Source of the DNA: Candidatus Rokuibacteriota bacterium | GTDB lineage: Bacteria > Methylomirabilota > Methylomirabilia > Rokubacteriales > CSP1-6 | Length of the DNA stretch: 64,000 nucleotides | NCBI GenBank assembly: GCA_003220495.1 | Contig: QHSP01000037.1 | Span: 1-64,000, forward strand | Direction of reading: 5' to 3' | Shown here: positions 1-64,000 of the stretch, one piece after another | How positions within the stretch are numbered: position 1 is the stretch's first letter | How the letters are laid out: each line of letters begins with the position of its first letter | Made by a program: the position numbers and the translations under genes | Notes under the pieces: model-generated | What the model was told of the DNA's origin: nothing | What the model saw: only the letters and a program-made list of their open reading frames with translations | The model's database searches: none

Positions 1-1
1 C

Positions 2-1183
2 GGAGCCATCGTGGTGGGGCCCAAGCTGTCCGGCGACCCCTTCTATCCCCAGGATCTCGATCTGCTGATGACGCTCGCCAATCAGGCCGGCGTCGCGGTG
101 AAGAACGCTCAGCTCTATGCGCAGGTGCTCCTGGCCCATGAGCATCTCAACAACATCGTTTCCACGATCGAGAGCGGGGTCGTCGCGGTCGACGCGACCG
201 GCCAGGTAAGCCTTTTCAACCGGGCCGCGGAGCAGCTCATGGGCCTGGCGGCCGAGAGGGTCCGCAATCAACCGCTCAGTGTGCTGCCGGAGTGCGTCGG
301 CGACATGCTGTCCGAGACCATCACCGGCGGCGGCGCCAAAACGCAGCCCGAAGTCCAGCTGTCCGACGGCACGACGACACGGCCGATCATCTGTACGACG
401 TCACCGTTGCACGATCAGGCCGGCGCCGTGCTGGGGGCCGTCGCCGTCTTCAGCGATCTCACGCCGCTCAAGGCGCTCGAGGTGGAACGGCAGAGGGCCG
501 AGCGGCTTGCCTACTTCGAGATGCTGGCGTCCGGGATCGCGCACGAGATCAAGAACCCGCTGGTGGCGGTCAAGACGTTTGCTCAGCTCCTGCCGCGCCG
601 GCGGGGCGACGACCGCTTCGTGGCCGAGTTCGGCCGCGTCGTGACCCACGAGATCGCCAAGATGGAGCGGCTGCTCGACCGGCTCCGCGCGCTCTCCCGG
701 CCGGGGGAGCGGCCACGCCATCTGATCGACCTGAGGTCGCCGATCGGGGACGCAATCGAGGCGATGCGGCCTGTCTTTGCCGAGAAGAGCGCTGTCCTGT
801 CCGCGGCCATGGGCCAGTCGCCCTGCACCATCCTCGGCGACCACTCGGAGCTCGAGCAGCTCTTCCTGAACCTCTTGATGAACGCCCACGAGGTCACGGC
901 GCCCGGGGGCATGGTACGAGTGGAGGTCGCGACGTCGGCGGACCGTGCTATCGTCGCCGTCGTGGACACTGGTCCGGGCGTCCCGCCGGAGCTCCTGGAG
1001 CGGGTCTTCGAACCCTTCTTCTCCACCAAGGAGCGGGGCTCCGGTCTCGGGCTCGCCATCTGCGCCTCCATCGCTCAGACCCACGGCGCCCGCATCAAAG
1101 CGACCAATCGCGACGCGGGCGGCGCCGTCTTCACCGTCGACTTTCCGGTCGCCGTCACGGCGACCATCCCGGTGTCGGCATGA
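2..1183 (+). CDS. Sensor histidine kinase (GAF end, PAS, HisKA, HATPase_c), 5'-truncated by window edge
   Basis: Frame is open to the window start; H-box GIAHEIKNPLVAVKTF, G1 DTGPGVP, G2 GSGLGLAI. Confidence 0.9.
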   Translation, partial: GAIVVGPKLSGDPFYPQDLDLLMTLANQAGVAVKNAQLYAQVLLAHEHLNNIVSTIESGVVAVDATGQVSLFNRAAEQLMGLAAERVRNQPLSVLPECVGDMLSETITGGGAKTQPEVQLSDGTTTRPIICTTSPLHDQAGAVLGAVAVFSDLTPLKALEVERQRAERLAYFEMLASGIAHEIKNPLVAVKTFAQLLPRRRGDDRFVAEFGRVVTHEIAKMERLLDRLRALSRPGERPRHLIDLRSPIGDAIEAMRPVFAEKSAVLSAAMGQSPCTILGDHSELEQLFLNLLMNAHEVTAPGGMVRVEVATSADRAIVAVVDTGPGVPPELLERVFEPFFSTKERGSGLGLAICASIAQTHGARIKATNRDAGGAVFTVDFPVAVTATIPVSA

Positions 1184-3132
1184 ACACGATCCTGGTCGTC
1201 ACGTCCGACGACGCGCTGCGGGCGCGTCTCATGGTCGCCCTCGGCGAGCATTCCGTCTTCACGGCTCCCAACGACACCGAGGCGCTGAAGACGCTGCGGC
1301 TCATCGAGATCGACGTGGTCGTCCGCGGCGCGGGCACTTCCCGCGACGTCGAGTCGTTCGTCGCGCGGGTGCGGGCGATCGCGCCTGCGGCCCTCACCAT
1401 CACCATCGGTGTGACGGCCGAGGACAGCGAGACCGCCGACTTCACCCTGCCCGTGACGTTCACGCAGCGCGAGCTGGACGGTGTGCTGCGACGGGTGATC
1501 GACAAGCTCCACCTGACGCGCGAGATCACGGCACTGCGCTCCAGTCTCGGGCCCGAGGCGCCGGGCACGACGGTCGGCCCTGACGAGCCGTGGGAGGGCG
1601 CCGCGTTCGCCCGCGTCCTCAAGGAATTCACGCGCGCGTTCGCCGCGGGATTCGATCTGCCCCGCGCGCTCGAGATGTTCCTCGACGCGATCCGCGAGCT
1701 CGTGCGGCCCACGCGCATGGCGCTGCTCCTGCCCGACGCGGATGCTCAGGAATATCGCGTCGCGACCCATCGGGGGCTGGCGCGACCGATCGTCGAATCG
1801 GTACGCCTCCACGCCGGACAAGGTCTGGCTCGCTGGCTCGCCGCCCAGGGCCGGCCGGCTCGACTCCACGACCTCACCGACCCGGAGATCGTGCGCGAGC
1901 TCAAGCTCCTCCAGAGCGTGCTCGCCGTGCCCCTCCTAGCCCACGGTGAGCTCGTCGCGATCCTCACCGTCGGGCAGCCGGTCGTCGGCTCGATGTATCG
2001 ACGCGGCGAGACCGAGACGCTCTTCGATCTCGCGTCGCACCTGGCCACGGCCATCCGCGACATCGCGCTCCACAATCAGCTCGAGCGTCAGCAGCAGTTC
2101 AGCGAGCGCATCCTGGCCCACATGTCGAGCGGCGTCATCACCATCGGGCGCGATCAGCGCATCGGCACGATCAACCGCCGGGCCGAGGAGATTCTCCAGC
2201 TCTCGTCCGGCGAGGTCCTCAAGCAGGACCTCCGCGCGCTTCCGTCGCCGCTGGGCGACATGCTCTTCGACACGCTGAGGACGGGACGCACGGCGGGCCG
2301 CCACGAGATCCAGCTCGCGCTGCGCGGGCTCTGGCTCGAGGTCTCGACCTATCCCGTGCGCGGCGAGGACGGCGCGCCGCTCGGCGCGGTTCTCGTCTTC
2401 GAAGACCTGACGGCGCAGAAGGAGCTCCTGACGCAGAAGCGTCAGGTCGAGCAGACCCAGCTCCTCACGCGCGTGGTCGCGCGGATCGCCGACGAGATTA
2501 AAAATCCGCTGGTGTCCATCAACACCTTCATCGAACTCATCGGTGAGCGCTACGACGACCCGGATTTCCGGCGGCATTTCTCGTCCGTCGTCCGTCGGGA
2601 CGTGCGCCGACTGGTGGAGGTGTTCGAGAAACTTGCGGGGCTCGTGACGGAAGGTGAGTTAAACTTCACGACCGTGGATGTGCACACGGTCGTCGACGAC
2701 GTGGTGACCGCGATCGAGCTCGTCGACGAGGTGCCGGCCAGACCGCTCCAGCTCGATGTGACGCGCGAAACGACACCGCAGGTCGTGAAGATCGATCCGG
2801 CTCAGCTCCGAAAAGCCCTCTCGTACCTCATCTGGTATCTGGCGCACAACTCGCCTCCGGATCAGGCGCGCGTGTCGGTGTCGGTCGCGCGGCACGCCGA
2901 GCGCGAGGGCGGCGAAGGCGTGCGGATCCTGGTCGGCTCGCGCACCGCGGCGGTGCCGGCCGAGAAGCTGCACCGCGTGTTCGACCCGGTGCAGATGGTC
3001 CAGGAGAGCCTGATCGACGTGGGACCGGCCGTGAGCCAGCGTCTCGTGGAAGCCGTGGGCGGGCAGCTCGCGGTCCGTCAGGGGCGCCACGAGCTCCACT
3101 TCCTGGTCACGCTCCCGCTCGCGAGCCCATGA
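1180..3132 (+). CDS. Degenerate REC-GAF-PAS-histidine-kinase-like protein (probable pseudokinase)
   Basis: ATG overlaps upstream TGA (ATGA); N-term REC-like fold, GAF, PAS, then RIADEIKNPLVSI H-box-like segment without the His and degraded ATPase motifs. Confidence 0.8.
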   Translation: MNTILVVTSDDALRARLMVALGEHSVFTAPNDTEALKTLRLIEIDVVVRGAGTSRDVESFVARVRAIAPAALTITIGVTAEDSETADFTLPVTFTQRELDGVLRRVIDKLHLTREITALRSSLGPEAPGTTVGPDEPWEGAAFARVLKEFTRAFAAGFDLPRALEMFLDAIRELVRPTRMALLLPDADAQEYRVATHRGLARPIVESVRLHAGQGLARWLAAQGRPARLHDLTDPEIVRELKLLQSVLAVPLLAHGELVAILTVGQPVVGSMYRRGETETLFDLASHLATAIRDIALHNQLERQQQFSERILAHMSSGVITIGRDQRIGTINRRAEEILQLSSGEVLKQDLRALPSPLGDMLFDTLRTGRTAGRHEIQLALRGLWLEVSTYPVRGEDGAPLGAVLVFEDLTAQKELLTQKRQVEQTQLLTRVVARIADEIKNPLVSINTFIELIGERYDDPDFRRHFSSVVRRDVRRLVEVFEKLAGLVTEGELNFTTVDVHTVVDDVVTAIELVDEVPARPLQLDVTRETTPQVVKIDPAQLRKALSYLIWYLAHNSPPDQARVSVSVARHAEREGGEGVRILVGSRTAAVPAEKLHRVFDPVQMVQESLIDVGPAVSQRLVEAVGGQLAVRQGRHELHFLVTLPLASP

Positions 3133-5426
3133 GCACGACCACCACCGCGCTCGGGCGCGTTCTCGTCGTCGACGACGAGCTGGGTCCCCGCGAGTCGTTG
3201 CGGATGCTGCTCAAGCCCAGCTACGCGATCCAGACGGCGGAGAACGGACGCACGGCCCTCGATCTGCTTCGTCGGTTCCAACCGGACGTCGTGATCATGG
3301 ATATCAAGATGCCCGAGATGGACGGGCTCGAGCTGCTCCGGCACGTCAAGCGCGCCGACCCGTCGATCGAGGTCGTGATGATCACGGCGTACGCGTCGCT
3401 CGAGACCGTCCGCCACGCGCTCACGCACGGAGCGTTCGAGTACCTCATCAAGCCCTTCTCGCGCCAGGATCTCGAGGAGGTCGTCCATCGCGCGCTCGTG
3501 CGCCGGCAGGCCGACCTCGGCACCCGCGGCCAGGTCGCGCGGCTCGTCGAGGAGATGCGCAAGCTCTCCGCCAAGACCCGGGAGCTCGAGGAGGCCGAGG
3601 CCACCGAGCAATCCCTCCGCGTCACCCAGCTCTCGATCCTCCGGGAGATCTCGCGGACGATCGTCGGCCACCTCGACCCCCAGAACGTGACCGCGGCAGT
3701 CACCGAGCAGCTGCGGGCGGCCCTCGGCTACGACAGCGTCGAGATCGTCCCCGAAAACCCGGTGAGCGTCGACAAGAACGATGCGTGCGTCGTGGCGTGC
3801 GTCATCCGCGACATGCAGGGGCCGCTTGGACACCTCGTCATCGACAACCGGTCCACGCGGCGCGCGATCGATCCGCGAGAGCGTGAGCTCCTCGAGATGC
3901 TCTCGGAGTACCTGGCGATCGCCCTGCGTAATTCCCGTCTCTACGGTGAGATCGCCGACACGAAGCAGCGGCTCGAGGAGACCATTTCGTCCGCCGGCGA
4001 GGCCATCATCTCGGTTTCGCCCGACGATCGGATCGAGAAGTGGAACCCGGCGGCCGAGCGCATCTTCGGCTCCAGCGCCGCCCAGGCGATCGGCCGCCCC
4101 ATCACGGACATGCTCCCGCGCGGAGACTACGCCGACGCCCGACGGCGACTGGCCGAGGGCACGCCGCGGCACGAGTTCCAGACCACGGCCACCGCGGGGC
4201 AGCCGCGCCCGGTCGAGCTGGCAGTGACGCTCTCGGCGCTGCACGGACGCCATGGCGGGCTCGAGGGGCTGATCGCGATCGTCCGCGACATCACGGCCCA
4301 GCGCGAGGTCGAGAAACAGCTGCACCAGTCCGAGAAGCTCACGGCCCTGGGACAGCTCGCCGGCGGCATCGCGCACGACTTCAACAATCTCCTCCAGGCG
4401 ATCCTCGGCTACGCCCAGCTCATGAAGCAGAGCCTCCACGACTCTGAGTTCGTCAGCCGCTCGCTCAACGTTGTCGAGGCCGCGGCCGTCGACGGCGCCG
4501 AGACGGTGCGCCGCATCCAGCAGTTCGCGCGCCTGCGTCCGGACGGTCCGCCGGTCGGCGTGGACGTGAACCAGAGCGTGCACGACGCCGTGGCGATGAT
4601 CCGCCCGCGGCTCGAGGAAAGAATCGCGCGCGACAACCGGCCGCTCGACCTCCGGCTCGACCTCGGGACGATCGAGACGATCAACGGCCGCCCGGCGGCG
4701 CTGACCGAGCTGATGACGAATCTGCTCCTGAACGCGCTCGACGCGATGCCCGACGGCGGCACGCTCACGGTGTCGACGCGAGGCGAGCCCGGCCGCACCG
4801 TGGCGCTGACGGTCACCGACACCGGCGTCGGCATGCCCGAGGCCGTCCGCCGGCGCATCTTCGAGCCGTTCTTCTCGACCAAGGGCGAGGGCGGCTCGGG
4901 ACTCGGCCTGTCGATGGTCTACGCGATCGTGCGGCGACACGGCGGCGACATCCGCGTCGACAGCGAGCCCGGCCGCGGCGCCACCTTCACGCTCACCTTC
5001 CCGGTCGCGAGCGAGCCCGTGGGCACCGAGCCCGAGTCGGCGCTGCCGCGGGCACGCCGGCCGGCCCGCGTGCTCCTGGCGGACGATGACCCCAAGGTGC
5101 TCGACACCTTGACCGAGATCTTGCGGAGCGTGGGCCACACCGTCACCGCCGCCGCGAGCGGCGGCGCCGCGCTCACCGCCTACGGGCCGGGGCGCTTCGA
5201 TGTGGTGCTGACGAACCTCGGGATGGCGGGGATGAACGGCTGGGAGCTTGCCGAGCGGGTCCGCCGGGTCGATGCGGACATCGCGATCCTCTTGATCACG
5301 GGCTGGGGGCTGCGCGACGAGGAGCACGGGCGGCTGAAGGCGCTCAAGATCCGCAAGTGCCTCTTCAAGCCCGTACGTCCGGGTGAGCTAGACTCAGCGA
5401 TCCAGGACGCGCTCGCCCCGGCCTGA
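3129..5426 (+). CDS. Hybrid REC-GAF-PAS-HisKA-HATPase-REC sensor kinase
   Basis: ATGA overlap with upstream gene; VVDDE..MDIKMPEMDG receiver, GGIAHDFNNLLQAI H-box, GSGLGLSMVYAIV G2, C-terminal receiver. Confidence 0.9.
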   Translation: MSTTTTALGRVLVVDDELGPRESLRMLLKPSYAIQTAENGRTALDLLRRFQPDVVIMDIKMPEMDGLELLRHVKRADPSIEVVMITAYASLETVRHALTHGAFEYLIKPFSRQDLEEVVHRALVRRQADLGTRGQVARLVEEMRKLSAKTRELEEAEATEQSLRVTQLSILREISRTIVGHLDPQNVTAAVTEQLRAALGYDSVEIVPENPVSVDKNDACVVACVIRDMQGPLGHLVIDNRSTRRAIDPRERELLEMLSEYLAIALRNSRLYGEIADTKQRLEETISSAGEAIISVSPDDRIEKWNPAAERIFGSSAAQAIGRPITDMLPRGDYADARRRLAEGTPRHEFQTTATAGQPRPVELAVTLSALHGRHGGLEGLIAIVRDITAQREVEKQLHQSEKLTALGQLAGGIAHDFNNLLQAILGYAQLMKQSLHDSEFVSRSLNVVEAAAVDGAETVRRIQQFARLRPDGPPVGVDVNQSVHDAVAMIRPRLEERIARDNRPLDLRLDLGTIETINGRPAALTELMTNLLLNALDAMPDGGTLTVSTRGEPGRTVALTVTDTGVGMPEAVRRRIFEPFFSTKGEGGSGLGLSMVYAIVRRHGGDIRVDSEPGRGATFTLTFPVASEPVGTEPESALPRARRPARVLLADDDPKVLDTLTEILRSVGHTVTAAASGGAALTAYGPGRFDVVLTNLGMAGMNGWELAERVRRVDADIAILLITGWGLRDEEHGRLKALKIRKCLFKPVRPGELDSAIQDALAPA

Positions 5427-5428
5427 GG

Positions 5429-5512
5429 TCAGGCGCGCTTCATCGGGCGGCCGCAGCAGATCTTCTGCGCCATCGCGACCTTCCCGCACTTGGCGCAACG
5501 AAATCCGGCCAT
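5429..5512 (-). CDS. 27-aa desulforedoxin/zinc-ribbon-like microprotein MAGFRCAKCGKVAMAQKICCGRPMKRA
   Basis: GGAGG just upstream of ATG; C-x2-C-x9-C-C-G pattern; 21 nt downstream of thiolase stop. Confidence 0.65.
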   Translation of the reverse strand: MAGFRCAKCGKVAMAQKICCGRPMKRA

Positions 5513-5533
5513 GTCCCCTCCGTGTCGTCGCGG

Positions 5534-6679
<1,146 letters not shown>

Positions 6680-6790
6680 GACGACCTCCCAGGAGCGACT
6701 GAACAGCAATTCATCTTACCGGGGCCCGGGGGGGTGGCGCAAACCACGCGGACGTCGGCGCGGCCGCCGGCGGCTGGATGTCGACGAGGG

Positions 6791-7999
6791 CTATCGGTCG
6801 ACGCGCCGCGGATGGCCCTCCAGCGACGTGTCCAGACCGCTACTGCCGCTGAGCACACTGAACGGAGGCGCACCGGGGATGGACGGTCGCGGCGGCCGAA
6901 CTGGCGTCGCCGGTGGTCCGCTTTCGCTCGGGGCCGCTGGAGCCTCTGGCGCCCGTCCGGGTGTCTCGGGGACGATCTCAGAGCGAGCCACCGACGGCGC
7001 GGGCTTAGGGGGAGCCGCGGGTAACGCGTCCGATGGCGATGCGGCCGAGCTCGGCGCGAGCGGGCGCGGGGCAGGCTCTAGAAGCACGTCGGGCTCCCGG
7101 GAACGGAGAATTCGCGGCCGCGGCTCCTGAGCCGGCGGCGCCGCAACGCGGTCGCCCGTGGGAGCGCGGATCTCTCTCCTCGGCGAGGGCGGTCGCGGGG
7201 CCGGCGGCAGGCTCGCCACGCCACTCGGCGGGATATGCTTCGCCGGGCTCGATTCCGCCGGCGGCCTCGTCAAGTCTGGCGCGGGTTCGGCAGGCGCTGG
7301 CGCCGATAGAGTCGGCGCAGGGCTCGGCGCCTCGATTCGCTCTTCGAATATGGGCGCGCGCGCGTCGACCCCGGGGCTGCTGAGCATCGAATAGCCCTTG
7401 AGCACGAGCGGTATCGACATTAGCACGATGGCGACACCGATCGGGCGAGCGAGCGGCCTGCGATTGCCGAGAGCTCTCGCGCCTGTCGACGGAGTCGTCG
7501 CGGACGATTCTAGGGGTTGCGCGTCACCTTCGGTGGGGGGGTTTGGGCGCTGGCATCCCGGGCACTCGGCAAACGCCGCTCGAAGCGGTGCGGAGCACCC
7601 GGTCGCGTGGTGCCAGTTCTGCCCGCATTCCGAGCAGACGTGAAAATGCGGACCGGAGCGCGCTCCCGGCATCGGCTCGGAGCCGGGCTTGGGAAAACAC
7701 CAAGGACAGCACGCGGCAAGACTGTCCAGACAGTGGCCTGCGTGCTCCCAGTCTCCGTCGCACATGTTGCAGTAATGCGAGTGGAGCTCCCTGACCAGCA
7801 AGTCGTTCCGGCCGCAGCACACGGGACAGTCCTCGGGACCGACGAATGGCAGATCGCCCGAGATCGCGTCGTAGCTGGGAATGCCGCACGTGGTCGCGGC
7901 GGGTCCGCCGTGCTGCCAGCGATGACCGGCCGTGCACCGGTGCGGATGCTCGGCGCGCGGCGGCTCCAGCTCGCTTGGCGCGATTAGTTTCGTTCCCAT
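6791..7999 (-). CDS. Zn-ribbon/Cys-rich N-terminus, single TM helix, Pro/Ala-rich C-terminus; unknown function
   Basis: Repeated C..C/C....CP.C motifs (CNMCDGDWEHAGHC..CCPWC; CSECGQNWHHATGC..CPGC), hydrophobic PIGVAIVLMSIPLVL, long Pro-rich tail. Confidence 0.6.
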   Translation of the reverse strand: MGTKLIAPSELEPPRAEHPHRCTAGHRWQHGGPAATTCGIPSYDAISGDLPFVGPEDCPVCCGRNDLLVRELHSHYCNMCDGDWEHAGHCLDSLAACCPWCFPKPGSEPMPGARSGPHFHVCSECGQNWHHATGCSAPLRAAFAECPGCQRPNPPTEGDAQPLESSATTPSTGARALGNRRPLARPIGVAIVLMSIPLVLKGYSMLSSPGVDARAPIFEERIEAPSPAPTLSAPAPAEPAPDLTRPPAESSPAKHIPPSGVASLPPAPRPPSPRREIRAPTGDRVAAPPAQEPRPRILRSREPDVLLEPAPRPLAPSSAASPSDALPAAPPKPAPSVARSEIVPETPGRAPEAPAAPSESGPPATPVRPPRPSIPGAPPFSVLSGSSGLDTSLEGHPRRVDR

Positions 8000-8014
8000 C
8001 TCACCATGCTTGCG

Positions 8015-9934
8015 TCAAATTCCGGCGCGCCGGAGACCCTCACGCACGGCCTCGTCCGTGGGCCCGAGCTGCTGGGCCCTTCGAAATGCCGCCCGCGCGT
8101 CGTCCTTCTGGCCGAGCTTCAGGTAGCACCAGCCCATTCCCACCTGATACTGGTGCGAGTCCGGCGCGGCCAGGCTCGCCCGGATGAACATCGCCAGAGC
8201 CTCTCGATGCCGCTCCAGGTAGTACAGGCTCCACGCCATCTTTCCCCTCAAGGTCGTGACTTCCGGAGGCTCGGCGCTCAGGAGGCGCCGCGATCCCTGA
8301 AGGGCCTTCTCGAGCGGAGGAAGGGCGGCTTCGTAGTTGCCGCGCTCGAACTGAGCCGAGCCCAGACCGTTCAAGGCGTCGACGTAGTCGGAATTTCGGT
8401 TCAGCGCGGACTGAAACGCTGAAGCGGCGAGCTGGTACCGGCCCAGGCGGAGCCGACTCCATCCGAGACCGTTGGAGAGACCCTCCCAGGTCGGCTGACG
8501 CCGGAGTGCGGTCTTGAACGAAATGGTCGCCCCGCGGAAATCTCCGAGGAAATACTCGGACCACGCGAGCAACGCCCGGGCCTGGTCATGCTCGGGGTAG
8601 AGCGCGGTCGCCTCGGCAAGCTGATCACGTGCCTCCTGGTACTTGCGCTCCTCGAGCAGGGCGCTGCCGCGCGCGAAGCTCGCCTCTGCCTGCATGCTCC
8701 GGCGGAAGCCTTGAAAGAATCCAGGAGAGGACGTCAGGAGCACGGACGAAGCTGACGGCGACCGAGCCGGGCGATCGGCCGCCTCGTCCACTGCTTCCCA
8801 CGCGCGCTCCGCCGCGGCGCGCGCACGATTCGACTCGCGCCGGACCACGACGTCGTCGGGAGTTGGGCTATTCGCCGCCCGGGCGGCTGCCTCGGCGGCC
8901 CGCGACGCTTCGCGCGACGCATCAGCCGCGGTCTGCGCGGCATCCTTCGACGCGTCTGCTATGGCGCTCGCAAGATCTAGCCGCATGCCCGATTGGTCTT
9001 CTCGAGCCTGCTCCGCTCCATTGCGCTTCGCCGCGTCAGCGGCGAGCGCGGCACGCCGTGCGGCTTCGGCGGCGCCTTTTGCGGCGGCCTGCGCGGCGCG
9101 CCGAGGCTCTGAAAGGTCTGAGGTCCTCTCGACGCGTGCGCTGCCGGTGCCGCTGCTTCCAACGCTCGTGCCTGCCGCGCTGACGCCGTCCGGACCAGGG
9201 CCGCCGCTCGAGCCTGGCGTGCCGGTGCCGACGCCTGCGGCCGCGCCACCGGACCCGACTGAGCCACTGACGCCCGCTCCGCCAGCGCTGGCCCCGGCGG
9301 CAGCCCCGCCGGTCCCGACTGCGCCGCTCACGCCAACTCCGCTCGCGCCGACTCCGGCGGCAGCCCCGCCGGTCCCGACTGCGCCGCTTACGCCGACTCC
9401 GCTTACGCCGGCGCCGGCCGAAGCCCCGCCGGTCCCGACTGCGCCGCTGACGCCAACCCCGCCGGCGCCGGCCCCGGCGGCAGCCCCGCCGGCCCCAGCT
9501 GCGCCGCTCACGCCAACTCCGCCGGCACCGGCCCCGGCGGCAGCCCCGCCGGCCCCGGCTGCGCCGCTCACGCCAACTCCGCCGGCACCGGCCCCGGCAG
9601 ACCCGCCAGCGCCCCCAGCACCTGCGGCACCGCTGACGCCGACCCCACCGACGCCCGCCCCGGCAGACGCGCCGGCCCCGCCGGCACCGGCCGCACCGCT
9701 GACGCCGGCCCCGCCGACACCGACTCCAGCCGAAGCGCCCGCACCGCCCGCCCCCGCGGATCCCCCGACTCCAACCCCGGCAGTACCGGCGCCCGCGGCC
9801 GCCCCGCCGGCGGCACCCGGACCCAAGGCGAGGGCGATGCTGATGTCAGAGACGAGCTGCACCGCCGCGACGAGCGGCACGGCGAGCAGAACGAGCGCGA
9901 GGGCGACGATGTACGATCGCGACGAGCGGATCAT
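8015..9934 (-). CDS. TPR-repeat protein with N-terminal TM/signal and long Gly/Ala/Ser/Val-rich tandem repeat
   Basis: MIRSSRSYIVALALVLLAVPLVA then GAGGAAAGAGAGGVGVSGAA-type repeats, Ala-rich helical region, C-terminal TPR (YVDALNGLGSAQFERGNYEAALPPLEKAL). Confidence 0.75.
   Translation of the reverse strand: MIRSSRSYIVALALVLLAVPLVAAVQLVSDISIALALGPGAAGGAAAGAGTAGVGVGGSAGAGGAGASAGVGVGGAGVSGAAGAGGAGASAGAGVGGVGVSGAAGAGGAGGSAGAGAGGVGVSGAAGAGGAAAGAGAGGVGVSGAAGAGGAAAGAGAGGVGVSGAVGTGGASAGAGVSGVGVSGAVGTGGAAAGVGASGVGVSGAVGTGGAAAGASAGGAGVSGSVGSGGAAAGVGTGTPGSSGGPGPDGVSAAGTSVGSSGTGSARVERTSDLSEPRRAAQAAAKGAAEAARRAALAADAAKRNGAEQAREDQSGMRLDLASAIADASKDAAQTAADASREASRAAEAAARAANSPTPDDVVVRRESNRARAAAERAWEAVDEAADRPARSPSASSVLLTSSPGFFQGFRRSMQAEASFARGSALLEERKYQEARDQLAEATALYPEHDQARALLAWSEYFLGDFRGATISFKTALRRQPTWEGLSNGLGWSRLRLGRYQLAASAFQSALNRNSDYVDALNGLGSAQFERGNYEAALPPLEKALQGSRRLLSAEPPEVTTLRGKMAWSLYYLERHREALAMFIRASLAAPDSHQYQVGMGWCYLKLGQKDDARAAFRRAQQLGPTDEAVREGLRRAGI
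9240..9815. repeat. Imperfect 60/66-bp tandem repeats encoding 20/22-aa Gly-Ala units
   Basis: Recurrent gcgccgctcacgccaactccgccggcaccggccccggcggcagccccgccgg-type units, approximate boundaries. Confidence 0.85.
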
Positions 9935-10158
9935 TGGAGTTACCCCCAGTTCGAGTGATCGGTAGCGTCTCCAAACCCGGACGCTTTCACTGTGATTCCC
10001 GCCCGAGCTCCGGACAATCGGGTGAACACTTTAAAGCGGTCGGCGCGGAGACCTGTACCTGTCGGATGGGGCCTTTATCTCGGCCACGCTTCTGGAGATA
10101 ATCTGCGGGCGCCGGAACCCGCGAACCCAGGCAGCGGCGAAACCGCTGGAGGTGCGAC

Positions 10159-11391
10159 ATGGCCCGCGACGGTTACCTGATCCTCGACAGCGACCTTCAC
10201 ATGATGGAGCCCGACGATCTCTGGTCCCGCTACCTCGAGGGCCCGCATCGCGCGAACCTGCCGCGGTTCTTCGGCGGGCAGCAGCAAAAGCTCGGCGAGA
10301 GCTCCGAGGACAAAGGTAACGCGGACACCATCATGGGGATGGAAGTCGCCGGGCTCGCGATTCCCGCGCACGCGAAGGCGGCTGGCGCCACCGCGTCGAG
10401 CCGCGAGCTACGGCGCCGGAGCCGCGCGCGGCACCCGCACTTCCAGGTCGCGCGCGGGCGCGGCTTCGACCCGGATTCGACCCTGACCGCAATGGACATC
10501 GAGGGCGTCGACGTCGCCGTCATGTACGGCACGCGCGGGCGGCAGATCCTGATGCACGACGACCTGGCGCCGGACTACGCGGCGGCGCTCGCGCGCGCCT
10601 ACAACAACTGGGCGCACGATTACTGCAAGAACCAGCCGGCGCGACTGAAGTTCGCCGCGCAGATCGCGATGCACAACATCCCGGCGGCCATCGCCGAGGC
10701 CCGGCGCTGTGTCAGGGAGCTCGGCGCCGTCGGCATCATCGGCACGCCGAATCCGGTCAACGGCCAGCACCTGCACGACGAGGCCTGCGAGCCGCTGTGG
10801 AGCGCGCTCGAGGAGCTCGACGTGCCGATCGGATTCCATCCAACCGGCAACACCTCACTCAAGGACGACGCCGGGCGGCGTTACGTCGGCCACGCCAATT
10901 TCCACCCGATCGCCCATGCCATCAGGAATCCGGTCGAGCTGATGGGCGCGATCGCCAGCATGACCACCGGCGGGATCCTCGAGCGCCATCCCCGGCTGCG
11001 CTGCGCGTTTCTCGAAGGCACCGCGGGCTGGCTCTCCTGGTGGCTCTGGCGGCTCGACGACCAGTGGGAGAAGTTCGGCCCGGGCTGCGAGCATCAGCTC
11101 ACGATGCTCCCGAGCGAGTACTTCAAGCGCCAGTGCTACATCGCGCTCGACGTGGACGAGGAGCCGGCGGTCGACGTCGTCAACAAGATGGGCGCCGACT
11201 ATTTCGTCGTCTCGACCGACTATCCGCACTCTGACGGGGCGTTCCCCGAGGCGATGGAGCAGTTCTTCGGACTGCCGTTCGGCGACGATGTGCGCCGCAA
11301 GATTCTCTGGAGCAATTGCGCGCGGCTCTACAACATCGACACGCCGGCGGACACGCGATTCTTCCAACAACTCACACGGAGGGAAGGCTGA
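10159..11391 (+). CDS. Amidohydrolase family 2 metal-dependent hydrolase
   Basis: ILDSDLHMMEPDDLW N-terminus, IGFHPTGN, VVSTDYPHSDG; typical amidohydrolase_2 layout. Confidence 0.85.
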   Translation: MARDGYLILDSDLHMMEPDDLWSRYLEGPHRANLPRFFGGQQQKLGESSEDKGNADTIMGMEVAGLAIPAHAKAAGATASSRELRRRSRARHPHFQVARGRGFDPDSTLTAMDIEGVDVAVMYGTRGRQILMHDDLAPDYAAALARAYNNWAHDYCKNQPARLKFAAQIAMHNIPAAIAEARRCVRELGAVGIIGTPNPVNGQHLHDEACEPLWSALEELDVPIGFHPTGNTSLKDDAGRRYVGHANFHPIAHAIRNPVELMGAIASMTTGGILERHPRLRCAFLEGTAGWLSWWLWRLDDQWEKFGPGCEHQLTMLPSEYFKRQCYIALDVDEEPAVDVVNKMGADYFVVSTDYPHSDGAFPEAMEQFFGLPFGDDVRRKILWSNCARLYNIDTPADTRFFQQLTRREG

Positions 11392-11392
11392 C

Positions 11393-12157
11393 ATGGCTCA
11401 CGCGTACCAGACCGATCAGTACGAAGGCATGATCGCCGAAACGGTGTCGATGAAGGGGCACAACGGGGACGCCATCAATGCGTACGTGGCGCGGCCGCTG
11501 GGCTCGGGCCCGTTCCCCGGCATGGTCGTCATCCACCACGCGCCGGGCTGGGACGAGTGGTACCGCGAGTGCACGCGCAAGTTCGCGCACCACGGCTTCG
11601 TGGCGATCTCGCCGAACCTCTACTTCCGCGACGGCCACGGCACGCCGGAGGACGTGGGCGCCAAGGTGCGCGCGGCCGGTGGCGCGCCGGACGCGAGGGT
11701 GCTGGGCGACCTCGACGGCGCGAACGCCTTGCTTCGCTCGCTGCCGTACGTGAGCCGTAAGATCGGCGTCTTCGGCACGTGCTCGGGAGGCCGGCAAGCG
11801 TTCCTCGCCGGCTGCCGGCTCAAGGGCCTCGATGCCGTGATCGAGTGCTGGGGCGGACGGGTCGTCATGTCCAAGGAAGAGCTCACGCCGAGCCAGCCGG
11901 TGGCGCCCATCGAGTACACCAAGGACCTCTCGGCCCCGATCCTCGGCCTCTTCGGCAACGAGGACAAGTCACCGACCCCGGAGCAGGTCAACCAGCACGA
12001 GGCCGAGCTGAAGAAGCACGGCAAGCCGTACGAGTTCCATCGCTACGACGGCGCCGGCCACGGCTTCTTCTACTACGACCGTGCGGCCTACCGTCAGGAG
12101 CAGGCGATGGACGGCTGGAAGAAGCTCTTCGCATTCACCGACCGGACCCTGCGCTGA
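11393..12157 (+). CDS. Dienelactone hydrolase family protein
   Basis: GTCSGGRQAFLAG nucleophile region, GAGHGFFYYDR, starts just after upstream stop. Confidence 0.88.
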   Translation: MAHAYQTDQYEGMIAETVSMKGHNGDAINAYVARPLGSGPFPGMVVIHHAPGWDEWYRECTRKFAHHGFVAISPNLYFRDGHGTPEDVGAKVRAAGGAPDARVLGDLDGANALLRSLPYVSRKIGVFGTCSGGRQAFLAGCRLKGLDAVIECWGGRVVMSKEELTPSQPVAPIEYTKDLSAPILGLFGNEDKSPTPEQVNQHEAELKKHGKPYEFHRYDGAGHGFFYYDRAAYRQEQAMDGWKKLFAFTDRTLR

Positions 12158-12179
12158 GCGGACATCAGGAGGCCAGCGC

Positions 12180-12491
12180 ATGTGTACGATGATCGCTCAG
12201 CAGGTGAAGATCCTGGGTCGCGGCAAGAGCGGCCCGGAGTGGTTCGACGTCCGTGAAGCCAACGTCTCGTACGACCATCCGTACGATCTGCCGCTCGAGC
12301 ACGCGCTCAACATCGACTTCGTCAACGAGGCGATGGGGCCGGGCGCCCGCGTCGCCGTCGAGCTGAGCGTGGATGCGGCGCGCCAGCTCGTGCAAACGAT
12401 CCAGGCCGTGCTCGCCGAGGCCGATCAGCGTGGCGTGCTGGAAGACTGTCCGGTCGTCCCGGTGCCGGTGCGCGATCCCGCCGCGGCGTAA
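12180..12491 (+). CDS. Conserved small protein of unknown function (possibly DUF6295-like)
   Basis: MCTMIAQQVKILGRGKSGPEWFDVREANVSYDHPYDLPLEHALNIDFVNEA; family name is from memory only. Confidence 0.6.
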   Translation: MCTMIAQQVKILGRGKSGPEWFDVREANVSYDHPYDLPLEHALNIDFVNEAMGPGARVAVELSVDAARQLVQTIQAVLAEADQRGVLEDCPVVPVPVRDPAAA

Positions 12492-12545
12492 CGACATAGC
12501 GGGCCGCGCGGGGCGGGTCCAGAGACTCGCTCCGCGCGGCTCATC

Positions 12546-13277
12546 TCATCGCGGAGTATTCCGCGTCAAGAACTCCTGGATGCGGGGCTTCGCCTCCGCC
12601 AGAGCCGCCCCCTGCTTCCACTCGCGGATGAACTCGCACTTGGGCATGAGCTTCGCGACTTCCTCGGAGATCGGGAGCGGATGCGCCTCGTCGTTGCCGG
12701 CCAGCACCAGGGACGGGGTGTGGCAGCTCGACACGAACGCGCGATCGACGCTGTAGACGAAGCCCGGGCCGTACAAGCTCTGGTGGATGGCATCGAGCAC
12801 CTTCTCGGTGGCCTCGGGATGATCCTTGAGGGTCTCGGCCCACGCGTTGAACCGCGCGGAGCGGCCGGGCGCCATGGCGCCCACCCGACCGATGGGCTGC
12901 GCGAGCACCGCGCTCGCGATGCGCTGGGGCTGGGCCTTCAGCATGCTCATGATGAAGGACCCGCCGATGCACTGGCCGTACAGGTGACAACGGTCGATGC
13001 CGAGGGAATCGAGCACGGCGATGTGGTCGTCGCGGTACGTGTGCCAGCCGTCCTGCGCGCTGATCGGCGCCCGCGACCGGCCGCCGGCATTGCGCTGATC
13101 CATCACGATCACCCGGAAGCTCCCGGCGAACTCGGTGATGGGGTTCACGGGCGCGGCGGGACGGCTCCAGACGTCGATCACCGACTGCAGCCCCGCCGGC
13201 GCGAACGTGAGGATCGGGAACCCGCGGCCGTGCTCCTCGAAGTAAATCGACGCGCCGCTGCGCTCGATGGTTGGCAT
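12546..13277 (-). CDS. Alpha/beta hydrolase
   Basis: VMDQRNAGGRS, HLYGQCIGGSFIMS, LVLAGNDEAHPL. Confidence 0.85.
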   Translation of the reverse strand: MPTIERSGASIYFEEHGRGFPILTFAPAGLQSVIDVWSRPAAPVNPITEFAGSFRVIVMDQRNAGGRSRAPISAQDGWHTYRDDHIAVLDSLGIDRCHLYGQCIGGSFIMSMLKAQPQRIASAVLAQPIGRVGAMAPGRSARFNAWAETLKDHPEATEKVLDAIHQSLYGPGFVYSVDRAFVSSCHTPSLVLAGNDEAHPLPISEEVAKLMPKCEFIREWKQGAALAEAKPRIQEFLTRNTPR

Positions 13278-13314
13278 GATCTTCTCCTCACCCGTTGATC
13301 TTCGGGACTGCCCG

Positions 13315-14223
13315 CTACGACACCACCCGACGCTTGACCTGATCCGCCAGCTTGCAGAACGCGCAGATCGTGCCGGTCGTCACCTGCCCGCAGCGCGCGC
13401 ACTCGTTGAGAACCAACGCCTCGGCGCGCTCGAAGGCCGGGCGCGCCCGATCGAGGAAGCCGAAGAGGAAGTTGTGCTTCGCGCCCGGCGAGGCGTCCTC
13501 CATACGGCTCAGGATCTCCTTGTGGGTGATCGAGGTCGCGCCCTTGGCGAACGGGCATTCCTCGACGATGTAGTCGATCTTCCGCAGGAAGGCGAACGCC
13601 GCCGTCTCGCGCTCCGAGAGCCGGTAGAGCGGCTTCACGCGGCGCACCAGCTTCGGGTGGGTCGAGGCCAGCGCGGGGGACTGGCGCGGCAGCGCGTCGG
13701 TCCGCCAGTGCATGACCGAGCCGAACAAGGTCGCCGCCTCGTCGTCGAGGTTGTGGCCGGTCGCGACCACCAGCATCCCCTGCTCGAGCGCCACCTTGTT
13801 CATCAGGTAGCGTTTCGAGAGGCCGCAGCCGGAGCACGGCGGCCGCCGCGTCACGTCTTTGATGACGGGCACCGGCGCGCCCACCTCGTCGCGCACGGCG
13901 CTGACGGTCAGCGGGACGCCACGGGCCGCGGCGAACTTCTCGCACTTGGCCTTCGACTCGACCGAGTATTCGAAGATCCCGAGGTCGAGGTAGAGGCCGG
14001 TCGTCCGGTAGCCGTCGTCGATCAGCACGTCCCAGAGCGCGAGCGAGTCCTTGCCGCCGGAGACCGCCACCAGCACCGTCTCGTCCCGCGTGAACATCCG
14101 GTGCTTGCGGATCGCCTCGCGGACCTGGTTGCGGAAGAACTCGAGGAAGTCCGGCGCGCAGAACGCGGCGTTGTGACGGCGCAGCTCGAGGACGGCCGGC
14201 TCACCGCACTTGCGGCACTTCAT
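13315..14223 (-). CDS. TtuA/TtcA-type tRNA 2-thiolation ATPase (adenine nucleotide alpha hydrolase, two zinc fingers)
   Basis: KCRKCGEP..., VAVSGGKDSLALWDVL PP-loop, CSGCGLSKRY, C-terminal CARCGQVTTGTICAFC. Confidence 0.88.
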   Translation of the reverse strand: MKCRKCGEPAVLELRRHNAAFCAPDFLEFFRNQVREAIRKHRMFTRDETVLVAVSGGKDSLALWDVLIDDGYRTTGLYLDLGIFEYSVESKAKCEKFAAARGVPLTVSAVRDEVGAPVPVIKDVTRRPPCSGCGLSKRYLMNKVALEQGMLVVATGHNLDDEAATLFGSVMHWRTDALPRQSPALASTHPKLVRRVKPLYRLSERETAAFAFLRKIDYIVEECPFAKGATSITHKEILSRMEDASPGAKHNFLFGFLDRARPAFERAEALVLNECARCGQVTTGTICAFCKLADQVKRRVVS

Positions 14224-14429
14224 CGCGAGCTCGCGCCGCCTCCCGACATGACCGGCCGCAGCTCGATCGTGTCGCCCTCGCGCACGACCTGGTCCGCCGT
14301 GACGAGATCGTCCCCGCAGATCACCAGGACCGTCTCGGGGATGATGTCGAGCTCGCGCAGGATCTCCTTCACGCGCCGGTTGCCGGCGACGTCGACCTCA
14401 CGGCGCGGATTTCTCAGAATGACCTTCAT
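14220..14429 (-). CDS. MoaD/ThiS-like (TtuB-type) sulfur-carrier protein
   Basis: MKVILRNPRREVDVAGNRRVKEILRELDI...VREGDTIELRPVMSGGGASSR; ATGA overlap with thiolation ATPase. Confidence 0.8.
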   Translation of the reverse strand: MKVILRNPRREVDVAGNRRVKEILRELDIIPETVLVICGDDLVTADQVVREGDTIELRPVMSGGGASSR

Positions 14430-14442
14430 GCTCGCCCGACCG

Positions 14443-14988
14443 TCACGCCCGTGGAAACCCCGGGGCGCCCTTGATCTCGCGGATCTGCACGAGATGGATG
14501 GAGTCGTGGTGGGCTTGCAGCTGCCACCACTGGGCGAGATCGAGCTCGCCGAACCGAAAGTGCTTGAACTTCAGCGGGCGCGGGTCGAGCGCCGCAAGCT
14601 TCTCGATCGACTGGCGGCTGCGCGCGCGCGTGGCCCGCAACGTCGAGAGGAGCTCGGCGATCGGCTTGCCCCGCTCGGGCCAGACGACCTCGGGCGCGTC
14701 CGCCGCGCCGGCCGGCGGCGCCGGAAATGGCTCGAAGGCGGTGAGGTCGGCGGGGAAGCCGCCGGATGCGCCCGCGGCATCGGTCTCGCGGGTGAGCTTC
14801 GTGGTCAGCTTGCCCGTCGCGATTTCCGCAAGGGTCAGGTGATGCACGACCTCACCGACCGACCAGTCCTTCTCGCTCGGCTTCCAGTCGGCTTGACCTT
14901 GCGAGAGCCCCTCGGCCTCTCCGAGGATCTCGGCGCGCACCGACTGGAGCTCGGTCCACAGTGCTTCGACGGGCTTGGGAAGCGGCAT
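14443..14988 (-). CDS. DinB-family protein
   Basis: WSVGEVVHHLTLAE ... WWQLQAHHDSIHLVQIREI metal-binding His pattern; start at MPLPKPVEAL. Confidence 0.82.
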   Translation of the reverse strand: MPLPKPVEALWTELQSVRAEILGEAEGLSQGQADWKPSEKDWSVGEVVHHLTLAEIATGKLTTKLTRETDAAGASGGFPADLTAFEPFPAPPAGAADAPEVVWPERGKPIAELLSTLRATRARSRQSIEKLAALDPRPLKFKHFRFGELDLAQWWQLQAHHDSIHLVQIREIKGAPGFPRA

Positions 14989-15072
14989 GACGACGAGTAT
15001 ACCTCCGTTCCTCGCGCAGACAGCGCGTGCTACAGTCCTGCCGCCGCTCGAGCGGCGGGAGGTCATCGCGTC

Positions 15073-15630
15073 GTGGCGGATCGTCGGCAGCTGGCGCGCA
15101 TCCCGTGGCAAAGGCTCACCACTCGGCCCGTCTACGAGAATCGCTGGATCCGCGTCCGCGAAGATCAGGTCGCGCTTCCCGACGGACGGACGACGATCTA
15201 CGGCGTCGTGCAGTGCGCCGGCTGCGTCGGCGTGCTGCCGTTCCTCGACGCGGACACGGTCGTGCTGGTCGGTCAGTACCGCTACGTCTTCGGTGGCTTC
15301 TTTTGGGAGATGCCGACGGGAGCGATGAAGCCCGGCGAGAGCGAGGAAGCGGCGGTCCAGCGCGAGCTGGCGGAAGAGGCGGGATACGCGGCGGACCGGC
15401 TCGTGAAGCTCTGCTCGTACCAGACCTCGAAGAGCGTCGTCGACGAGACCGCGAACATCTACCTCGCCGAAGGACTGCGCGCGCTCGAGCTCCCGCCCGA
15501 TCCGACGGAGTTCATCGAGGTCCGGGCGTTCCTATTCGACGAGGTCGTGCGGATGGTCGAGCGCGACGAGATCAAGGACTCGATGACGATCGTCGCGGTG
15601 CTCCACGCGGCGCGCCGCCGGCCCCGCTAG
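15073..15630 (+). CDS. NUDIX hydrolase (ADP-ribose pyrophosphatase-like)
   Basis: GAMKPGESEEAAVQRELAEEAGY Nudix box; probable GTG start VADRRQLAR. Confidence 0.88.
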   Translation: MADRRQLARIPWQRLTTRPVYENRWIRVREDQVALPDGRTTIYGVVQCAGCVGVLPFLDADTVVLVGQYRYVFGGFFWEMPTGAMKPGESEEAAVQRELAEEAGYAADRLVKLCSYQTSKSVVDETANIYLAEGLRALELPPDPTEFIEVRAFLFDEVVRMVERDEIKDSMTIVAVLHAARRRPR

Positions 15631-15638
15631 GGTCGCGC

Positions 15639-16427
15639 CTACTTCGCGGACGCCAGCACCATCGGGCCCTGGGGCTGCTGCACGCCCGCCTCGGTCTCGA
15701 GCGTCACGGCGAAGACCTTCACGGGCTTGCCACCCTCCATCGGGGCGATGCGATGGGCCGCTCGTCCCGACGCGTCCACCTGGAAGAGCCCGGCGGGCCG
15801 TGGCGCCGAATCGCCGATCGTCCACATTTCGTAAGCCTTGCCCGGCGGCGCCGCCGGCAGATTGGCCACGAACACGTAGCCCCCGTTCACCGGATGCCAG
15901 ATGACCCGTCCGGTCGCCTCGGGGCTCGGCCCGAGCCCGCGCAAGGTGACGACTTGCGCCTGGGGATCGCGCAGCAGATCGGCCGCGTTCCGGTACACGG
16001 CGACCTGCTCCCGCAGCGCGGCCTCTTCGCGCTCGACCCTCGCGCGCAGCGCGGCCGACTCGCGCGCCATCACGCCCAGCTTCGCCTCGTAGCGCGTCGC
16101 GACGTAGGTGCCGGTGAAGCCCGCGGCGGCGATCGTGGCGACGACCGTGCCGACCGCCCAGACGAGCGGGCGCGGACGCGACCCACCGCGCCGCGCCGGC
16201 GTCGTCGCCGCGATGCGACGCATGAGCTCGTCCTTGACCGTCGGTGGCGGGATCACCGGCGGCCGCGAGCGCGCCAGCGTCGCGAGCGCCTCCGCCGATT
16301 CGCGCAAGGTCGCCTCGCAGACGTCGCATCCCGCGGCCAGATGGCGCTCGAAGTCGACGCGCTCCTGCCCGTCCAGGGCTCCGACCGCGTACGTCGCCGC
16401 GAGCGTGTCGTACGGTTCGTGGTTCAT
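15639..16427 (-). CDS. Anti-sigma factor, RskA/anti-sigma-K type
   Basis: C...C zinc anti-sigma-like N-term (AAGCDVCEATLRE), TM LVWAVGTVVATIAAAGFTG, C-term VFVANLPAAPPGKAYEMWTIGDSAPRPAG. Confidence 0.85.
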   Translation of the reverse strand: MNHEPYDTLAATYAVGALDGQERVDFERHLAAGCDVCEATLRESAEALATLARSRPPVIPPPTVKDELMRRIAATTPARRGGSRPRPLVWAVGTVVATIAAAGFTGTYVATRYEAKLGVMARESAALRARVEREEAALREQVAVYRNAADLLRDPQAQVVTLRGLGPSPEATGRVIWHPVNGGYVFVANLPAAPPGKAYEMWTIGDSAPRPAGLFQVDASGRAAHRIAPMEGGKPVKVFAVTLETEAGVQQPQGPMVLASAK

Positions 16428-16954
16428 GAGCTCGCCTTCACCACCTCGCGCAGACGCTCGAGGCCGAGTCGGATCCGTGTCTTCACGGTGCCGAGCGGCT
16501 GCTTGAGGCGCTCGGCGATCTCCGTCTGGGTGAGCCCGGCATAGTACGTGAGCTCGATGACCTCTCGCTGGACGTCCGGCAGCCGATCGAGCGCGCTCAT
16601 GATCGTCCCGCGATCGGCGGCGCGCTCGGCGGCGTCCGGTGCCGAGTCGCGCGGCGCCGCGGCGATCCCCTCGTCCAGGGGCGCCACGAAGGTCTCGCTC
16701 CGCCGGCGGGTCGACCGGATGCAATCGATCGCGCGCGTCCGCGCCCGCGTGACCATCCAGGCTTCAGGACTCCCCCGCGTGGCATCGTAGGCCGGAGCAT
16801 CCCGCCAGGCCTCCCAGAAGACCTCTTGGAGAACGTCGCTCGCGTCGGCGCGCTCGCGGACGATCCGAAGGATCGGCAGCCATCTGCCTGACGAGATCTC
16901 CGCCGATCGTCGCCATTCTCGCCTCTCACTACCATGACTACGGTCGACCGCCAA
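16424..16954 (-). CDS. ECF sigma factor, apparently N-terminally truncated
   Basis: RIVRERADASDVLQEVFWEAW region 2, LTQTEIAERLKQPLGTVKTRIRLGLERLRE region 4; missing part of region 2.1; start uncertain (TTG in supplied ORF). Confidence 0.75.
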   Translation of the reverse strand: MAVDRSHGSERREWRRSAEISSGRWLPILRIVRERADASDVLQEVFWEAWRDAPAYDATRGSPEAWMVTRARTRAIDCIRSTRRRSETFVAPLDEGIAAAPRDSAPDAAERAADRGTIMSALDRLPDVQREVIELTYYAGLTQTEIAERLKQPLGTVKTRIRLGLERLREVVKASS

Positions 16955-17003
16955 CTCTGGATCGCCCCCGTGGACATCGCCGCCGAGATGCTATTCTTGC
17001 GGC

Positions 17004-17538
17004 GTGAAATGGCTGCCCGAGGCCACTGGTCTCGATTCTGGAGAGCTTCACCCAGGCTGAGATCGAGCGACGCGAGCGACCGAGGACTTCCTGAAGATCG
17101 GGGGCGGCGTGTGCCAGGACTTCGCCCACCTGATGCTCGCCCTGCTCCGGCTCCGCCAGGTGCCCTGCCGCTATGTCAGCGGCTACCTGCACGTCGAGCG
17201 CAAGAAGCGCGAGCCCTCGCAGAGTCACGCCTGGGTCGAGTTCCACTCACCGACGGCGGGCTGGGTTCCGTTCGACCCGGCGCACAACCGCCCGGTGGAC
17301 GACCGCTATGTCGTCGCGGGTCACGGCCGTCACTACGATGACGTGCCGCCGAACAAGGGGATACCGCGGCATCGCCAAGGAGACGTTGAAGGCCGAGGTC
17401 GTCACCGAGGTCGTGCCCGGCAAGATCGTCTCGACGCTTCGTGAGGAGATCAGTCACATCGATCTGCCGGTATTTCGCGAAATCCGCCCTCCCGACCGCA
17501 TCGTCACCAACGTCGCCGATGCCGGCGCTCACCAGTAA
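17004..17538 (+). pseudogene. Transglutaminase-like gene with multiple frameshifts
   Basis: Fragments in different frames: VKWLPEATG / VSILESFTQAEIE / FLKIGGGVCQDFAHLMLALLRLRQVPCRYVSGYLHV...HYDDVPPNKGI / YRGIAKETLKAEVVTEVV. Confidence 0.75.
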
Positions 17539-17566
17539 CAACAGCAGCAGGCCTTTGCACAGCCTG

Positions 17567-18010
17567 TTAAGCGGCCTGGCCCTGGATGCGCCGCCTGAGC
17601 TCCAGCGGGTCGCGAACGCGGTGGAAGATCTCCCGAACCCCGCCCGTCCCGGTAAGCGTGATCGAGCCGTAGCCGAGCATTCGGCCGCCCAGAGTCTGGT
17701 CGACCGACAGCGCCTCGACCTGTCGTAGCAGGAGCTCGATGGTGCGGCGCCGGATGAAGCCGACCTTGAGGATCATCCGCTTGTTCGTGACGCCGAGCTC
17801 CGTGGTCTGGTAGTCGATGAACGGCGGGATCAGCATCAGCGCGCCCAGGAGCAGGACGGCGGCGCCCGCGAGAGGCACCTGAGGAAAGGCGATCAGGACG
17901 GCGACGCCCACGATCAGCACGAGCACGGCGCGCGCGAAGATGATCCAGTGCAGCGCGGTCCGATAGACGACGTGCTCGTCGGGGAGCAGCGTCGCGTCGA
18001 TGTAGCTCAC
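17567..18010 (-). CDS. Bacterial PH-domain membrane protein (YdbS-like)
   Basis: LLPDEHVVYRTALHWIIF, two hydrophobic segments, TELGVTNKRMILKVGFIRRRTIELLLRQVEAL; GTGA overlap with upstream gene. Confidence 0.85.
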   Translation of the reverse strand: MSYIDATLLPDEHVVYRTALHWIIFARAVLVLIVGVAVLIAFPQVPLAGAAVLLLGALMLIPPFIDYQTTELGVTNKRMILKVGFIRRRTIELLLRQVEALSVDQTLGGRMLGYGSITLTGTGGVREIFHRVRDPLELRRRIQGQAA

Positions 18011-18456
18011 GACCCCCGTGTCGAGGGTGCGGGCACGCCGACGGCCCACAGATAGCCGTCGGGATCCTCCACCATGACCTCGCGCCAGCCATGGCCCTTG
18101 GTCGCGGCCGGCTGAACCACGTTCGCGCCGCGCTCACGCGCCCGTCGCTCGACCCCGTCGGGATCGATCCCGAATACGCGGAGCTCGGCCCCGAGCCCGC
18201 GGCGCTCTCCGCGGGTAAGCGGGGCGTACCAGGGATGCTTGTCGTACGTGTGGTCGGCGTGGAGCATCATCTCGACGCCGCCCACGTTGATGGCCGCGAA
18301 ATCGGGGTCGGCGTAGTGGACCGTCGCGTTCAGGACCGGCGTGAGAAATCCGACGGCGCGCTGCACGTCGCGGACGACCAGGTTCACCGTGAAGGGCGGC
18401 AGCTCCCGCCCATGGCGGTCCGCCGGCTTCCAGGGATCGCCGGTGCGCTGCTTCAA
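18007..18456 (-). CDS. VOC (glyoxalase) family protein
   Basis: FTVNLVVRDVQRAVGFLTPVLNATV ... HGWREVMVEDPDGYLWAVG. Confidence 0.85.
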   Translation of the reverse strand: MKQRTGDPWKPADRHGRELPPFTVNLVVRDVQRAVGFLTPVLNATVHYADPDFAAINVGGVEMMLHADHTYDKHPWYAPLTRGERRGLGAELRVFGIDPDGVERRARERGANVVQPAATKGHGWREVMVEDPDGYLWAVGVPAPSTRGS

Positions 18457-20456
18457 CGCGCCGGTCCGCCCGGCCGCGCGAACACCGACCGAGCGGGTGA
18501 TTGCTGGCGAGGCTGCCGGACGGTCATCGCCAGCTCGTACGTCAGGACTTCGACAGGACTGGGGTTGAAGACCGCGACCCAGACGCCGAAGTTGTCGCGT
18601 CCAAGGTACGGGATCGTCGCCCCCGCAGTCGGGATCAGCTTGGGATCCGAGCGCCCGCTGAGGCTGTCGCGGACACTCAGATACCAGGCCCGGTCCGAGG
18701 GCGCCTTGTCCGACGTCAGCCTGAGGTCGACGTCGCGTGGAGTCTTTAGCTTGCCGCTCTTGACGTAGAAGAATCGGACGGTCATCGGCTCCAGGCTCAC
18801 GGCGAAGCGCCGCTCCGCCCCGCGATCCTGGGGGTCGGTCAGCTGAGCCGCCTCTTCCCGACCGTCGCCGACGGCTCTGGTCGGCCGCGAGACCAGGGTG
18901 GTGGAATCATCCTGCTCGACGATGCCCGCGTCGGCCCACATTCCGGGCGTCGGAACAGCGACCTGGATGACGTCGCGTACGAACGACGCGTAGGTCTCGC
19001 GCAACCGGCCGTCGTCCACGAGTAGCTCATAGAGCCTGCGGTCGAGCGCCCCGGAGTCGACTCCGACGTCGGCGACCGCGCGGTCGAAGACCGTGCGCAT
19101 GAATCCGGGCGACACGTTCTCGACGTGCTCGAGGAGGAGGAAGTAGCCCCCCGCCAGCTGTCCGTCGTCGTGGTCCGCGGCGGTCCGGATGTGCACGCTG
19201 AGCAGATAGGGGAACCGCCCGATCTCCGCCCGGAGCGCGTGGGCCCAGGCGAGGCCCGACGGCTTCCACTGACTCCAGGCCGCATACCCTGCGGCCCACC
19301 AGCGGACGACGGTGGCGCGCTGGTCGAGGGGCGGCGGCGCGAGCGCGGCGGCGATGGAGCTTCGCGGTGGCGGCGCGGCGGGGACGGGCGCTGGCGCAGG
19401 CTCAGGCTCTTTCGGACGCTCCCTGACAGGCTCGGGCGGCGGCGGTGGCGCCGGTTTCTCGGCCATCGCGATGGAAAGGCGTCCGCGCGTTGCGGCGTTC
19501 ACGAGAGTCCGCCCGAACTTGCGGGCGACCGCGGTGTCGAGCTGCGCCCAGCGCTCGTCGGTCAAGGTATCGCGCTCGAGCATCAAGGTCAGGAGATCCT
19601 CGAACGGGTGGAGGTCCTCCAGCACCCTATCCGCGGTGACGCGTCCCTCGCCACCGCCCTTGGAGAGCTCCACGCGAAGCTTGCTGGCCTCCGCCTGGCA
19701 CTCCAGGAGCGATGCGAACGCGGGGTCGTCCATGTGCGTGATGCCGAGCACGCGGGTCAGCGCGCCGATGGCGCGCTGCACCGCCGCCTTCACCGCGGCG
19801 ACGTCGGCCCGGCCGGTGGAGCTCGTCGCCCCCCCGCTCGCGAGCTGCTCGCCGAGACCAGTCGGGTGCCATATGACTTCGAAGAGCCGCTTGGGCTCCG
19901 GGAACCCTTTCAGCGGGTGGAGTCCGCGATCCACGTACTCCACGACGCCGCCGCCGTCGGATTTTCTCAGCTCGATGCGGCCGGCGACGTAGCGCGTCGA
20001 TTCTGCGACGAGAATCTGGTCCGGGCCCGCCGTCGCGCAGATGCGTGCGGCAAGATTCACGGTGCCGCCGATGTAGTCCCCGTCTTTCTGCCGAATCGGC
20101 TCACCGGTGTTGATGCCGATTCCGATCGCGATTCTGGGGCCGGCCTGGTTGCTGTTCTTCTCGGCGACGGACCGCTGGATCCCGATCGCGCACAAGATGG
20201 CGCCGCGAGTGGCCTTGAAAGCCACCATGAAGCTGTCGCCCTGGGTCTTGACGACGTCGCCGCCGTACGCCTCGATGTGGCTTCGGACGATGAAGTCCTG
20301 CTCGCGCACGAGCTGGTGGGCGACCTCGTCGCCAAGCTCCTCGGTGGTGTCCGTGAATCCCCGGATATCGCTGAAGAAAATGGTGATCGTGTCGGGCACC
20401 GACACGTCAGGCGTAGCCCGAGGACCGTTCCCTTCGCCCTGCGCGTTCTCGTTCAT
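18453..20456 (-). CDS. Class III adenylate/guanylate cyclase with uncharacterised C-terminal region
   Basis: ITIFFSDIRGFTDTTEELGD, VVKTQGDSFMVAF, GDYIGGTVNLAARI; Pro-rich linker; ~330-aa C-term. Confidence 0.85.
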   Translation of the reverse strand: MNENAQGEGNGPRATPDVSVPDTITIFFSDIRGFTDTTEELGDEVAHQLVREQDFIVRSHIEAYGGDVVKTQGDSFMVAFKATRGAILCAIGIQRSVAEKNSNQAGPRIAIGIGINTGEPIRQKDGDYIGGTVNLAARICATAGPDQILVAESTRYVAGRIELRKSDGGGVVEYVDRGLHPLKGFPEPKRLFEVIWHPTGLGEQLASGGATSSTGRADVAAVKAAVQRAIGALTRVLGITHMDDPAFASLLECQAEASKLRVELSKGGGEGRVTADRVLEDLHPFEDLLTLMLERDTLTDERWAQLDTAVARKFGRTLVNAATRGRLSIAMAEKPAPPPPPEPVRERPKEPEPAPAPVPAAPPPRSSIAAALAPPPLDQRATVVRWWAAGYAAWSQWKPSGLAWAHALRAEIGRFPYLLSVHIRTAADHDDGQLAGGYFLLLEHVENVSPGFMRTVFDRAVADVGVDSGALDRRLYELLVDDGRLRETYASFVRDVIQVAVPTPGMWADAGIVEQDDSTTLVSRPTRAVGDGREEAAQLTDPQDRGAERRFAVSLEPMTVRFFYVKSGKLKTPRDVDLRLTSDKAPSDRAWYLSVRDSLSGRSDPKLIPTAGATIPYLGRDNFGVWVAVFNPSPVEVLTYELAMTVRQPRQQSPARSVFARPGGPAR

Positions 20457-20540
20457 CCTGGCGGCGTTTCAGGTGGCACTAAAAATAGTAGCCGATGCGT
20501 GGACAAAACGACGCGCCTTTCAAAACGGCTTGTGGCGGCG

Positions 20541-21794
20541 CTATCTTCTGACGACGCGGCGGGCCTTGAGATCGAACCGGGGCAGGCTCCGAGCCGGCAC
20601 CGCCGCGACTTCCAGCCGGATTCCAAGGGTCGCCCGGAGCGCTTCTCGCACCGGCGGCACGCCGGAGGCGTCGTCCAGCTCGACCAGGACGCGGACCTCG
20701 TCGAGCTCGCCGTCCTTGAACACCTCGATCTGGAACTCTTCGATCGCGGAGAAGCGCCGGACGACTCCCTCGATCGCGGCCGGGAAGACGTTGACCCCGC
20801 GGACGATGAGCATGTCATCGAGGCGGCCGCGAATGCCGCCTTCCAGGCGTCTGAAGGTGCGCCCGCACGGGCACATTCCCTCGGCCAGGCGCACGTGATC
20901 GCCGGTCCGGTAGCGGATGACCGGCGACCCAACCCGACCCAGGTTCGTCAGGACCAGCTCGCCGTCCGTCGCCGGCTGGGACGTCACCGGGTCGATCACC
21001 TCCAGGATGAACTCCGACTCGTTCACGTGCAGGCCGGCCTGTTCAGCGCACTCGTAGCCGTAGGCGCCCATCTCGGTCATGCCCCCGTGGTCGAACGTCC
21101 GGGCCTTCCATCCGGCCTCGATCCGGGCTCGGACCGCCGGGATCCCGGCCCCGGGCTCGCCCGCATGAACGGTCGTTCGAACAGACAGCTTCGCCAGGTC
21201 GACCCCACGCTCGCGGGCGACCTCGACCAGGTGGAGCGCATAGGAGGGAGTGCAGACGAGCACCGTCGCGCCGAGGGCCTCCATCCACCCCAGTCGGGTC
21301 GGTGAGTCCTGGCCGCCCCCGGGGATCGCCAGCGCGCCGAGCGCGCGGGCCCCCTCGAACCCCGCCCAGAATCCGATGAACAGCCCGAACGAGAACGGAA
21401 AGAAGATCCGGTCGGCCGGGCCCACGCCAGCGCCCCGGAACACGAAGCCCCAGCAGCGCGCCCACCACTCCCACGACTCATGCGTGTCGAGCCACCGCAG
21501 CGGCGCGCCGCTCGTCCCCGACGTCTGGTGCACGCGCACGTAGCGCTCGAGCGGGTACGTCAGATTGGTGCCGAACGGCGGATGCGCAGCTTGATCGGCG
21601 ACGAGCTCCGATTTGTTCGTGAGCGGAAGCCGGCGGAAGTCGAGCCAGTCGCGGAGATCGTCGGCCGACCCGACGCCGGCCCCCCGCCATTTGCTCGCGA
21701 CGAACTGATTGGTCGTGAGGAGCTCTCGAGCCATCCGGCGAAAGCGGCGCCATTGATGCTCGCGCAGCCGGTCGGGCCCGAGCGTCTCGAGCAT
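20541..21794 (-). CDS. Phenylacetate-CoA ligase family (PaaK-like) adenylate-forming enzyme
   Basis: VHQTSGTSGAPL, TFDHGGMTEMGAYGYEC, RYRTGDHVRL..CPCGRT, IRGRLDDMLIVRGVNVFPAAIE. Confidence 0.88.
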   Translation of the reverse strand: MLETLGPDRLREHQWRRFRRMARELLTTNQFVASKWRGAGVGSADDLRDWLDFRRLPLTNKSELVADQAAHPPFGTNLTYPLERYVRVHQTSGTSGAPLRWLDTHESWEWWARCWGFVFRGAGVGPADRIFFPFSFGLFIGFWAGFEGARALGALAIPGGGQDSPTRLGWMEALGATVLVCTPSYALHLVEVARERGVDLAKLSVRTTVHAGEPGAGIPAVRARIEAGWKARTFDHGGMTEMGAYGYECAEQAGLHVNESEFILEVIDPVTSQPATDGELVLTNLGRVGSPVIRYRTGDHVRLAEGMCPCGRTFRRLEGGIRGRLDDMLIVRGVNVFPAAIEGVVRRFSAIEEFQIEVFKDGELDEVRVLVELDDASGVPPVREALRATLGIRLEVAAVPARSLPRFDLKARRVVRR

Positions 21795-21826
21795 GGGGTC
21801 GAACACCGTCGAGGGGCTCGGGCCTC

Positions 21827-23377
21827 TCAGGCCCGCAGCTTGAATCGCTGGATCTTGCCGGTGGCCGTTTTCGGGAGATCGGGGACGAATTCGATCCAGC
21901 GTGGGTACTTGTAGGGCGCGATCTTGTCCTTCACGAAGAGCTTGAGCTCGTCGGCGAGCTTGTCGCCGGCGGTCGCGGGGTCCTTCAGCACGACGTACGC
22001 GTGCGGCTTGACGAGCCGATCGGTGTCCTCCCGACCGACCACCGCCGCTTCGAGCACCGCGGCATGCCGCACCAGGGTCCCCTCGACCTCGACCGGCGAG
22101 ACCCAGATGCCGCCGACTTTCAGCATGTCGTCGGAGCGACCGCAGTACCAGTAGTAGCCATCCTCGTCCTGGTAGTACTTGTCGCCGGTCTGGATCCACT
22201 GACCGAAGAGCGTCTCCTTGGTCTTCTCGTGCTTGTTCCAGTAGTACGCCATCGTCGAGTCGCCCTTGACGCGGATGTTGCCGATCTCGCCGCGCGGCAC
22301 GGGACGGCCGTCGTCGTCCACGATGGCGAGCTCGTAGCCCGGCACCGCCACGCCGGTCGAGCCCGGGCGCGTGTGGCCGGGACGATTCGAGATGAAGATG
22401 TAGCCGATCTCCGTCGTGCCGATGCCGTCGACGATCTCGACCCCGAAGCGCTCCCGCCAGCGGTTGTAGAGCTCTTCCGGGAGCGCCTCGCCGGCCGACA
22501 CGCACAGGCGAAGCGAGGAGGCGTCGAATCGCTTCTCGGCGTCCTTCACCGCGAGCATCGAGGCGAAGAGCGTCGGGATCCCGAAGAAGAGCGTCGGGCG
22601 GTAGCGCGTGATCGCCTCGAACACTCCCTCGGGCGTCGGGCGCTGCGGGTAGAGCATCGCCTGCGCTCCGACGCTCATCGGAAGGAAGCCGGTGGCGCCG
22701 AGCCCGTAGGCGAAGAAGAGCTTGGCCGCCGAGAAGACACGATCGGTCGGGCGGATCCCGAGCACTTGCTTGCCGTAGGTCTCGCAGCACATCACCATGT
22801 CGTGCTGCAGGTGCACCGCGCCCTTGGGAAAGCCCGTCGAGCCCGACGAGTATTGCCAGTACGCCGGGTCGTCGCGCGAGGTCTCCGTCGCCGCGAGCGT
22901 CGACGACGCCTTCGCGATCCGATCCTCGTACGCCACGAATGCGCCGGGAGCGCCGCCGGCGACGAGCACGTGCTTCAGATACTTCGCCTCCGCGAGCGCG
23001 GGGCCGGCCTCGGCGAGCAGCGCCGCCGAGACGACGGCCACCTTGGCTCGGCTGTCGTTCAGGAAGTACAGGTAGTCGGCGGTCCGCATCAGCGTGTTCG
23101 TGGGGATCGGGACCGCGCCGATCTTGATGGCGCCCCAGAAGGTGCCGATGAACTCCGGCGTGTCCAGGCAGAGCATGAGCACGCGGTTCTCGGGCTCGAC
23201 GCCGAAGTCGAGCAGGGCGTTTCCGGTTCGGTTGACCAGCTCGAGGACGTCCGCGTAGCTGAGCGTGTTGCCCTCGTAGCTGAAGGCCGGCACGGCCCCG
23301 CGCCCCTCGGTGACGTTACGATCGACGAACCACGTCGCGGCGTTGAACTGCGCGGGGAGCAGCTCCGACGCGTTCAT
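21827..23377 (-). CDS. Benzoate-CoA ligase family protein
   Basis: YWQYSSGSTGFPKGAVHLQHDM, DGIGTTEIGYIFISNRPG, SDDMLKVGGIWVSPVEVE, LPKTATGKIQRFKLR. Confidence 0.88.
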   Translation of the reverse strand: MNASELLPAQFNAATWFVDRNVTEGRGAVPAFSYEGNTLSYADVLELVNRTGNALLDFGVEPENRVLMLCLDTPEFIGTFWGAIKIGAVPIPTNTLMRTADYLYFLNDSRAKVAVVSAALLAEAGPALAEAKYLKHVLVAGGAPGAFVAYEDRIAKASSTLAATETSRDDPAYWQYSSGSTGFPKGAVHLQHDMVMCCETYGKQVLGIRPTDRVFSAAKLFFAYGLGATGFLPMSVGAQAMLYPQRPTPEGVFEAITRYRPTLFFGIPTLFASMLAVKDAEKRFDASSLRLCVSAGEALPEELYNRWRERFGVEIVDGIGTTEIGYIFISNRPGHTRPGSTGVAVPGYELAIVDDDGRPVPRGEIGNIRVKGDSTMAYYWNKHEKTKETLFGQWIQTGDKYYQDEDGYYWYCGRSDDMLKVGGIWVSPVEVEGTLVRHAAVLEAAVVGREDTDRLVKPHAYVVLKDPATAGDKLADELKLFVKDKIAPYKYPRWIEFVPDLPKTATGKIQRFKLRA

Positions 23378-23380
23378 GCG

Positions 23381-24799
23381 CTAGGCCAGGCGCACGTACT
23401 CGAACTCGACGGGTCGGCCGTTGACGCCGCGAGCCGGCGGCGCGATCCAGTTGGCGAAGCGGGCGATCTCGGTCACCGGCTGCATCAGGCTCTCGACGTA
23501 CGCTTGATCCGCCTCGGTCGGAAGCCACTCGTGCTTGCGCGCGTCCCACTCGGCCTCGCTGAGCACGCGACCATCGGGCGCCACCTTGACCTCGGCGAAG
23601 AGCCCGATCGCGCGGTGGAAGCCCCGGTGGGGCAACCGCAGCTCCTGATCGATCTCGTGCTTCTTGATGACCTGGTTCCAGCGGTCGAGCCCGCGCTGGC
23701 AGTCGGCGATGTAGTCGTCGCGTAACCGCTCGTTGAGCGAGGGCAGGGCCGGCGCCTCACGGGTCGTGATCCGGTCGCCGGTCAGCTCGCTCACCGCGTA
23801 GGTCGTGTCCTTCAGCCGATGGTCGTCGCGCTTCTTAACTTCCTCGAAGCGCCCCTTGAGCCCCATCGTGTAGAAGTTCGCGGCGTTGGTCGAGATCTCG
23901 GAGCCGAACAAATCGAGCGACACCGAGTAGTGGAAGTTGATGTACCGCTGCAGGGTCGCGAGGTCGATGCCGCCGAGCCGGCGGACGTCGTCGGTCTTGG
24001 CCTCGCGCATCAGCTCGCAGGTGCGCTGCACCACGCGTCCGATCCCCGTCTCGCCGACGAAGAGATGATGCGCCTCTTCGGTCAGCATGAAGCGGCACGT
24101 CCGCGACAGCGGATCGAAACCGCTCTCGGCGAGGCTCGCGAGCTGGTACTTGCCGTCGCGGTCGGTGAAATACGTGAACATCAGGTACGAGAGCCAGTCC
24201 GGCGTCTTCTCGTTGAACGCGCCGAGGATGCGAGGCTTGTCCCGATCGCCCGACCGCCGCTGCAAGAGCGCCTCGGACTCCTCGCGGCCGTCGCGACCGA
24301 AGTAGGCGTCGAGCAGGTAGACCATCGCCCAGAGGTGACGCCCCTCCTCCACGTTGATCTGGAACAGGTTGCGCAGGTCGTAGAGCGACGGGCAGGTGCG
24401 GCCGAGATGACGCTGCTGCTCGACCGACGCGGGCTCCGTATCGCCCTGGGTGACGATGAGTCGGCGGAGCACGCCGCGATACTCGCCCGGGACGTCCTGC
24501 CATGCTGGCGCGCCCATGTGGTCGCCGAAGCCGATCGTGCGGCCGGCCTCGGGCTCGGCGAGGAACAGGCCCCAGCGGTACTCGGGCATCTTGACGTAGT
24601 CGAACTGCGCCCAGCCCTGCGCATCGACGCTCACGGCGGTCCGGAGGTAGACGTCCTTCGCCTGGAAGCCGTCCGGGCCCATCTGCATCCACCAGTCGAG
24701 GAACTTCGGATGCCATTCCTCGAGCGCGCGCTGAAGCCGGCGGTTGTCGGCGAGGCTGACGTTGTTCGGGATGCGCTCGCTGTAGTCGATACCGGCCAT
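23381..24799 (-). CDS. boxB: Benzoyl-CoA 2,3-epoxidase subunit BoxB
   Basis: MAGIDYSERIPNNVSLADNRRLQRALEEWHPKFLDWWMQMGP, FQINVEEGRHLWAMVYLL, MLTEEAHHLFVGETGI di-iron motifs. Confidence 0.93.
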   Translation of the reverse strand: MAGIDYSERIPNNVSLADNRRLQRALEEWHPKFLDWWMQMGPDGFQAKDVYLRTAVSVDAQGWAQFDYVKMPEYRWGLFLAEPEAGRTIGFGDHMGAPAWQDVPGEYRGVLRRLIVTQGDTEPASVEQQRHLGRTCPSLYDLRNLFQINVEEGRHLWAMVYLLDAYFGRDGREESEALLQRRSGDRDKPRILGAFNEKTPDWLSYLMFTYFTDRDGKYQLASLAESGFDPLSRTCRFMLTEEAHHLFVGETGIGRVVQRTCELMREAKTDDVRRLGGIDLATLQRYINFHYSVSLDLFGSEISTNAANFYTMGLKGRFEEVKKRDDHRLKDTTYAVSELTGDRITTREAPALPSLNERLRDDYIADCQRGLDRWNQVIKKHEIDQELRLPHRGFHRAIGLFAEVKVAPDGRVLSEAEWDARKHEWLPTEADQAYVESLMQPVTEIARFANWIAPPARGVNGRPVEFEYVRLA

Positions 24800-26472
24800 C
24801 ACACTCTCCTGCGATCGAACTCGCTGCGCCGGCCCGTGCCATACACCTCGAGCGCGCCCTTGGGCCCGACGGCGTTGCCGCGCTGGAAGATCCAGTTCTG
24901 CCACGCCGAGAGCCGGCCGAAGATCTTGCTTTCCAGCGTCTCGGGCCCGCCGAACCGGATCGACGCCTCCATCCCGGTGAGCGCGTCGGGAGAGAACGCT
25001 GCGCGCTCCTCGATCGCGATGCGGACCTCGTCGTCCCAGTCGATATCGTCGGGTGTGAACGTGACGAGCCCCGCCTCGGCCGCGGCGGCGGCCTCGAGGT
25101 CCTCGCCGATCCGCGCGCGGAGCTTGTCGGTTCGCCCGGGCTCGGCGAGGAAGCGGCTTGCCAGGCGTGTGAGCCCGTTGACCATCGGATAGGCGCCGAA
25201 GTTCATCTCGGTGAGCCTGAGCGTCGCCGGCGGCTGCTTGCCGTCAGCTCGAGCCCCGTCCAGCATGTAGGAGCGGTCCGCCGCGAGCACGAGCTCCAGC
25301 AGGGTGCCGGCGAAGCACGAGCCTGGCTCGACGAGCGCGAAGACCGACCGCGACGAGACCTCGACGCGCTTGAACGTGCGCTTGAGGTAGAGCCTGATCT
25401 CGCGCACGAGCCAGTCCTCCCGATGCGCCGCGAGTGCCTGGTCGTACGCCTCGACCAGCTCGGCGCGGCCGGACGTCCTGACCACCCAGAGACCAATTTC
25501 GTCTTCGTTCGTGCGCAGGTGCAGGATCAGATCGTCGAGCTCGCGGGCCAGCGCCAGCGGCCAGAAGGCGCAGCCGGCCTCGCGGATGGAGGCGGCGTCC
25601 GCCGGCGGCGGCGCGCTCGGCCCGGTGATGGTGATCTCGGCGAGACCCCGCGCCCGGTCGATATCGCACGCGACGTGGTCGTAGCGAACCCGATCGCCGT
25701 CGATGGAGCGCTCGAGCGGGGCGAGCGTGATGCCGCGGGCTCCGGCCGGCCGGTCGGTGCGCGCCGCGAACCCCGCCGCTCGACGCGTCACGACCTCGTC
25801 CAGCTTCGAGCGCGGCGCGATCTCGTCGACGAGCCCCCATTCGACGGCGCGCGCGCCCTTGATGCCTTCCTCCACCGTGCAAAAGACGTCGGCGCGATCC
25901 CGACGGACCCGGCGCTTGTCCACGAGCCGCGTGAGCCCGCCGGTGCCCGGGAGCACGGCGAGCAACGGGACCTCCGGGAGCGACACGGCCGTGTTGCCGT
26001 CGTCGGCCATCACGATCCAGTCCGTCGCCAGCGCCAGCTCGTAGCCCCCGCCGGCGCAGGGCCCGTTGACGGCGCAGAGGTAGAACTGGTGCGATTCGCC
26101 CGTCGCCTCCTCGAGCGCGTTGCGGGTCTCGTTGGTGAACTTGCAGAAGTTCACCTTCCAGCCGTGGGCCGACTGCGAGAGCATGCGAATGTTGGCTCCG
26201 GCGCAGAACACGCGCTCCTTGCCGGACGTGACGATCACCGCGCCCACCTCGGGATGCTCGAAGCGCAGGCGCTGGATCGCGTCGTAGAGCTCGACGTCCA
26301 CCCCGAGATCGTAGGAGTTGAGCTTCAGCTCGTAGCCCGGCCTGAGCCCGCCGTCTTCCTTGACGTCCATCGCCAAGGTGGCGACGGGGCCGCCGAACGT
26401 GAGCTTCCAGTGCCGGTACTTCGAAGGCTCCGTCCTGAAGTCGACCCGCACGCGCTCGCCGGCGTCGGCCAT
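24799..26472 (-). CDS. boxC: 2,3-epoxybenzoyl-CoA dihydrolase BoxC
   Basis: Crotonase-type VIVTSGKERVFCAGANIRML, VNGPCAGGGYELALATD; ATGA overlap with boxB; ~557 aa. Confidence 0.92.
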   Translation of the reverse strand: MADAGERVRVDFRTEPSKYRHWKLTFGGPVATLAMDVKEDGGLRPGYELKLNSYDLGVDVELYDAIQRLRFEHPEVGAVIVTSGKERVFCAGANIRMLSQSAHGWKVNFCKFTNETRNALEEATGESHQFYLCAVNGPCAGGGYELALATDWIVMADDGNTAVSLPEVPLLAVLPGTGGLTRLVDKRRVRRDRADVFCTVEEGIKGARAVEWGLVDEIAPRSKLDEVVTRRAAGFAARTDRPAGARGITLAPLERSIDGDRVRYDHVACDIDRARGLAEITITGPSAPPPADAASIREAGCAFWPLALARELDDLILHLRTNEDEIGLWVVRTSGRAELVEAYDQALAAHREDWLVREIRLYLKRTFKRVEVSSRSVFALVEPGSCFAGTLLELVLAADRSYMLDGARADGKQPPATLRLTEMNFGAYPMVNGLTRLASRFLAEPGRTDKLRARIGEDLEAAAAAEAGLVTFTPDDIDWDDEVRIAIEERAAFSPDALTGMEASIRFGGPETLESKIFGRLSAWQNWIFQRGNAVGPKGALEVYGTGRRSEFDRRRV

Positions 26473-26477
26473 CGCGC

Positions 26478-27026
26478 CTAACCCAGAATCACCCAGAGCG
26501 CCTGGGCCTGTTTGCCGCCGAGATTCTCCCAGCCGTGGGCGACGCCGCCGTCGAGGAGCGCGCTGTCGCCCGCCTCGAGCAGGTGGCGGTCGCCGTCGTA
26601 GTGGAGCGCAACCTTGCCCTCCAGCACATAGAAGAGCTTCAGCTGTCCCGGCTTGATGATGACCTTCTCGGTCGTGAACCCGCGGGACTTTGGACCGAGG
26701 GTCGAGACCACCGCGCGGATCTTGCCCTGGAAGAGGCCGGCGCCGAGGACCGCCCACCGCTCCGAGGAGCCGTCGAACGACACGACCGGGTAGTCGCGCT
26801 TGTGGGACACGACGATGCTGCCGGCCGGCTTGCCGTCGAAGAGCGCCGCGATCGGCACGCCGAAGGCCGAGGCGATCTTGCCCAGCGTGTGGAGCGAGGG
26901 CGAGAGCCGGCCCGACTCGATCTGCGACACCATGCTGGGCGTCAGCCCGGCCTTCTCCGCGAGCTGGCGCTGCTGGAGCTCCCGCTCGCCGCGTAGCCGC
27001 TTGATACGCTCGCCGAGCGCGGTCAC
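26478..27026 (-). CDS. XRE-family regulator with C-terminal cupin domain
   Basis: IKRLRGERELQQRQLAEKAGLTPSMVSQIESGRLSPSLHTLGKIA then cupin KPGQLKLFYVLEGKVALHYDGDRHLLEAGDSALLDGGVAHGW. Confidence 0.9.
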   Translation of the reverse strand: MTALGERIKRLRGERELQQRQLAEKAGLTPSMVSQIESGRLSPSLHTLGKIASAFGVPIAALFDGKPAGSIVVSHKRDYPVVSFDGSSERWAVLGAGLFQGKIRAVVSTLGPKSRGFTTEKVIIKPGQLKLFYVLEGKVALHYDGDRHLLEAGDSALLDGGVAHGWENLGGKQAQALWVILG

Positions 27027-28039
27027 GCGACCTCCTCCGATGTCACTCCAGAGTCACCGAGCCCGCAGACCGCGGCCAGCGCCCGCGCGACGAAGACCCG
27101 CGTGACCTTCTTGCGGTACGGGTGGCTGAAGTCGGTATTGTCGAGCGGCTTCGCGGGACCGGCCGCCAGGTCGGCAACGTGCGCGATCAGCTCGGGGCTC
27201 ACGCGCTGGCCGACCAGCGCCGCCGCGGCCTTCTCCGACGGACGGGGCTGGGAGGCGACCGCGCCGAGCACGATGCGAGCGTCGCGGACCACGTCGTCCT
27301 CCAGCCTGGCCGCCACCGCCACCCCGAGCACGGGGAAATCGAACGAGCCGCGCCGCCGCAGCTTGAGGTATGCCGAGCGCCAACCCTCGGCCGGAGGGAG
27401 CTGGAGGTCGGCGACGATCTCGTCAGGCCGCTTGGCGAGGTAGTCGATCCCGTCGTCCTGATAGAGGGCGGCCATCGGCACCGTGCGCTCGCCCTCCGCG
27501 CCGACGAGCCGGAGCTTCGCGCCGAGCGCCCAGAGCACAGGCGCGGTGTCTGACGAGGAGACGGCCCAGCACCGGGAGCTTCCGGGCGCCACCAGACAGA
27601 TGTCGCCGTCCTTCTTCATGCAGAAGCCGATGGCCTTACGCCATTCGTAGGACTGATTGTAATAGTTGCATCGGGTATCCACACAGACGTTGCCCCCGAT
27701 AGTACCCATGTTCCGGAGCTGAGGCGAGGAGACCAGTCCGGCGGCCGTCGCGAGCGCCGGGAAATCGCGCAGGATGTCGCGATGCGCCGCGACCGCCGAG
27801 AGCGTGGTGCCGGCGCCGATCGTGAAGCCGCCGGCCGCCGAGCCTCTGATGCCGCGCAGCTCGGGGATTCCGCGCAGCCCGACGAGCACCTTGGGCTCGA
27901 ACTGCCGCCGCTTCATGTTCGGGTAGAGGTCGGTCCCACCGGCGACCAGCATCGCCTCGCGTCCGTGCTCGGCCATGAGCCGCGCGGCGCCGTCGACGGT
28001 GGTCGGCGCCAGGTAGGTGAACGCGGGGAGCCTGATCAT
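27023..28039 (-). CDS. hcrB: 4-hydroxybenzoyl-CoA reductase-like FAD subunit (HcrB-type, with extra [4Fe-4S] loop)
   Basis: AGGTDLYPNMK, NMGTIGGNVCVDTRCNYYNQSYEWRKAIGFCMKKDGDICLVAPGSSRC; Cys spacing 16/8/9. Confidence 0.85.
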   Translation of the reverse strand: MIRLPAFTYLAPTTVDGAARLMAEHGREAMLVAGGTDLYPNMKRRQFEPKVLVGLRGIPELRGIRGSAAGGFTIGAGTTLSAVAAHRDILRDFPALATAAGLVSSPQLRNMGTIGGNVCVDTRCNYYNQSYEWRKAIGFCMKKDGDICLVAPGSSRCWAVSSSDTAPVLWALGAKLRLVGAEGERTVPMAALYQDDGIDYLAKRPDEIVADLQLPPAEGWRSAYLKLRRRGSFDFPVLGVAVAARLEDDVVRDARIVLGAVASQPRPSEKAAAALVGQRVSPELIAHVADLAAGPAKPLDNTDFSHPYRKKVTRVFVARALAAVCGLGDSGVTSEEVA

Positions 28040-28111
28040 TGGAGCGGGGGCCTCGAGGCCGGCTTGGACCGAGGGTGGCCTGAGATAGGTGCGACCTGGC
28101 TCCGCACGCCC

Positions 28112-28221
28112 GATCTATTGCTGGCCATGTCTATCGCTTGGCATGTCTATCGCTGGCCATGTCCATCGCATGCATGTCTATCGCTTGCGCGTCTATCGCT
28201 TGCGTGTCTATCGCTTGTCAT
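28112..28221. repeat. Six to seven imperfect 15/16-bp direct tandem repeats (GTCTATCGCTTGCAT)
   Basis: Units at 28129, 28145, 28161, 28176, 28191, 28206, plus a degenerate unit before 28129. Confidence 0.9.
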
Positions 28222-30661
28222 CTGAGGCGAACGGTCTGGAGACTACCGCCTCGGCCGGCTGGCCGAACGCGGACTCGACCACGAGCGGCTCCTTGAACGT
28301 GAACAGCGGTAGCCGCTCGGGCCCGACGCGCGCCGGCTTGCCGGCCCGCTTCAGATCGAGCGCCTTCAGAATCTTGTCGGGAGTGATCGGGACCTCGTCG
28401 ATGCGAATCCCCAGCGCGTGGTGGATGGCGTTCGCGATCGCCGGGATCACCGGCAGGAGCGGCCCCTGGCCCGCTTCCTTGGCGCCGAACGGCCCCTCGG
28501 GGTCGTCGGTCTCGACGAGGATCGTGTGGATGTCGGGCGTCTCGAGCGTGGTCGGACTCTTGTAGTCGAGCATCGATGGGTGCTTGTGCAGATTCTTTCT
28601 GAAGACCTGCTCCTCCATCAAGGCTTCGCCGATCCCCATGTACACCGAGCCCTCGACCTGGCCCTCGACCAGCAGCGGGTTCAGCGCGCGCCCGATGTCG
28701 TGACCGATCCACACGTTCTCGAGCTCGACGGTGCCGGTATCCTCGTCGACCGTCAGCTCGACGACGCACGCCGAATACGAGTAGCAGGGCGACGGGCCGA
28801 CGCCCCCGCCCTTGTACTTGCCCGCGCGCTTGGGCGGCGCGTACGAGCCGGGAAAGGCGAGGACGCCGTGCAGCGCCTCGCCGAGCTCGACGGCCCGCGC
28901 GAACGGTACCGCCTTGTCCCAGTCGTCGGGCACGCCGACCTTCCGCTCGCGCGCGACGAGCGCCGCCGGGCTGACCTCGAGCTTGCGCGCGACCGCTTTG
29001 AAGATGGCGTCGCGGAGCCGCTCGGCCGCCTGGATCGCCGCCATCCCGCACATGAGCGTCACTCGCGAGGAGTAGGAGCCGAGATCGACCGGCGTCAGGC
29101 TCGTGTCGGCCGGATGCACGTGGACGTCCTTCGGCTCGATGCCGAGCACCTCCGCGGTCAGATACGCGAGGATCGAATCGGATCCCTGGCCGATGTCGGT
29201 GGCGCCGCAGAGGACGGCAACACCACCGCTGCGATCGGCGCGCACGATCACGCCCGAGTGGGGCATGTCGTTCCAGTAGATCGCCGTGCCGGCGCCCGTG
29301 AGATACGCGGAGCACGCGATTCCCAGGCCGCGCTTCTTCGGAGAGCGGCGCGGCGCCTGCCTGGCAGACACGCCGAAACGCGCGCGCTTGTCCCGCCAGC
29401 CCGAGGCTTCGACGACCTTATCGATGCACTCGCCGAGCCCGATCGTCGTCACCGTCAGATGGTTCGCCGTCTTCGTGAACGGCTCGGCAACGATCCGGCG
29501 CCGCATGTCGGCTGGATCGAGCCCGAGTTGCTCGGCGGCCTTGTCGAGCTGACATTCGAGGGCGAAGCGGGGCTGGACCGTGCCGTGGCCACGCTTGGGT
29601 CCGCACGGCGGCTTGTTGGTGAAGATGCGCGCGCCCTCGAACTTGTACACCGGAATCTTGTAGGTGACCGGATTGATCACGCCGGTGTAGAAGGTGGAGG
29701 CCACGCCGTAGGAGCCGTACGCGCCGCCGTCGAGCCACGTGCGCAGGTGGCAGCCGGTGATGTCGCCCTCTCGCGTGAAGCCGGTCCGGATCCACATGAG
29801 GACCGGATGACGACCGCGGTGGGTATAGAAGACCTCTTCGCGCGTCAGCGCGATCTTCACCGGCCGTCCCGTCAGCTTCGAGAGCTGGCAGGCCACGATC
29901 TCGTGCGCGAAGGGATCGGTCTTGCCGCCGAAGCCGCCGCCGACCGGCGTTGCGATCACGCGGATGTGGGCGGCCGGCGTGTCGAGGACTTTCGCGAGCA
30001 CCCGGTGGACATAGTGCGGCGTCTGCGTCGAGGACCAGAGGGTCAGCTTGCCGTCGCGCGCCCAGTGGGCGACGGCGGCGTGCTGCTCCATCGGCAGATG
30101 GTTGTTGCCCTCGAAGAAGAAGACGTCCTCACGGACCAGGTCGGCGCCCTCCAGCGCCGCCTCGACGTCACCGAACTGGAGCGCGACGTTCTTGTGCACG
30201 TTGGGACCATCGCCGTACTCGTGGATCATGACCTCGGGGTGCGCGAGCGAGTCGAAGATCGACATGAGCGCGGGAAGCGGCTCGTAGTCGACCTCGATCA
30301 GCCGACACGCCTGCTCGGCCGTTTCCTCGTCGACGGCGGCCACGGCGGCGACGGGGTCGCCGACCATCCGGACCTTGTCGGCGCAGAGGGCTTCCTCGTC
30401 CTGCGACACGGGCAGGATCCCGAACTTCACACGCGGCAGGTCGTCGGCCGTGACGACCGCGACCACGCCGGGCAGCGCGCGGGCGCGCGAGGTGTCGATC
30501 GACCGGATGCGCGCGTGGGCGTGGGCGCTGCGCAGGAGCTTGGCGTACGCCATGCGCGGCAGGAAGAGATCGTCCGCGTACTTCGTCTCGCCCACCACCT
30601 TCGCCCACGCGTCGACCTTCGGGAGCGGCCGGCCGATGACCGCGAACTCGTTCTTGGTCAT
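28208..30661 (-). CDS. hcrA: 4-hydroxybenzoyl-CoA reductase-like molybdopterin subunit (HcrA-type)
   Basis: MTKNEFAVIGRPLPKVDAWAKVVGETKYADD, TPVGGGFGGKTDPFAHEIVA, xanthine dehydrogenase family architecture. Confidence 0.87.
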   Translation of the reverse strand: MTKNEFAVIGRPLPKVDAWAKVVGETKYADDLFLPRMAYAKLLRSAHAHARIRSIDTSRARALPGVVAVVTADDLPRVKFGILPVSQDEEALCADKVRMVGDPVAAVAAVDEETAEQACRLIEVDYEPLPALMSIFDSLAHPEVMIHEYGDGPNVHKNVALQFGDVEAALEGADLVREDVFFFEGNNHLPMEQHAAVAHWARDGKLTLWSSTQTPHYVHRVLAKVLDTPAAHIRVIATPVGGGFGGKTDPFAHEIVACQLSKLTGRPVKIALTREEVFYTHRGRHPVLMWIRTGFTREGDITGCHLRTWLDGGAYGSYGVASTFYTGVINPVTYKIPVYKFEGARIFTNKPPCGPKRGHGTVQPRFALECQLDKAAEQLGLDPADMRRRIVAEPFTKTANHLTVTTIGLGECIDKVVEASGWRDKRARFGVSARQAPRRSPKKRGLGIACSAYLTGAGTAIYWNDMPHSGVIVRADRSGGVAVLCGATDIGQGSDSILAYLTAEVLGIEPKDVHVHPADTSLTPVDLGSYSSRVTLMCGMAAIQAAERLRDAIFKAVARKLEVSPAALVARERKVGVPDDWDKAVPFARAVELGEALHGVLAFPGSYAPPKRAGKYKGGGVGPSPCYSYSACVVELTVDEDTGTVELENVWIGHDIGRALNPLLVEGQVEGSVYMGIGEALMEEQVFRKNLHKHPSMLDYKSPTTLETPDIHTILVETDDPEGPFGAKEAGQGPLLPVIPAIANAIHHALGIRIDEVPITPDKILKALDLKRAGKPARVGPERLPLFTFKEPLVVESAFGQPAEAVVSRPFASDDKR

Positions 30662-31143
30662 GTACGGGCCTCCTGACGTCCCATTCGCAGGGCCGCGAGC
30701 TCCACGGCGTCGAGGATCTTCGTGTAGCCGGTGCAGCGGCAGAGGTTCCCGGCGAGCGCCTCCTTGACGTCCTTCCGAGTCGGGCTCGGCCGCCGGGCAA
30801 GGAGCGCCGTCGCGGTGAGCAGAATGCCAGGCGTGCAGTATCCGCACTGGGCCGCGCCGAGCTCGGCAAAGGCTTGCTGGAGCGGATGCAACTGTCCGCC
30901 TTCGGCCATTCCCTCGACCGTCGTGATCCGACGCCCCGCGGTCTCGATGGGAAGGGCCAGACACGACAGCACGGGCTCGCCGTCGACCAGCACGGTGCAG
31001 GTGCCGCACTCGCCAAGCTCGCACCCGTGCTTGGTCCCGGTGAGCTCGAGGTCCTCGCGGAGCACCTCGAGCAGCGTCTTGTGCACCGGCACGAGCGCTT
31101 CGCGGAACTCGCCGTTGACGTTCAGGGCCACGCGCACCTTCAT
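30658..31143 (-). CDS. hcrC: [2Fe-2S] subunit of 4-hydroxybenzoyl-CoA reductase-like enzyme (HcrC-type)
   Basis: GCELGECGTCTVLVDGEPVLSC and CGYCTPG...NLCRCTGYTKI. Confidence 0.88.
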   Translation of the reverse strand: MKVRVALNVNGEFREALVPVHKTLLEVLREDLELTGTKHGCELGECGTCTVLVDGEPVLSCLALPIETAGRRITTVEGMAEGGQLHPLQQAFAELGAAQCGYCTPGILLTATALLARRPSPTRKDVKEALAGNLCRCTGYTKILDAVELAALRMGRQEART

Positions 31144-31270
31144 CGGAAGCTCCACCGGCCTGACCTGGATTTACTGGGGCTTAAGAACACTTTAAAAATA
31201 CTGAATCTGCGGAATCCCTGTCAAGCGCGAAACCTTGGGCCACGAAACCGCGGGCGGCTAAGATACCCCC

Positions 31271-32098
31271 GTGCCATTCGCCAGGACCGACGACCGGGTG
31301 CGGCTCTACTACGAGGAGCACGGCCGCGGCGGCACCCCCCTGGTGCTCGCCTACGGTATCGGCGGCAACGCCGACATGTGGGACGTGAATCGGGACGCGC
31401 TCTCGGCCCACCACCGGCTCGTCCTCTGGGAACCGCGCGGCCACGCCCGGTCCGACAGCCCCGAGGACCCGGCCAAGTACTCGTTCCAGCGCTGGGCGCT
31501 CGATCTCAAGGCGGTGCTCGACCACCTGAGGATCCGGAAGGCGCACGTGGGCGGCCTCTCGCTCGGCGGGGGGATCGCGACTCGCTTCGCCCTCGGATTC
31601 CCGGCGCGCGTCCGGTCGCTGGTCGTGACGAACTCGTCCTCGGCCGCCGGGCTGCCGCTCTCGGTCGAGAACCTCGTCATGCGCGCGCGCTCGATCGAGA
31701 TCACCTTGACGAAGGGCATGGACGCCATGGCCGAGTTCGCGATGGCGGCCAATCCGAACGTGTCCGAGCGGCTCTTGATCGAGCCGTCCGCCAAGGCGGA
31801 GTTCTACGACGAGTACCGTCGGCTCTCACCCATCGGCTATGCGAACTCCCTTCGCGCCCTGCTCGCGATGGACCACATCACCGACCAGCTGCCGCGCCTG
31901 CGCGTGCCGGTGCTGCTCATCGGCGGCGACCGCGACCCCTCCCTCGCGTCGATGAAGGTGATGCACCACAAAATCCGTGGCTCGAAGCTGGTGATGCTTT
32001 CGCCGGCGAGCCACTTCGGCAACCGCGACCAGCCCGAGGCCTGGAACCGGACCGTGCTCGACTTCCTGGCCCGCTGCGATCGGCGGACAAGGGGGTAG
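31271..32098 (+). CDS. Alpha/beta hydrolase (enol-lactonase-like)
   Basis: GTG start; WEPRGHARSDSP, HVGGLSLGGGIATRFAL, LLIGGDRDPS. Confidence 0.87.
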   Translation: MPFARTDDRVRLYYEEHGRGGTPLVLAYGIGGNADMWDVNRDALSAHHRLVLWEPRGHARSDSPEDPAKYSFQRWALDLKAVLDHLRIRKAHVGGLSLGGGIATRFALGFPARVRSLVVTNSSSAAGLPLSVENLVMRARSIEITLTKGMDAMAEFAMAANPNVSERLLIEPSAKAEFYDEYRRLSPIGYANSLRALLAMDHITDQLPRLRVPVLLIGGDRDPSLASMKVMHHKIRGSKLVMLSPASHFGNRDQPEAWNRTVLDFLARCDRRTRG

Positions 32099-32104
32099 TC
32101 GCCG

Positions 32105-33454
<1,350 letters not shown>

Positions 33455-33582
33455 CGCCCCCGTCAACCCGGGACCGTCAAATCTGTCAAGGCGCGGCGGA
33501 GTGCCCGCGACCGCGCTCGGGCAACTTCTCGATTTCAAAGCCACGATGGTCCCTGGCACTGAACCTGCTCTCTACGAGGATC

Positions 33583-34020
33583 ATGGATTTCCGGGAGTCC
33601 GCGAGCCGGCGCTGGATCCTGGTCGCGGACGGCGATGAGGCCTCGGCGCGGTTCGTGGCCAGCTTTCTCCTTCAGGCGCGCCTGCGCGCCTATCCAACGG
33701 CGCGCGGGCTCGAGGCCATGCAGCTCGTCGGGCGGTTTCGCCTCGGTCTCGCGGTGGTCGACGTGCATCTGCTCGACATGCCGGGTTGCGACCTCGTCAG
33801 GAAGCTGCGCTCGATCGAGCCGGCGCTCCCTGTCGTCATGACGACAGGCGACTACAGTCCCGCGACCGAGGTCCAGGCACGCCAGCTCGGAATCATCCAG
33901 TACATCCACAAGCCGATCGATCTGCAGCGGCTTGATCGAGTCGTCTCTCGGATTTTCAGCCCCGACGGGGAGACGGCCCCGCGGATCACCGTCGCCTCCG
34001 ACGGGAACGCGCAGACGTGA
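33583..34020 (+). CDS. Stand-alone receiver-domain protein
   Basis: WILVADGDEASARF, LAVVDVHLLDMPG, VVMTTGDYS, IHKPIDLQRL. Confidence 0.82.
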   Translation: MDFRESASRRWILVADGDEASARFVASFLLQARLRAYPTARGLEAMQLVGRFRLGLAVVDVHLLDMPGCDLVRKLRSIEPALPVVMTTGDYSPATEVQARQLGIIQYIHKPIDLQRLDRVVSRIFSPDGETAPRITVASDGNAQT

Positions 34021-34352
34021 CGCGCTCGGGACAATACGCCTGCGTCCTCGGCGGGCTGCTGATCTGTCTGGCGCTGACGATCGGCTTCGTCGGGTCGCCC
34101 CCGCCCGTCCCGAAGCCCTCCCCGGCCGGTGGTGACGACATCCCGTTCCCCACATGGGACGTTCCGACGTGGGACGCGAAGAGCTCGAGCGCGCGCCCGC
34201 GCGTGCCCGCGACGATCGTTCCCGAGGGGATGGCCGTGCTGCTCCTGACCGTCGTCTGGACGGCGGGTTGCGCGCTCCTGTCCGGGCGGCTCGGGCAAGA
34301 CTCCCTGCGACGGGTCCTTGCGGCCCTGAGCCGCCGGCGGAGCTTCGGGTAG
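34017..34352 (+). CDS. Small membrane protein, two predicted TM segments
   Basis: ATGA overlap with receiver gene; YACVLGGLLICLALTIGFVG and GMAVLLLTVVWTAGCALL. Confidence 0.6.
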   Translation: MTRSGQYACVLGGLLICLALTIGFVGSPPPVPKPSPAGGDDIPFPTWDVPTWDAKSSSARPRVPATIVPEGMAVLLLTVVWTAGCALLSGRLGQDSLRRVLAALSRRRSFG

Positions 34353-37300
34353 TGGACCGCTCGGGCCGCGAGCGGAGATCGCAGGGCAGCGCCGGCGTCG
34401 ACGCCTCCGAGGCGCTGGCGGGCAAGCTGCGCACGCTGATCCAGCTCATCGAGCTCATCTCCTCTTCGCTCGATACCGACGAGATCCTCCGCCAGATCGC
34501 GGCCGCGGCGGTCCGGCTCACCGACGCGCGCTGCGTGTCGCTCTGGGTCGCCGACGAGGCCAGCCGCACGGTCGAGCTGCGCGCATGCTCCGACGCGGCG
34601 ATCGGCGCGGGGCACCCCAGCCCTCGCCTCGGCTACGGTCAGGGCGTCGCCGGATGGGTGACGCTCCACGACGAGCCCATCAAGGCCGACGACCTCAGCC
34701 GAACGCCCATGATCGCGCGCGAGTGGTATGCCGCTCACGGCCTCCGGAACCTGTACGCCCTGCCGATCGTCTACCAGGACTCCGTGGTCGGTGTCCTCGT
34801 GCTCATGGGCGAGCAGCCCTTCGACCTCGAGAGCGAGGAGTACGAGATCCTCGAAGCCTTGATCGCGGAGGCGGGGGCGGCGATTCGCAACTCCCGCCTC
34901 CTGGCGGAGAGTGAGCGGCGCCGCCGCACGGCCGAGGCCCTGGCGGAGCTGAGCCGCCTGAGCAGCGAAACGCTCGACCTCGGGACCGTCGCGCGGCGCG
35001 TGGTGGAAAGCGTCCGGACCCTGCTGGGCGCTCGAGAGTCCGCGCTCTACCGGCTCGTTCCCGAGACCGGCGATCTGGCGGCGCTCGCGCTCATGGGCGA
35101 GCGGGAGCAGGCGCTGGGGCCCGGAGCGATCTTCCCGCGCGGCACCGGCGTCATCGGTCTCGCCGCGCGCGAGCGCCGCCCCATCGCCACGTCGAACTTC
35201 GCCGACGACCCGCGCATTCAGCACGACCCGACGATCCTCGAGCGCCTGGAAGGCGCGTCGTATCGGGCCGTCCTCGCCCTGCCGCTCCTTCTCAAGGACC
35301 GTGTCATCGGCGCGCTCGCGGTCTGCGACAACGCGGGCCGCGTCTTCCTCGAGAGCGAGATTCGTCTGGCCCAGGCGTTCGCGGATCACGCGGCGCTGGT
35401 GCTGGAGAGCGTCCAGCTGTTCGACGACGCGACCAGGCGACGCCACGAGGTCGACGTGCTCGCCGAGGTCGTCGGGCAGATCAACAGCTCGCTCGACCTC
35501 GCGGGGATCCTCGCGCGAATCGCCACCGGCGCCTGTGAGCTGACCGGCGCCGACGGCGCCCAGATCGCTCTCCGAGAGCCCGGCACCGACGGCGTGCGGG
35601 TGATCCACCGACGCGGCGCGCGCAGCGCGGCGGACGACGCGCTCATCGGCCTCGTGATCCAGCCCGGAAAGGGCGCGGGCGGCCTCGTCCTGACGACCGG
35701 ACAGCCGTTCAGGACGAGGAACTACGCCGAGGATCCCCGGATCACCCGAGAGTACGCCGACCGGGTCGCGGCCGCGGGTGTCGTCGCGCAGATCGTCATG
35801 CCCATCCAGGACGGCGAGCTCAAGGGGCTGCTGTACGTCTTCAATCGCACCGCGCGCGCTTTCACCGACCGGGACGAGGCGGCCCTCAGCCGCCTGGCCA
35901 ACCACGCGGCCGTCGCGATCGGGAACGCGCACCTGCTCGGCGAGATGGAGCGACGCCGGCGCGAGGCCGAGATCCTCGCCGAAGTGGGCCGGTTGGTCTC
36001 GCAATCCCTCGAGCCGGACGAAGTCGGACAGCGCATCGTCGAGAGCGTCGGCCCTCTTCTCGGCTCTGCCATGGCCACCCTCTACCGGATCAGCCTCGAG
36101 ACCGGCGACTTCGTGCTGCTGGCGAGCGCGGGCGTCGGTGTCGACTGGAATCACACGCTCCCGCGCGGCACCGCGGCGGTCGGCCTCGCGGTACGCGAGG
36201 GTCGGCCGGTGTCGACGCCGGACGCCCTCGCCGACCCGCGCATCACCCTCGCCCCCGAGACCCGCGCGGCGCTGGAGACCTTCGAGCATCGCGCGATCCT
36301 CGCGCTGCCGCTCGTCGCGGGAGAACGCGTCTTCGGCGCTCTCGCGGCGCTCGGGCGCACGGGTCGTGTCTTCACCCAGGATGAGATCCGACTCGCGCAG
36401 ACGTTCGTGGACCAGGCCGCAATCGCGCTCGACAACGCGCGGCTTCACTCCGAGACGACACGCCGGAAGTGGGAGGCCGAGGTCCTGGCGGGCATCGGCC
36501 GGCTGGTCACCGAGTCGCTCGACGCCGACGAGGTCGCGGGCCGGATCGCCGACAGCCTGCGCGCGCTCCTCGGTGGCCTCTCCTCGGTGCTGGTCCGGGT
36601 CGAGCCGGTCAGCGGCGCGCTCATCGGTCGCCACATGGGGGCCGACGGCTCGGTCTACGACATCGTCTTCCCTGCGGGCACCGGCGCGATGGGCCGCGCC
36701 GTCAGCACCCGCCGCCCGGTCGCCACGACGAACGTTCTCACCGATCCGCGGATCGCGCTGACTCCCGAGCTCCGCGAGTCGCTCCAGTCGCGGCCGCACC
36801 GGGCGGCGCTCGCGCTGCCGATGATCGTCGACGACCGGGTCGTCGGCGCCATCGCCGTCGGCGACCACGAAGGCCGCACCTACGACAGCGACGAGGTGCG
36901 CCTGGCGCAGGCGTTCGTGGACCAAGCGGCCATGGCGCTCGAGAAGGCGCGCCTCTTCGAGGACTCGGAGTGGCGGCGGCGCGAGGCCGAGATCTTCGCA
37001 GAGCTCGCGAGCCAGATCACCGCCTCGCTCGACCTCGACACGATCTTGAGAAACGTGTGCGAGGCGGCGCGCGAGCTCTGCCGGGCGGACCTCGGCGTCA
37101 TCGCCACGCGCGATTCCGCGACCCAGGCCATGCTGCTCCGCCAATGGCCCGGCGCGCCCGCGGTTCCGGTCGGGAAGATCACGCCGGGGGAAGGGCTGGC
37201 CGGCCAGGTGCTGCTGACCGGCCGTCCGATCCGGACGGAAGACTACCTGCACGATCCGCGCTTCAGGAACGATCCTCAGCCGCTGACGCAGGTGGAAAGT

Positions 37301-39169
37301 GTCGAGGCCGCGCTGGCCGTGCCGATCCAGACCGAGGCGCGGGTCGAAGGGCTCCTCGCCGTGTACAACCGCTCGCCGCGACCGTTCAGCGACCGGGACG
37401 AGGCCCGGCTCGCGCGGCTGGCCGCACAGACCGCGATCGCGATCCGCAACGCGCAGCTGTTCGAGGCGCGGCGCTCCTATCAAGCGCGCCTCGAGGCGCT
37501 TCTGGCCGTGAGCCACGAGCTGTCGAGGATTCAACCGGTCGAAGAGCTCCTCGGCGCGATCGCGACGGCGTGCGGCGAGGTCCTCGAGTCCGAGTCCGTC
37601 GGCTTTCGCCTGGTGGAGGGTGACGAGCTCGTCGTCGCCCGGCTACTGGGCGACACCAAGGAGGCGATGTCGACCCCTCGAATCAAGTTCGGCGAGAGCC
37701 TGAGCGGCATCGTCGCGAGCACGGGAGCGCCGCTCAGGCTGGACGACGTGACCGAGGACACGCGGCTCATCCCGGCGCACCGAAGCGCCGTCAAGCGGCT
37801 GGGCTACCGCGCGTTCCTCGGCGTGCCCATCAAGGTCGGCGAGCGGCTGATCGGCGTGCTGTCGATCCGGACGCGGCGGCCGGCCGGCTTCTCGAAAGAC
37901 GACGAGACGATCGCCACGGCGTTCGCGTCGCAGGCCGCGACGGCGCTGGAGAACGCCCGCCTGTTCCGCGAAGTCCAGGTCGCCGCCGAGGAGGTCTCGC
38001 GGGCTCAGGCAGCGCTGCTCCAGGCCCAGAAGATGGACGCGATCGGCCGTCTCGCGGGCGGCGTGGCACACGACTTCAACAACCTCCTCACGATCATCCA
38101 CGGCCGCTGCGAGATCCTCCGGAAGCGCTTCGAGCCGGGCACGAAGCCGCGCCAGGACCTCGATCTGATCCAGCAAACCGCTCACCGGGCTGCGGCGCTC
38201 ACCAGGCAGCTCCTGGCCTTCAGCCGACAGCAGGTGCTCCAGCCGCGTGTCCTGCAGCTCAACGGAGCCGTCGGCGAATCGGTCTCGATGCTCCAGCGGC
38301 TGATCGGCGAGCACATCACCTTGACGACCGTACCGGGCGCGCGGCGCGACCGGGTCAAGGCGGACCCCACCCAGCTCGAGCAGGTGCTGATGAACCTCGC
38401 GATCAACGCCCGCGACGCGATGCCGCGAGGCGGCCGGCTCACCATCGAGACGGCCGACGTGGAGCTCGACGAGGCCTTCGCGCGCGAGCACCCCGGAGCC
38501 GGCACCGGGTCACACGTCCGCCTGTCGGTGAGCGACGACGGCGTCGGGATGAGCGCCGAGATCCAGGCGCGCATCTTCGAGCCGTTCTTCACCACGAAGG
38601 AGAAGGGGCGCGGCACCGGGCTCGGGCTTTCCATGGTCTACGGTATCGTGAAGCAGCACGGCGGCTACATCGGCGTCCGGAGCCAAGAGGGCCAGGGGAC
38701 CACCTTCGAGATCTATCTGCCCTGCGCGAGCCTCACCGGCGAGCATCGCGCGGAGCAGGCGCCGGAGCGCGGCGGCGAATCGCGCGGCTCCGAGACGATC
38801 CTCCTGGTCGAGGACGAAGCCGACGTTCGCGAGCTGACCCGCGAGATCCTCGAGATGGCCGGCTACACCGTGCTGGAGGCGGCGCGTGGCGAGGAGGCGC
38901 TGCGCCTCTGCCGGGATTCAGCGGGGCCGATCGAGCTCCTGCTCACCGACGTGGTCATGCCCCAGATGAGCGGCCCCGAGCTCGCGCGCCAGGTGCTCAG
39001 GCTCCGCCCGGGAACGAGGGTCGTCTACATGTCGGGGTACACGGACGACGCGCTCGGCCACCACGGCGTCCTCGACCCGGATATCATCCTGCTGCCCAAG
39101 CCGTTCACGCCCGAGTCGCTGATGCACCACCTGCGCCTCGCCCTGGACGCGACCGCCAAGCGCGGCTAG
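34352..39169 (+). CDS. Hybrid histidine kinase with seven tandem GAF domains, HisKA, HATPase_c, REC
   Basis: GTG start at stop of upstream gene; seven GAF-like repeats, GGVAHDFNNLLTIIHGR, GRGTGLGLSMVYGIV, LLLTDVVMPQMSG. Confidence 0.88.
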   Translation: MDRSGRERRSQGSAGVDASEALAGKLRTLIQLIELISSSLDTDEILRQIAAAAVRLTDARCVSLWVADEASRTVELRACSDAAIGAGHPSPRLGYGQGVAGWVTLHDEPIKADDLSRTPMIAREWYAAHGLRNLYALPIVYQDSVVGVLVLMGEQPFDLESEEYEILEALIAEAGAAIRNSRLLAESERRRRTAEALAELSRLSSETLDLGTVARRVVESVRTLLGARESALYRLVPETGDLAALALMGEREQALGPGAIFPRGTGVIGLAARERRPIATSNFADDPRIQHDPTILERLEGASYRAVLALPLLLKDRVIGALAVCDNAGRVFLESEIRLAQAFADHAALVLESVQLFDDATRRRHEVDVLAEVVGQINSSLDLAGILARIATGACELTGADGAQIALREPGTDGVRVIHRRGARSAADDALIGLVIQPGKGAGGLVLTTGQPFRTRNYAEDPRITREYADRVAAAGVVAQIVMPIQDGELKGLLYVFNRTARAFTDRDEAALSRLANHAAVAIGNAHLLGEMERRRREAEILAEVGRLVSQSLEPDEVGQRIVESVGPLLGSAMATLYRISLETGDFVLLASAGVGVDWNHTLPRGTAAVGLAVREGRPVSTPDALADPRITLAPETRAALETFEHRAILALPLVAGERVFGALAALGRTGRVFTQDEIRLAQTFVDQAAIALDNARLHSETTRRKWEAEVLAGIGRLVTESLDADEVAGRIADSLRALLGGLSSVLVRVEPVSGALIGRHMGADGSVYDIVFPAGTGAMGRAVSTRRPVATTNVLTDPRIALTPELRESLQSRPHRAALALPMIVDDRVVGAIAVGDHEGRTYDSDEVRLAQAFVDQAAMALEKARLFEDSEWRRREAEIFAELASQITASLDLDTILRNVCEAARELCRADLGVIATRDSATQAMLLRQWPGAPAVPVGKITPGEGLAGQVLLTGRPIRTEDYLHDPRFRNDPQPLTQVESVEAALAVPIQTEARVEGLLAVYNRSPRPFSDRDEARLARLAAQTAIAIRNAQLFEARRSYQARLEALLAVSHELSRIQPVEELLGAIATACGEVLESESVGFRLVEGDELVVARLLGDTKEAMSTPRIKFGESLSGIVASTGAPLRLDDVTEDTRLIPAHRSAVKRLGYRAFLGVPIKVGERLIGVLSIRTRRPAGFSKDDETIATAFASQAATALENARLFREVQVAAEEVSRAQAALLQAQKMDAIGRLAGGVAHDFNNLLTIIHGRCEILRKRFEPGTKPRQDLDLIQQTAHRAAALTRQLLAFSRQQVLQPRVLQLNGAVGESVSMLQRLIGEHITLTTVPGARRDRVKADPTQLEQVLMNLAINARDAMPRGGRLTIETADVELDEAFAREHPGAGTGSHVRLSVSDDGVGMSAEIQARIFEPFFTTKEKGRGTGLGLSMVYGIVKQHGGYIGVRSQEGQGTTFEIYLPCASLTGEHRAEQAPERGGESRGSETILLVEDEADVRELTREILEMAGYTVLEAARGEEALRLCRDSAGPIELLLTDVVMPQMSGPELARQVLRLRPGTRVVYMSGYTDDALGHHGVLDPDIILLPKPFTPESLMHHLRLALDATAKRG

Positions 39170-39170
39170 C

Positions 39171-39908
39171 TCACCGAACCTTCCGGGTTCCGCGGACCAC
39201 CGGAGTCTCGGGGTCCATCACGAAGCGGATGCGCGGCAAGTCCGTATCGCAGGTGGAGACGCTCGCCGAGATCGGCGTCGTCAGCTCCACCAGCGCCGCG
39301 TTCCACGCGCCGGGCTCGAAGCGGCTCACGTCGGCGCGGCCGCGGCTGGCCTGATGCAGCGTGTAATGCGGATCCACCTGGATCAGCTGCGCGGCGCCGT
39401 CGACCCGGACCAAGGTGACCCCGTGGATGTACTGAAGGTCGCCGCCCGAGACGATCTCCGGATCGACCAGCGCCAGCTCGAGGATCGTCCGGCCGTCTCG
39501 CCGCACCATCGCGGCCACACGGTCGTGATAGCGCCTGAGCGTGATCTCGCCCGGCACCACCGGATAGCCCCAGCGTTCCCGGAGCGCGCCCACGGCGCTC
39601 GGGCTCGATGCGACCGCGCCCAGGACGTAGCCGCGCGGATGGACGCCCGCCCGTGCCATCAAGCGTACCTGGGCCAGGTCGAAGGAGCCGACCGGGCTCT
39701 CGGGATATCGCGTCACCACGAAGGTGACGTATTCGGGAATCGCCGGATGGAGCGCCCGCGGCAAGAGCACGCGCGTGCCGTCGGCGACCTCGCACGAGAG
39801 CTGGAGGATCTCGGCCTTCGGCAGCTCCCACGCCTCGGTGTCGAGGTCGCGCATCGCCGGCAGCCCGCCGGCGATCGTTCCGAGCTCGAGCTCGCCGAAG
39901 AGGGGCAT
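39171..39908 (-). CDS. Acetoacetate decarboxylase-like protein
   Basis: Layout resembles acetoacetate decarboxylase superfamily (VTRYPESPVGSFDLAQVRLMARAGVHPRGYVLGAVASS). Confidence 0.6.
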   Translation of the reverse strand: MPLFGELELGTIAGGLPAMRDLDTEAWELPKAEILQLSCEVADGTRVLLPRALHPAIPEYVTFVVTRYPESPVGSFDLAQVRLMARAGVHPRGYVLGAVASSPSAVGALRERWGYPVVPGEITLRRYHDRVAAMVRRDGRTILELALVDPEIVSGGDLQYIHGVTLVRVDGAAQLIQVDPHYTLHQASRGRADVSRFEPGAWNAALVELTTPISASVSTCDTDLPRIRFVMDPETPVVRGTRKVR

Positions 39909-40993
39909 CAGGACTTCCCGCCGTTGAACGCAGGCATGACCTCCCGGGCGAAGAGCCGGAGGCTCGCCAGCACCTCGGCCTGCGGGATCGACTCCGCGGT
40001 GTTGACGAGGAAGTTGACGCGGTCGACACCGCACGCCTCCCAGCGCTTGAGCGCGCGCGTGATGCGCTCCGGGCCGCCGAGGCACAGCCCCTCGCCCGCC
40101 TGCTCGGAGGCATCCGGACCGGTCGCCTGGCGCCGGAGCTGCGGCAGAAGGCCGAGCGACGGGTATGACTTGGATGGATAGGTCTCGCGCACCGAGATCA
40201 GCTGCGCGGCGAGATAGTTGAAGTGGTTCGCCATCTGGCGCCCGGTCTTGAGCGCGACGGCGTCGTCCTCGTGACAATAGAGGAAGTTGACCGTCGACAC
40301 CTGATCGTTGACGAACTCGCCCACGGGCTCGCAAAGCTGGATGCGCCGGCGATACTCGGCGATGCGCTTGTCCTGCTCGGCGAACTGGCCGAAGGTGAGA
40401 CCGAGGCTGCCGAGCCCGCGGTCGGCGGCGTCGAGCTCGGTGCCCGGGCTCGTCACCGCCACCCACATCGGCGGATGCGGGCGCTGGTAGACTTTCGGGA
40501 GGATCGTGCGGCGCGGCATCGACCAGAACTCGCCCTCGAACTCGAACTTCTCCGACGTCCACATCCGCGGCAGGCAGCGCACGAACTCGTCCCAGCTCTT
40601 CTTGGTCACGTCCGGGCTCGCATTGAACCCGGCGAGCTCCGTCCACGTCGCCGAGCGCCCGGTGCCGACCTCGACGCGGCCGCCCGAGAGGATGTCGAGC
40701 ACCGCGGTCCGCTCGGCGATCTTGATCGGATGGTTGAACTCCGGCACGCAGACGACGATGCCGAAACCGACCCGGATTCGCTTCGTCACCATGGCGCACG
40801 CTGTCAGGAACAGCTCCGGCGCCGGACAGTGCGAGTACTCCTCCAGGAAGTGATGCTCGACCGCCCAGACCTGGTCAAATCCCAGCTCGTCGGCGAGCCT
40901 CACCTGCTCGAGGGCGTTGTCGTAGACGGTCCGCTCGGACTCGCGGGTCCACGGACGCGGGACCGAGAGCTCGTAGAAGAGTCCGAATTTCAT
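39908..40993 (-). CDS. LLM-class flavin-dependent oxidoreductase
   Basis: MKFGLFYELSVPRPW..., FDQVWAVEHHFLEEYSHCPAPELFLTACAMVTKRIRVGFGI. Confidence 0.92.
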   Translation of the reverse strand: MKFGLFYELSVPRPWTRESERTVYDNALEQVRLADELGFDQVWAVEHHFLEEYSHCPAPELFLTACAMVTKRIRVGFGIVVCVPEFNHPIKIAERTAVLDILSGGRVEVGTGRSATWTELAGFNASPDVTKKSWDEFVRCLPRMWTSEKFEFEGEFWSMPRRTILPKVYQRPHPPMWVAVTSPGTELDAADRGLGSLGLTFGQFAEQDKRIAEYRRRIQLCEPVGEFVNDQVSTVNFLYCHEDDAVALKTGRQMANHFNYLAAQLISVRETYPSKSYPSLGLLPQLRRQATGPDASEQAGEGLCLGGPERITRALKRWEACGVDRVNFLVNTAESIPQAEVLASLRLFAREVMPAFNGGKS

Positions 40994-41610
40994 GAGCGTG
41001 CCTTTCTCGGACGCGCGTGGCTCGAGAGCCCGCGTTCCCAGAGGTACTCCTGCTCACCCAGGTGCTTCCCGACCCAGCGGCCCAGGACGAAGAACACGTC
41101 ACTCAGGCGGTTCAGGAATCGGAGCGGCCACTCACCGATCGGCTCCTGGCGGGACAGCGCGAGGAGCTCACGCTCCGCGCGGCGGCACACCGTGCGGGCC
41201 TGGTGGAGAAATCCGTTGATGCGCCCGCCGCCCGGCAGGACGAACGACTTGAGAGGCGGCAGATCTTTCTGGCACCGGTCCATGAGCTCCTCGAGCTCCT
41301 TGACCTCGCCCTCGCCGACCTTGAACATTCCTTCGTAGACGGCGTCGGGTGGCGTGGCCAGCTCGCTTCCCAGGTCGAAGAGCTGGTTCTGGATCTTTCG
41401 CAACACTTCGTCGAGCCAGCGGTGGCGCTCGCCCTCGTCGAGCCGCTCGGCGTTGAACACGCGCACCAGGCCGACGACGGCGTTGAGCTCGTCGACCGTG
41501 CCGTAGGCCACGATGCGCGGCGAGTCCTTCGGGATCCGCTTGCCGCCGACCAGGGAGGTCTCGCCCTTGTCGCCGGTGCGAGTGTAGACGCGCGTGATGC
41601 TGATGGGCAT
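40990..41610 (-). CDS. Cob(I)yrinic acid a,c-diamide adenosyltransferase, PduO type
   Basis: ITRVYTRTGDKGETSLVGGKRIPKDSPRIVAYGTVDELNA, C-term RAERELLALS..FLNRLSDVFFVLGRW. Confidence 0.93.
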   Translation of the reverse strand: MPISITRVYTRTGDKGETSLVGGKRIPKDSPRIVAYGTVDELNAVVGLVRVFNAERLDEGERHRWLDEVLRKIQNQLFDLGSELATPPDAVYEGMFKVGEGEVKELEELMDRCQKDLPPLKSFVLPGGGRINGFLHQARTVCRRAERELLALSRQEPIGEWPLRFLNRLSDVFFVLGRWVGKHLGEQEYLWERGLSSHARPRKARS

Positions 41611-41681
41611 GGAGCCTCCCTCCCTTGTCTGTCAGCGGTATTCTACTTGAACGCGGCGGGTCGCTCGGGGATGATCGACGG

Positions 41682-42875
41682 GTGAAATCGCGCGCCCGCG
41701 CGGTGCTCGCCGCCGCCTGCAGCATCCACTTCGTCCACGACGGATTCTCGGACATCCTCTACGTGCTGCTGCCGATCTGGGCGAACGAGTTCCGGCTGAC
41801 CTTCGCGCAGGTCGGGATCATCCGTACCGCGTACAGCGGGGGGATGGCCGCATTCCAGATTCCAGCGGGACTGCTCGCCGAGCGCTGGGGCGAGCGGAGG
41901 CTCTTGGCCGCGGGGACGGCGGTCACCGCGTGCGGGTTCATCGCCGCCGGGATGGTCGGCGGATTCGTGTCGTTGCTGGCGGTGCTCCTGATCGCCGGCC
42001 TCGGCTCCGGCGTCCAGCACCCCCTCTCGTCCTCGCTCGTCTCGAAAGCGTACGAGACCGGACCGCGGCGCGCCGCGCTCGGGACTTACAACTTCTCCGG
42101 AGACCTCGGCAAGGTCGCGGTGCCGGCGGCGGTTGCCTTCGCGGCGCTCGGGGTCGGCTGGCGCACGGCCTCGGCGGCCTACGGCGTGTTCGGTCTCGTG
42201 GCGGCGCTCGCGATTCTCGGGGTGCTGGCGCGGCTGACCCCCGATATGCCTGGGGCGGCCACTGACACGAGGCCGAAGGATCTGGTCGCGGGCCCATCCG
42301 GTTGGGGGATCCGCGATCTGCGCGGCTTTCAGGCCTTGACCGCCATCGGGATGATCGACAACGCGACGCGGACCGGATTTCTCACGTTCCTGCCGTTCGC
42401 CCTGATCGCCAAGGGCTCGTCGGTCGCGGGCGTCGGCACCGCGCTGGCGCTGCTCTTCGCCGGCGGCGCCGTCGGCAAGTTCGCCTGCGGGCTCGTGGCC
42501 GAGCGTCTCGGCGTGATCCGCACGGTCGTCCTCACCGAGGCCGCGACCGCGCTCGGGATCCTGGCGCTGATCCCCTCGCCGCTGCCGGTCGCGCTCGCGC
42601 TCCTGCCGCTGATCGGCGTGGCGCTGAACGGCACCTCGTCGGTGCTCTACGGGACCGTCGCCGACCTCGTCAGCGCCGACCGCCGCTCCCGCGCGTACGG
42701 CCTCTACTACACCGTGACGATCATGTCGTCAGCGCTGGCGCCCTCGGTCTACGGCCTGATCGGCGACCTGGCCGGCGTTTCGACGACGCTCGTCGTGGTC
42801 TCAGCGCTCGTGCTCACGACGATTCCGCTCTGCCTCGTCCTCCGGGCTTCCGTCGCTGAGCCAGCCCGTACGTGA
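41682..42875 (+). CDS. MFS transporter
   Basis: FVHDGFSDILYVLLPIW, multiple hydrophobic segments; start uncertain (GTG 41682 or ATG 41625). Confidence 0.87.
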   Translation: MKSRARAVLAAACSIHFVHDGFSDILYVLLPIWANEFRLTFAQVGIIRTAYSGGMAAFQIPAGLLAERWGERRLLAAGTAVTACGFIAAGMVGGFVSLLAVLLIAGLGSGVQHPLSSSLVSKAYETGPRRAALGTYNFSGDLGKVAVPAAVAFAALGVGWRTASAAYGVFGLVAALAILGVLARLTPDMPGAATDTRPKDLVAGPSGWGIRDLRGFQALTAIGMIDNATRTGFLTFLPFALIAKGSSVAGVGTALALLFAGGAVGKFACGLVAERLGVIRTVVLTEAATALGILALIPSPLPVALALLPLIGVALNGTSSVLYGTVADLVSADRRSRAYGLYYTVTIMSSALAPSVYGLIGDLAGVSTTLVVVSALVLTTIPLCLVLRASVAEPART

Positions 42876-42881
42876 TTGGCC

Positions 42882-43025
42882 CGGATCATTCGCGAACGAC
42901 CCCCTCGTCCCGCCCGCAGCTCGAAGAGCTGCGATTCGGGCGAGTGGGTGACGGAGTCGGCCGAGGGGGCGCGGCCCCGGCGTCAGGACCCGTCCGCCTC
43001 TCGCTCGAGGTTCGCGAATAATCCG
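42882..43025. repeat. Palindromic intergenic element with 16-bp terminal inverted repeats and internal hairpins
   Basis: CGGATCATTCGCGAAC (42882-42897) vs reverse complement of 43010-43025 CGGATTATTCGCGAAC (15/16); inner hairpin around CAGCTCGAAGAGCTG. Confidence 0.85.
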
Positions 43026-43027
43026 AG

Positions 43028-43510
43028 CTAGCTCAGCTCGAGCTCCATGAAGCGGGTCCCGACGACCGGATTCTCGCAGTACGGCGCGATCTCGCCGAAG
43101 CCGAGCGTCTGATAGAGCGCGAACCCTTCCTTCATCGACGGCAGGGTGTCGAGCCGCATGCGCGCGTACCCGATCTCACGCGCCTCCCGGATCACGGTCT
43201 CCGCCAGGCGGCGTCCGAGGCGCGAGCCCCGCGCGGTCGGTCGGACGTAGAGCCGCTTCATCTCGCAGATGCCGTCGCCGAGGGGGCGCAGCGCCACGCA
43301 GCCGATGGGCTCGGGACCGTCGATCGCGAGGAACAGCCGGCCCGCCGGCGGCGCATAGGCGCCCGGTAGCTCCGCGACCTCTCGCGCGAAGCCCTGGAAG
43401 GTGAGCTCGATCCCGAGGGACGCCTCGTACTCCTGGAAGAGCCGTCGCGCGGTGGCAATCTGATCGGGCAACGTCGCGCGGACGATGTCGATGCTCATGT
43501 CAGCGCTCAT
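43028..43510 (-). CDS. GNAT N-acetyltransferase
   Basis: EMKRLYVRPTARGSRLGRRLAETVIREAREIGYARMRLDTLPSM..ALYQTLGF. Confidence 0.9.
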   Translation of the reverse strand: MSADMSIDIVRATLPDQIATARRLFQEYEASLGIELTFQGFAREVAELPGAYAPPAGRLFLAIDGPEPIGCVALRPLGDGICEMKRLYVRPTARGSRLGRRLAETVIREAREIGYARMRLDTLPSMKEGFALYQTLGFGEIAPYCENPVVGTRFMELELS

Positions 43511-44622
43511 GTCAGATAGAAGGGCCGCGCCGCGGCGGCCTGATACGGATAGCGCGCGAGCACGCTCGGATCGGGGTCGGCGCCGAGCCCGGGTCGATCG
43601 GGGACGCCGACGGTGCCATTGGCGAAGCGGATCGGCTCGCTGATCAGCGAGGCGACGAGCGGTGTCCCCGGGAACTCGACGTACGGCACACCAGGTGTCG
43701 CGGCCGCAAGGTGCAAGCTCGCCGCGAGCCCCGGCCCGTAGTAGAACGAGTGCGGGACGAAGGTCACGTTGGCGGCGGCCGCGAGGACCGCGATCTTCTT
43801 CATCTCGAGGAGCCCGCCCACCTTCGTCACGCTCGGCTGAACGATGTCCGCCGCGCCGTGTCCGATCAACTCTCGGAAGCCGAACAGGGTCGCGTCGTTC
43901 TCGCCGGTGGCGATCGGAATCCTCAGTGCGGCGCGAACGCGCGCGAGCCCCGCATAGTCCTCCGGCGGCCAGAGCGGCTCCTCGAGCCACCGGAGATCGA
44001 AACGCTCGAGCCGCCGACCGAGCCGGATGGCCTCCTCGACCGACCACGGACAGTTCGTGTCGAGCATGAGATCGACGTCGTCGCCGGCAACCCCACGCGC
44101 CACGGCAACGGACTCGACGTCGGTTTGATGGAGCTTGATCGCGTTGTGGCCCAGAGCCAGCGCGCCGGTGACCGCCTGTCCGACCTGACTGGGTGTGTCG
44201 TAGCGCAGAAGGCTCGAGTAGACACGCAGCCGCGACTGGCAGAGGCCGCCGAGCAGCTCGTAGACCGGGACGTTCCGCGCCTTGCCGGCCAGATCCCAGA
44301 GCGCGAGCTCGACGCCGCTCACCGCCATCATTCCGAGACCGCGCCGTCCCCAGATCATCAGCGCGCGGTGCATGCGGTCGACCAGGCTCTCGATCTGCGT
44401 CGGATCCTGGCCGAGCAGGATCGGCGCCAGCGCGTCGTCGACGACGTGGCACACCGCCTCCGTCGCGCCATAGGCGAAGCTCTCGCCCCAGCCGGTCAGC
44501 CCGTCGTCAGTGATGGCGCGGACGAGGATCTGCTTGCCGGCGCCGGGGGCCCACGAGGACGGCGGGCCTACCACCTGGAGGGGAACCGCCAGCGGGATCG
44601 CTCGGATCTCCGTGATCTTCAT
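43507..44622 (-). CDS. Mandelate racemase/muconate lactonizing enzyme family protein
   Basis: MKITEIRAIPLAVPL, GVELALWDLAGKA, LMLDTNCPWS, ATGENDAT. Confidence 0.9.
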   Translation of the reverse strand: MKITEIRAIPLAVPLQVVGPPSSWAPGAGKQILVRAITDDGLTGWGESFAYGATEAVCHVVDDALAPILLGQDPTQIESLVDRMHRALMIWGRRGLGMMAVSGVELALWDLAGKARNVPVYELLGGLCQSRLRVYSSLLRYDTPSQVGQAVTGALALGHNAIKLHQTDVESVAVARGVAGDDVDLMLDTNCPWSVEEAIRLGRRLERFDLRWLEEPLWPPEDYAGLARVRAALRIPIATGENDATLFGFRELIGHGAADIVQPSVTKVGGLLEMKKIAVLAAAANVTFVPHSFYYGPGLAASLHLAAATPGVPYVEFPGTPLVASLISEPIRFANGTVGVPDRPGLGADPDPSVLARYPYQAAAARPFYLT

Positions 44623-44623
44623 C

Positions 44624-46114
44624 TCAGAGATCCCCGAGCCCCAGCTCCTCCCACCGCTCGCGCACCCGCGCCTCGTCGTCGGGCGACGGGCGTACCGTCG
44701 GCGGGAACCGTTCGCCGCCCCACTCGGCGCGGCGCGCGAGCTTCCACGAGCGTGTCGCATCGATCAGCACCCGGTTCCAGAGTCCGGTGCCGAGCTGCGC
44801 CACGTCCCGATCTTCCGGCGGAGTGCTCGGGTCGATCGGCGAGCCGAAGATCCCAGGGAAGACGACGATGCCGTCCTGCCCGGCGTTGACCCGATGCGCG
44901 AACGCCCAGTCGACCTGCTCGTACGAGGCGGGGTCGATGTCCTCCTCGACCACGGTGACGTGCTTGTAGCGGTACTGCGCCGCGCTCGAGCCCCAGAGCG
45001 CCGCCGCGATCTGCTTGGGCTGGCCCTGGTACGCCTTCTTGATCTGGACGACGATGTTCACGCCGTTGGTGATCGGGGGAACGAAGACGTCGCGCACGCC
45101 GGGAATCCCGGCCGCCGTCAGGATGTTCCACGCGATCGCCGCGCGCTGGACCGACGACATCACGCTGTTCTCGCTGTACGAGCCGGGCAAGGTGCCCTCG
45201 AGGCAGCCCCGGAAAATCGGATCGCGGCGGTGCGTGACGCACGTCACCTGCATCGTGGGACGCGGCGTCGGCACGTCCGAGACGTAGCCGGTAAACTCGC
45301 CGAACGGTCCCTCGGTCTCGTACGTCGCCGGATCGTCGCTGATGAACCCCTCGATCACGATCTCCGCGCTGGCCGGCACCTCCAGGTCGACCGTCTCGCA
45401 GCGGACCAGCTCGGCGGGCTCGCCGCGATAGGCGCCCATCACGTCCCACTCGCACACGCCGGTCGGAATCGGCGAGCCTGCCAGGAACGGCATGATCGGG
45501 TCCCAGCCGATCACGCAGGCGACCGGCATCGGCTCTCGGCGGGCCGAGTACTTCAAGAAGTGCTGGCCCCAGTGCTGCCCGCCCTTGATGAGCAGGAACG
45601 GCGCCGTGTTCTTCTGGCCGATCATGCCGCGGTAGATGCCGACGTTCATCGCGCGCGTCTCCGGATCGCGGGTGACGATTCCGGAGAACGTGTGGATGTA
45701 GCGCCCCCCCTCGAGGTAATGCCACTTCGGGACTGGAAACTCCGTCTGGTCGATGTCATTGCCGTGGACGACCACGTCCTTGACGGGGCCGCTCGCGACG
45801 ATCTTCGGTGCGATCGTCTGACGATTCGTCTTCATGACGTGCTGCACCAGGTCGCGATTGGACGCATCCTTGGGAAACCCGAGCGAGAGCGCCAGCCGGC
45901 CGACGCTCCCGAGGCCGCTGATGAAGAGCTTCGTGCAGCGCCCGGCCTCGTAGCCCTTGATGCGCTCGAAGAGCAGCGCGGGCCCTTTTTTCTCGAGCAC
46001 CCGGCGCGCGATGGCGCCGAGCTCGCGGTCCCAGTCGACCTCGGCCGTGATGCGCCGCAGCTCGCCGTCCTTGTCGAGCCGCGCGATCCACTCACGCATG
46101 TCGACGAAGCTCAT
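44624..46114 (-). CDS. UbiD family decarboxylase
   Basis: DMREWIARLDKDGELRRI, NVGIYRGMIGQKNTAPFLLIKGGQHWGQHFLKY, EGPFGEFTGYVSD. Confidence 0.92.
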   Translation of the reverse strand: MSFVDMREWIARLDKDGELRRITAEVDWDRELGAIARRVLEKKGPALLFERIKGYEAGRCTKLFISGLGSVGRLALSLGFPKDASNRDLVQHVMKTNRQTIAPKIVASGPVKDVVVHGNDIDQTEFPVPKWHYLEGGRYIHTFSGIVTRDPETRAMNVGIYRGMIGQKNTAPFLLIKGGQHWGQHFLKYSARREPMPVACVIGWDPIMPFLAGSPIPTGVCEWDVMGAYRGEPAELVRCETVDLEVPASAEIVIEGFISDDPATYETEGPFGEFTGYVSDVPTPRPTMQVTCVTHRRDPIFRGCLEGTLPGSYSENSVMSSVQRAAIAWNILTAAGIPGVRDVFVPPITNGVNIVVQIKKAYQGQPKQIAAALWGSSAAQYRYKHVTVVEEDIDPASYEQVDWAFAHRVNAGQDGIVVFPGIFGSPIDPSTPPEDRDVAQLGTGLWNRVLIDATRSWKLARRAEWGGERFPPTVRPSPDDEARVRERWEELGLGDL

Positions 46115-46151
46115 CGCCCCGGCCTCCTTTTCCTCGAGCGCTCGGCGGCGC

Positions 46152-47159
46152 TCATCCGCCGAGCGCCGGCGCGACCTCGCCGAGGAAGCGCTTGAACTGG
46201 CCCACCTGGTCCCAGGAGCCGAAGCGCAGCGCCATGTGGCCGACGCCGGCCGCGAAGTATGCGGAGAGCTCTTGCGCGCACTGCGTGGGGCCGCCGGCGA
46301 TGGTCCACTGCTCGACGAACTCGCGTGAGAACTTCGACGTGTAGTACGTGTCCAGGAAGGCCTTGGTCTCCTCGAGCCCCTTCTGACGATCCTCGTTGAT
46401 GTTGATGTTGTGATAGAGCGCGCTGCCGAGCTTCGTCGGATCCCGGCCTTCCTCGCGCGCCATCGCGCCGATGCGGCTCCACTGCCGCCGGAACTCGTCC
46501 GGCGAGAGCTTGTTCGTCATCCAGCCGTCGGCGTGGCGCGCGATGCGTCGGAACGAGCGCTCGATGACCGCCTCCGACGCCGACGCGCCGCCCTTCCACG
46601 TGAGGCCGGTGGGATTGGACGCGATCCATATCGGGCACGGCTGCTGCACGGGCCGCGGCTCGAGCGTCACGTTCTCGAACGAGTAGAACCGGCCCTGGTG
46701 CGAGACGTTCTTGCCGCCGAAGAGGCGGCGCAGCACGGCGATCCCTTCCTCGAGTCGTCCCACGCGCTCGGCCGACGCGATGGACATGACGTCGTGCTCG
46801 GCGGCCTGCGCGGCGTTCGCCTCGCTCGGCCCGCCCAGGCACACCGCGAGCAATGTCCGACCTCCGGAAAGCACGTCGAGGCTCGCCCACTGATGCGCGA
46901 GCATGACCGGATGGCGGTGCACGAACGTCGCCATGCAGCCGACGCCCAGACGCAGCTTCGTCGTCACGGCCGCCAGCGCGGAGAGCAAGGTCACCGACTC
47001 GAGGCGCGGCTTGGCCAGGAGACTGTCGCCGGCCCAGACGGCGTCGAAGAAGCCGGAGCGCTCGGCCTGCACCGTGAGGTCGACGAGATCCGGCACCTTG
47101 ACGGCGCCGAGCACGACCGCGCGATTCGCGAGGATCAATCCGAACGAAGAGGGGGCCAT
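46152..47159 (-). CDS. LLM-class flavin-dependent oxidoreductase
   Basis: FDAVWAGDSLLAKPRLESVTLLSALAAVTTKLRLGVGC..HRHPVMLAHQWASLDVLSGGR. Confidence 0.92.
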   Translation of the reverse strand: MAPSSFGLILANRAVVLGAVKVPDLVDLTVQAERSGFFDAVWAGDSLLAKPRLESVTLLSALAAVTTKLRLGVGCMATFVHRHPVMLAHQWASLDVLSGGRTLLAVCLGGPSEANAAQAAEHDVMSIASAERVGRLEEGIAVLRRLFGGKNVSHQGRFYSFENVTLEPRPVQQPCPIWIASNPTGLTWKGGASASEAVIERSFRRIARHADGWMTNKLSPDEFRRQWSRIGAMAREEGRDPTKLGSALYHNININEDRQKGLEETKAFLDTYYTSKFSREFVEQWTIAGGPTQCAQELSAYFAAGVGHMALRFGSWDQVGQFKRFLGEVAPALGG

Positions 47160-47162
47160 TGC

Positions 47163-47930
47163 TTACCTCCCGGTGTACTTGGGCGGCCGCTTCTCCAGGA
47201 AGGCGGTCACGCCCTCCGCGTAGTCGTGGGTGGAGCGGAGCCACGCGTACGCCTTGCGCTCGAGCTCGAGCGCGGTCTCGAGCGGCGCCTCGGCACCACG
47301 ATTGAGTACCATCTTCAAGGTGCGGAGCGCCAGCGGCGCACGATCGGCGAGCTCGCCGGCCAAGGCGGCTACCGCCTCGTCGAGCTTGTCGTCCGGCACC
47401 GCCATGGTGATGAGCCCCCACGCCTCGGCCCGCTCCGCCGAGATCCGCTGCCCGGTCATCATGAAGAGCTTGCCGCGCGTCATGCCGATCAGCCGCAGCG
47501 CGCGCTGGGTGCCGCCGCTGCCGGGGATCATCCCCAGGCGAACCTCCGGGAACGCGAACTCGGACCGCACGGTGGCCAGCCGGAAGTCGCAGGCGACGGC
47601 CAGCTCGAGACCGGCCCCCATCGTATACCCGTCGATGGCGGCGATGACCGGCTTGCGGCACCGTTCGGCGGCCGTGAGCGTGTCGCCCCACAGCTCGAGA
47701 TCGGCGGGCTCCTGCTGGAGGAACTCGGACACGTCGCCGCCGGCGCTGAACGCCTTGCCGCCCGCGCCGCGGATCACGACCACGCGGACGCTCTCGTCGC
47801 CCTCGAGCCCCGCGAAGATGCCGGGGAACTCGCTGCGCATCGCGACGGTCATCGTGTTCATCCGGGGCTGGCGATCGATCCAGATGGTCGCCACGGCCCC
47901 GGCGCGCTCGACTCGAAGAAACTCGCTCAT
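47163..47930 (-). CDS. Enoyl-CoA hydratase/isomerase family protein
   Basis: VVVIRGAGGKAFSAGGDVSEF, AAIDGYTMGAGLELAVACDFRLA, RLGMIPGSGGTQRA. Confidence 0.93.
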   Translation of the reverse strand: MSEFLRVERAGAVATIWIDRQPRMNTMTVAMRSEFPGIFAGLEGDESVRVVVIRGAGGKAFSAGGDVSEFLQQEPADLELWGDTLTAAERCRKPVIAAIDGYTMGAGLELAVACDFRLATVRSEFAFPEVRLGMIPGSGGTQRALRLIGMTRGKLFMMTGQRISAERAEAWGLITMAVPDDKLDEAVAALAGELADRAPLALRTLKMVLNRGAEAPLETALELERKAYAWLRSTHDYAEGVTAFLEKRPPKYTGR

Positions 47931-49519
47931 GGTCGCACCTCCGTGTACTGGCCGTCGCGCAGCAGGCGCCGCAGTATCTTGCCCGAGGCCGTCTTGGGGA
48001 TCTCGGCGACGAACACGAAGCGGCGCGGCCGCTTGAAGCTCGCGAGGTCGCCGCTCGTCCGGCAGTGATGATCGAGCGTCTCCGCCGTCAGCGCGCCGGC
48101 GGGCACGACGAAGGCGACCACTCGCTCGCCCCACTTCTCGTCGGGCTCCCCAATCACCGCCACGTCCCTCACGCCAGCGTGGCGGGCCAGCACGTCCTCG
48201 ACCTCGACCGGATGGATGTTCTCGCCACCGCTGATGATCATGTCGTCGACGCGCCCGGCGACCCAGAGGTCGCCCTCCGGGTCGATCCAGCCCATGTCGC
48301 CCGTGAAGTACCAACCCTCGCGCAACGCCCTCGCGTCGGCGTCGGGGCGGTTCCAGTACCCGGCGAACGCTTCGTCCGACTCGAGGCTCGCGATGATCTC
48401 ACCTTTGACCCCGGGGCCCGCGATCTCGTCTGGCCCGACGCGCCGCTCGGCGCTGGCGACGACGACCCGCAACGCCGAGTGGATCCCCGGCCGGCCCGCG
48501 CAGCCGGGCTTGGTGCGCACGTCGGGATGGATCGAGAACGTGTAGATCTCGGTCGAGCCGTAGTGGTTCACGAAGACGTCGGGACGGAACGTCTTCGCGC
48601 ACGCCTCGGTGAGCGGCGCCAGCATCGGCGCCCCGGCGTAGGCGAGCTTGCGTACGGAGGACACGTCGCTTCGCGTCAGCTCTGGAGCGTGCGTCAGCTC
48701 CCAGAATAGCGTCGGGATCAGGTAGAGCGCGGTGAGCCGCTCGTCAGCGATCAGCTGGAGCGCGCCCTTGCTCGACCAGTCGGGCTGGCAGACAAAGCAG
48801 CCGTTGACTGCCGCCAGACTGGTCAGCGCGTGAATCCCCATCGTGTGATAGAGCGGCATGACGCCCAGCGTGCGCTCGCCCCACGTGTAACCGCACTGGA
48901 TCACGTGCGCCATCGCACCCGCGTAGTGGTTTTTGTGCGTGCGCGGTACTCCTTTCGGACGCCCCGTTGTTCCGGACGTGTAGAGAATCAGCGAGAGATC
49001 ACTCTCGCTTGGCGGCTCGGGGAGGGGGGCGGCGGGGGGCGGGGGGGTCCCACTTCGCCGCACGGCACCCCCCCGCCCCCCGCCGTCCCCCTCCCCGAGT
49101 ACGTCGTCGAAGGACATCGATCCGGTCGGTGGTGCGTCGCCGACGAACACGAGATCGGTCAGGGTGCCGCGCGCGGCTTCGCGCATAGGGCCGGAAGTCG
49201 AGTCTTCGAACAGCGCGATGCGCGCGCCGGAGTCTTCGAGCAGGTAGCGGAGCTCGTTCGCCGCCAAGCGAAAATTCACGGGGACGGCGACACTGCCGAG
49301 CTTCTGAAGCGCCCAGTAGGCGATGACGTGCTCGAGGCGATTACGGAGGACGAGCAGCACGCGCGCGCCGTGTGCGACGCCGAGCCGGGCGAATCCCCGG
49401 GCCACCGCGATCGCGCGCGCGTCGAGCTCGGCGTACGTGAGCCGCCGCCGGCCGTCGACGACGGCCTCGGCGTCGGGTCGGCGGAGCGCGGCGCGCGCGA
49501 GGAGGGCCCCGAGCGTCAC
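47927..49519 (-). CDS. AMP-dependent acyl/aryl-CoA synthetase
   Basis: GTG start; LILYTSGTTGRPKGVPRTHKN, NHYGSTEIYTFS, GWYFTGDMGW, PKTASGKILRRLLR. Confidence 0.9.
   Translation of the reverse strand: MTLGALLARAALRRPDAEAVVDGRRRLTYAELDARAIAVARGFARLGVAHGARVLLVLRNRLEHVIAYWALQKLGSVAVPVNFRLAANELRYLLEDSGARIALFEDSTSGPMREAARGTLTDLVFVGDAPPTGSMSFDDVLGEGDGGGRGGAVRRSGTPPPPAAPLPEPPSESDLSLILYTSGTTGRPKGVPRTHKNHYAGAMAHVIQCGYTWGERTLGVMPLYHTMGIHALTSLAAVNGCFVCQPDWSSKGALQLIADERLTALYLIPTLFWELTHAPELTRSDVSSVRKLAYAGAPMLAPLTEACAKTFRPDVFVNHYGSTEIYTFSIHPDVRTKPGCAGRPGIHSALRVVVASAERRVGPDEIAGPGVKGEIIASLESDEAFAGYWNRPDADARALREGWYFTGDMGWIDPEGDLWVAGRVDDMIISGGENIHPVEVEDVLARHAGVRDVAVIGEPDEKWGERVVAFVVPAGALTAETLDHHCRTSGDLASFKRPRRFVFVAEIPKTASGKILRRLLRDGQYTEVRP
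49016..49099. repeat. G-rich/C-rich 33-bp near-perfect inverted repeat with 18-nt loop inside acyl-CoA synthetase CDS
   Basis: Left CTCGGGGAGGGGGGCGGCGGGGGGCGGGGGGGT vs reverse complement of 49067-49099, 32/33 identical. Confidence 0.95.
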
Positions 49520-50544
49520 GAGACCAGCAGGACCTTCCCCTTGTTCTTGCGATCCAGCACGTGCTGCACGGCGGCGCGCGCGTCCTTCAGCGGGAACGCG
49601 CGGTCGACGACCGGGCGGAGCTGTCCCCGGACCACGTGGTCGAGGACCGTTTTCAGCTCGACGATCGAGCCCAGATTGGTCCCGAGGATCCTGAGGTTCT
49701 TCGAGTAGACGTGCCGCAGGTCGAGGCGGCCCCAGTGGGTATCGTGGGAGCCGATCGTGACGAGCTTGCCGAGCCGGGTCAGCGCGTAGACCGATCGCTC
49801 GAAGGTGTCGCCGCCGATGTGCTCGACGACCACGTCGACCCCGCGCTTGCCGGTCCACTTCTTCGTCTCCTCGACGAAATCTTGCGTGCGGTAGTTCACG
49901 ACGTGCTCGGCGCCGAGTGCCTTGGCGAACTCCACCTTGTCGTCGGAGCCGACCGTCGTGATGACCCGGGCGCCGCAGAGGCGCGCGATCTGGATCGCCG
50001 CGCTGCCCACGCCGCTGCCGGCGGCCTGGACCAGCACGGTCTGTCCGGGTCGGAGCTCCGCCTGCGCCACCAGCGCGTGCCACGAGGTGAGCATCGCGAG
50101 CGGCACCGCGGCGCCCGCCTCGAACCCGATCGCCTCGGGCAGCGGCAACACGTTGGCCGCCGGCGCCTGGACCAGCTCGGCGTAGCCGCCGTCCTTGTGG
50201 GCGCCGAGGTACCCGTAGCGCACGCACACCGTCCGTTCGCCGAGCAGGCAGTACTCGCAGCGGCCGCACGCGAAGCCGGGAAAGATGATCACGCGCTGGC
50301 CGCGCGCGAGGCCGGTCACGCCGGCTCCCGTCGCCTCGACCGTGCCCGTCACTTCGCAGCCGTTCACGTGGGGCAGCCCCTCGGGCGGCGGGAAGCGACC
50401 GTCCAGCAGCAGCATGTCCACCTGGTTGAGCGCGCACGCGCGCACGCGGATCAGCGCCTCGCCGGCTCCGATCGTGGGATCGCGATAGTCCTCGTAGAGG
50501 ATCTTCTCGGCGCCACCGTGCTCCCGGAAGAGCGCGGCCTTCAA
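49516..50544 (-). CDS. Zinc-binding (MDR) dehydrogenase
   Basis: GCEVTGTVEATGAGVTG, CGRCEYCLLGERTVC, VLVQAAGSGVGSAAIQIARL. Confidence 0.92.
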   Translation of the reverse strand: MKAALFREHGGAEKILYEDYRDPTIGAGEALIRVRACALNQVDMLLLDGRFPPPEGLPHVNGCEVTGTVEATGAGVTGLARGQRVIIFPGFACGRCEYCLLGERTVCVRYGYLGAHKDGGYAELVQAPAANVLPLPEAIGFEAGAAVPLAMLTSWHALVAQAELRPGQTVLVQAAGSGVGSAAIQIARLCGARVITTVGSDDKVEFAKALGAEHVVNYRTQDFVEETKKWTGKRGVDVVVEHIGGDTFERSVYALTRLGKLVTIGSHDTHWGRLDLRHVYSKNLRILGTNLGSIVELKTVLDHVVRGQLRPVVDRAFPLKDARAAVQHVLDRKNKGKVLLVS

Positions 50545-51866
50545 AACGGCACCTCCGTCCGCTCGTCGCGAACGCGACGAGCCTTGTGGTCCCAGCGCGG
50601 GAGCGACCCCGGCTCACCGATGTCGACCGTGACGCGAATCCCGAGCCCGATCCTGAGATCGTCGGCGAGCTTCGCCTGGAGCGTGCCGCGATCGCCGAGC
50701 GAGAGCGACGGCGACGGATCGATGCGGATCAGGATGTCGTCGAGTCCTTCGAGCCGCCGGAGGACGATCTGGAACTCGTCGACGTCCGCGTGCGGCCGCA
50801 CCAGCTCTTCGACGCGCCGGGGATAGACGATCACCCCGCGAATCTTCTTCATGTCGTCGAGCCGCCCGAGCACACCGCCCTCGAACGCGGTCAACGTGCG
50901 CCCGCACGGGCAGCGCCGATCGGCCAGCTGGACAATGTCGCGCGTCCGGTAGCGAAGGAGCGGCATCGCCTTGCGATAGAGGCTCGTGAACACCAGCTCG
51001 CCGCGCTCGCCCGGCTTGACCGGGCGCCCGTGCTCGTCGAGCACCTCGGGATAGCAGTAATCCTCGTTCACGTGCGTGAGCCCCGAACGCGCCTCGCACT
51101 CGAAGCCCCACGCCGCGATCTCGGTCAGCCCCGGCAGGTCGTACGCGCGGGCCCCGAACGCCGCCTCGATCTTCGCCCGGGTAGCCGGAATGGACGCGCC
51201 GGGCTCGCCGGTGTGCCAGGTGATCCGGATCTTCGTATCCTTCGCGAGGTCGATACCTTTCTTCGCCGCGGCCTCACCTAGGAAGAGCGCGTACGATGGC
51301 GTGCAGCCGAGCACCGTGATCGGATAGTTCAGGAGCGCATCGATCCGCTGGTCGGTCGAGAGACCGCCGACCGGGAAGACGAGGCAGCCGAGATCCTGCG
51401 CGGCGTAGAAGCCGGACCAGTAGCCGATCCACGGACCGTACGAGAAGGCCGCCATCACGACGTCCGACTTGCGCACGCCGAAGGCGAAGAGCGCGCGTGC
51501 GTAGGAATGATAGAAGCCGTACCAGTCCTCTCGCGTGTCGAGGAACGCGAGCGGCCGGCCCGTCGTGGCCGAGGTCATGTGGATGCGGAGCACGTCGTCG
51601 AGCGGCACGGCGAGGACGTCCCCCCACGGCGGCTTCTCCGCCTGGTTTTCCTTCAGCTCGTCCTTGGTCGTGAAGGGTAGCTTCGGAAGGTCGTCGAGCG
51701 TGCGGACGGCCGCCGGCTTAATGCCGGCCGCCTCGAGCTTGCGTCGATAGAACGGGCTCGCCGCCGCGGCGTGAGCCAGCTGCTCGCGCAGGCGCCGTGT
51801 CTGCACCCGCGCCATCTCGGCGCGTGACGCGCGCTCGAAACGCGGCTCGAGATAGCGGGAGGGCAT
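50541..51866 (-). CDS. Phenylacetate-CoA ligase family protein (second PaaK-like paralogue)
   Basis: MTSATTGRPLAF, YDLPGLTEIAAWGFEC, RYRTRDIVQLADRRCPCGRTLTAFEGGVLGRLDDMKKIRG. Confidence 0.88.
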   Translation of the reverse strand: MPSRYLEPRFERASRAEMARVQTRRLREQLAHAAAASPFYRRKLEAAGIKPAAVRTLDDLPKLPFTTKDELKENQAEKPPWGDVLAVPLDDVLRIHMTSATTGRPLAFLDTREDWYGFYHSYARALFAFGVRKSDVVMAAFSYGPWIGYWSGFYAAQDLGCLVFPVGGLSTDQRIDALLNYPITVLGCTPSYALFLGEAAAKKGIDLAKDTKIRITWHTGEPGASIPATRAKIEAAFGARAYDLPGLTEIAAWGFECEARSGLTHVNEDYCYPEVLDEHGRPVKPGERGELVFTSLYRKAMPLLRYRTRDIVQLADRRCPCGRTLTAFEGGVLGRLDDMKKIRGVIVYPRRVEELVRPHADVDEFQIVLRRLEGLDDILIRIDPSPSLSLGDRGTLQAKLADDLRIGLGIRVTVDIGEPGSLPRWDHKARRVRDERTEVPF

Positions 51867-51877
51867 GCGATGTCGGG

Positions 51878-52318
51878 TCAGGCGGTCGTCAGCAGCTCGC
51901 CCATCCGGTTGAAGAACTGATCGGCCATCATCTTCGAAACGCCGCCGAGCATCCGCTGGCCGACACCGGCGATGAGCCCGCCGATCTGGACGTCCGCGCT
52001 GTATGCGACGCGCGTGCCACCGTCGATCTCCGTCAGGGTGATCACCGTATCGGAGCGGACGAATCCCGGCCCGCCGCTTCCCTCGGCGCTCAGGCGATAG
52101 GACTCGGGCGGCTTCTTGTCCAACAGCCGCACCTTGCCCTCGAAGGTCCCCTTCACCGCGGCCACGCCGATCTTGAGCGTCGCCTTGTACTCGTCGGAGC
52201 CGACCAGCTCGAGCTTCTCGCAGCCGGGGATCGCCTTCTGGAGTGTCACGGGATCGAGAAAGGCATTCCAGACCTTCTCGCGTGGCGCCTTCACCTCGTA
52301 CGAGCCTTCAAGCTTCAT
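51878..52318 (-). CDS. CoxG/SRPBCC family protein
   Basis: MKLEGSYEVKAPREKVWNAFLDPVTLQKAIPGCEKLELVG...FFNRMGELL. Confidence 0.9.
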   Translation of the reverse strand: MKLEGSYEVKAPREKVWNAFLDPVTLQKAIPGCEKLELVGSDEYKATLKIGVAAVKGTFEGKVRLLDKKPPESYRLSAEGSGGPGFVRSDTVITLTEIDGGTRVAYSADVQIGGLIAGVGQRMLGGVSKMMADQFFNRMGELLTTA

Positions 52319-52372
52319 CGGTAGCTCTCCTTACTAGAGAATGTCGCGCGGAGTCAAGGCGCGACCGGCCGC

Positions 52373-53572
52373 TCACGCGAGCCGCGTCAGGGCCGCCGCC
52401 ATCCGCGACAGGCCGTCGCTGATGAGCGCCGCGCTGGTCGCGTACGACAGCCGCACGTGATCGTCCGAGCCGAAGTCGACGCCTGGCACGACGGCCACCT
52501 TCGCCTCCTCGAGGAGGAACGCGGTCACGTCGAGGGAGCCCTTGAGGATCTTCAAGCCCTCGGCGGATCTCCACGCTCGTCCGAACAGTCCGGAGACGTT
52601 CGCGAACGCGTAGAACGCGCCCTTCGGCATGACGCAAGAGACGCCGGGCAGCGTGTTGAGCCCCTGCACGATGAGGTGGCGGCGCCGGTCGAACTCGCCG
52701 GCCATCTTGGCGACATCGTCCTGGGGTCCGGCGAGCGCCTCGACGGCGGCCCACTGGGCGACCGACGACGGGTTCGACGTCACCTGGCTCTGGACGTCCG
52801 TCATGGCGCGAATGAGCTCGCGCGGGCCGGCGGCGAAGCCGATGCGCCAGCCGGTCATCGCGTACGCTTTCGAGCACGTGTTGATGGTCAACGTGCGCGC
52901 CTGGATCTCCGGGCCGAGACCGGCGATCGACACGTGCCGCCCCTCGAACGTGAGCGCCTCGTAGCACTCGTCGGACACGACCAGGAGCTTGCGCTCCACG
53001 GCGAGCGCGGCGACGGCGGCCAGCGCCGCCGGAGAGAACACGGCGCCCGTCGGATTGTTGGGGCTGTTCAGGATGATCGCCTTCGTCCGCGGCGTGAGGG
53101 CCGCGCGCAGCCGCTCCGGGTCCAGGTCGAAGCCGGTTCGCTCCTGGGTCGGGACGGCGACCGGCACCGCGCCGACGAGCCGCGCCTGCTCGGGGTAGGA
53201 GACCCAGAACGGGCTCGGCACGAGGACCTCGTCACCCGGATTCAAGAGGGCCACGACCATGTTGAACAGCGTGTGCTTGGCGCCGCACGAGATCAGAACG
53301 TCCGCCGGCTCGTAGGCGAGGCCGTTGTCGCGCTTGAATTTGCCGCAGACAGCGGCCCGCAGCTCCGGGACGCCGCCGACCTCGGTGTACTTCGTGTGGC
53401 CCTGGCGCATCGCCTGGATCGCCGCGTCCTTGATCCGCTCGGGCGTGTCGAAGTCAGGCTCACCCGCGCCGAACGAGATCACGTCGACGCCGCGACGGCG
53501 AAGCTCACGCGCCTTCGCCTGCACGGCGAGCGTCGACGATGGGGCAAGCGTCTTCAAGCGATCGGCCAGCAC
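52373..53572 (-). CDS. Pyridoxal phosphate-dependent aminotransferase (aspartate aminotransferase type)
   Basis: ISFGAGEPDFDTPERIKDAA, NSPNNPTGAVFS, INTCSKAYAMTGWRIGFAAG. Confidence 0.93.
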   Translation of the reverse strand: MLADRLKTLAPSSTLAVQAKARELRRRGVDVISFGAGEPDFDTPERIKDAAIQAMRQGHTKYTEVGGVPELRAAVCGKFKRDNGLAYEPADVLISCGAKHTLFNMVVALLNPGDEVLVPSPFWVSYPEQARLVGAVPVAVPTQERTGFDLDPERLRAALTPRTKAIILNSPNNPTGAVFSPAALAAVAALAVERKLLVVSDECYEALTFEGRHVSIAGLGPEIQARTLTINTCSKAYAMTGWRIGFAAGPRELIRAMTDVQSQVTSNPSSVAQWAAVEALAGPQDDVAKMAGEFDRRRHLIVQGLNTLPGVSCVMPKGAFYAFANVSGLFGRAWRSAEGLKILKGSLDVTAFLLEEAKVAVVPGVDFGSDDHVRLSYATSAALISDGLSRMAAALTRLA

Positions 53573-53603
53573 GGCGTGGCTCCTTCGGCGGCGGACCGCC
53601 GCG

Positions 53604-54089
53604 TTACTTGGGAGGGTACTTCTCGGCCAGTCGCTTCTCGACGATCGGCGGCACCATGCCGGCTACCGACGTGCCGAAGCTGGCGACTTCCTTGATCAGG
53701 CGCGAGGAGATGTACGTGTACTTCTCGTGGGGCATCAAGAAGACGGTCTCGACGGTGCTGCGCAGCTTCCGATTCATCAGCGCCATCTGGAACTCGTATT
53801 CGAAATCGGAGACGGCGCGGATCCCGCGCACGATGCAGTCGGCGCGCTCGCGCGCCACGAGGTCGATCAGGAGCCCGTCGAAGGCGACGATACGAAAGTT
53901 GCTGAGATCCGACGTGGCCTCGTCGATCATCTCGAGCCGCTCCTTCACGGAGAAGAGCGGTTGCTTCGACGGATTGGCGACGACCGCGACGATGAGCTCG
54001 TCGAAGATTTGCAGGCTACGCTGGATGACGTCGACGTGACCGTTGTGGATGGGATCGAACATGCCGGGATAGACGGCGCGTTTGGCCAC
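53604..54089 (-). CDS. coaD: Pantetheine-phosphate adenylyltransferase
   Basis: AVYPGMFDPIHNGHVDVIQRSL, VRGIRAVSDFEYEFQMALMNRKL, YTYISSRLIKEVASFG. Confidence 0.96.
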   Translation of the reverse strand: MAKRAVYPGMFDPIHNGHVDVIQRSLQIFDELIVAVVANPSKQPLFSVKERLEMIDEATSDLSNFRIVAFDGLLIDLVARERADCIVRGIRAVSDFEYEFQMALMNRKLRSTVETVFLMPHEKYTYISSRLIKEVASFGTSVAGMVPPIVEKRLAEKYPPK

Positions 54090-54098
54090 GGCGGTAGG

Positions 54099-54650
54099 CT
54101 ACCCTCCGGCTCGAAAGAAAGTCAAGGTCGTCTCCCCGAAACGACGGTCGCGAAAGGCGCGTAATACGCCGCATTCTTGAAGACGTCGCTTGGTCGGGTG
54201 TTGCGCGATGACAAGCCCCTCCGGCGCGAGCAGCGCGCCCCCGCCCAGGGTCGCGAGGGTGCGCTCGCCGTCGTCCGTGGCGTAGGGGGGGTCGAGGAAG
54301 ACGATCTCGAACCTCCGCGCCTCACCCGCCAGTCGCCCGAGCTGCCGGGTGACGTCGCCGCGGACGACGTGCGTCCGGGGCTCGAGGTCGAGCGTCCGGA
54401 TATTCTCGACGAGCGCCTCGAGCGCCCGTGGATCGCGCTCGACGAAGGTCGTGTGCGCGGCCCCACGCGAGAGCGCCTCGAGCCCGACGCCGCCCGCCCC
54501 GGCGAAGAGATCGAGGACGCGCGCGTCTGGCAGCCGGGGCCCGAGCGTGTCCATCAGCGCGATGCGCACCTGGTCGGCCGTCGGCCGCGTCGTCGCGCCA
54601 CGCGGCGTCACGAGCCGCCGGCCCTTCAGCGCTCCCGCGATCACGCGCAC
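54099..54650 (-). CDS. rsmD: 16S rRNA (guanine(966)-N(2))-methyltransferase
   Basis: VRVIAGALKGRRLVTPRGATTRPTADQVRIALMD, FAGAGGVGLEALSRGA, FLDPPYATDD; GTG start inferred. Confidence 0.92.
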   Translation of the reverse strand: MRVIAGALKGRRLVTPRGATTRPTADQVRIALMDTLGPRLPDARVLDLFAGAGGVGLEALSRGAAHTTFVERDPRALEALVENIRTLDLEPRTHVVRGDVTRQLGRLAGEARRFEIVFLDPPYATDDGERTLATLGGGALLAPEGLVIAQHPTKRRLQECGVLRAFRDRRFGETTLTFFRAGG

Positions 54651-54754
54651 GCCGACCGGAGGGGGCGATCGACCGGGGGGCGTCGCCTTCGCGTCATGAC
54701 GCGGGGAAGGTAGCACACGGGCCGGTGGCCCGCCGCGCGACCGCGGTAGCCGGG

Positions 54755-55189
54755 TCAGACAGACGGAGGGGGTGGAGCTTTCAGCGCCAGCAGCGCGACG
54801 ATCCCGGAGAGGTTGTCCCGAGTGACCGGCTTCTCGATGTGGTACTGGAACCCCGCGCGCAAGATGCTGGCCCGGTGCTCAGGACCGGTGAACCCGGTGA
54901 GAGCGGCGGCCGGCGTCGCGCCTCCGCGCTCGAGCGGCAGACTGCGAACCTTGCCGATCAGCCAGTAGCCGCCCTTGTCGGGCATCGCCAGCGCGCTTAC
55001 GAGGACCTCGGGGCGCTCGCGCTCGAGCGTCGCCAGCGCCTCCTCGGCCGTCTCGACCGCCGTCACCGTGGCGCCGGCGTCCTCGAGCATCGCCGTGACC
55101 ACTGCACGGATGTACGGAGAACTGTCGACCAGGAGAACTCGTACGCCTCCCAGGTACACGCGATCAGACGAAGAACGGTTCGCGCTCAT
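54755..55189 (-). CDS. Receiver-like protein lacking the phospho-acceptor Asp
   Basis: VRVLLVDSSPYIRAVVTAMLEDAGATVTAVETAEEALATLERERPEVLVSALAMPDKGGYWLIGKV..IEKPVT. Confidence 0.8.
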   Translation of the reverse strand: MSANRSSSDRVYLGGVRVLLVDSSPYIRAVVTAMLEDAGATVTAVETAEEALATLERERPEVLVSALAMPDKGGYWLIGKVRSLPLERGGATPAAALTGFTGPEHRASILRAGFQYHIEKPVTRDNLSGIVALLALKAPPPPSV

Positions 55190-55206
55190 GCGCGTTACTC
55201 TACTCC

Positions 55207-55620
55207 TCAGGCTTGAGCGGCGCCTGACAGCGCGTGACGCACTGCCTCCACGACCTCGCGGACTCCATAAGGCTCGCCAAAGATGATCTCGATCACGCCC
55301 GACGCTCCCACAGCCGCGTCCAGCGCTTCCTTGTCCGTAGTGGTGAGGATCCAGGCCCGCTTGTTCAGACCGTGGGTCTGCTTCAGGAGGCGCAGGAAGT
55401 TCCAGTGTCTCTCGAAGGGCAGGGGGAGGTCGTACACGATCACCTGCGGGTCGTGCGCCTCCAGGAAGGCGATGAGATCCAGGGTGCCGTCCTGAATGTC
55501 GGCCAGTAGCGCGGTGACGGTCGTCAGCCCTTCGCCCTCGAGGGCCTCGCAGAGCGCCTGCATGTACTCCGTATGGGAGTTGAAAATCGCCACCGATGTC
55601 CCCGTCGTCGAACTGGACAT
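55207..55620 (-). CDS. Atypical (pseudo)receiver-domain protein
   Basis: VAIFNSHTEYMQALCEALEGEGL...VIVYDLPLPFERHWNFLRLLKQTHGLNKRAWILTTTDKEAL; REC-like secondary-structure pattern. Confidence 0.65.
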   Translation of the reverse strand: MSSSTTGTSVAIFNSHTEYMQALCEALEGEGLTTVTALLADIQDGTLDLIAFLEAHDPQVIVYDLPLPFERHWNFLRLLKQTHGLNKRAWILTTTDKEALDAAVGASGVIEIIFGEPYGVREVVEAVRHALSGAAQA

Positions 55621-55645
55621 GTAGATCGCGCCTTTCCCGGCCTGG

Positions 55646-55681
55646 AGAGCTAGATTCCAGGGCAGAGCTAGATTCCAGGGC
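55646..55681. repeat. Perfect 18-bp tandem duplication AGAGCTAGATTCCAGGGC x2
   Basis: 55646-55663 and 55664-55681 identical. Confidence 0.97.
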
Positions 55682-55926
55682 CGAGCCGTGGCAGCGAGAC
55701 CTGCCGGGGCGATTGGGAGTGTTCGAGGAGCTACCAGGCGGGCGGCCTGCGGAGACCGTCAGGGGAGCGAGGGGTGCACCTCACTGCACCTCGCGACATC
55801 CGGTCGCAGCATTCAGCGGACACGCCGTCAGGGCTCCCCGGCCCGGAAGGCGCATCACCAGCTTCACCTACTGCTTAAACGCTGGACCTCTCGGGTGCCG
55901 GTGTCAACACATATTCGGGCGCGTGC

Positions 55927-58017
55927 CTAGCCGGCGGTCGCCAGCGCGAGCTTGCCCCGCCACCGCGCGAGCAGCACGGCGCGGAGCGCGCGGTGGGCCG
56001 GTTCGGAGAGCTCGCGGTCGCGCGCGACGATGGCGCTCGCCTCGCGGCGCGCCTCCTCGAGCAGGTTCGTGTCGCGGAGCAGATCGACTGCGCGGAACTC
56101 GGGGAGCCCCGACTGGCGCGTGCCGAAGAACTCGCCCGGGCCGCGCAGCTCCAGATCGACCTCGGCGATGCGGAAGCCGTCGTTCGTCGACGTCATCGCG
56201 TCGATCCGGCGCTGGGCCTCTTCCGTGAGATGGCCGGACGTCAGCAGGATGCAGTACGACTTCCACTCGCCCCGTCCCACGCGTCCGCGAAGCTGGTGCA
56301 GCTGCGAGAGACCGAAGCGCTCGGCGTGCTCGATCAGCATGACCGACGCGTTCGGCACGTCGATACCGACCTCGATCACCGTGGTGGAGGCGAGCACGTG
56401 GATCTCGCCCGCCTTGAAGCGTTGCATGATCGCGTCTTTTTCCTCGAAGCCGAGACGGCCGTGCAGCAGGCCGACCGCGAGGTCGGGGAAGACTTCCTCC
56501 GCGAGATGGCGCGACATGTCGGTCGCCGCCTTGAGGTCGAGCGCCTCCGATTCCTCGACCAGGGGGTACACGACGTAGATCTGGCGACCGCCGGCGACCT
56601 GCTCTTTGAGGAACTTGTAGATCGCGCGGCGCTTTCCCTCGGAGCGCGCCACGGTGACGATCGGGCGGCGACCGGGCGGCAATTCGTCGAGGACGGACAC
56701 GTCGAGGTCGCCGTAGATCGTGAGGGCAAGCGTACGGGGAATGGGCGTCGCCGTCATCACCAGCAGGTCGGGGTGCTCGCCTTTGCCCCGCAGGCGCGCA
56801 CGCTGCTCGACCCCGAAGCGGTGCTGCTCGTCGACCACCACGAGTCCGAGACGGCGAAAGTCGACACCTTCCTGGACGAGCGCGTGGGTGCCCACGACGC
56901 ACTCGATCTCGCCGGCGGCCAGCAGCCCACGCCGCACCGCCCGCTCGCGCGGCTTGAGCGACGAGGTCAGGAGCGTGAGGCGCACGCCGAGCGGCTCGAG
57001 AAGCTGGCGGAACGTCATGAAGTGCTGTTCGGCCAGGATCTCGGTCGGCGCCATGACCGCCGCCTGGTATCCGGCCTCGATCGCCGTCAGGACGCCCTGG
57101 GCGGCCACGATCGTCTTGCCCGAGCCGACGTCGCCCTGCAGGAGGCGATGCATCGGGTGCGGCGCCGCCATGTCGCGCCGGATCTCTTCCCACACACGCT
57201 CCTGCGCTCCCGTCAGCTTCCAGGGCAGCCGTGCGCGCAGTCGCGCGACCAGATCGCCGCGCGGATTCAGCGCGAGCCCCCGCGCGCGGGCGACACGGCT
57301 TCTCAGTATGGCGAGCCCCAGCTGGAGGAGCAGGCCCTCGTCGAACGAGAGACGGCGGCTCGCCGCCGCCAGCGCCGCGTCCGTCTCGGGGAAGTGAGCG
57401 TCCCTGATCGCTTGCGCCAGGCCGACGAGACCCCGCCGCCCGCGGACACTCTCCGGAAGAACCTCTTCGACCTCGGCGGCGTGGGACTCGACGAGCCGCC
57501 ACATGAGGGACCGGAGGGCGCGCTGGGGTAGTCCTTCGGTGAGCGAGTACACCGGCACGAGGCGGCCCGTGTGCAGACGCTCGTCTTCGCCGTTCTCGAC
57601 GACCTCGTAGTCGGGCTGCTGGAGGACGATCGCTCCCTTGTAGCGCCCGACCCGGCCGTGCAGTACGAGCTGCTGGCCGCGCTTGAGGACGCGGGCCAGA
57701 TACCGCCAGCCGAACCAGCTGGCGGTAGCGTAGCCGCTGGAGTCGCGCAGCATGACCGTGAACGGCACGCGCGAGCGCCCGGGGGGTGGCGGGCTCACGC
57801 CGACGATCACGCCCGAGCACGTGGCGGCCTGACCGGGCACGAGCGAGCGGAACGGAGTCAGCCGGGTCCTGTCCTCGTGACGGAGCGGCACGAAGAAGAG
57901 CGCGTCTTCGATGGTGCGAAGCCCCTTGCGCTCGAGCTGGCTCGCGCGGTGGGGGCCGACGCCTTTGACGAACTGCAGTGGCGTCGCCAGAGTCGTCGCC
58001 TCGTCGGTTTGCTTCAT
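55927..58017 (-). CDS. recG: ATP-dependent DNA helicase RecG
   Basis: FVKGVGPHRASQLERKG, LLQGDVGSGKTIVA, VVDEQHRFGVEQRARL, VIEVGIDVPNASVMLIEHAERFGLSQLHQLRGRVGRG. Confidence 0.96.
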   Translation of the reverse strand: MKQTDEATTLATPLQFVKGVGPHRASQLERKGLRTIEDALFFVPLRHEDRTRLTPFRSLVPGQAATCSGVIVGVSPPPPGRSRVPFTVMLRDSSGYATASWFGWRYLARVLKRGQQLVLHGRVGRYKGAIVLQQPDYEVVENGEDERLHTGRLVPVYSLTEGLPQRALRSLMWRLVESHAAEVEEVLPESVRGRRGLVGLAQAIRDAHFPETDAALAAASRRLSFDEGLLLQLGLAILRSRVARARGLALNPRGDLVARLRARLPWKLTGAQERVWEEIRRDMAAPHPMHRLLQGDVGSGKTIVAAQGVLTAIEAGYQAAVMAPTEILAEQHFMTFRQLLEPLGVRLTLLTSSLKPRERAVRRGLLAAGEIECVVGTHALVQEGVDFRRLGLVVVDEQHRFGVEQRARLRGKGEHPDLLVMTATPIPRTLALTIYGDLDVSVLDELPPGRRPIVTVARSEGKRRAIYKFLKEQVAGGRQIYVVYPLVEESEALDLKAATDMSRHLAEEVFPDLAVGLLHGRLGFEEKDAIMQRFKAGEIHVLASTTVIEVGIDVPNASVMLIEHAERFGLSQLHQLRGRVGRGEWKSYCILLTSGHLTEEAQRRIDAMTSTNDGFRIAEVDLELRGPGEFFGTRQSGLPEFRAVDLLRDTNLLEEARREASAIVARDRELSEPAHRALRAVLLARWRGKLALATAG

Positions 58018-58082
58018 ACTCGCCCCTGTGCTATACAGTGCCTTCGGCTCGGTCCTCGGAAACTCAGCTCCAGGGAGCACAA

Positions 58083-58274
58083 ATGGCTCAGCGCTGTGAC
58101 GTCTGCGGAAAAGGTCCCTCCGTCGGCAATACGATCAGCCACGCTCACAAGCTGACACGGCGGCGGTGGCTTCCGAATCTGGTCTCGATGCGCGCCATGA
58201 TGGCCGGGAAGCCTCGGCGCGTGCGCGTCTGCACCCGCTGCCTCAAGGCCGGGAAGGTCACGAAGGTCATTTAA
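58083..58274 (+). CDS. rpmB: 50S ribosomal protein L28
   Basis: MAQRCDVCGKGPSVGNTISHAHKLTRRRWLPNL...VCTRCLKAGKV. Confidence 0.96.
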   Translation: MAQRCDVCGKGPSVGNTISHAHKLTRRRWLPNLVSMRAMMAGKPRRVRVCTRCLKAGKVTKVI

Positions 58275-58281
58275 GCACACA

Positions 58282-58307
58282 CGGGAGGGGGCTCACGCCC
58301 CCTCCCG
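58282..58307 (+). terminator. Strong hairpin downstream of rpmB
   Basis: CGGGAGGGGGC-TCAC-GCCCCCTCCCG, 11-bp perfect stem; no clear U-tract. Confidence 0.75.
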
Positions 58308-58356
58308 AATGGTCGACGGTGGGAGGCCGCCACCCCCCACCTGCGGAACCGCGTCC

Positions 58357-58389
58357 CTACTTCTTCTTCTTTTTGGCCTTCTTCTTCAT
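58357..58389 (-). CDS. Micro-ORF A, 10-aa poly-lysine peptide MKKKAKKKKK
   Basis: SD GGAAGGAGGTGA at 58398-58409; ATG then AAG-rich codons and TAG. Confidence 0.55.
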   Translation of the reverse strand: MKKKAKKKKK

Positions 58390-58439
58390 CGAGCGTCTCA
58401 CCTCCTTCCGTCGAGAGGTTCGTGCTGCCGCGGTCGGAT

Positions 58440-58478
58440 CTACTTGCCCTTCTTCTTCTTCGTCGCCTTCTTCTTCAC
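58440..58478 (-). CDS. Micro-ORF B, 12-aa poly-lysine peptide (V/M)KKKATKKKKGK
   Basis: Identical SD GGAAGGAGGTGA at 58483-58494; GTG start; TAG stop. Confidence 0.55.
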   Translation of the reverse strand: MKKKATKKKKGK

Positions 58479-58502
58479 CCAATCACCTCCTTCCGCGATT
58501 GT

Positions 58503-59561
58503 TCAGTAGCCCATCGCCTCGCGCCGCAAATGCTCCGCTTGCTCGCGTCCGCGGCGCTCGTAGTTCACGAGATCGGCGTAGAGTTGCGGCAGACACACGA
58601 CCTTGAGCCCGCCCTTCTCGAAGGCGCCGTAGAACACTCCGAGGTCGTACGGCGCGAAGAAGTGGAGCGCGCCGTCCGCCTCGGCGGCGGGCCGCAGGCC
58701 GAGGGCCTGCGCGACCGCAGCCGGATCGCCCTCGAGATAACAGTGCACGGCCGGAACCCTGAGGCTCGGCGCCAGCAGCGCGGCGCCGGAGTTCAAGGTA
58801 AAGGCGTACCGGCGCCCCTCGGCGCCCGCGACCCGCGCGATTTCGCCCATGAACTTCCGCGTGACGCGCTCCGGGGCGAGGTACGAGGTGCGCTCGTTCA
58901 TTCGATAGGTGTACGACTCGCACCAGCCCTCGAGCAGGTCGGCGGGCTTCGACAACCGGAAGCGCTGGCTGTCGTCACGCTCGACCCACGCGAGCTCTTC
59001 GAGCCGCTTGATGACGTTGTGGGAGTGACCGAGGCTCACCTCGGCCGCCCGCCCGAGCTCTTCGAGCCGCCATGCGCGCCCGGGCTCGACGAGCAGGACT
59101 CGGATGACGCGCGTCGCGCGGGGGGCGAAGAGCGATCGGAGGGGCCGCGTCGAGGGCCGGAGGTTGCGCTTGCCCTCCTTCTCGATCAGCGCGTTCTCGA
59201 ACGCGAGGTAACAGTTGCCGGATAAATCAACGAATCCAAGGTTGTTGCTCTTGAGGATGCGTGCGCTCTGGGGACCGATGTAGACCGAGCCGGCTACGGG
59301 GTAGGCCCCTGGAAGCTCACGCCGAATCTCGTTCAGTCTGGTCACAGAGGCTCGGATCTGTCGGGGCTGGCCGAGCGAGGTCACTTCAACGACCACCGTG
59401 TGGTCCTGGCCGGCCAGCTGGAATCGGGCCAGCAAATCGGCGACTTGCCCTCCGATTTTGGCGTTGGTGCTCTCCTGCCAGCCTTTCGCCTTCGGGAGGA
59501 GCTCCCGCAGTCGCTGGGCTACCTGTCGCCGAACCTCCTCGGATTTCAGCACCTTTCTCAT
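58503..59561 (-). CDS. AbiEi-antitoxin-like protein: N-terminal nuclease-like region plus winged HTH
   Basis: VVVEVTSLGQPRQIRASVTRL, YIGPQSARILKSNNLGFVDLSGNCYLAFENALIEKEG, wHTH WRLEELGRAAEVSLGHSHNVIKRLEELAWVERDD; family from memory. Confidence 0.6.
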   Translation of the reverse strand: MRKVLKSEEVRRQVAQRLRELLPKAKGWQESTNAKIGGQVADLLARFQLAGQDHTVVVEVTSLGQPRQIRASVTRLNEIRRELPGAYPVAGSVYIGPQSARILKSNNLGFVDLSGNCYLAFENALIEKEGKRNLRPSTRPLRSLFAPRATRVIRVLLVEPGRAWRLEELGRAAEVSLGHSHNVIKRLEELAWVERDDSQRFRLSKPADLLEGWCESYTYRMNERTSYLAPERVTRKFMGEIARVAGAEGRRYAFTLNSGAALLAPSLRVPAVHCYLEGDPAAVAQALGLRPAAEADGALHFFAPYDLGVFYGAFEKGGLKVVCLPQLYADLVNYERRGREQAEHLRREAMGY

Positions 59562-59570
59562 GCTCCAGGC

Positions 59571-59590
59571 GTTTCAGCATCTGCTGAAAC
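59571..59590. promoter_or_regulatory. Operator-like palindrome GTTTCAGCA-TC-TGCTGAAAC
   Basis: 9-bp perfect arms, 2-nt spacer, 9 nt upstream of the wHTH gene start. Confidence 0.7.
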
Positions 59591-59649
59591 CATACGGACT
59601 ATTGAAAGTACCTGTCAAGCGAAAACTTACGAGTCGGAGCTATAACAGG

Positions 59650-59671
59650 AGCCCGGTGATACAGCCGGGCT
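59650..59671 (-). terminator. Hairpin at end of upstream gene
   Basis: AGCCCGG-TGATACAG-CCGGGCT, 7-bp stem overlapping stop codon of the 59670-60554 gene. Confidence 0.55.
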
Positions 59672-60554
59672 ATGCGCGAGCCAGAGCTTCGAGGCTTCGG
59701 CGTAAGCGGCGGTGCCCGTCGAGCCGCCGCGCGTAGGCCATCTCGCTCCCACTGCCCTTGGCCCGCATGACCGAGAGGAGCGCGCGCCGCTCGGCGAGCG
59801 ACCATGCCGAGAGATCCGGAACGAGGGCGGCGACGAGCGACAGGCGCTCGAAGGCACGCCGCTCGGCGGACGGCCAGGCGGCGCGCCGCCGTACGCCGAG
59901 CATGCGCGCGACTCGATCGACCGAGTCGCGCGTGGCCCGAGCGCGGTCACCGCTGAACTCTCGCGCGACGTAGCGGGCGACCAGCGCCGACACGCCGGTC
60001 GCGCGCAGTCGCCGGTCGGGCGCCGGGGAGCTGCCCGGCAGCATCAAGAACACCTCGGCGGCCGCCCTTGGCGACGCGAATCCACTGCCGCCAGCCGATC
60101 CCCCTTCGCTGAACGCGTCGCCCTCCGCCGCCGTCGCGAGCAGCGAAAGCGTCTCGTCCAGCCGGTCCGCGTCCGCGAACGCGGGCCAGGCGACGTCGCT
60201 CTCGCGCGGGAACCGCGCGGCGAGCCAGCGCGCCATCGGAAAGCCGAAGGGATAGTCGAGTATGGTGTGCGTGACGCCGGAGTCGTGCAGTCGCGGGCGC
60301 GCGGCGGTCCCCAGCCGGTGGACGCGGGCGCCGAACCTCTCGAGCGCACGGTCGACGTGCTCGAGCATCTTCGCATTGTCGGGGTACGCCTGCAGGAAGC
60401 ACAGGGCCTCGTGCAGGCGCAGGAGCGTTCCGGCGTCGCGGACGGCCACGCCTTCGAGATCCGCGAGGAGTGCGCGCTTGCGCGGCTCGTCTTCGGGGGC
60501 GTAACGGGAGGCGGCCGCGGCGAAAGCCTCGACGAGGCGGCGGCCGCGAGTCAT
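59670..60554 (-). CDS. Conserved-looking protein of unknown function
   Basis: Long ORF just downstream of metallopeptidase gene; no recognised domain (LLRLHEALCFLQAYPDNAKMLEHVDRALERF...). Confidence 0.65.
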   Translation of the reverse strand: MTRGRRLVEAFAAAASRYAPEDEPRKRALLADLEGVAVRDAGTLLRLHEALCFLQAYPDNAKMLEHVDRALERFGARVHRLGTAARPRLHDSGVTHTILDYPFGFPMARWLAARFPRESDVAWPAFADADRLDETLSLLATAAEGDAFSEGGSAGGSGFASPRAAAEVFLMLPGSSPAPDRRLRATGVSALVARYVAREFSGDRARATRDSVDRVARMLGVRRRAAWPSAERRAFERLSLVAALVPDLSAWSLAERRALLSVMRAKGSGSEMAYARRLDGHRRLRRSLEALARA

Positions 60555-60929
60555 CTAGGGTTCGGAATCCTCGATGCGCTCCATGGTCTCGTCGTCGAGG
60601 CCGAAATAGTGGCCGAGCTCGTGGACGACCGTGTCACGCACGAGCTCCTCCATCTCGGCCTCGTCGGCGCAGTCTTCCTCGATCGGCCCCTGATAGATGG
60701 TGATCGTGTCGGGGAGGACGTTGCCGTACGCCGAGTCGCGCCGCGTGAGGTCGATGCCGCGGTAGAGCCCGTAGAGCGTGTCGGGCGGCTCGACCCCGAC
60801 GTCGGCGAGGGTCTCGTCGTCGGCCCAGTCCTCGACCACGACGGCGATGTTCGCGATCTTGTCCTTGAACCGTTTGGGCAGGCGCCGCATGGCCTTCTCG
60901 ACCAGCGCTTCGAACCGCCGTCGGTTCAT
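60555..60929 (-). CDS. Zincin-like metallopeptidase family protein
   Basis: VVHELGHYFGLDDETMERIE zinc motif; ITIYQGPIEEDC. Confidence 0.9.
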   Translation of the reverse strand: MNRRRFEALVEKAMRRLPKRFKDKIANIAVVVEDWADDETLADVGVEPPDTLYGLYRGIDLTRRDSAYGNVLPDTITIYQGPIEEDCADEAEMEELVRDTVVHELGHYFGLDDETMERIEDSEP

Positions 60930-60994
60930 GAATTCACCGTCGCACCTCGACGAGGGTCCACGGGCGGCCAGCCGGCCCGCGCCGCGGCGGGCAT

Positions 60995-63136
60995 CTAGAG
61001 CCCTCGGACGCGCTCGACGTTGATGACGTCCCGGACGTCGCGGATGGCGGCCATGATGTCCTGGAGCTGCCGGAGGTCGGCGACCTCGACGACGAAGTTG
61101 TTGATCCCACGCCGGTCGTCGGTCACCGTCACCTCGGCCTTCGTGATGTTGCCGTTGCGCGCCGAGATGGCGCCCGTGATCTCCGAGAGGAGCCCGGGCC
61201 GGTCCTTGCCGATGTAGACCGCGATCCGGACGGGTCGCTTGCCGGGCTCCTCGACGTCCCACTCGACGTCGATCAGCCGCTCTCGATCCAGCACGCTTTT
61301 GGCGACGGTCAGGCAGTCGCGCGCGTGCACCGTGAGGCCGCGCCCGCGCGTGATGAAGCCGACGATCGGATCACCGGGCAGTGGGTTGCAGCACCGCGCG
61401 AATCGAACGAGCAGGTCGTCGACTCCGCGGATGCGCACGCCGTCGACCGGCGCCGGCCGGGTCGCCGACGGCTTCGGCTTCTCCGGCGTCTCCAGGAGCG
61501 CGTTGGGCGCCAGCTTGTTCAGGACCTGGTGGACCGAGCTCTTGCCGTAGCCGACCGCGGCCATCAGGTCGTCGGGGCCGGCGAAGCCGAAGTCGGCCGC
61601 TGCCCGCTTGATCTCTTCCCCGCCGAGGAGCGCGGTGGGGTTCAGGCGGTATTTCCGCGCCTCGCGCTCGAACAGCTCGCGCCCGAGCTCGATCGAGCGC
61701 GCGCGCTCCTCGACCTTGATCCACTGGTTGATCTTGGCTCGCGCCCGGGTCGACTTGACGATCTTGAGCCAGTCGCGGCTCGGGTGCTGGTTGGGCGAGG
61801 TCACGATCTCGACGATGTCGCCCTGGCGGAGCGTGTAGCGGAGCGGAACGAGCTTCGCGTTGACCTTGGCGCCCACGCAGTGCTCGCCGACCTTCGTGTG
61901 GACGGCATAGGCGAAGTCGAGCGGCGTCGCGCCCTCGGGGAGCGCCTTGACGTCGCCCTTGGGCGTGAACACGTACACCTCGTCCGGAAAAAGGTCGACC
62001 CGCACGGTGTCCATGAACTCGCGCGGGTCCTTCGTATCCTGCTGCGTCTCGATCAGCTGGCGCAGCCACACGAGCGATTCGTCGAGCTTGTCCTTGCCGG
62101 CCTTGCGCTCCTTGTAGAGCCAGTGGGCCGCGATGCCCTCCTCGGCGATGCGGTGCATCTCGCGTGTGCGGATCTGGATCTCCACCGGATCGCCCTTGGG
62201 CCCGATCACCGTCGTGTGGAGCGACTGGTACATGTTGACCTTCGGCATCGCGATGAAGTCCTTGAAGCGTCCGGGCACCGGCTTCCAGAGCGAGTGGATC
62301 ACGCCGAGCGCGCCGTAGCAGTCGCGGACCGAAGCGATGATGACGCGTACGGCCGTCAAGTCGTAGATCTCGTCGAACTCGCGGCCCTGGTCGTGCATCT
62401 TCTTCCAGATCGAGTAGAAGTGTTTGGGCCGGCCGCGGATCTGCGAGTCGATCCCGACCTCGGCCAGCTTGCGCTGGAGGATCGCGATCACCTGATTGAT
62501 GTCGGCCTCGCGCTCGAGGCGGCGCTTGGCGACGCGCTTCTGGAGGTCGACGTAGTCGCCCGGGCTCAACGAGCGGAGCGCGAGGTCCTCGAGCTCGGCC
62601 TTCACCTTCGCCATGCCGAGCCGGTGGGCGAGCGGCGCGTAGATGTCGAGGGTCTCCTGCGCGATCTTCTTGCCCTTGTCGGACGGGAGATAGTCCAGGG
62701 TGCGCATGTTGTGCAGCCGGTCGGCGAGCTTGATCATGAGGACGCGCAGGTCGCGCGCCATCGCGACGAGCATCTTCCGGAAGTTCTCGGCCTGCCGCTC
62801 TTCACGCGACGAGAACGCGAGCTTGCCGATCTTCGTGACGCCGTCGACCAGCTCGGCGATTTCGCCGCCGAACTCGCGCTCGAGGTCGGCCTTGGTCGCC
62901 GCCGTGTCCTCCAGCACGTCGTGCAAGAGGCCGGCGGTCACGGTGATGACGTCCATCTTGAAGTCGACCAGGAGGTTGGCGACCTCCAGTGGATGGCTCA
63001 GATAGGGCTCGCCGGAGGCTCGCTGCTGGCCCTGATGGGAGGCGGCCGAGAACCGATACGCGCGCGCGAGGACATCGAGATCAGCGCCTGGCTGATATTT
63101 TGGAATTTCCTCGATCAGCGTCTCTAATTGTGTCAC
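60995..63136 (-). CDS. rel: Bifunctional (p)ppGpp synthetase/hydrolase
   Basis: HD domain LLHDVLEDT/KLADRLHNMRTL, synthetase GRFKDFIAMPKVNMYQSLHTTV, TGS, ACT; RxKD motif (RFKD) of bifunctional Rel. Confidence 0.95.
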   Translation of the reverse strand: MTQLETLIEEIPKYQPGADLDVLARAYRFSAASHQGQQRASGEPYLSHPLEVANLLVDFKMDVITVTAGLLHDVLEDTAATKADLEREFGGEIAELVDGVTKIGKLAFSSREERQAENFRKMLVAMARDLRVLMIKLADRLHNMRTLDYLPSDKGKKIAQETLDIYAPLAHRLGMAKVKAELEDLALRSLSPGDYVDLQKRVAKRRLEREADINQVIAILQRKLAEVGIDSQIRGRPKHFYSIWKKMHDQGREFDEIYDLTAVRVIIASVRDCYGALGVIHSLWKPVPGRFKDFIAMPKVNMYQSLHTTVIGPKGDPVEIQIRTREMHRIAEEGIAAHWLYKERKAGKDKLDESLVWLRQLIETQQDTKDPREFMDTVRVDLFPDEVYVFTPKGDVKALPEGATPLDFAYAVHTKVGEHCVGAKVNAKLVPLRYTLRQGDIVEIVTSPNQHPSRDWLKIVKSTRARAKINQWIKVEERARSIELGRELFEREARKYRLNPTALLGGEEIKRAAADFGFAGPDDLMAAVGYGKSSVHQVLNKLAPNALLETPEKPKPSATRPAPVDGVRIRGVDDLLVRFARCCNPLPGDPIVGFITRGRGLTVHARDCLTVAKSVLDRERLIDVEWDVEEPGKRPVRIAVYIGKDRPGLLSEITGAISARNGNITKAEVTVTDDRRGINNFVVEVADLRQLQDIMAAIRDVRDVINVERVRGL

Positions 63137-63178
63137 GGCGCCAAAACCTTTGGTTGACCAACTAGTTTGACACGCTGA

Positions 63179-64000
63179 TCAGGCTTTCGCCACCGCTTTC
63201 TTGCCGCGCCGCAGCCGTCCCTCGACGTGACTCGTCCAGTCGACGACGAGCGCGGCGGCCACGTAGGTCGTGGAATACGTGCCGGTGATGACCCCGACGA
63301 AGAGGACGAAGGCGAAATCCTCCAGGGTCTTCCCCCCGAAGAAGAGCAGGACGGCCGCCGAGAAGAAGGTGGTGAGCGAGGTCAGGATGGTCCGCGACAG
63401 CGTCTGGTTGACCGCGTCGTTCATCTGCTGCGCGAACGTGCGTCCCTTCGGCATCGACTTGCCCCGGTTCTCCCGGAGCCGGTCGTAGGCGACGATCGTG
63501 TCGTTGACCGAATAGCCGATGATCGTCAGCAGCGCCGCCAGCACCGGCAGCGAGAACTCGCGATTCGTGAGCGAGAGCGCGCCGAGACACACGATCACGT
63601 CGTGGAAGACGGCGATCACCGCGGCCACGCCGCCGCGCAGGTCGAACCGGAACGCGAGATAGATCGCGATCCACACGAGGCCGCCCAGCACGAGGTACAC
63701 GGCCTGGAGCTGCAGCTCGCGGCCGACCTGGGGTCCGACGAACTCGACGCGCCGGATCTCGAACTTGCCGAGCGCGGACTCGGACCGGAGCGCGCCCTGG
63801 ACGCGGCGGGAGATTTCTTCCGAGGAGACCCCCTCGACCAGCGGCAGCCGGATGATGTACTCGCGGTTGTCGCCGAACTCCTGGATGATGCTCTCGCCCA
63901 GCTGGATCGTCGCGAGGCTGGCCCGGATCTTCACGATCGACGGTGGTTGCTCGAAACGCACCTGGATCAAGGTGCCGCCGGTGAAGTCGAGGTCGTAGCG
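63179..64000 (-). CDS. secF: Protein translocase subunit SecF, 5' end beyond window
   Basis: RYDLDFTGGTLIQVRF at edge, FVGPQVGRELQ, GYSVNDTIVAYDRLREN, LFFGGKTLEDFAFVLFVGVITGTYST. Confidence 0.95.
   Translation of the reverse strand, partial: RYDLDFTGGTLIQVRFEQPPSIVKIRASLATIQLGESIIQEFGDNREYIIRLPLVEGVSSEEISRRVQGALRSESALGKFEIRRVEFVGPQVGRELQLQAVYLVLGGLVWIAIYLAFRFDLRGGVAAVIAVFHDVIVCLGALSLTNREFSLPVLAALLTIIGYSVNDTIVAYDRLRENRGKSMPKGRTFAQQMNDAVNQTLSRTILTSLTTFFSAAVLLFFGGKTLEDFAFVLFVGVITGTYSTTYVAAALVVDWTSHVEGRLRRGKKAVAKA

Follow-up and report, generated by a model that had tools for sequence, protein, structure and literature searches.

Soil bacteria of the order Rokubacteriales encode a 27-residue protein with four cysteines that is a genuine gene under natural selection on the protein. 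We consider it likely that this microprotein is desulforedoxin-like and binds a metal, a judgment that does not extend to the more specific role as a zinc-dependent adaptor considered below. The gene was found in a stretch of 64,000 nucleotides, called the window here.

A Cys4 microprotein gene downstream of a thiolase gene

The microprotein gene, stop codon included, occupies positions 5429..5512 of the minus strand and encodes MAGFRCAKCGKVAMAQKICCGRPMKRA; it was recognized by its open reading frame, its orthologues, and purifying selection. The ATG is at 5512 and the TGA at 5431-5429. As a sequence-only reading of this DNA had claimed, the cysteines (residues 6, 9, 19, and 20) form the pattern C-x2-C-x9-C-C-G, a GGAGG Shine-Dalgarno sequence lies 4 nt 5' of the ATG (5517..5521, minus strand; a sequence feature with comparable sites in many orthologues), and 21 nt separate the ATG from the stop codon (5536-5534) of the thiolase gene upstream. 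The 381-aa thiolase (acetyl-CoA C-acyltransferase; 5534..6679, minus strand) was identified by Pfam Thiolase_N/Thiolase_C and NCBIfam TIGR01930, and its proposed cotranscription with the microprotein at this locus is supported and probable. The microprotein stop codon lies 2 nt from that of a convergent response regulator-PAS-histidine kinase gene (3129..5426, plus strand), which has the same position in several relatives; we regard it as the downstream boundary and do not think that it is part of the microprotein function. The length of the microprotein is below the reach of usual gene finders.

Two further reading frames were observed nearby on the minus strand. Upstream of the thiolase, a 402-aa reading frame (6791-7999) encodes many Cys/His pairs followed by a hydrophobic stretch and a Pro-rich tail, and a Pfam search with it gave no match. 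At 8015-9934, a signal-peptide-like start is followed by long Gly/Ala repeats (GAGGVGVSGAAGAGG) and C-terminal TPRs.

The microprotein is conserved and under purifying selection

With a profile built from the orthologues, we found the microprotein in 47 of the 57 genomes of its Rokubacteriales family (29/35 when only good-quality genomes are counted), nearly always as a single copy and with E values down to about 1e-16 per genome. Because the same reading frame recurs in so many genomes at such E values, it stands far above chance. The orthologues are stand-alone reading frames of 27 to 29 aa, with the exception of one genome, G056, where they have 47 to 48 aa. G056 carries three of these longer paralogues (L091, L092, and L093), which share the Cys motif and have a hydrophobic tail conserved around EGI[VI]WPL[MI]WL, and a small signal-peptide-like reading frame overlaps or directly follows each of them.

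A lack of conservation of the Cys pattern at homologous loci had been named as refuting the sequence-only reading, and the pattern held: C6, C9, C19, C20, G21, P23, and M24 are invariant in 37 of 37 aligned members, all of which keep C-x2-C-x9-C-C within the family pattern [FY][KR]-C-x2-C-x9-C-C-G-x-P-M-[KR]. The alignment (A3) leaves out L031, a second copy in genome G016 in which a tyrosine replaces the first cysteine. The members fall into subtype A, comprising MAGFRCAKCGKVAMAQKICCGRPMKRA and close forms, and subtype B, with the sequence MADQFKCxKCGKTSPKxxxCCGxPMKKS. Averaged over all pairs, so that related genomes are counted many times, pN/pS was 0.245 in subtype A, calculated from 38 sequences, and 0.36 in subtype B. 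In seven genomes the protein sequence is the same although the genes differ at many synonymous sites, the flanking DNA is unconserved, and another reading frame contains 42 stops. The recurrence, the invariant cysteines, and both pN/pS values thus bear out the claim of a real microprotein.

Outside the home family, the profile detected the microprotein in a single genome, which belongs to a second family of the order; the remaining 37 genomes of the phylum gave no match. No relatives were found in the 151, 17, 101, and 1 genomes sampled from four other phyla or in the viral contigs searched. Plasmids yielded no match to the window protein and, with a subtype B protein as query, three matches at E 8-9, which we take as chance. 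A pattern scan of contigs returned Rokubacteria only, which is no proof of absence elsewhere because the pattern had been fitted to Rokubacteria. A restriction of the family to Rokubacteriales is likely but not proven, since the other phyla were sampled as 270 genomes from four phyla. In the open-access literature, we found no paper describing this family; the order itself (phylum Methylomirabilota) is as yet uncultivated (PMC8780371).

Genomic context differs between the two subtypes

In 30 genomes, a subtype A gene follows the orthologous thiolase gene. The gap ranges from -1 to 266 nt and is at most 30 nt in 23 of the 30 linked loci; in three genomes the start and stop codons overlap (TGATG, gap -1). 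Upstream of the thiolase there is often a sulfur-carrier-like gene together with a TtuA-like gene, both named by eye, which were seen neither at unlinked microprotein copies nor in the window. Neighbor genes in general were called from GC position and by eye.

Subtype B genes are not beside the thiolase, and no neighbor is common to their loci across genera. Most have a GGAGGTGA-type Shine-Dalgarno sequence, and a strong hairpin (z < -2.5) directly 3' of the stop codon was present at 10 of 11 subtype B loci, whereas none of 39 subtype A loci had one and the rate in background windows was 0.7%. Since no T-run was seen after most of these hairpins, that they are terminators is something we infer. 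The strong Shine-Dalgarno sequence and the hairpin after the stop codon give subtype B genes the appearance of small independent transcription units. Five of them (L040, L044, L045, L047, and L049, from genera g16 and g18) have a sigma-54-like -24/-12 motif, TGGCnnG-n5-TGC, 60 to 92 nt before the start codon; 1 to 7% of other windows at these loci also match the motif, which the remaining subtype B genomes lack, so it is suggestive only.

The thiolase is a common neighbor but not a requirement

The sequence-only reading had asked whether the microprotein recurs after thiolase genes. The 30 linked genomes show that it does, but ten genomes contain the microprotein and no orthologous thiolase (at a threshold of E <= 1e-130). 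Five genomes have the thiolase and no microprotein, and across the 57 genomes the association of the two was not significant (p = 0.11). In genome G017, the last ~21 thiolase codons (63 bp, 95% identity to a related genome) remain shortly before an intact microprotein gene. A similar thiolase remnant occurs in G029, where the other side carries a complete thiolase gene. The association fails to explain the microprotein because many genomes carry it without the thiolase or far away from it; the thiolase is a common neighbor, not a requirement.

These observations bear on whether the microprotein could serve the thiolase as an accessory subunit or as a regulator, comparable to the DUF35-type zinc-ribbon subunits with which some thiolases are partnered. 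The close and partly overlapping gene arrangement favors such a role, as does a weak match to a benzoylsuccinyl-CoA thiolase subunit. We nevertheless hold it to be quite improbable, given the genomes with only one of the two genes, the insignificant association, the location of subtype B elsewhere as its own unit, and the intact microprotein gene beside the G017 remnant. The obligate pairing that characterizes a DUF35-type partner is not seen for the microprotein, and to our knowledge DUF35 ribbons have no adjacent-Cys pair. A thiolase-specific role was rejected as the main explanation on the strength of the ten thiolase-less genomes, the G017 remnant, and the p value. The microprotein would instead act in a general cell function and not specifically in the thiolase reaction.

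Desulforedoxin is the nearest known relative by profile and predicted fold

The desulfoferrodoxin N-terminal domain, PF06397, was matched weakly by 36 of 37 members. The window copy scored 18.8 bits against a cut-off of 23 (for TIGR00319, 14.2 against 36.05 bits), the best-scoring relative reached 23.0 bits, exactly the cut-off, and a scan of the family genomes gave no PF06397 match above it. In a profile search of the PDB, desulfoferrodoxin 1dfx ranked top (E 7.6e-4), and desulforedoxin 1cfw aligned to positions 2-25 (E 0.08). The second knuckle of the microprotein, the invariant CCGxPM (C19 C20 G21 P23 M24), has its counterpart in CCGEPMK of 1dfx. HHalign of the microprotein profile against a profile of canonical desulforedoxins (three from the same phylum and one from another) gave 92% with a single 6-residue gap, while the negative control, the zinc ribbon of TtuA-like proteins, gave 14%.

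An AlphaFold2 model was made from window positions 5432-5521 and thus has 30 residues, including three from upstream codons (GGD) foreign to the protein; its mean pLDDT was 87.9. The best three Foldseek matches among 350,542 PDB chains were desulfoferrodoxin, desulforedoxin, and superoxide reductase. These matches are weak (E 0.51, TM 0.62-0.65) compared with those of a canonical desulforedoxin control (E 0.02, TM up to 0.94).

Desulforedoxin sites are defined in the literature as CXXCX15CC (SORGOdb, PMC3116461), and because the microprotein has x9 instead of the defining x15, we name it desulforedoxin-like and not desulforedoxin. The proposed likeness therefore holds in that desulforedoxin is the nearest relative by profile and predicted fold; it does not extend to the loop length or to the Pfam and NCBIfam cut-offs. 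Judging from the alignments and the model, the microprotein is probably derived from desulforedoxin by deletion of six residues from the loop that joins the two Cys pairs; convergence on CxxC...CCG in so short a protein is possible. Most likely, the four cysteines in the two knuckles hold one metal. The predicted arrangement is a single ion, M(SCys)4, in a two-knuckle mini-fold that may act alone or as a dimer.

Positive charge and the absence of rubredoxin and canonical desulforedoxin favor a possible adaptor role

Nearly all subtype A proteins have seven Lys/Arg and zero acidic residues (net charge +7), and subtype B proteins have a charge of +4 to +5. Rubredoxin (PF00301) was absent from 57 of 57 family genomes at E <= 0.001. 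Superoxide-reductase-like PF01880 proteins were present in 31 of the 57; the microprotein occurred in 25 of these 31 and in 22 of the 26 others (p = 0.74). The exported PF01880 protein of this genome (L123, G000:C153:37014-37295), read by eye, apparently has no Cys ligand. The microprotein stands alone, neither fused to PF01880 nor co-occurring with it, and the idea of a detached superoxide-reductase centre I donor was rejected in view of the lack of association across the 57 genomes.

We hypothesize that a structural Zn(II) site presents a strongly basic face, which would dock on an anionic partner, either RNA or the ribosome or an acidic protein. We give this zinc-stabilized basic adaptor about an even chance. 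A zinc adaptor or nucleic-acid binder is favored over an electron carrier because of the positive charge and because the family is without rubredoxin and canonical desulforedoxin. A metal buffer or another role ranks after both the adaptor and an iron redox carrier.

An Fe(SCys)4 electron carrier would be a miniature rubredoxin or desulforedoxin that feeds an oxidoreductase and replaces the absent rubredoxin. The desulforedoxin-type CCGxPM motif and the fold match fit this role, and the absence of rubredoxin and canonical desulforedoxin from the family would leave a place for it. Typical rubredoxins, however, are acidic and the microprotein is strongly basic, it shows no co-occurrence with PF01880, whose representative in this genome seems to have no Cys ligand, and subtype B has no conserved neighbor across genera; we consider the carrier unlikely, if the strongest of the rivals. 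Somewhat less likely still is a convergent zinc-ribbon microprotein unrelated to desulforedoxin, similar to the haloarchaeal C(P)XCG proteins and acting as an adaptor that binds RNA, DNA, or protein. The basic charge would suit it, and there are weak matches to the HVO-2753-like small zinc finger and to the Rpo12 and TiaS ribbons; these mostly cover the first knuckle only, the CxxCG half, and the CCGxPM half is desulforedoxin-like. That the four cysteines hold a [2Fe-2S] cluster is very improbable. FhuF provides the precedent, as it binds such a cluster through vicinal cysteines in a mirror-image motif, C-C-x10-C-x2-C, with nearly the same spacing (PMC8068687), but the Cys order is reversed relative to FhuF, and the proteins matched by fold and profile are mononuclear FeS4 proteins.

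With regard to the metal itself, AlphaFold2 is unable to tell whether such Cys sites bind one, and among 14 C(P)XCG micro-proteins from haloarchaea, five held no zinc (PMC11241148).

Discussion

Taken together, these results can be read, tentatively and with somewhat less than even confidence, as pointing to an order-level microprotein family, smaller than any other natural metal protein of the desulforedoxin type that we know of and consisting of little beyond its two metal knuckles. In part of the group it would be an independent monocistron, strongly translated and terminated, and in another part it would be coupled to a thiolase; it would serve a general function not yet described. The family adds a conserved gene to an uncultivated lineage and indicates that conserved gene content exists below the usual annotation length limit. 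It also suggests how small a natural tetrathiolate metal fold can become, at 27 residues with a loop shortened from 15 to 9. The peptide is short enough for chemical synthesis, so that its choice of metal, dimer formation, and redox behavior are directly testable.

Among known proteins, rubredoxin (PF00301) shares with the microprotein the four cysteines and the presumed M(SCys)4 site; its second pair is C-x2-C, which the microprotein lacks. The haloarchaeal zinc-finger micro-proteins are likewise tiny stand-alone Cys4 proteins (PMC11241148), but they are defined by two C(P)XCG motifs, while the microprotein has one CxxCG and, as its second motif, CCG. Canonical 38-aa desulforedoxins from family f8 of the same phylum (L085, L086, and L088) have four cysteines and CCG, as the microprotein does. 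Unlike it, they have the full x15 loop and score above the Pfam cut-off (31.7 bits), and the microprotein model did not pick them up. Desulforedoxin and the desulfoferrodoxin N-terminal domain (PF06397, TIGR00319; PDB 1dxg, 1dfx) have C-x2-C-G ... C-C-G-x-P-M and small size in common with the microprotein. It differs from them in being neither attached to nor associated with superoxide reductase, in its loop of 9 rather than 15 residues, its length of 27 to 29 aa, and its net charge of +4 to +7, and in its scores under the curated cut-offs, apart from the one relative at the Pfam value.

Follow-up and report, generated by a model that had tools for sequence, protein, structure and literature searches.

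Tandem ultrashort lysine-rich peptide genes across the Rokubacteria: candidate free polycations acting on nucleic acid

Two open reading frames of 12 and 10 codons, composed mostly of lysine codons, follow one another on the minus strand of a contig from a Candidatus Rokuibacteriota bacterium. We asked whether ORFs this short, here termed ORF B and ORF A, are genes and, if so, what their products might do. Throughout, the window is the whole stretch of DNA that was analysed, 64,000 nucleotides of contig QHSP01000037.1. The genomes compared lie within the phylum Rokubacteria/Methylomirabilota and are nearly all metagenome-assembled genomes (MAGs).

The minus-strand order is a winged-helix (wHTH) gene, 8 nt, the 12-mer GGAAGGAGGTGA, ORF B, 30 nt, GGAAGGAGGTGA again, ORF A, and two hairpins (Table 1). 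Since the micro-ORFs follow the wHTH stop after 8 nt, the three genes probably form a single operon, for which the TTGACA-18-TATGGT element is the likely promoter. Just past the -10 of this predicted promoter lies a perfect inverted repeat, TTTCAGCAGATGCTGAAA (window 59572-59589), a candidate autoregulatory operator. The hairpin directly 3' of ORF A is the probable transcript end; it was not called in a simple terminator scan because it has no T-run.

Table 1. Positions of the micro-ORFs and of the features around them (window coordinates unless a contig is named).
Feature	Position	Strand	Details
ORF B (slot 1)	58440..58478	minus	GTG 58478 to TAG 58440; MKKKATKKKKGK; 12 codons
ORF A (slot 2)	58357..58389	minus	ATG 58389 to TAG 58357; MKKKAKKKKK; 10 codons
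Shine-Dalgarno (SD) 12-mer GGAAGGAGGTGA of ORF B	58483..58494	minus	GGAGG to start, 7 nt
SD 12-mer GGAAGGAGGTGA of ORF A	58398..58409	minus	GGAGG to start, 11 nt
Strong hairpin GGTGGGGGGTGGCGGCCTCCCACC	58318..58341	minus	directly 3' of ORF A; from folding; sequence kept in the window's family
Second hairpin CGGGAGGGGGC..GCCCCCTCCCG	58282..58307	none	between ORF A and rpmB; common to two convergent transcripts
rpmB (ribosomal protein L28)	58083..58274	plus	convergent neighbour of ORF A
Winged-helix gene	58503..59561	minus	352 aa; C-terminal AbiEi_2 domain (PF09952, E 6.3e-8)
Promoter-like TTGACA-18-TATGGT	59589..59618	minus	upstream of the wHTH gene; assigned from sequence only
Stand-alone micro-ORF	contig C1, L045:1478-1516	minus	product MAKKKATKKKKK in the window's genome

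An earlier, sequence-only reading of the locus had reported identical SD sites before the two ORFs, fitting the anti-SD better than chance would allow. Indeed, the same 12-mer precedes both, and in the whole genome (5,984,922 bases) it is found at these two places and nowhere else; the spacings to the start codons are unequal (Table 1), which corrects that reading. This MAG lacks the 16S 3' end, and the usual anti-SD was assumed. The longest uninterrupted stretch of complementarity to it averaged 8.1 nt for micro-ORFs of the window's family. For 38 ordinary window genes, each taken at its best candidate start, the mean was 4.7 nt and the maximum 7. In the genome as a whole, the codon pattern KKKA-x-KKK was found only in ORF B and in one further micro-ORF, and an SD followed by (M/V)(A)KKK matched three times, versus none for the reversed control pattern.

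The locus is conserved well beyond this genome. The 200-bp region of ORFs B and A matches 56 of 57 genomes and all 24 genera of the window's family. We read 56 orthologous loci, 54 from that family and two from neighbouring families of the order: ORF A was intact in every one and both slots were present in 49, and in the remaining seven slot 1 is gone and ORF A lies directly behind the wHTH stop. In families f5, f6, f7, f9 and f10, we read 30 loci; in 29 of them, a tandem pair of micro-ORFs lies behind genes for a wHTH-nucleotidyltransferase and a HEPN protein, and the thirtieth lies at a contig end. One carrier of both ORFs, G081, a complete genome from the Methylomirabilis family, is a single contig of closed size (2,752,854 bp). 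The sequence-only reading had proposed looking in relatives for an SD followed by M/VKKKAxKKK near the wHTH gene or rpmB. The first landmark held, the wHTH gene preceding the pair in all families read; linkage to rpmB proved incidental, being confined to the window's family.

The predicted peptides have 12-32 aa in f5-f10, where they shade into sequences resembling histone H1 tails, such as MAAKKPAAKKAAPKKAAPKKAAAKKTGKGC, and for the most part 10-13 aa in the window's family. At 10-13 aa, homology between slots amounts to position and composition only. Most slot-1 peptides of f10 (L106-L130) end in GRGC or GKGC, with a single cysteine, and those of slot 2 end in KKK. Six members of 23-32 aa had no Pfam match up to E 1, the ORFs of 10-13 aa being too short for such a search, and three of the longer members had no match in NCBIfam. 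No description of these micro-ORFs was found in the literature searched. As read from these genomes, they make up a phylum-wide family of predicted ultrashort lysine-rich peptide genes, 10 to 32 codons long and arranged in tandem.

The window's genome also has a third copy that stands alone (Table 1), a unit present in at least 34 other genomes. In the 35 loci read, one of which adjoins a transposase on a short contig of f5 and may be mis-binned, TTGACA occurs in 34, followed after 16-18 nt by TAGCAT or a similar hexamer (TTGACA-17-TAGCAT in the window's family). The SD comes after a leader of some 33-109 nt, and the start lies exactly 7 nt past GGAGG or GGGGG in 35/35. The ORF has 10-13 codons and a TAG or TAA stop, and a terminator hairpin, CGGCCCTG(T/C)CG...CGGCAGGGCCG, shows compensating changes among loci; the predicted transcript measures about 140 nt in the window's genome. 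In most genomes the unit is flanked by a convergent nrdR and by a radical-SAM gene in divergent orientation, and in genera g7 and g23 by a pyrE-like gene upstream and an EamA-like permease gene downstream (both named by eye). The cassette of promoter, SD, ORF and terminator stays whole while its neighbours change, and the stand-alone copy is very probably a transcription unit of its own.

Codon-level variation was evaluated in 200 micro-ORF rows, a few of which are alternative starts; as with the conservation counts, the loci are not phylogenetically independent, and the signs agree across families. Among single-transition neighbours of AAG, we counted 172 AAA (synonymous), 18 AGG and 8 GAG. 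In the window's family, AAA made up 7.5% of lysine codons at the wHTH locus and 10.7% at the stand-alone locus, the share in ordinary window genes being 9.3%. Thus, AAA tracks the lysine usage of the genome and the wobble positions are free. Exchanges of lysine for arginine were mostly to CGN codons, multi-base changes that keep the charge, and the alanine and threonine positions used several codons each. ATG, GTG and TTG interchange as start codons, length differences are whole codons with the frame kept, and GG[AG]GGTGA precedes 198 of the 200 rows. Lysine dominates the composition, followed by alanine, with threonine, glycine and arginine; acidic residues are almost absent. Proline is common only in the f5-f10 peptides, and the window's own copies have none.

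Because AAA and AAG occur at the genome's usage, lysine is exchanged for arginine, start codons are swapped and acidic residues are almost lacking, we conclude that selection acts on a cationic peptide. The micro-ORFs are almost certainly translated peptide genes under selection. The sequence-only reading had claimed selection for translation and had named missing conservation and missing synonymous variation as grounds against it; the phylum-wide conservation, synonymous variation and conserved charge strongly back the claim. As it had also stated, ordinary gene callers would miss both ORFs; genes of 10-32 codons are below the length that such programs handle. Finally, the rows end in TAG (129) or TAA (71) and never in TGA, which is the stop of 68 of 99 neighbouring genes at these loci and of 22 of 38 window genes. 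Since a step from TAA to TGA equals one from TAA to TAG, and TAG and TAA are commonly exchanged, the missing TGA looks like a constraint.

In each of the 34 loci scored, two palindromic boxes lie just upstream of the stand-alone -35 element, 31-33 bp from one another. Measured against an NrdR-type core consensus, after which the boxes are called NrdR-like, the pair reached at least 16/20 in 20 of the 34 loci; 0.06% of dinucleotide-resampled sequences did so. In the same genomes and in related ones, the nrdJ promoters carry a similar pair at 32 bp. The boxes of the stand-alone copy are kept where its neighbours differ and are weaker at loci lacking the divergent gene; they are weak in g7 and g23, as is box 2 in the window's own genome. 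Upstream of either kind of wHTH operon, and hence before ORFs B and A, no NrdR-like boxes above shuffles were found, so that a box pair at the promoter marks the stand-alone copy only.

NrdR uses a pair of 16-bp palindromes with spacers of 14-17 bp (PMC12051234). In the geometry of its boxes, the stand-alone copy resembles the ribonucleotide reductase operons of the NrdR regulon, nrdJ included; it differs from them in that its product is no reductase and its boxes lie upstream of the -35 rather than over the promoter. We lean towards the hypothesis that NrdR controls this copy. In f10 (L196, L203), an operon of wHTH, HEPN and the two micro-ORFs (wHTH-HEPN-K1-K2) is clustered, as judged by eye, with genes for a class II ribonucleotide reductase (nrdJ) and a dCTP deaminase (dcd), which would constitute a second link to deoxynucleotide metabolism. 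Separately, nrdJ of the window's family (L237, L247-L255) contains long in-frame stretches that split alignments in most genomes except the window's own; these stretches are probably inteins.

With some 8-10 lysines and practically no acidic residues, the peptides of 10-13 residues are not expected to fold. SDs stronger than that of any ordinary window gene, together with the consensus-like promoter and terminator of the third copy, suggest that they are probably made in quantity. Our preferred reading, to which we assign a probability of about 0.5, is that they are unfolded, freely diffusing polycations acting on nucleic acid. ORFs B and A would be expressed from the 3' end of the winged-helix regulator's operon through their near-perfect SDs, and the third copy from its own sigma-70-type promoter, with its own SD, terminator and paired NrdR-like boxes. 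Carrying a charge of about +8 or more and almost no acidic residues, the products would, we infer, neutralise or compact nucleic acid in a manner comparable to a detached histone-H1-type tail. The stand-alone copy would be supplied once NrdR repression lifts, during DNA synthesis or a shortage of deoxynucleotides. More tentatively, the peptides may serve as an encoded, polyamine-like counter-ion, with at least one copy under the dNTP sensor NrdR, made in step with DNA synthesis. Among the functions offered by the sequence-only reading, a peptide binding nucleic acid or the ribosome still fits best; nothing was found in support of an antimicrobial or toxin role.

The nearest known counterparts are H1-like Lys/Ala proteins, such as the AlgP C-terminal domain, the PhaF tail and Chlamydia Hc2. 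They share with the micro-ORF products a low-complexity Lys/Ala(/Pro) sequence, positive charge and variable length, and the f10 members of 23-32 aa read as one or a few of their repeats. The AlgP tail, 195 aa long, binds DNA (PMC9239181). The micro-ORFs differ in being whole genes of 10-32 codons, in tandem and with no folded domain. Over the 200 rows, their strongly basic, Lys/Ala(/Pro)-rich, low-complexity composition places them with the H1-like proteins, a family-profile match being absent.

The leading alternative, which we consider unlikely, is that the peptides associate with the ribosome or rRNA as miniature ribosomal or assembly proteins particular to this lineage. Ribosomal proteins that are very small and basic are known elsewhere, and these peptides are tiny, strongly basic and, from the strength of their SDs, seemingly well translated; moreover, rpmB adjoins ORF A in the window's family. 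However, that linkage is seen in one family only, length (10 to 32 aa) and sequence are free to vary at a single slot, which would not be expected of a ribosomal protein whose binding site is fixed, and Pfam and NCBIfam yielded no family match. Less likely still is a target in polyphosphate, or in some other polyanion granule, instead of DNA or RNA. The window does have a RelA/SpoT gene upstream, and the H1-like, KPAA-rich AlgP associates with polyphosphate granules (PMC9239181), but no copy has a polyphosphate gene beside it and the relA/spoT link is absent in other families.

The position of the pair just behind a wHTH gene in all families read also raises the improbable prospect that the peptides belong, as accessories, to a toxin-antitoxin or defence module of the wHTH/nucleotidyltransferase/HEPN kind. 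The wHTH-nucleotidyltransferase and HEPN proteins of f5-f10 match the PADLOC candidates PDC-M05A (4.6e-44) and PDC-M05B (3.5e-10), and the window's wHTH protein matches PDC-M05A weakly. These candidates, a nucleotidyltransferase and HEPN pair, are described as resembling toxin-antitoxin modules (PMC12988326). The described system has no lysine micro-ORFs, however, and the locus is core and vertically kept rather than sporadic. The window's family has the wHTH/AbiEi_2 gene only, with no HEPN homologue at the locus and no adjoining AbiEii among the genes read, and no gene of this kind adjoins the stand-alone copy. Upstream of its wHTH locus, the window has a gene resembling Zincin_1 metallopeptidases (60558-61262, minus strand), and in f9 (L202:4036-4407) a similar gene directly precedes the wHTH-nucleotidyltransferase gene (by eye); it reads as a trace of a gene order common to both kinds of operon.

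Very improbable is an RNA product, in which the SD and purine-rich tract would recruit or sequester the 30S subunit, or the stand-alone transcript would be a small RNA. Every copy has a very strong SD, and the stand-alone unit is short, with a promoter and a hairpin terminator. Yet start, stop and frame are kept, the wobble position varies at the genome's codon usage, and the charge survives multi-base changes from lysine to arginine. Rfam gave no match at threshold for the micro-ORF elements, only two sub-threshold hits; with codon behaviour this protein-like, we rejected an RNA-only element.

Least likely of all is the translation-arrest leader suggested in the sequence-only reading, in which polylysine would stall the ribosome and regulate a downstream gene; we rejected it because nothing constant follows. 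Very short ORFs, strong SDs and residues able to slow ribosomes are indeed shared with leader peptides, and K10 reporters mildly slow ribosomes in B. subtilis lacking YkpA (PMC11381351). Unlike leaders, the micro-ORFs have no regulated gene downstream on their transcript: behind ORF B comes only ORF A, and behind ORF A and the stand-alone copy come strong hairpins and then convergent or variable genes (rpmB, recG, lptC, acyl-CoA dehydrogenase, ornithine cyclodeaminase, nrdR and EamA permease). A different lysine-rich ORF, which counts in favour of such a leader, does precede an ABC-F gene in this genome. This fourth micro-ORF, MAKGTGMRKEKKKPKKKKK, encodes 18-21 aa behind a strong SD, a few nt before the ABC-F ATPase gene, and is present in several genera besides the window's own (L194:322-381 (G000:C38), L192, L195, L206-L228). 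It is a possible ABC-F leader; in L223-L226 and L228, it is kept with no ABC-F gene directly behind.

At 10-13 codons, these genes, which belong to the core of a bacterial family both in tandem and as a stand-alone cassette, lie near the lower size limit of protein genes. If the peptides are indeed free polycations on nucleic acid, the charge neutralisation of H1-type tails could rest on a free oligolysine peptide. Through the NrdR-like boxes, a connection of deoxynucleotide supply to a counter-ion for nucleic acid can be tested directly. Finally, the natural series at one slot, from a 10-aa oligolysine to 32-aa H1-like tails, offers a probe of the minimal sequence for function.
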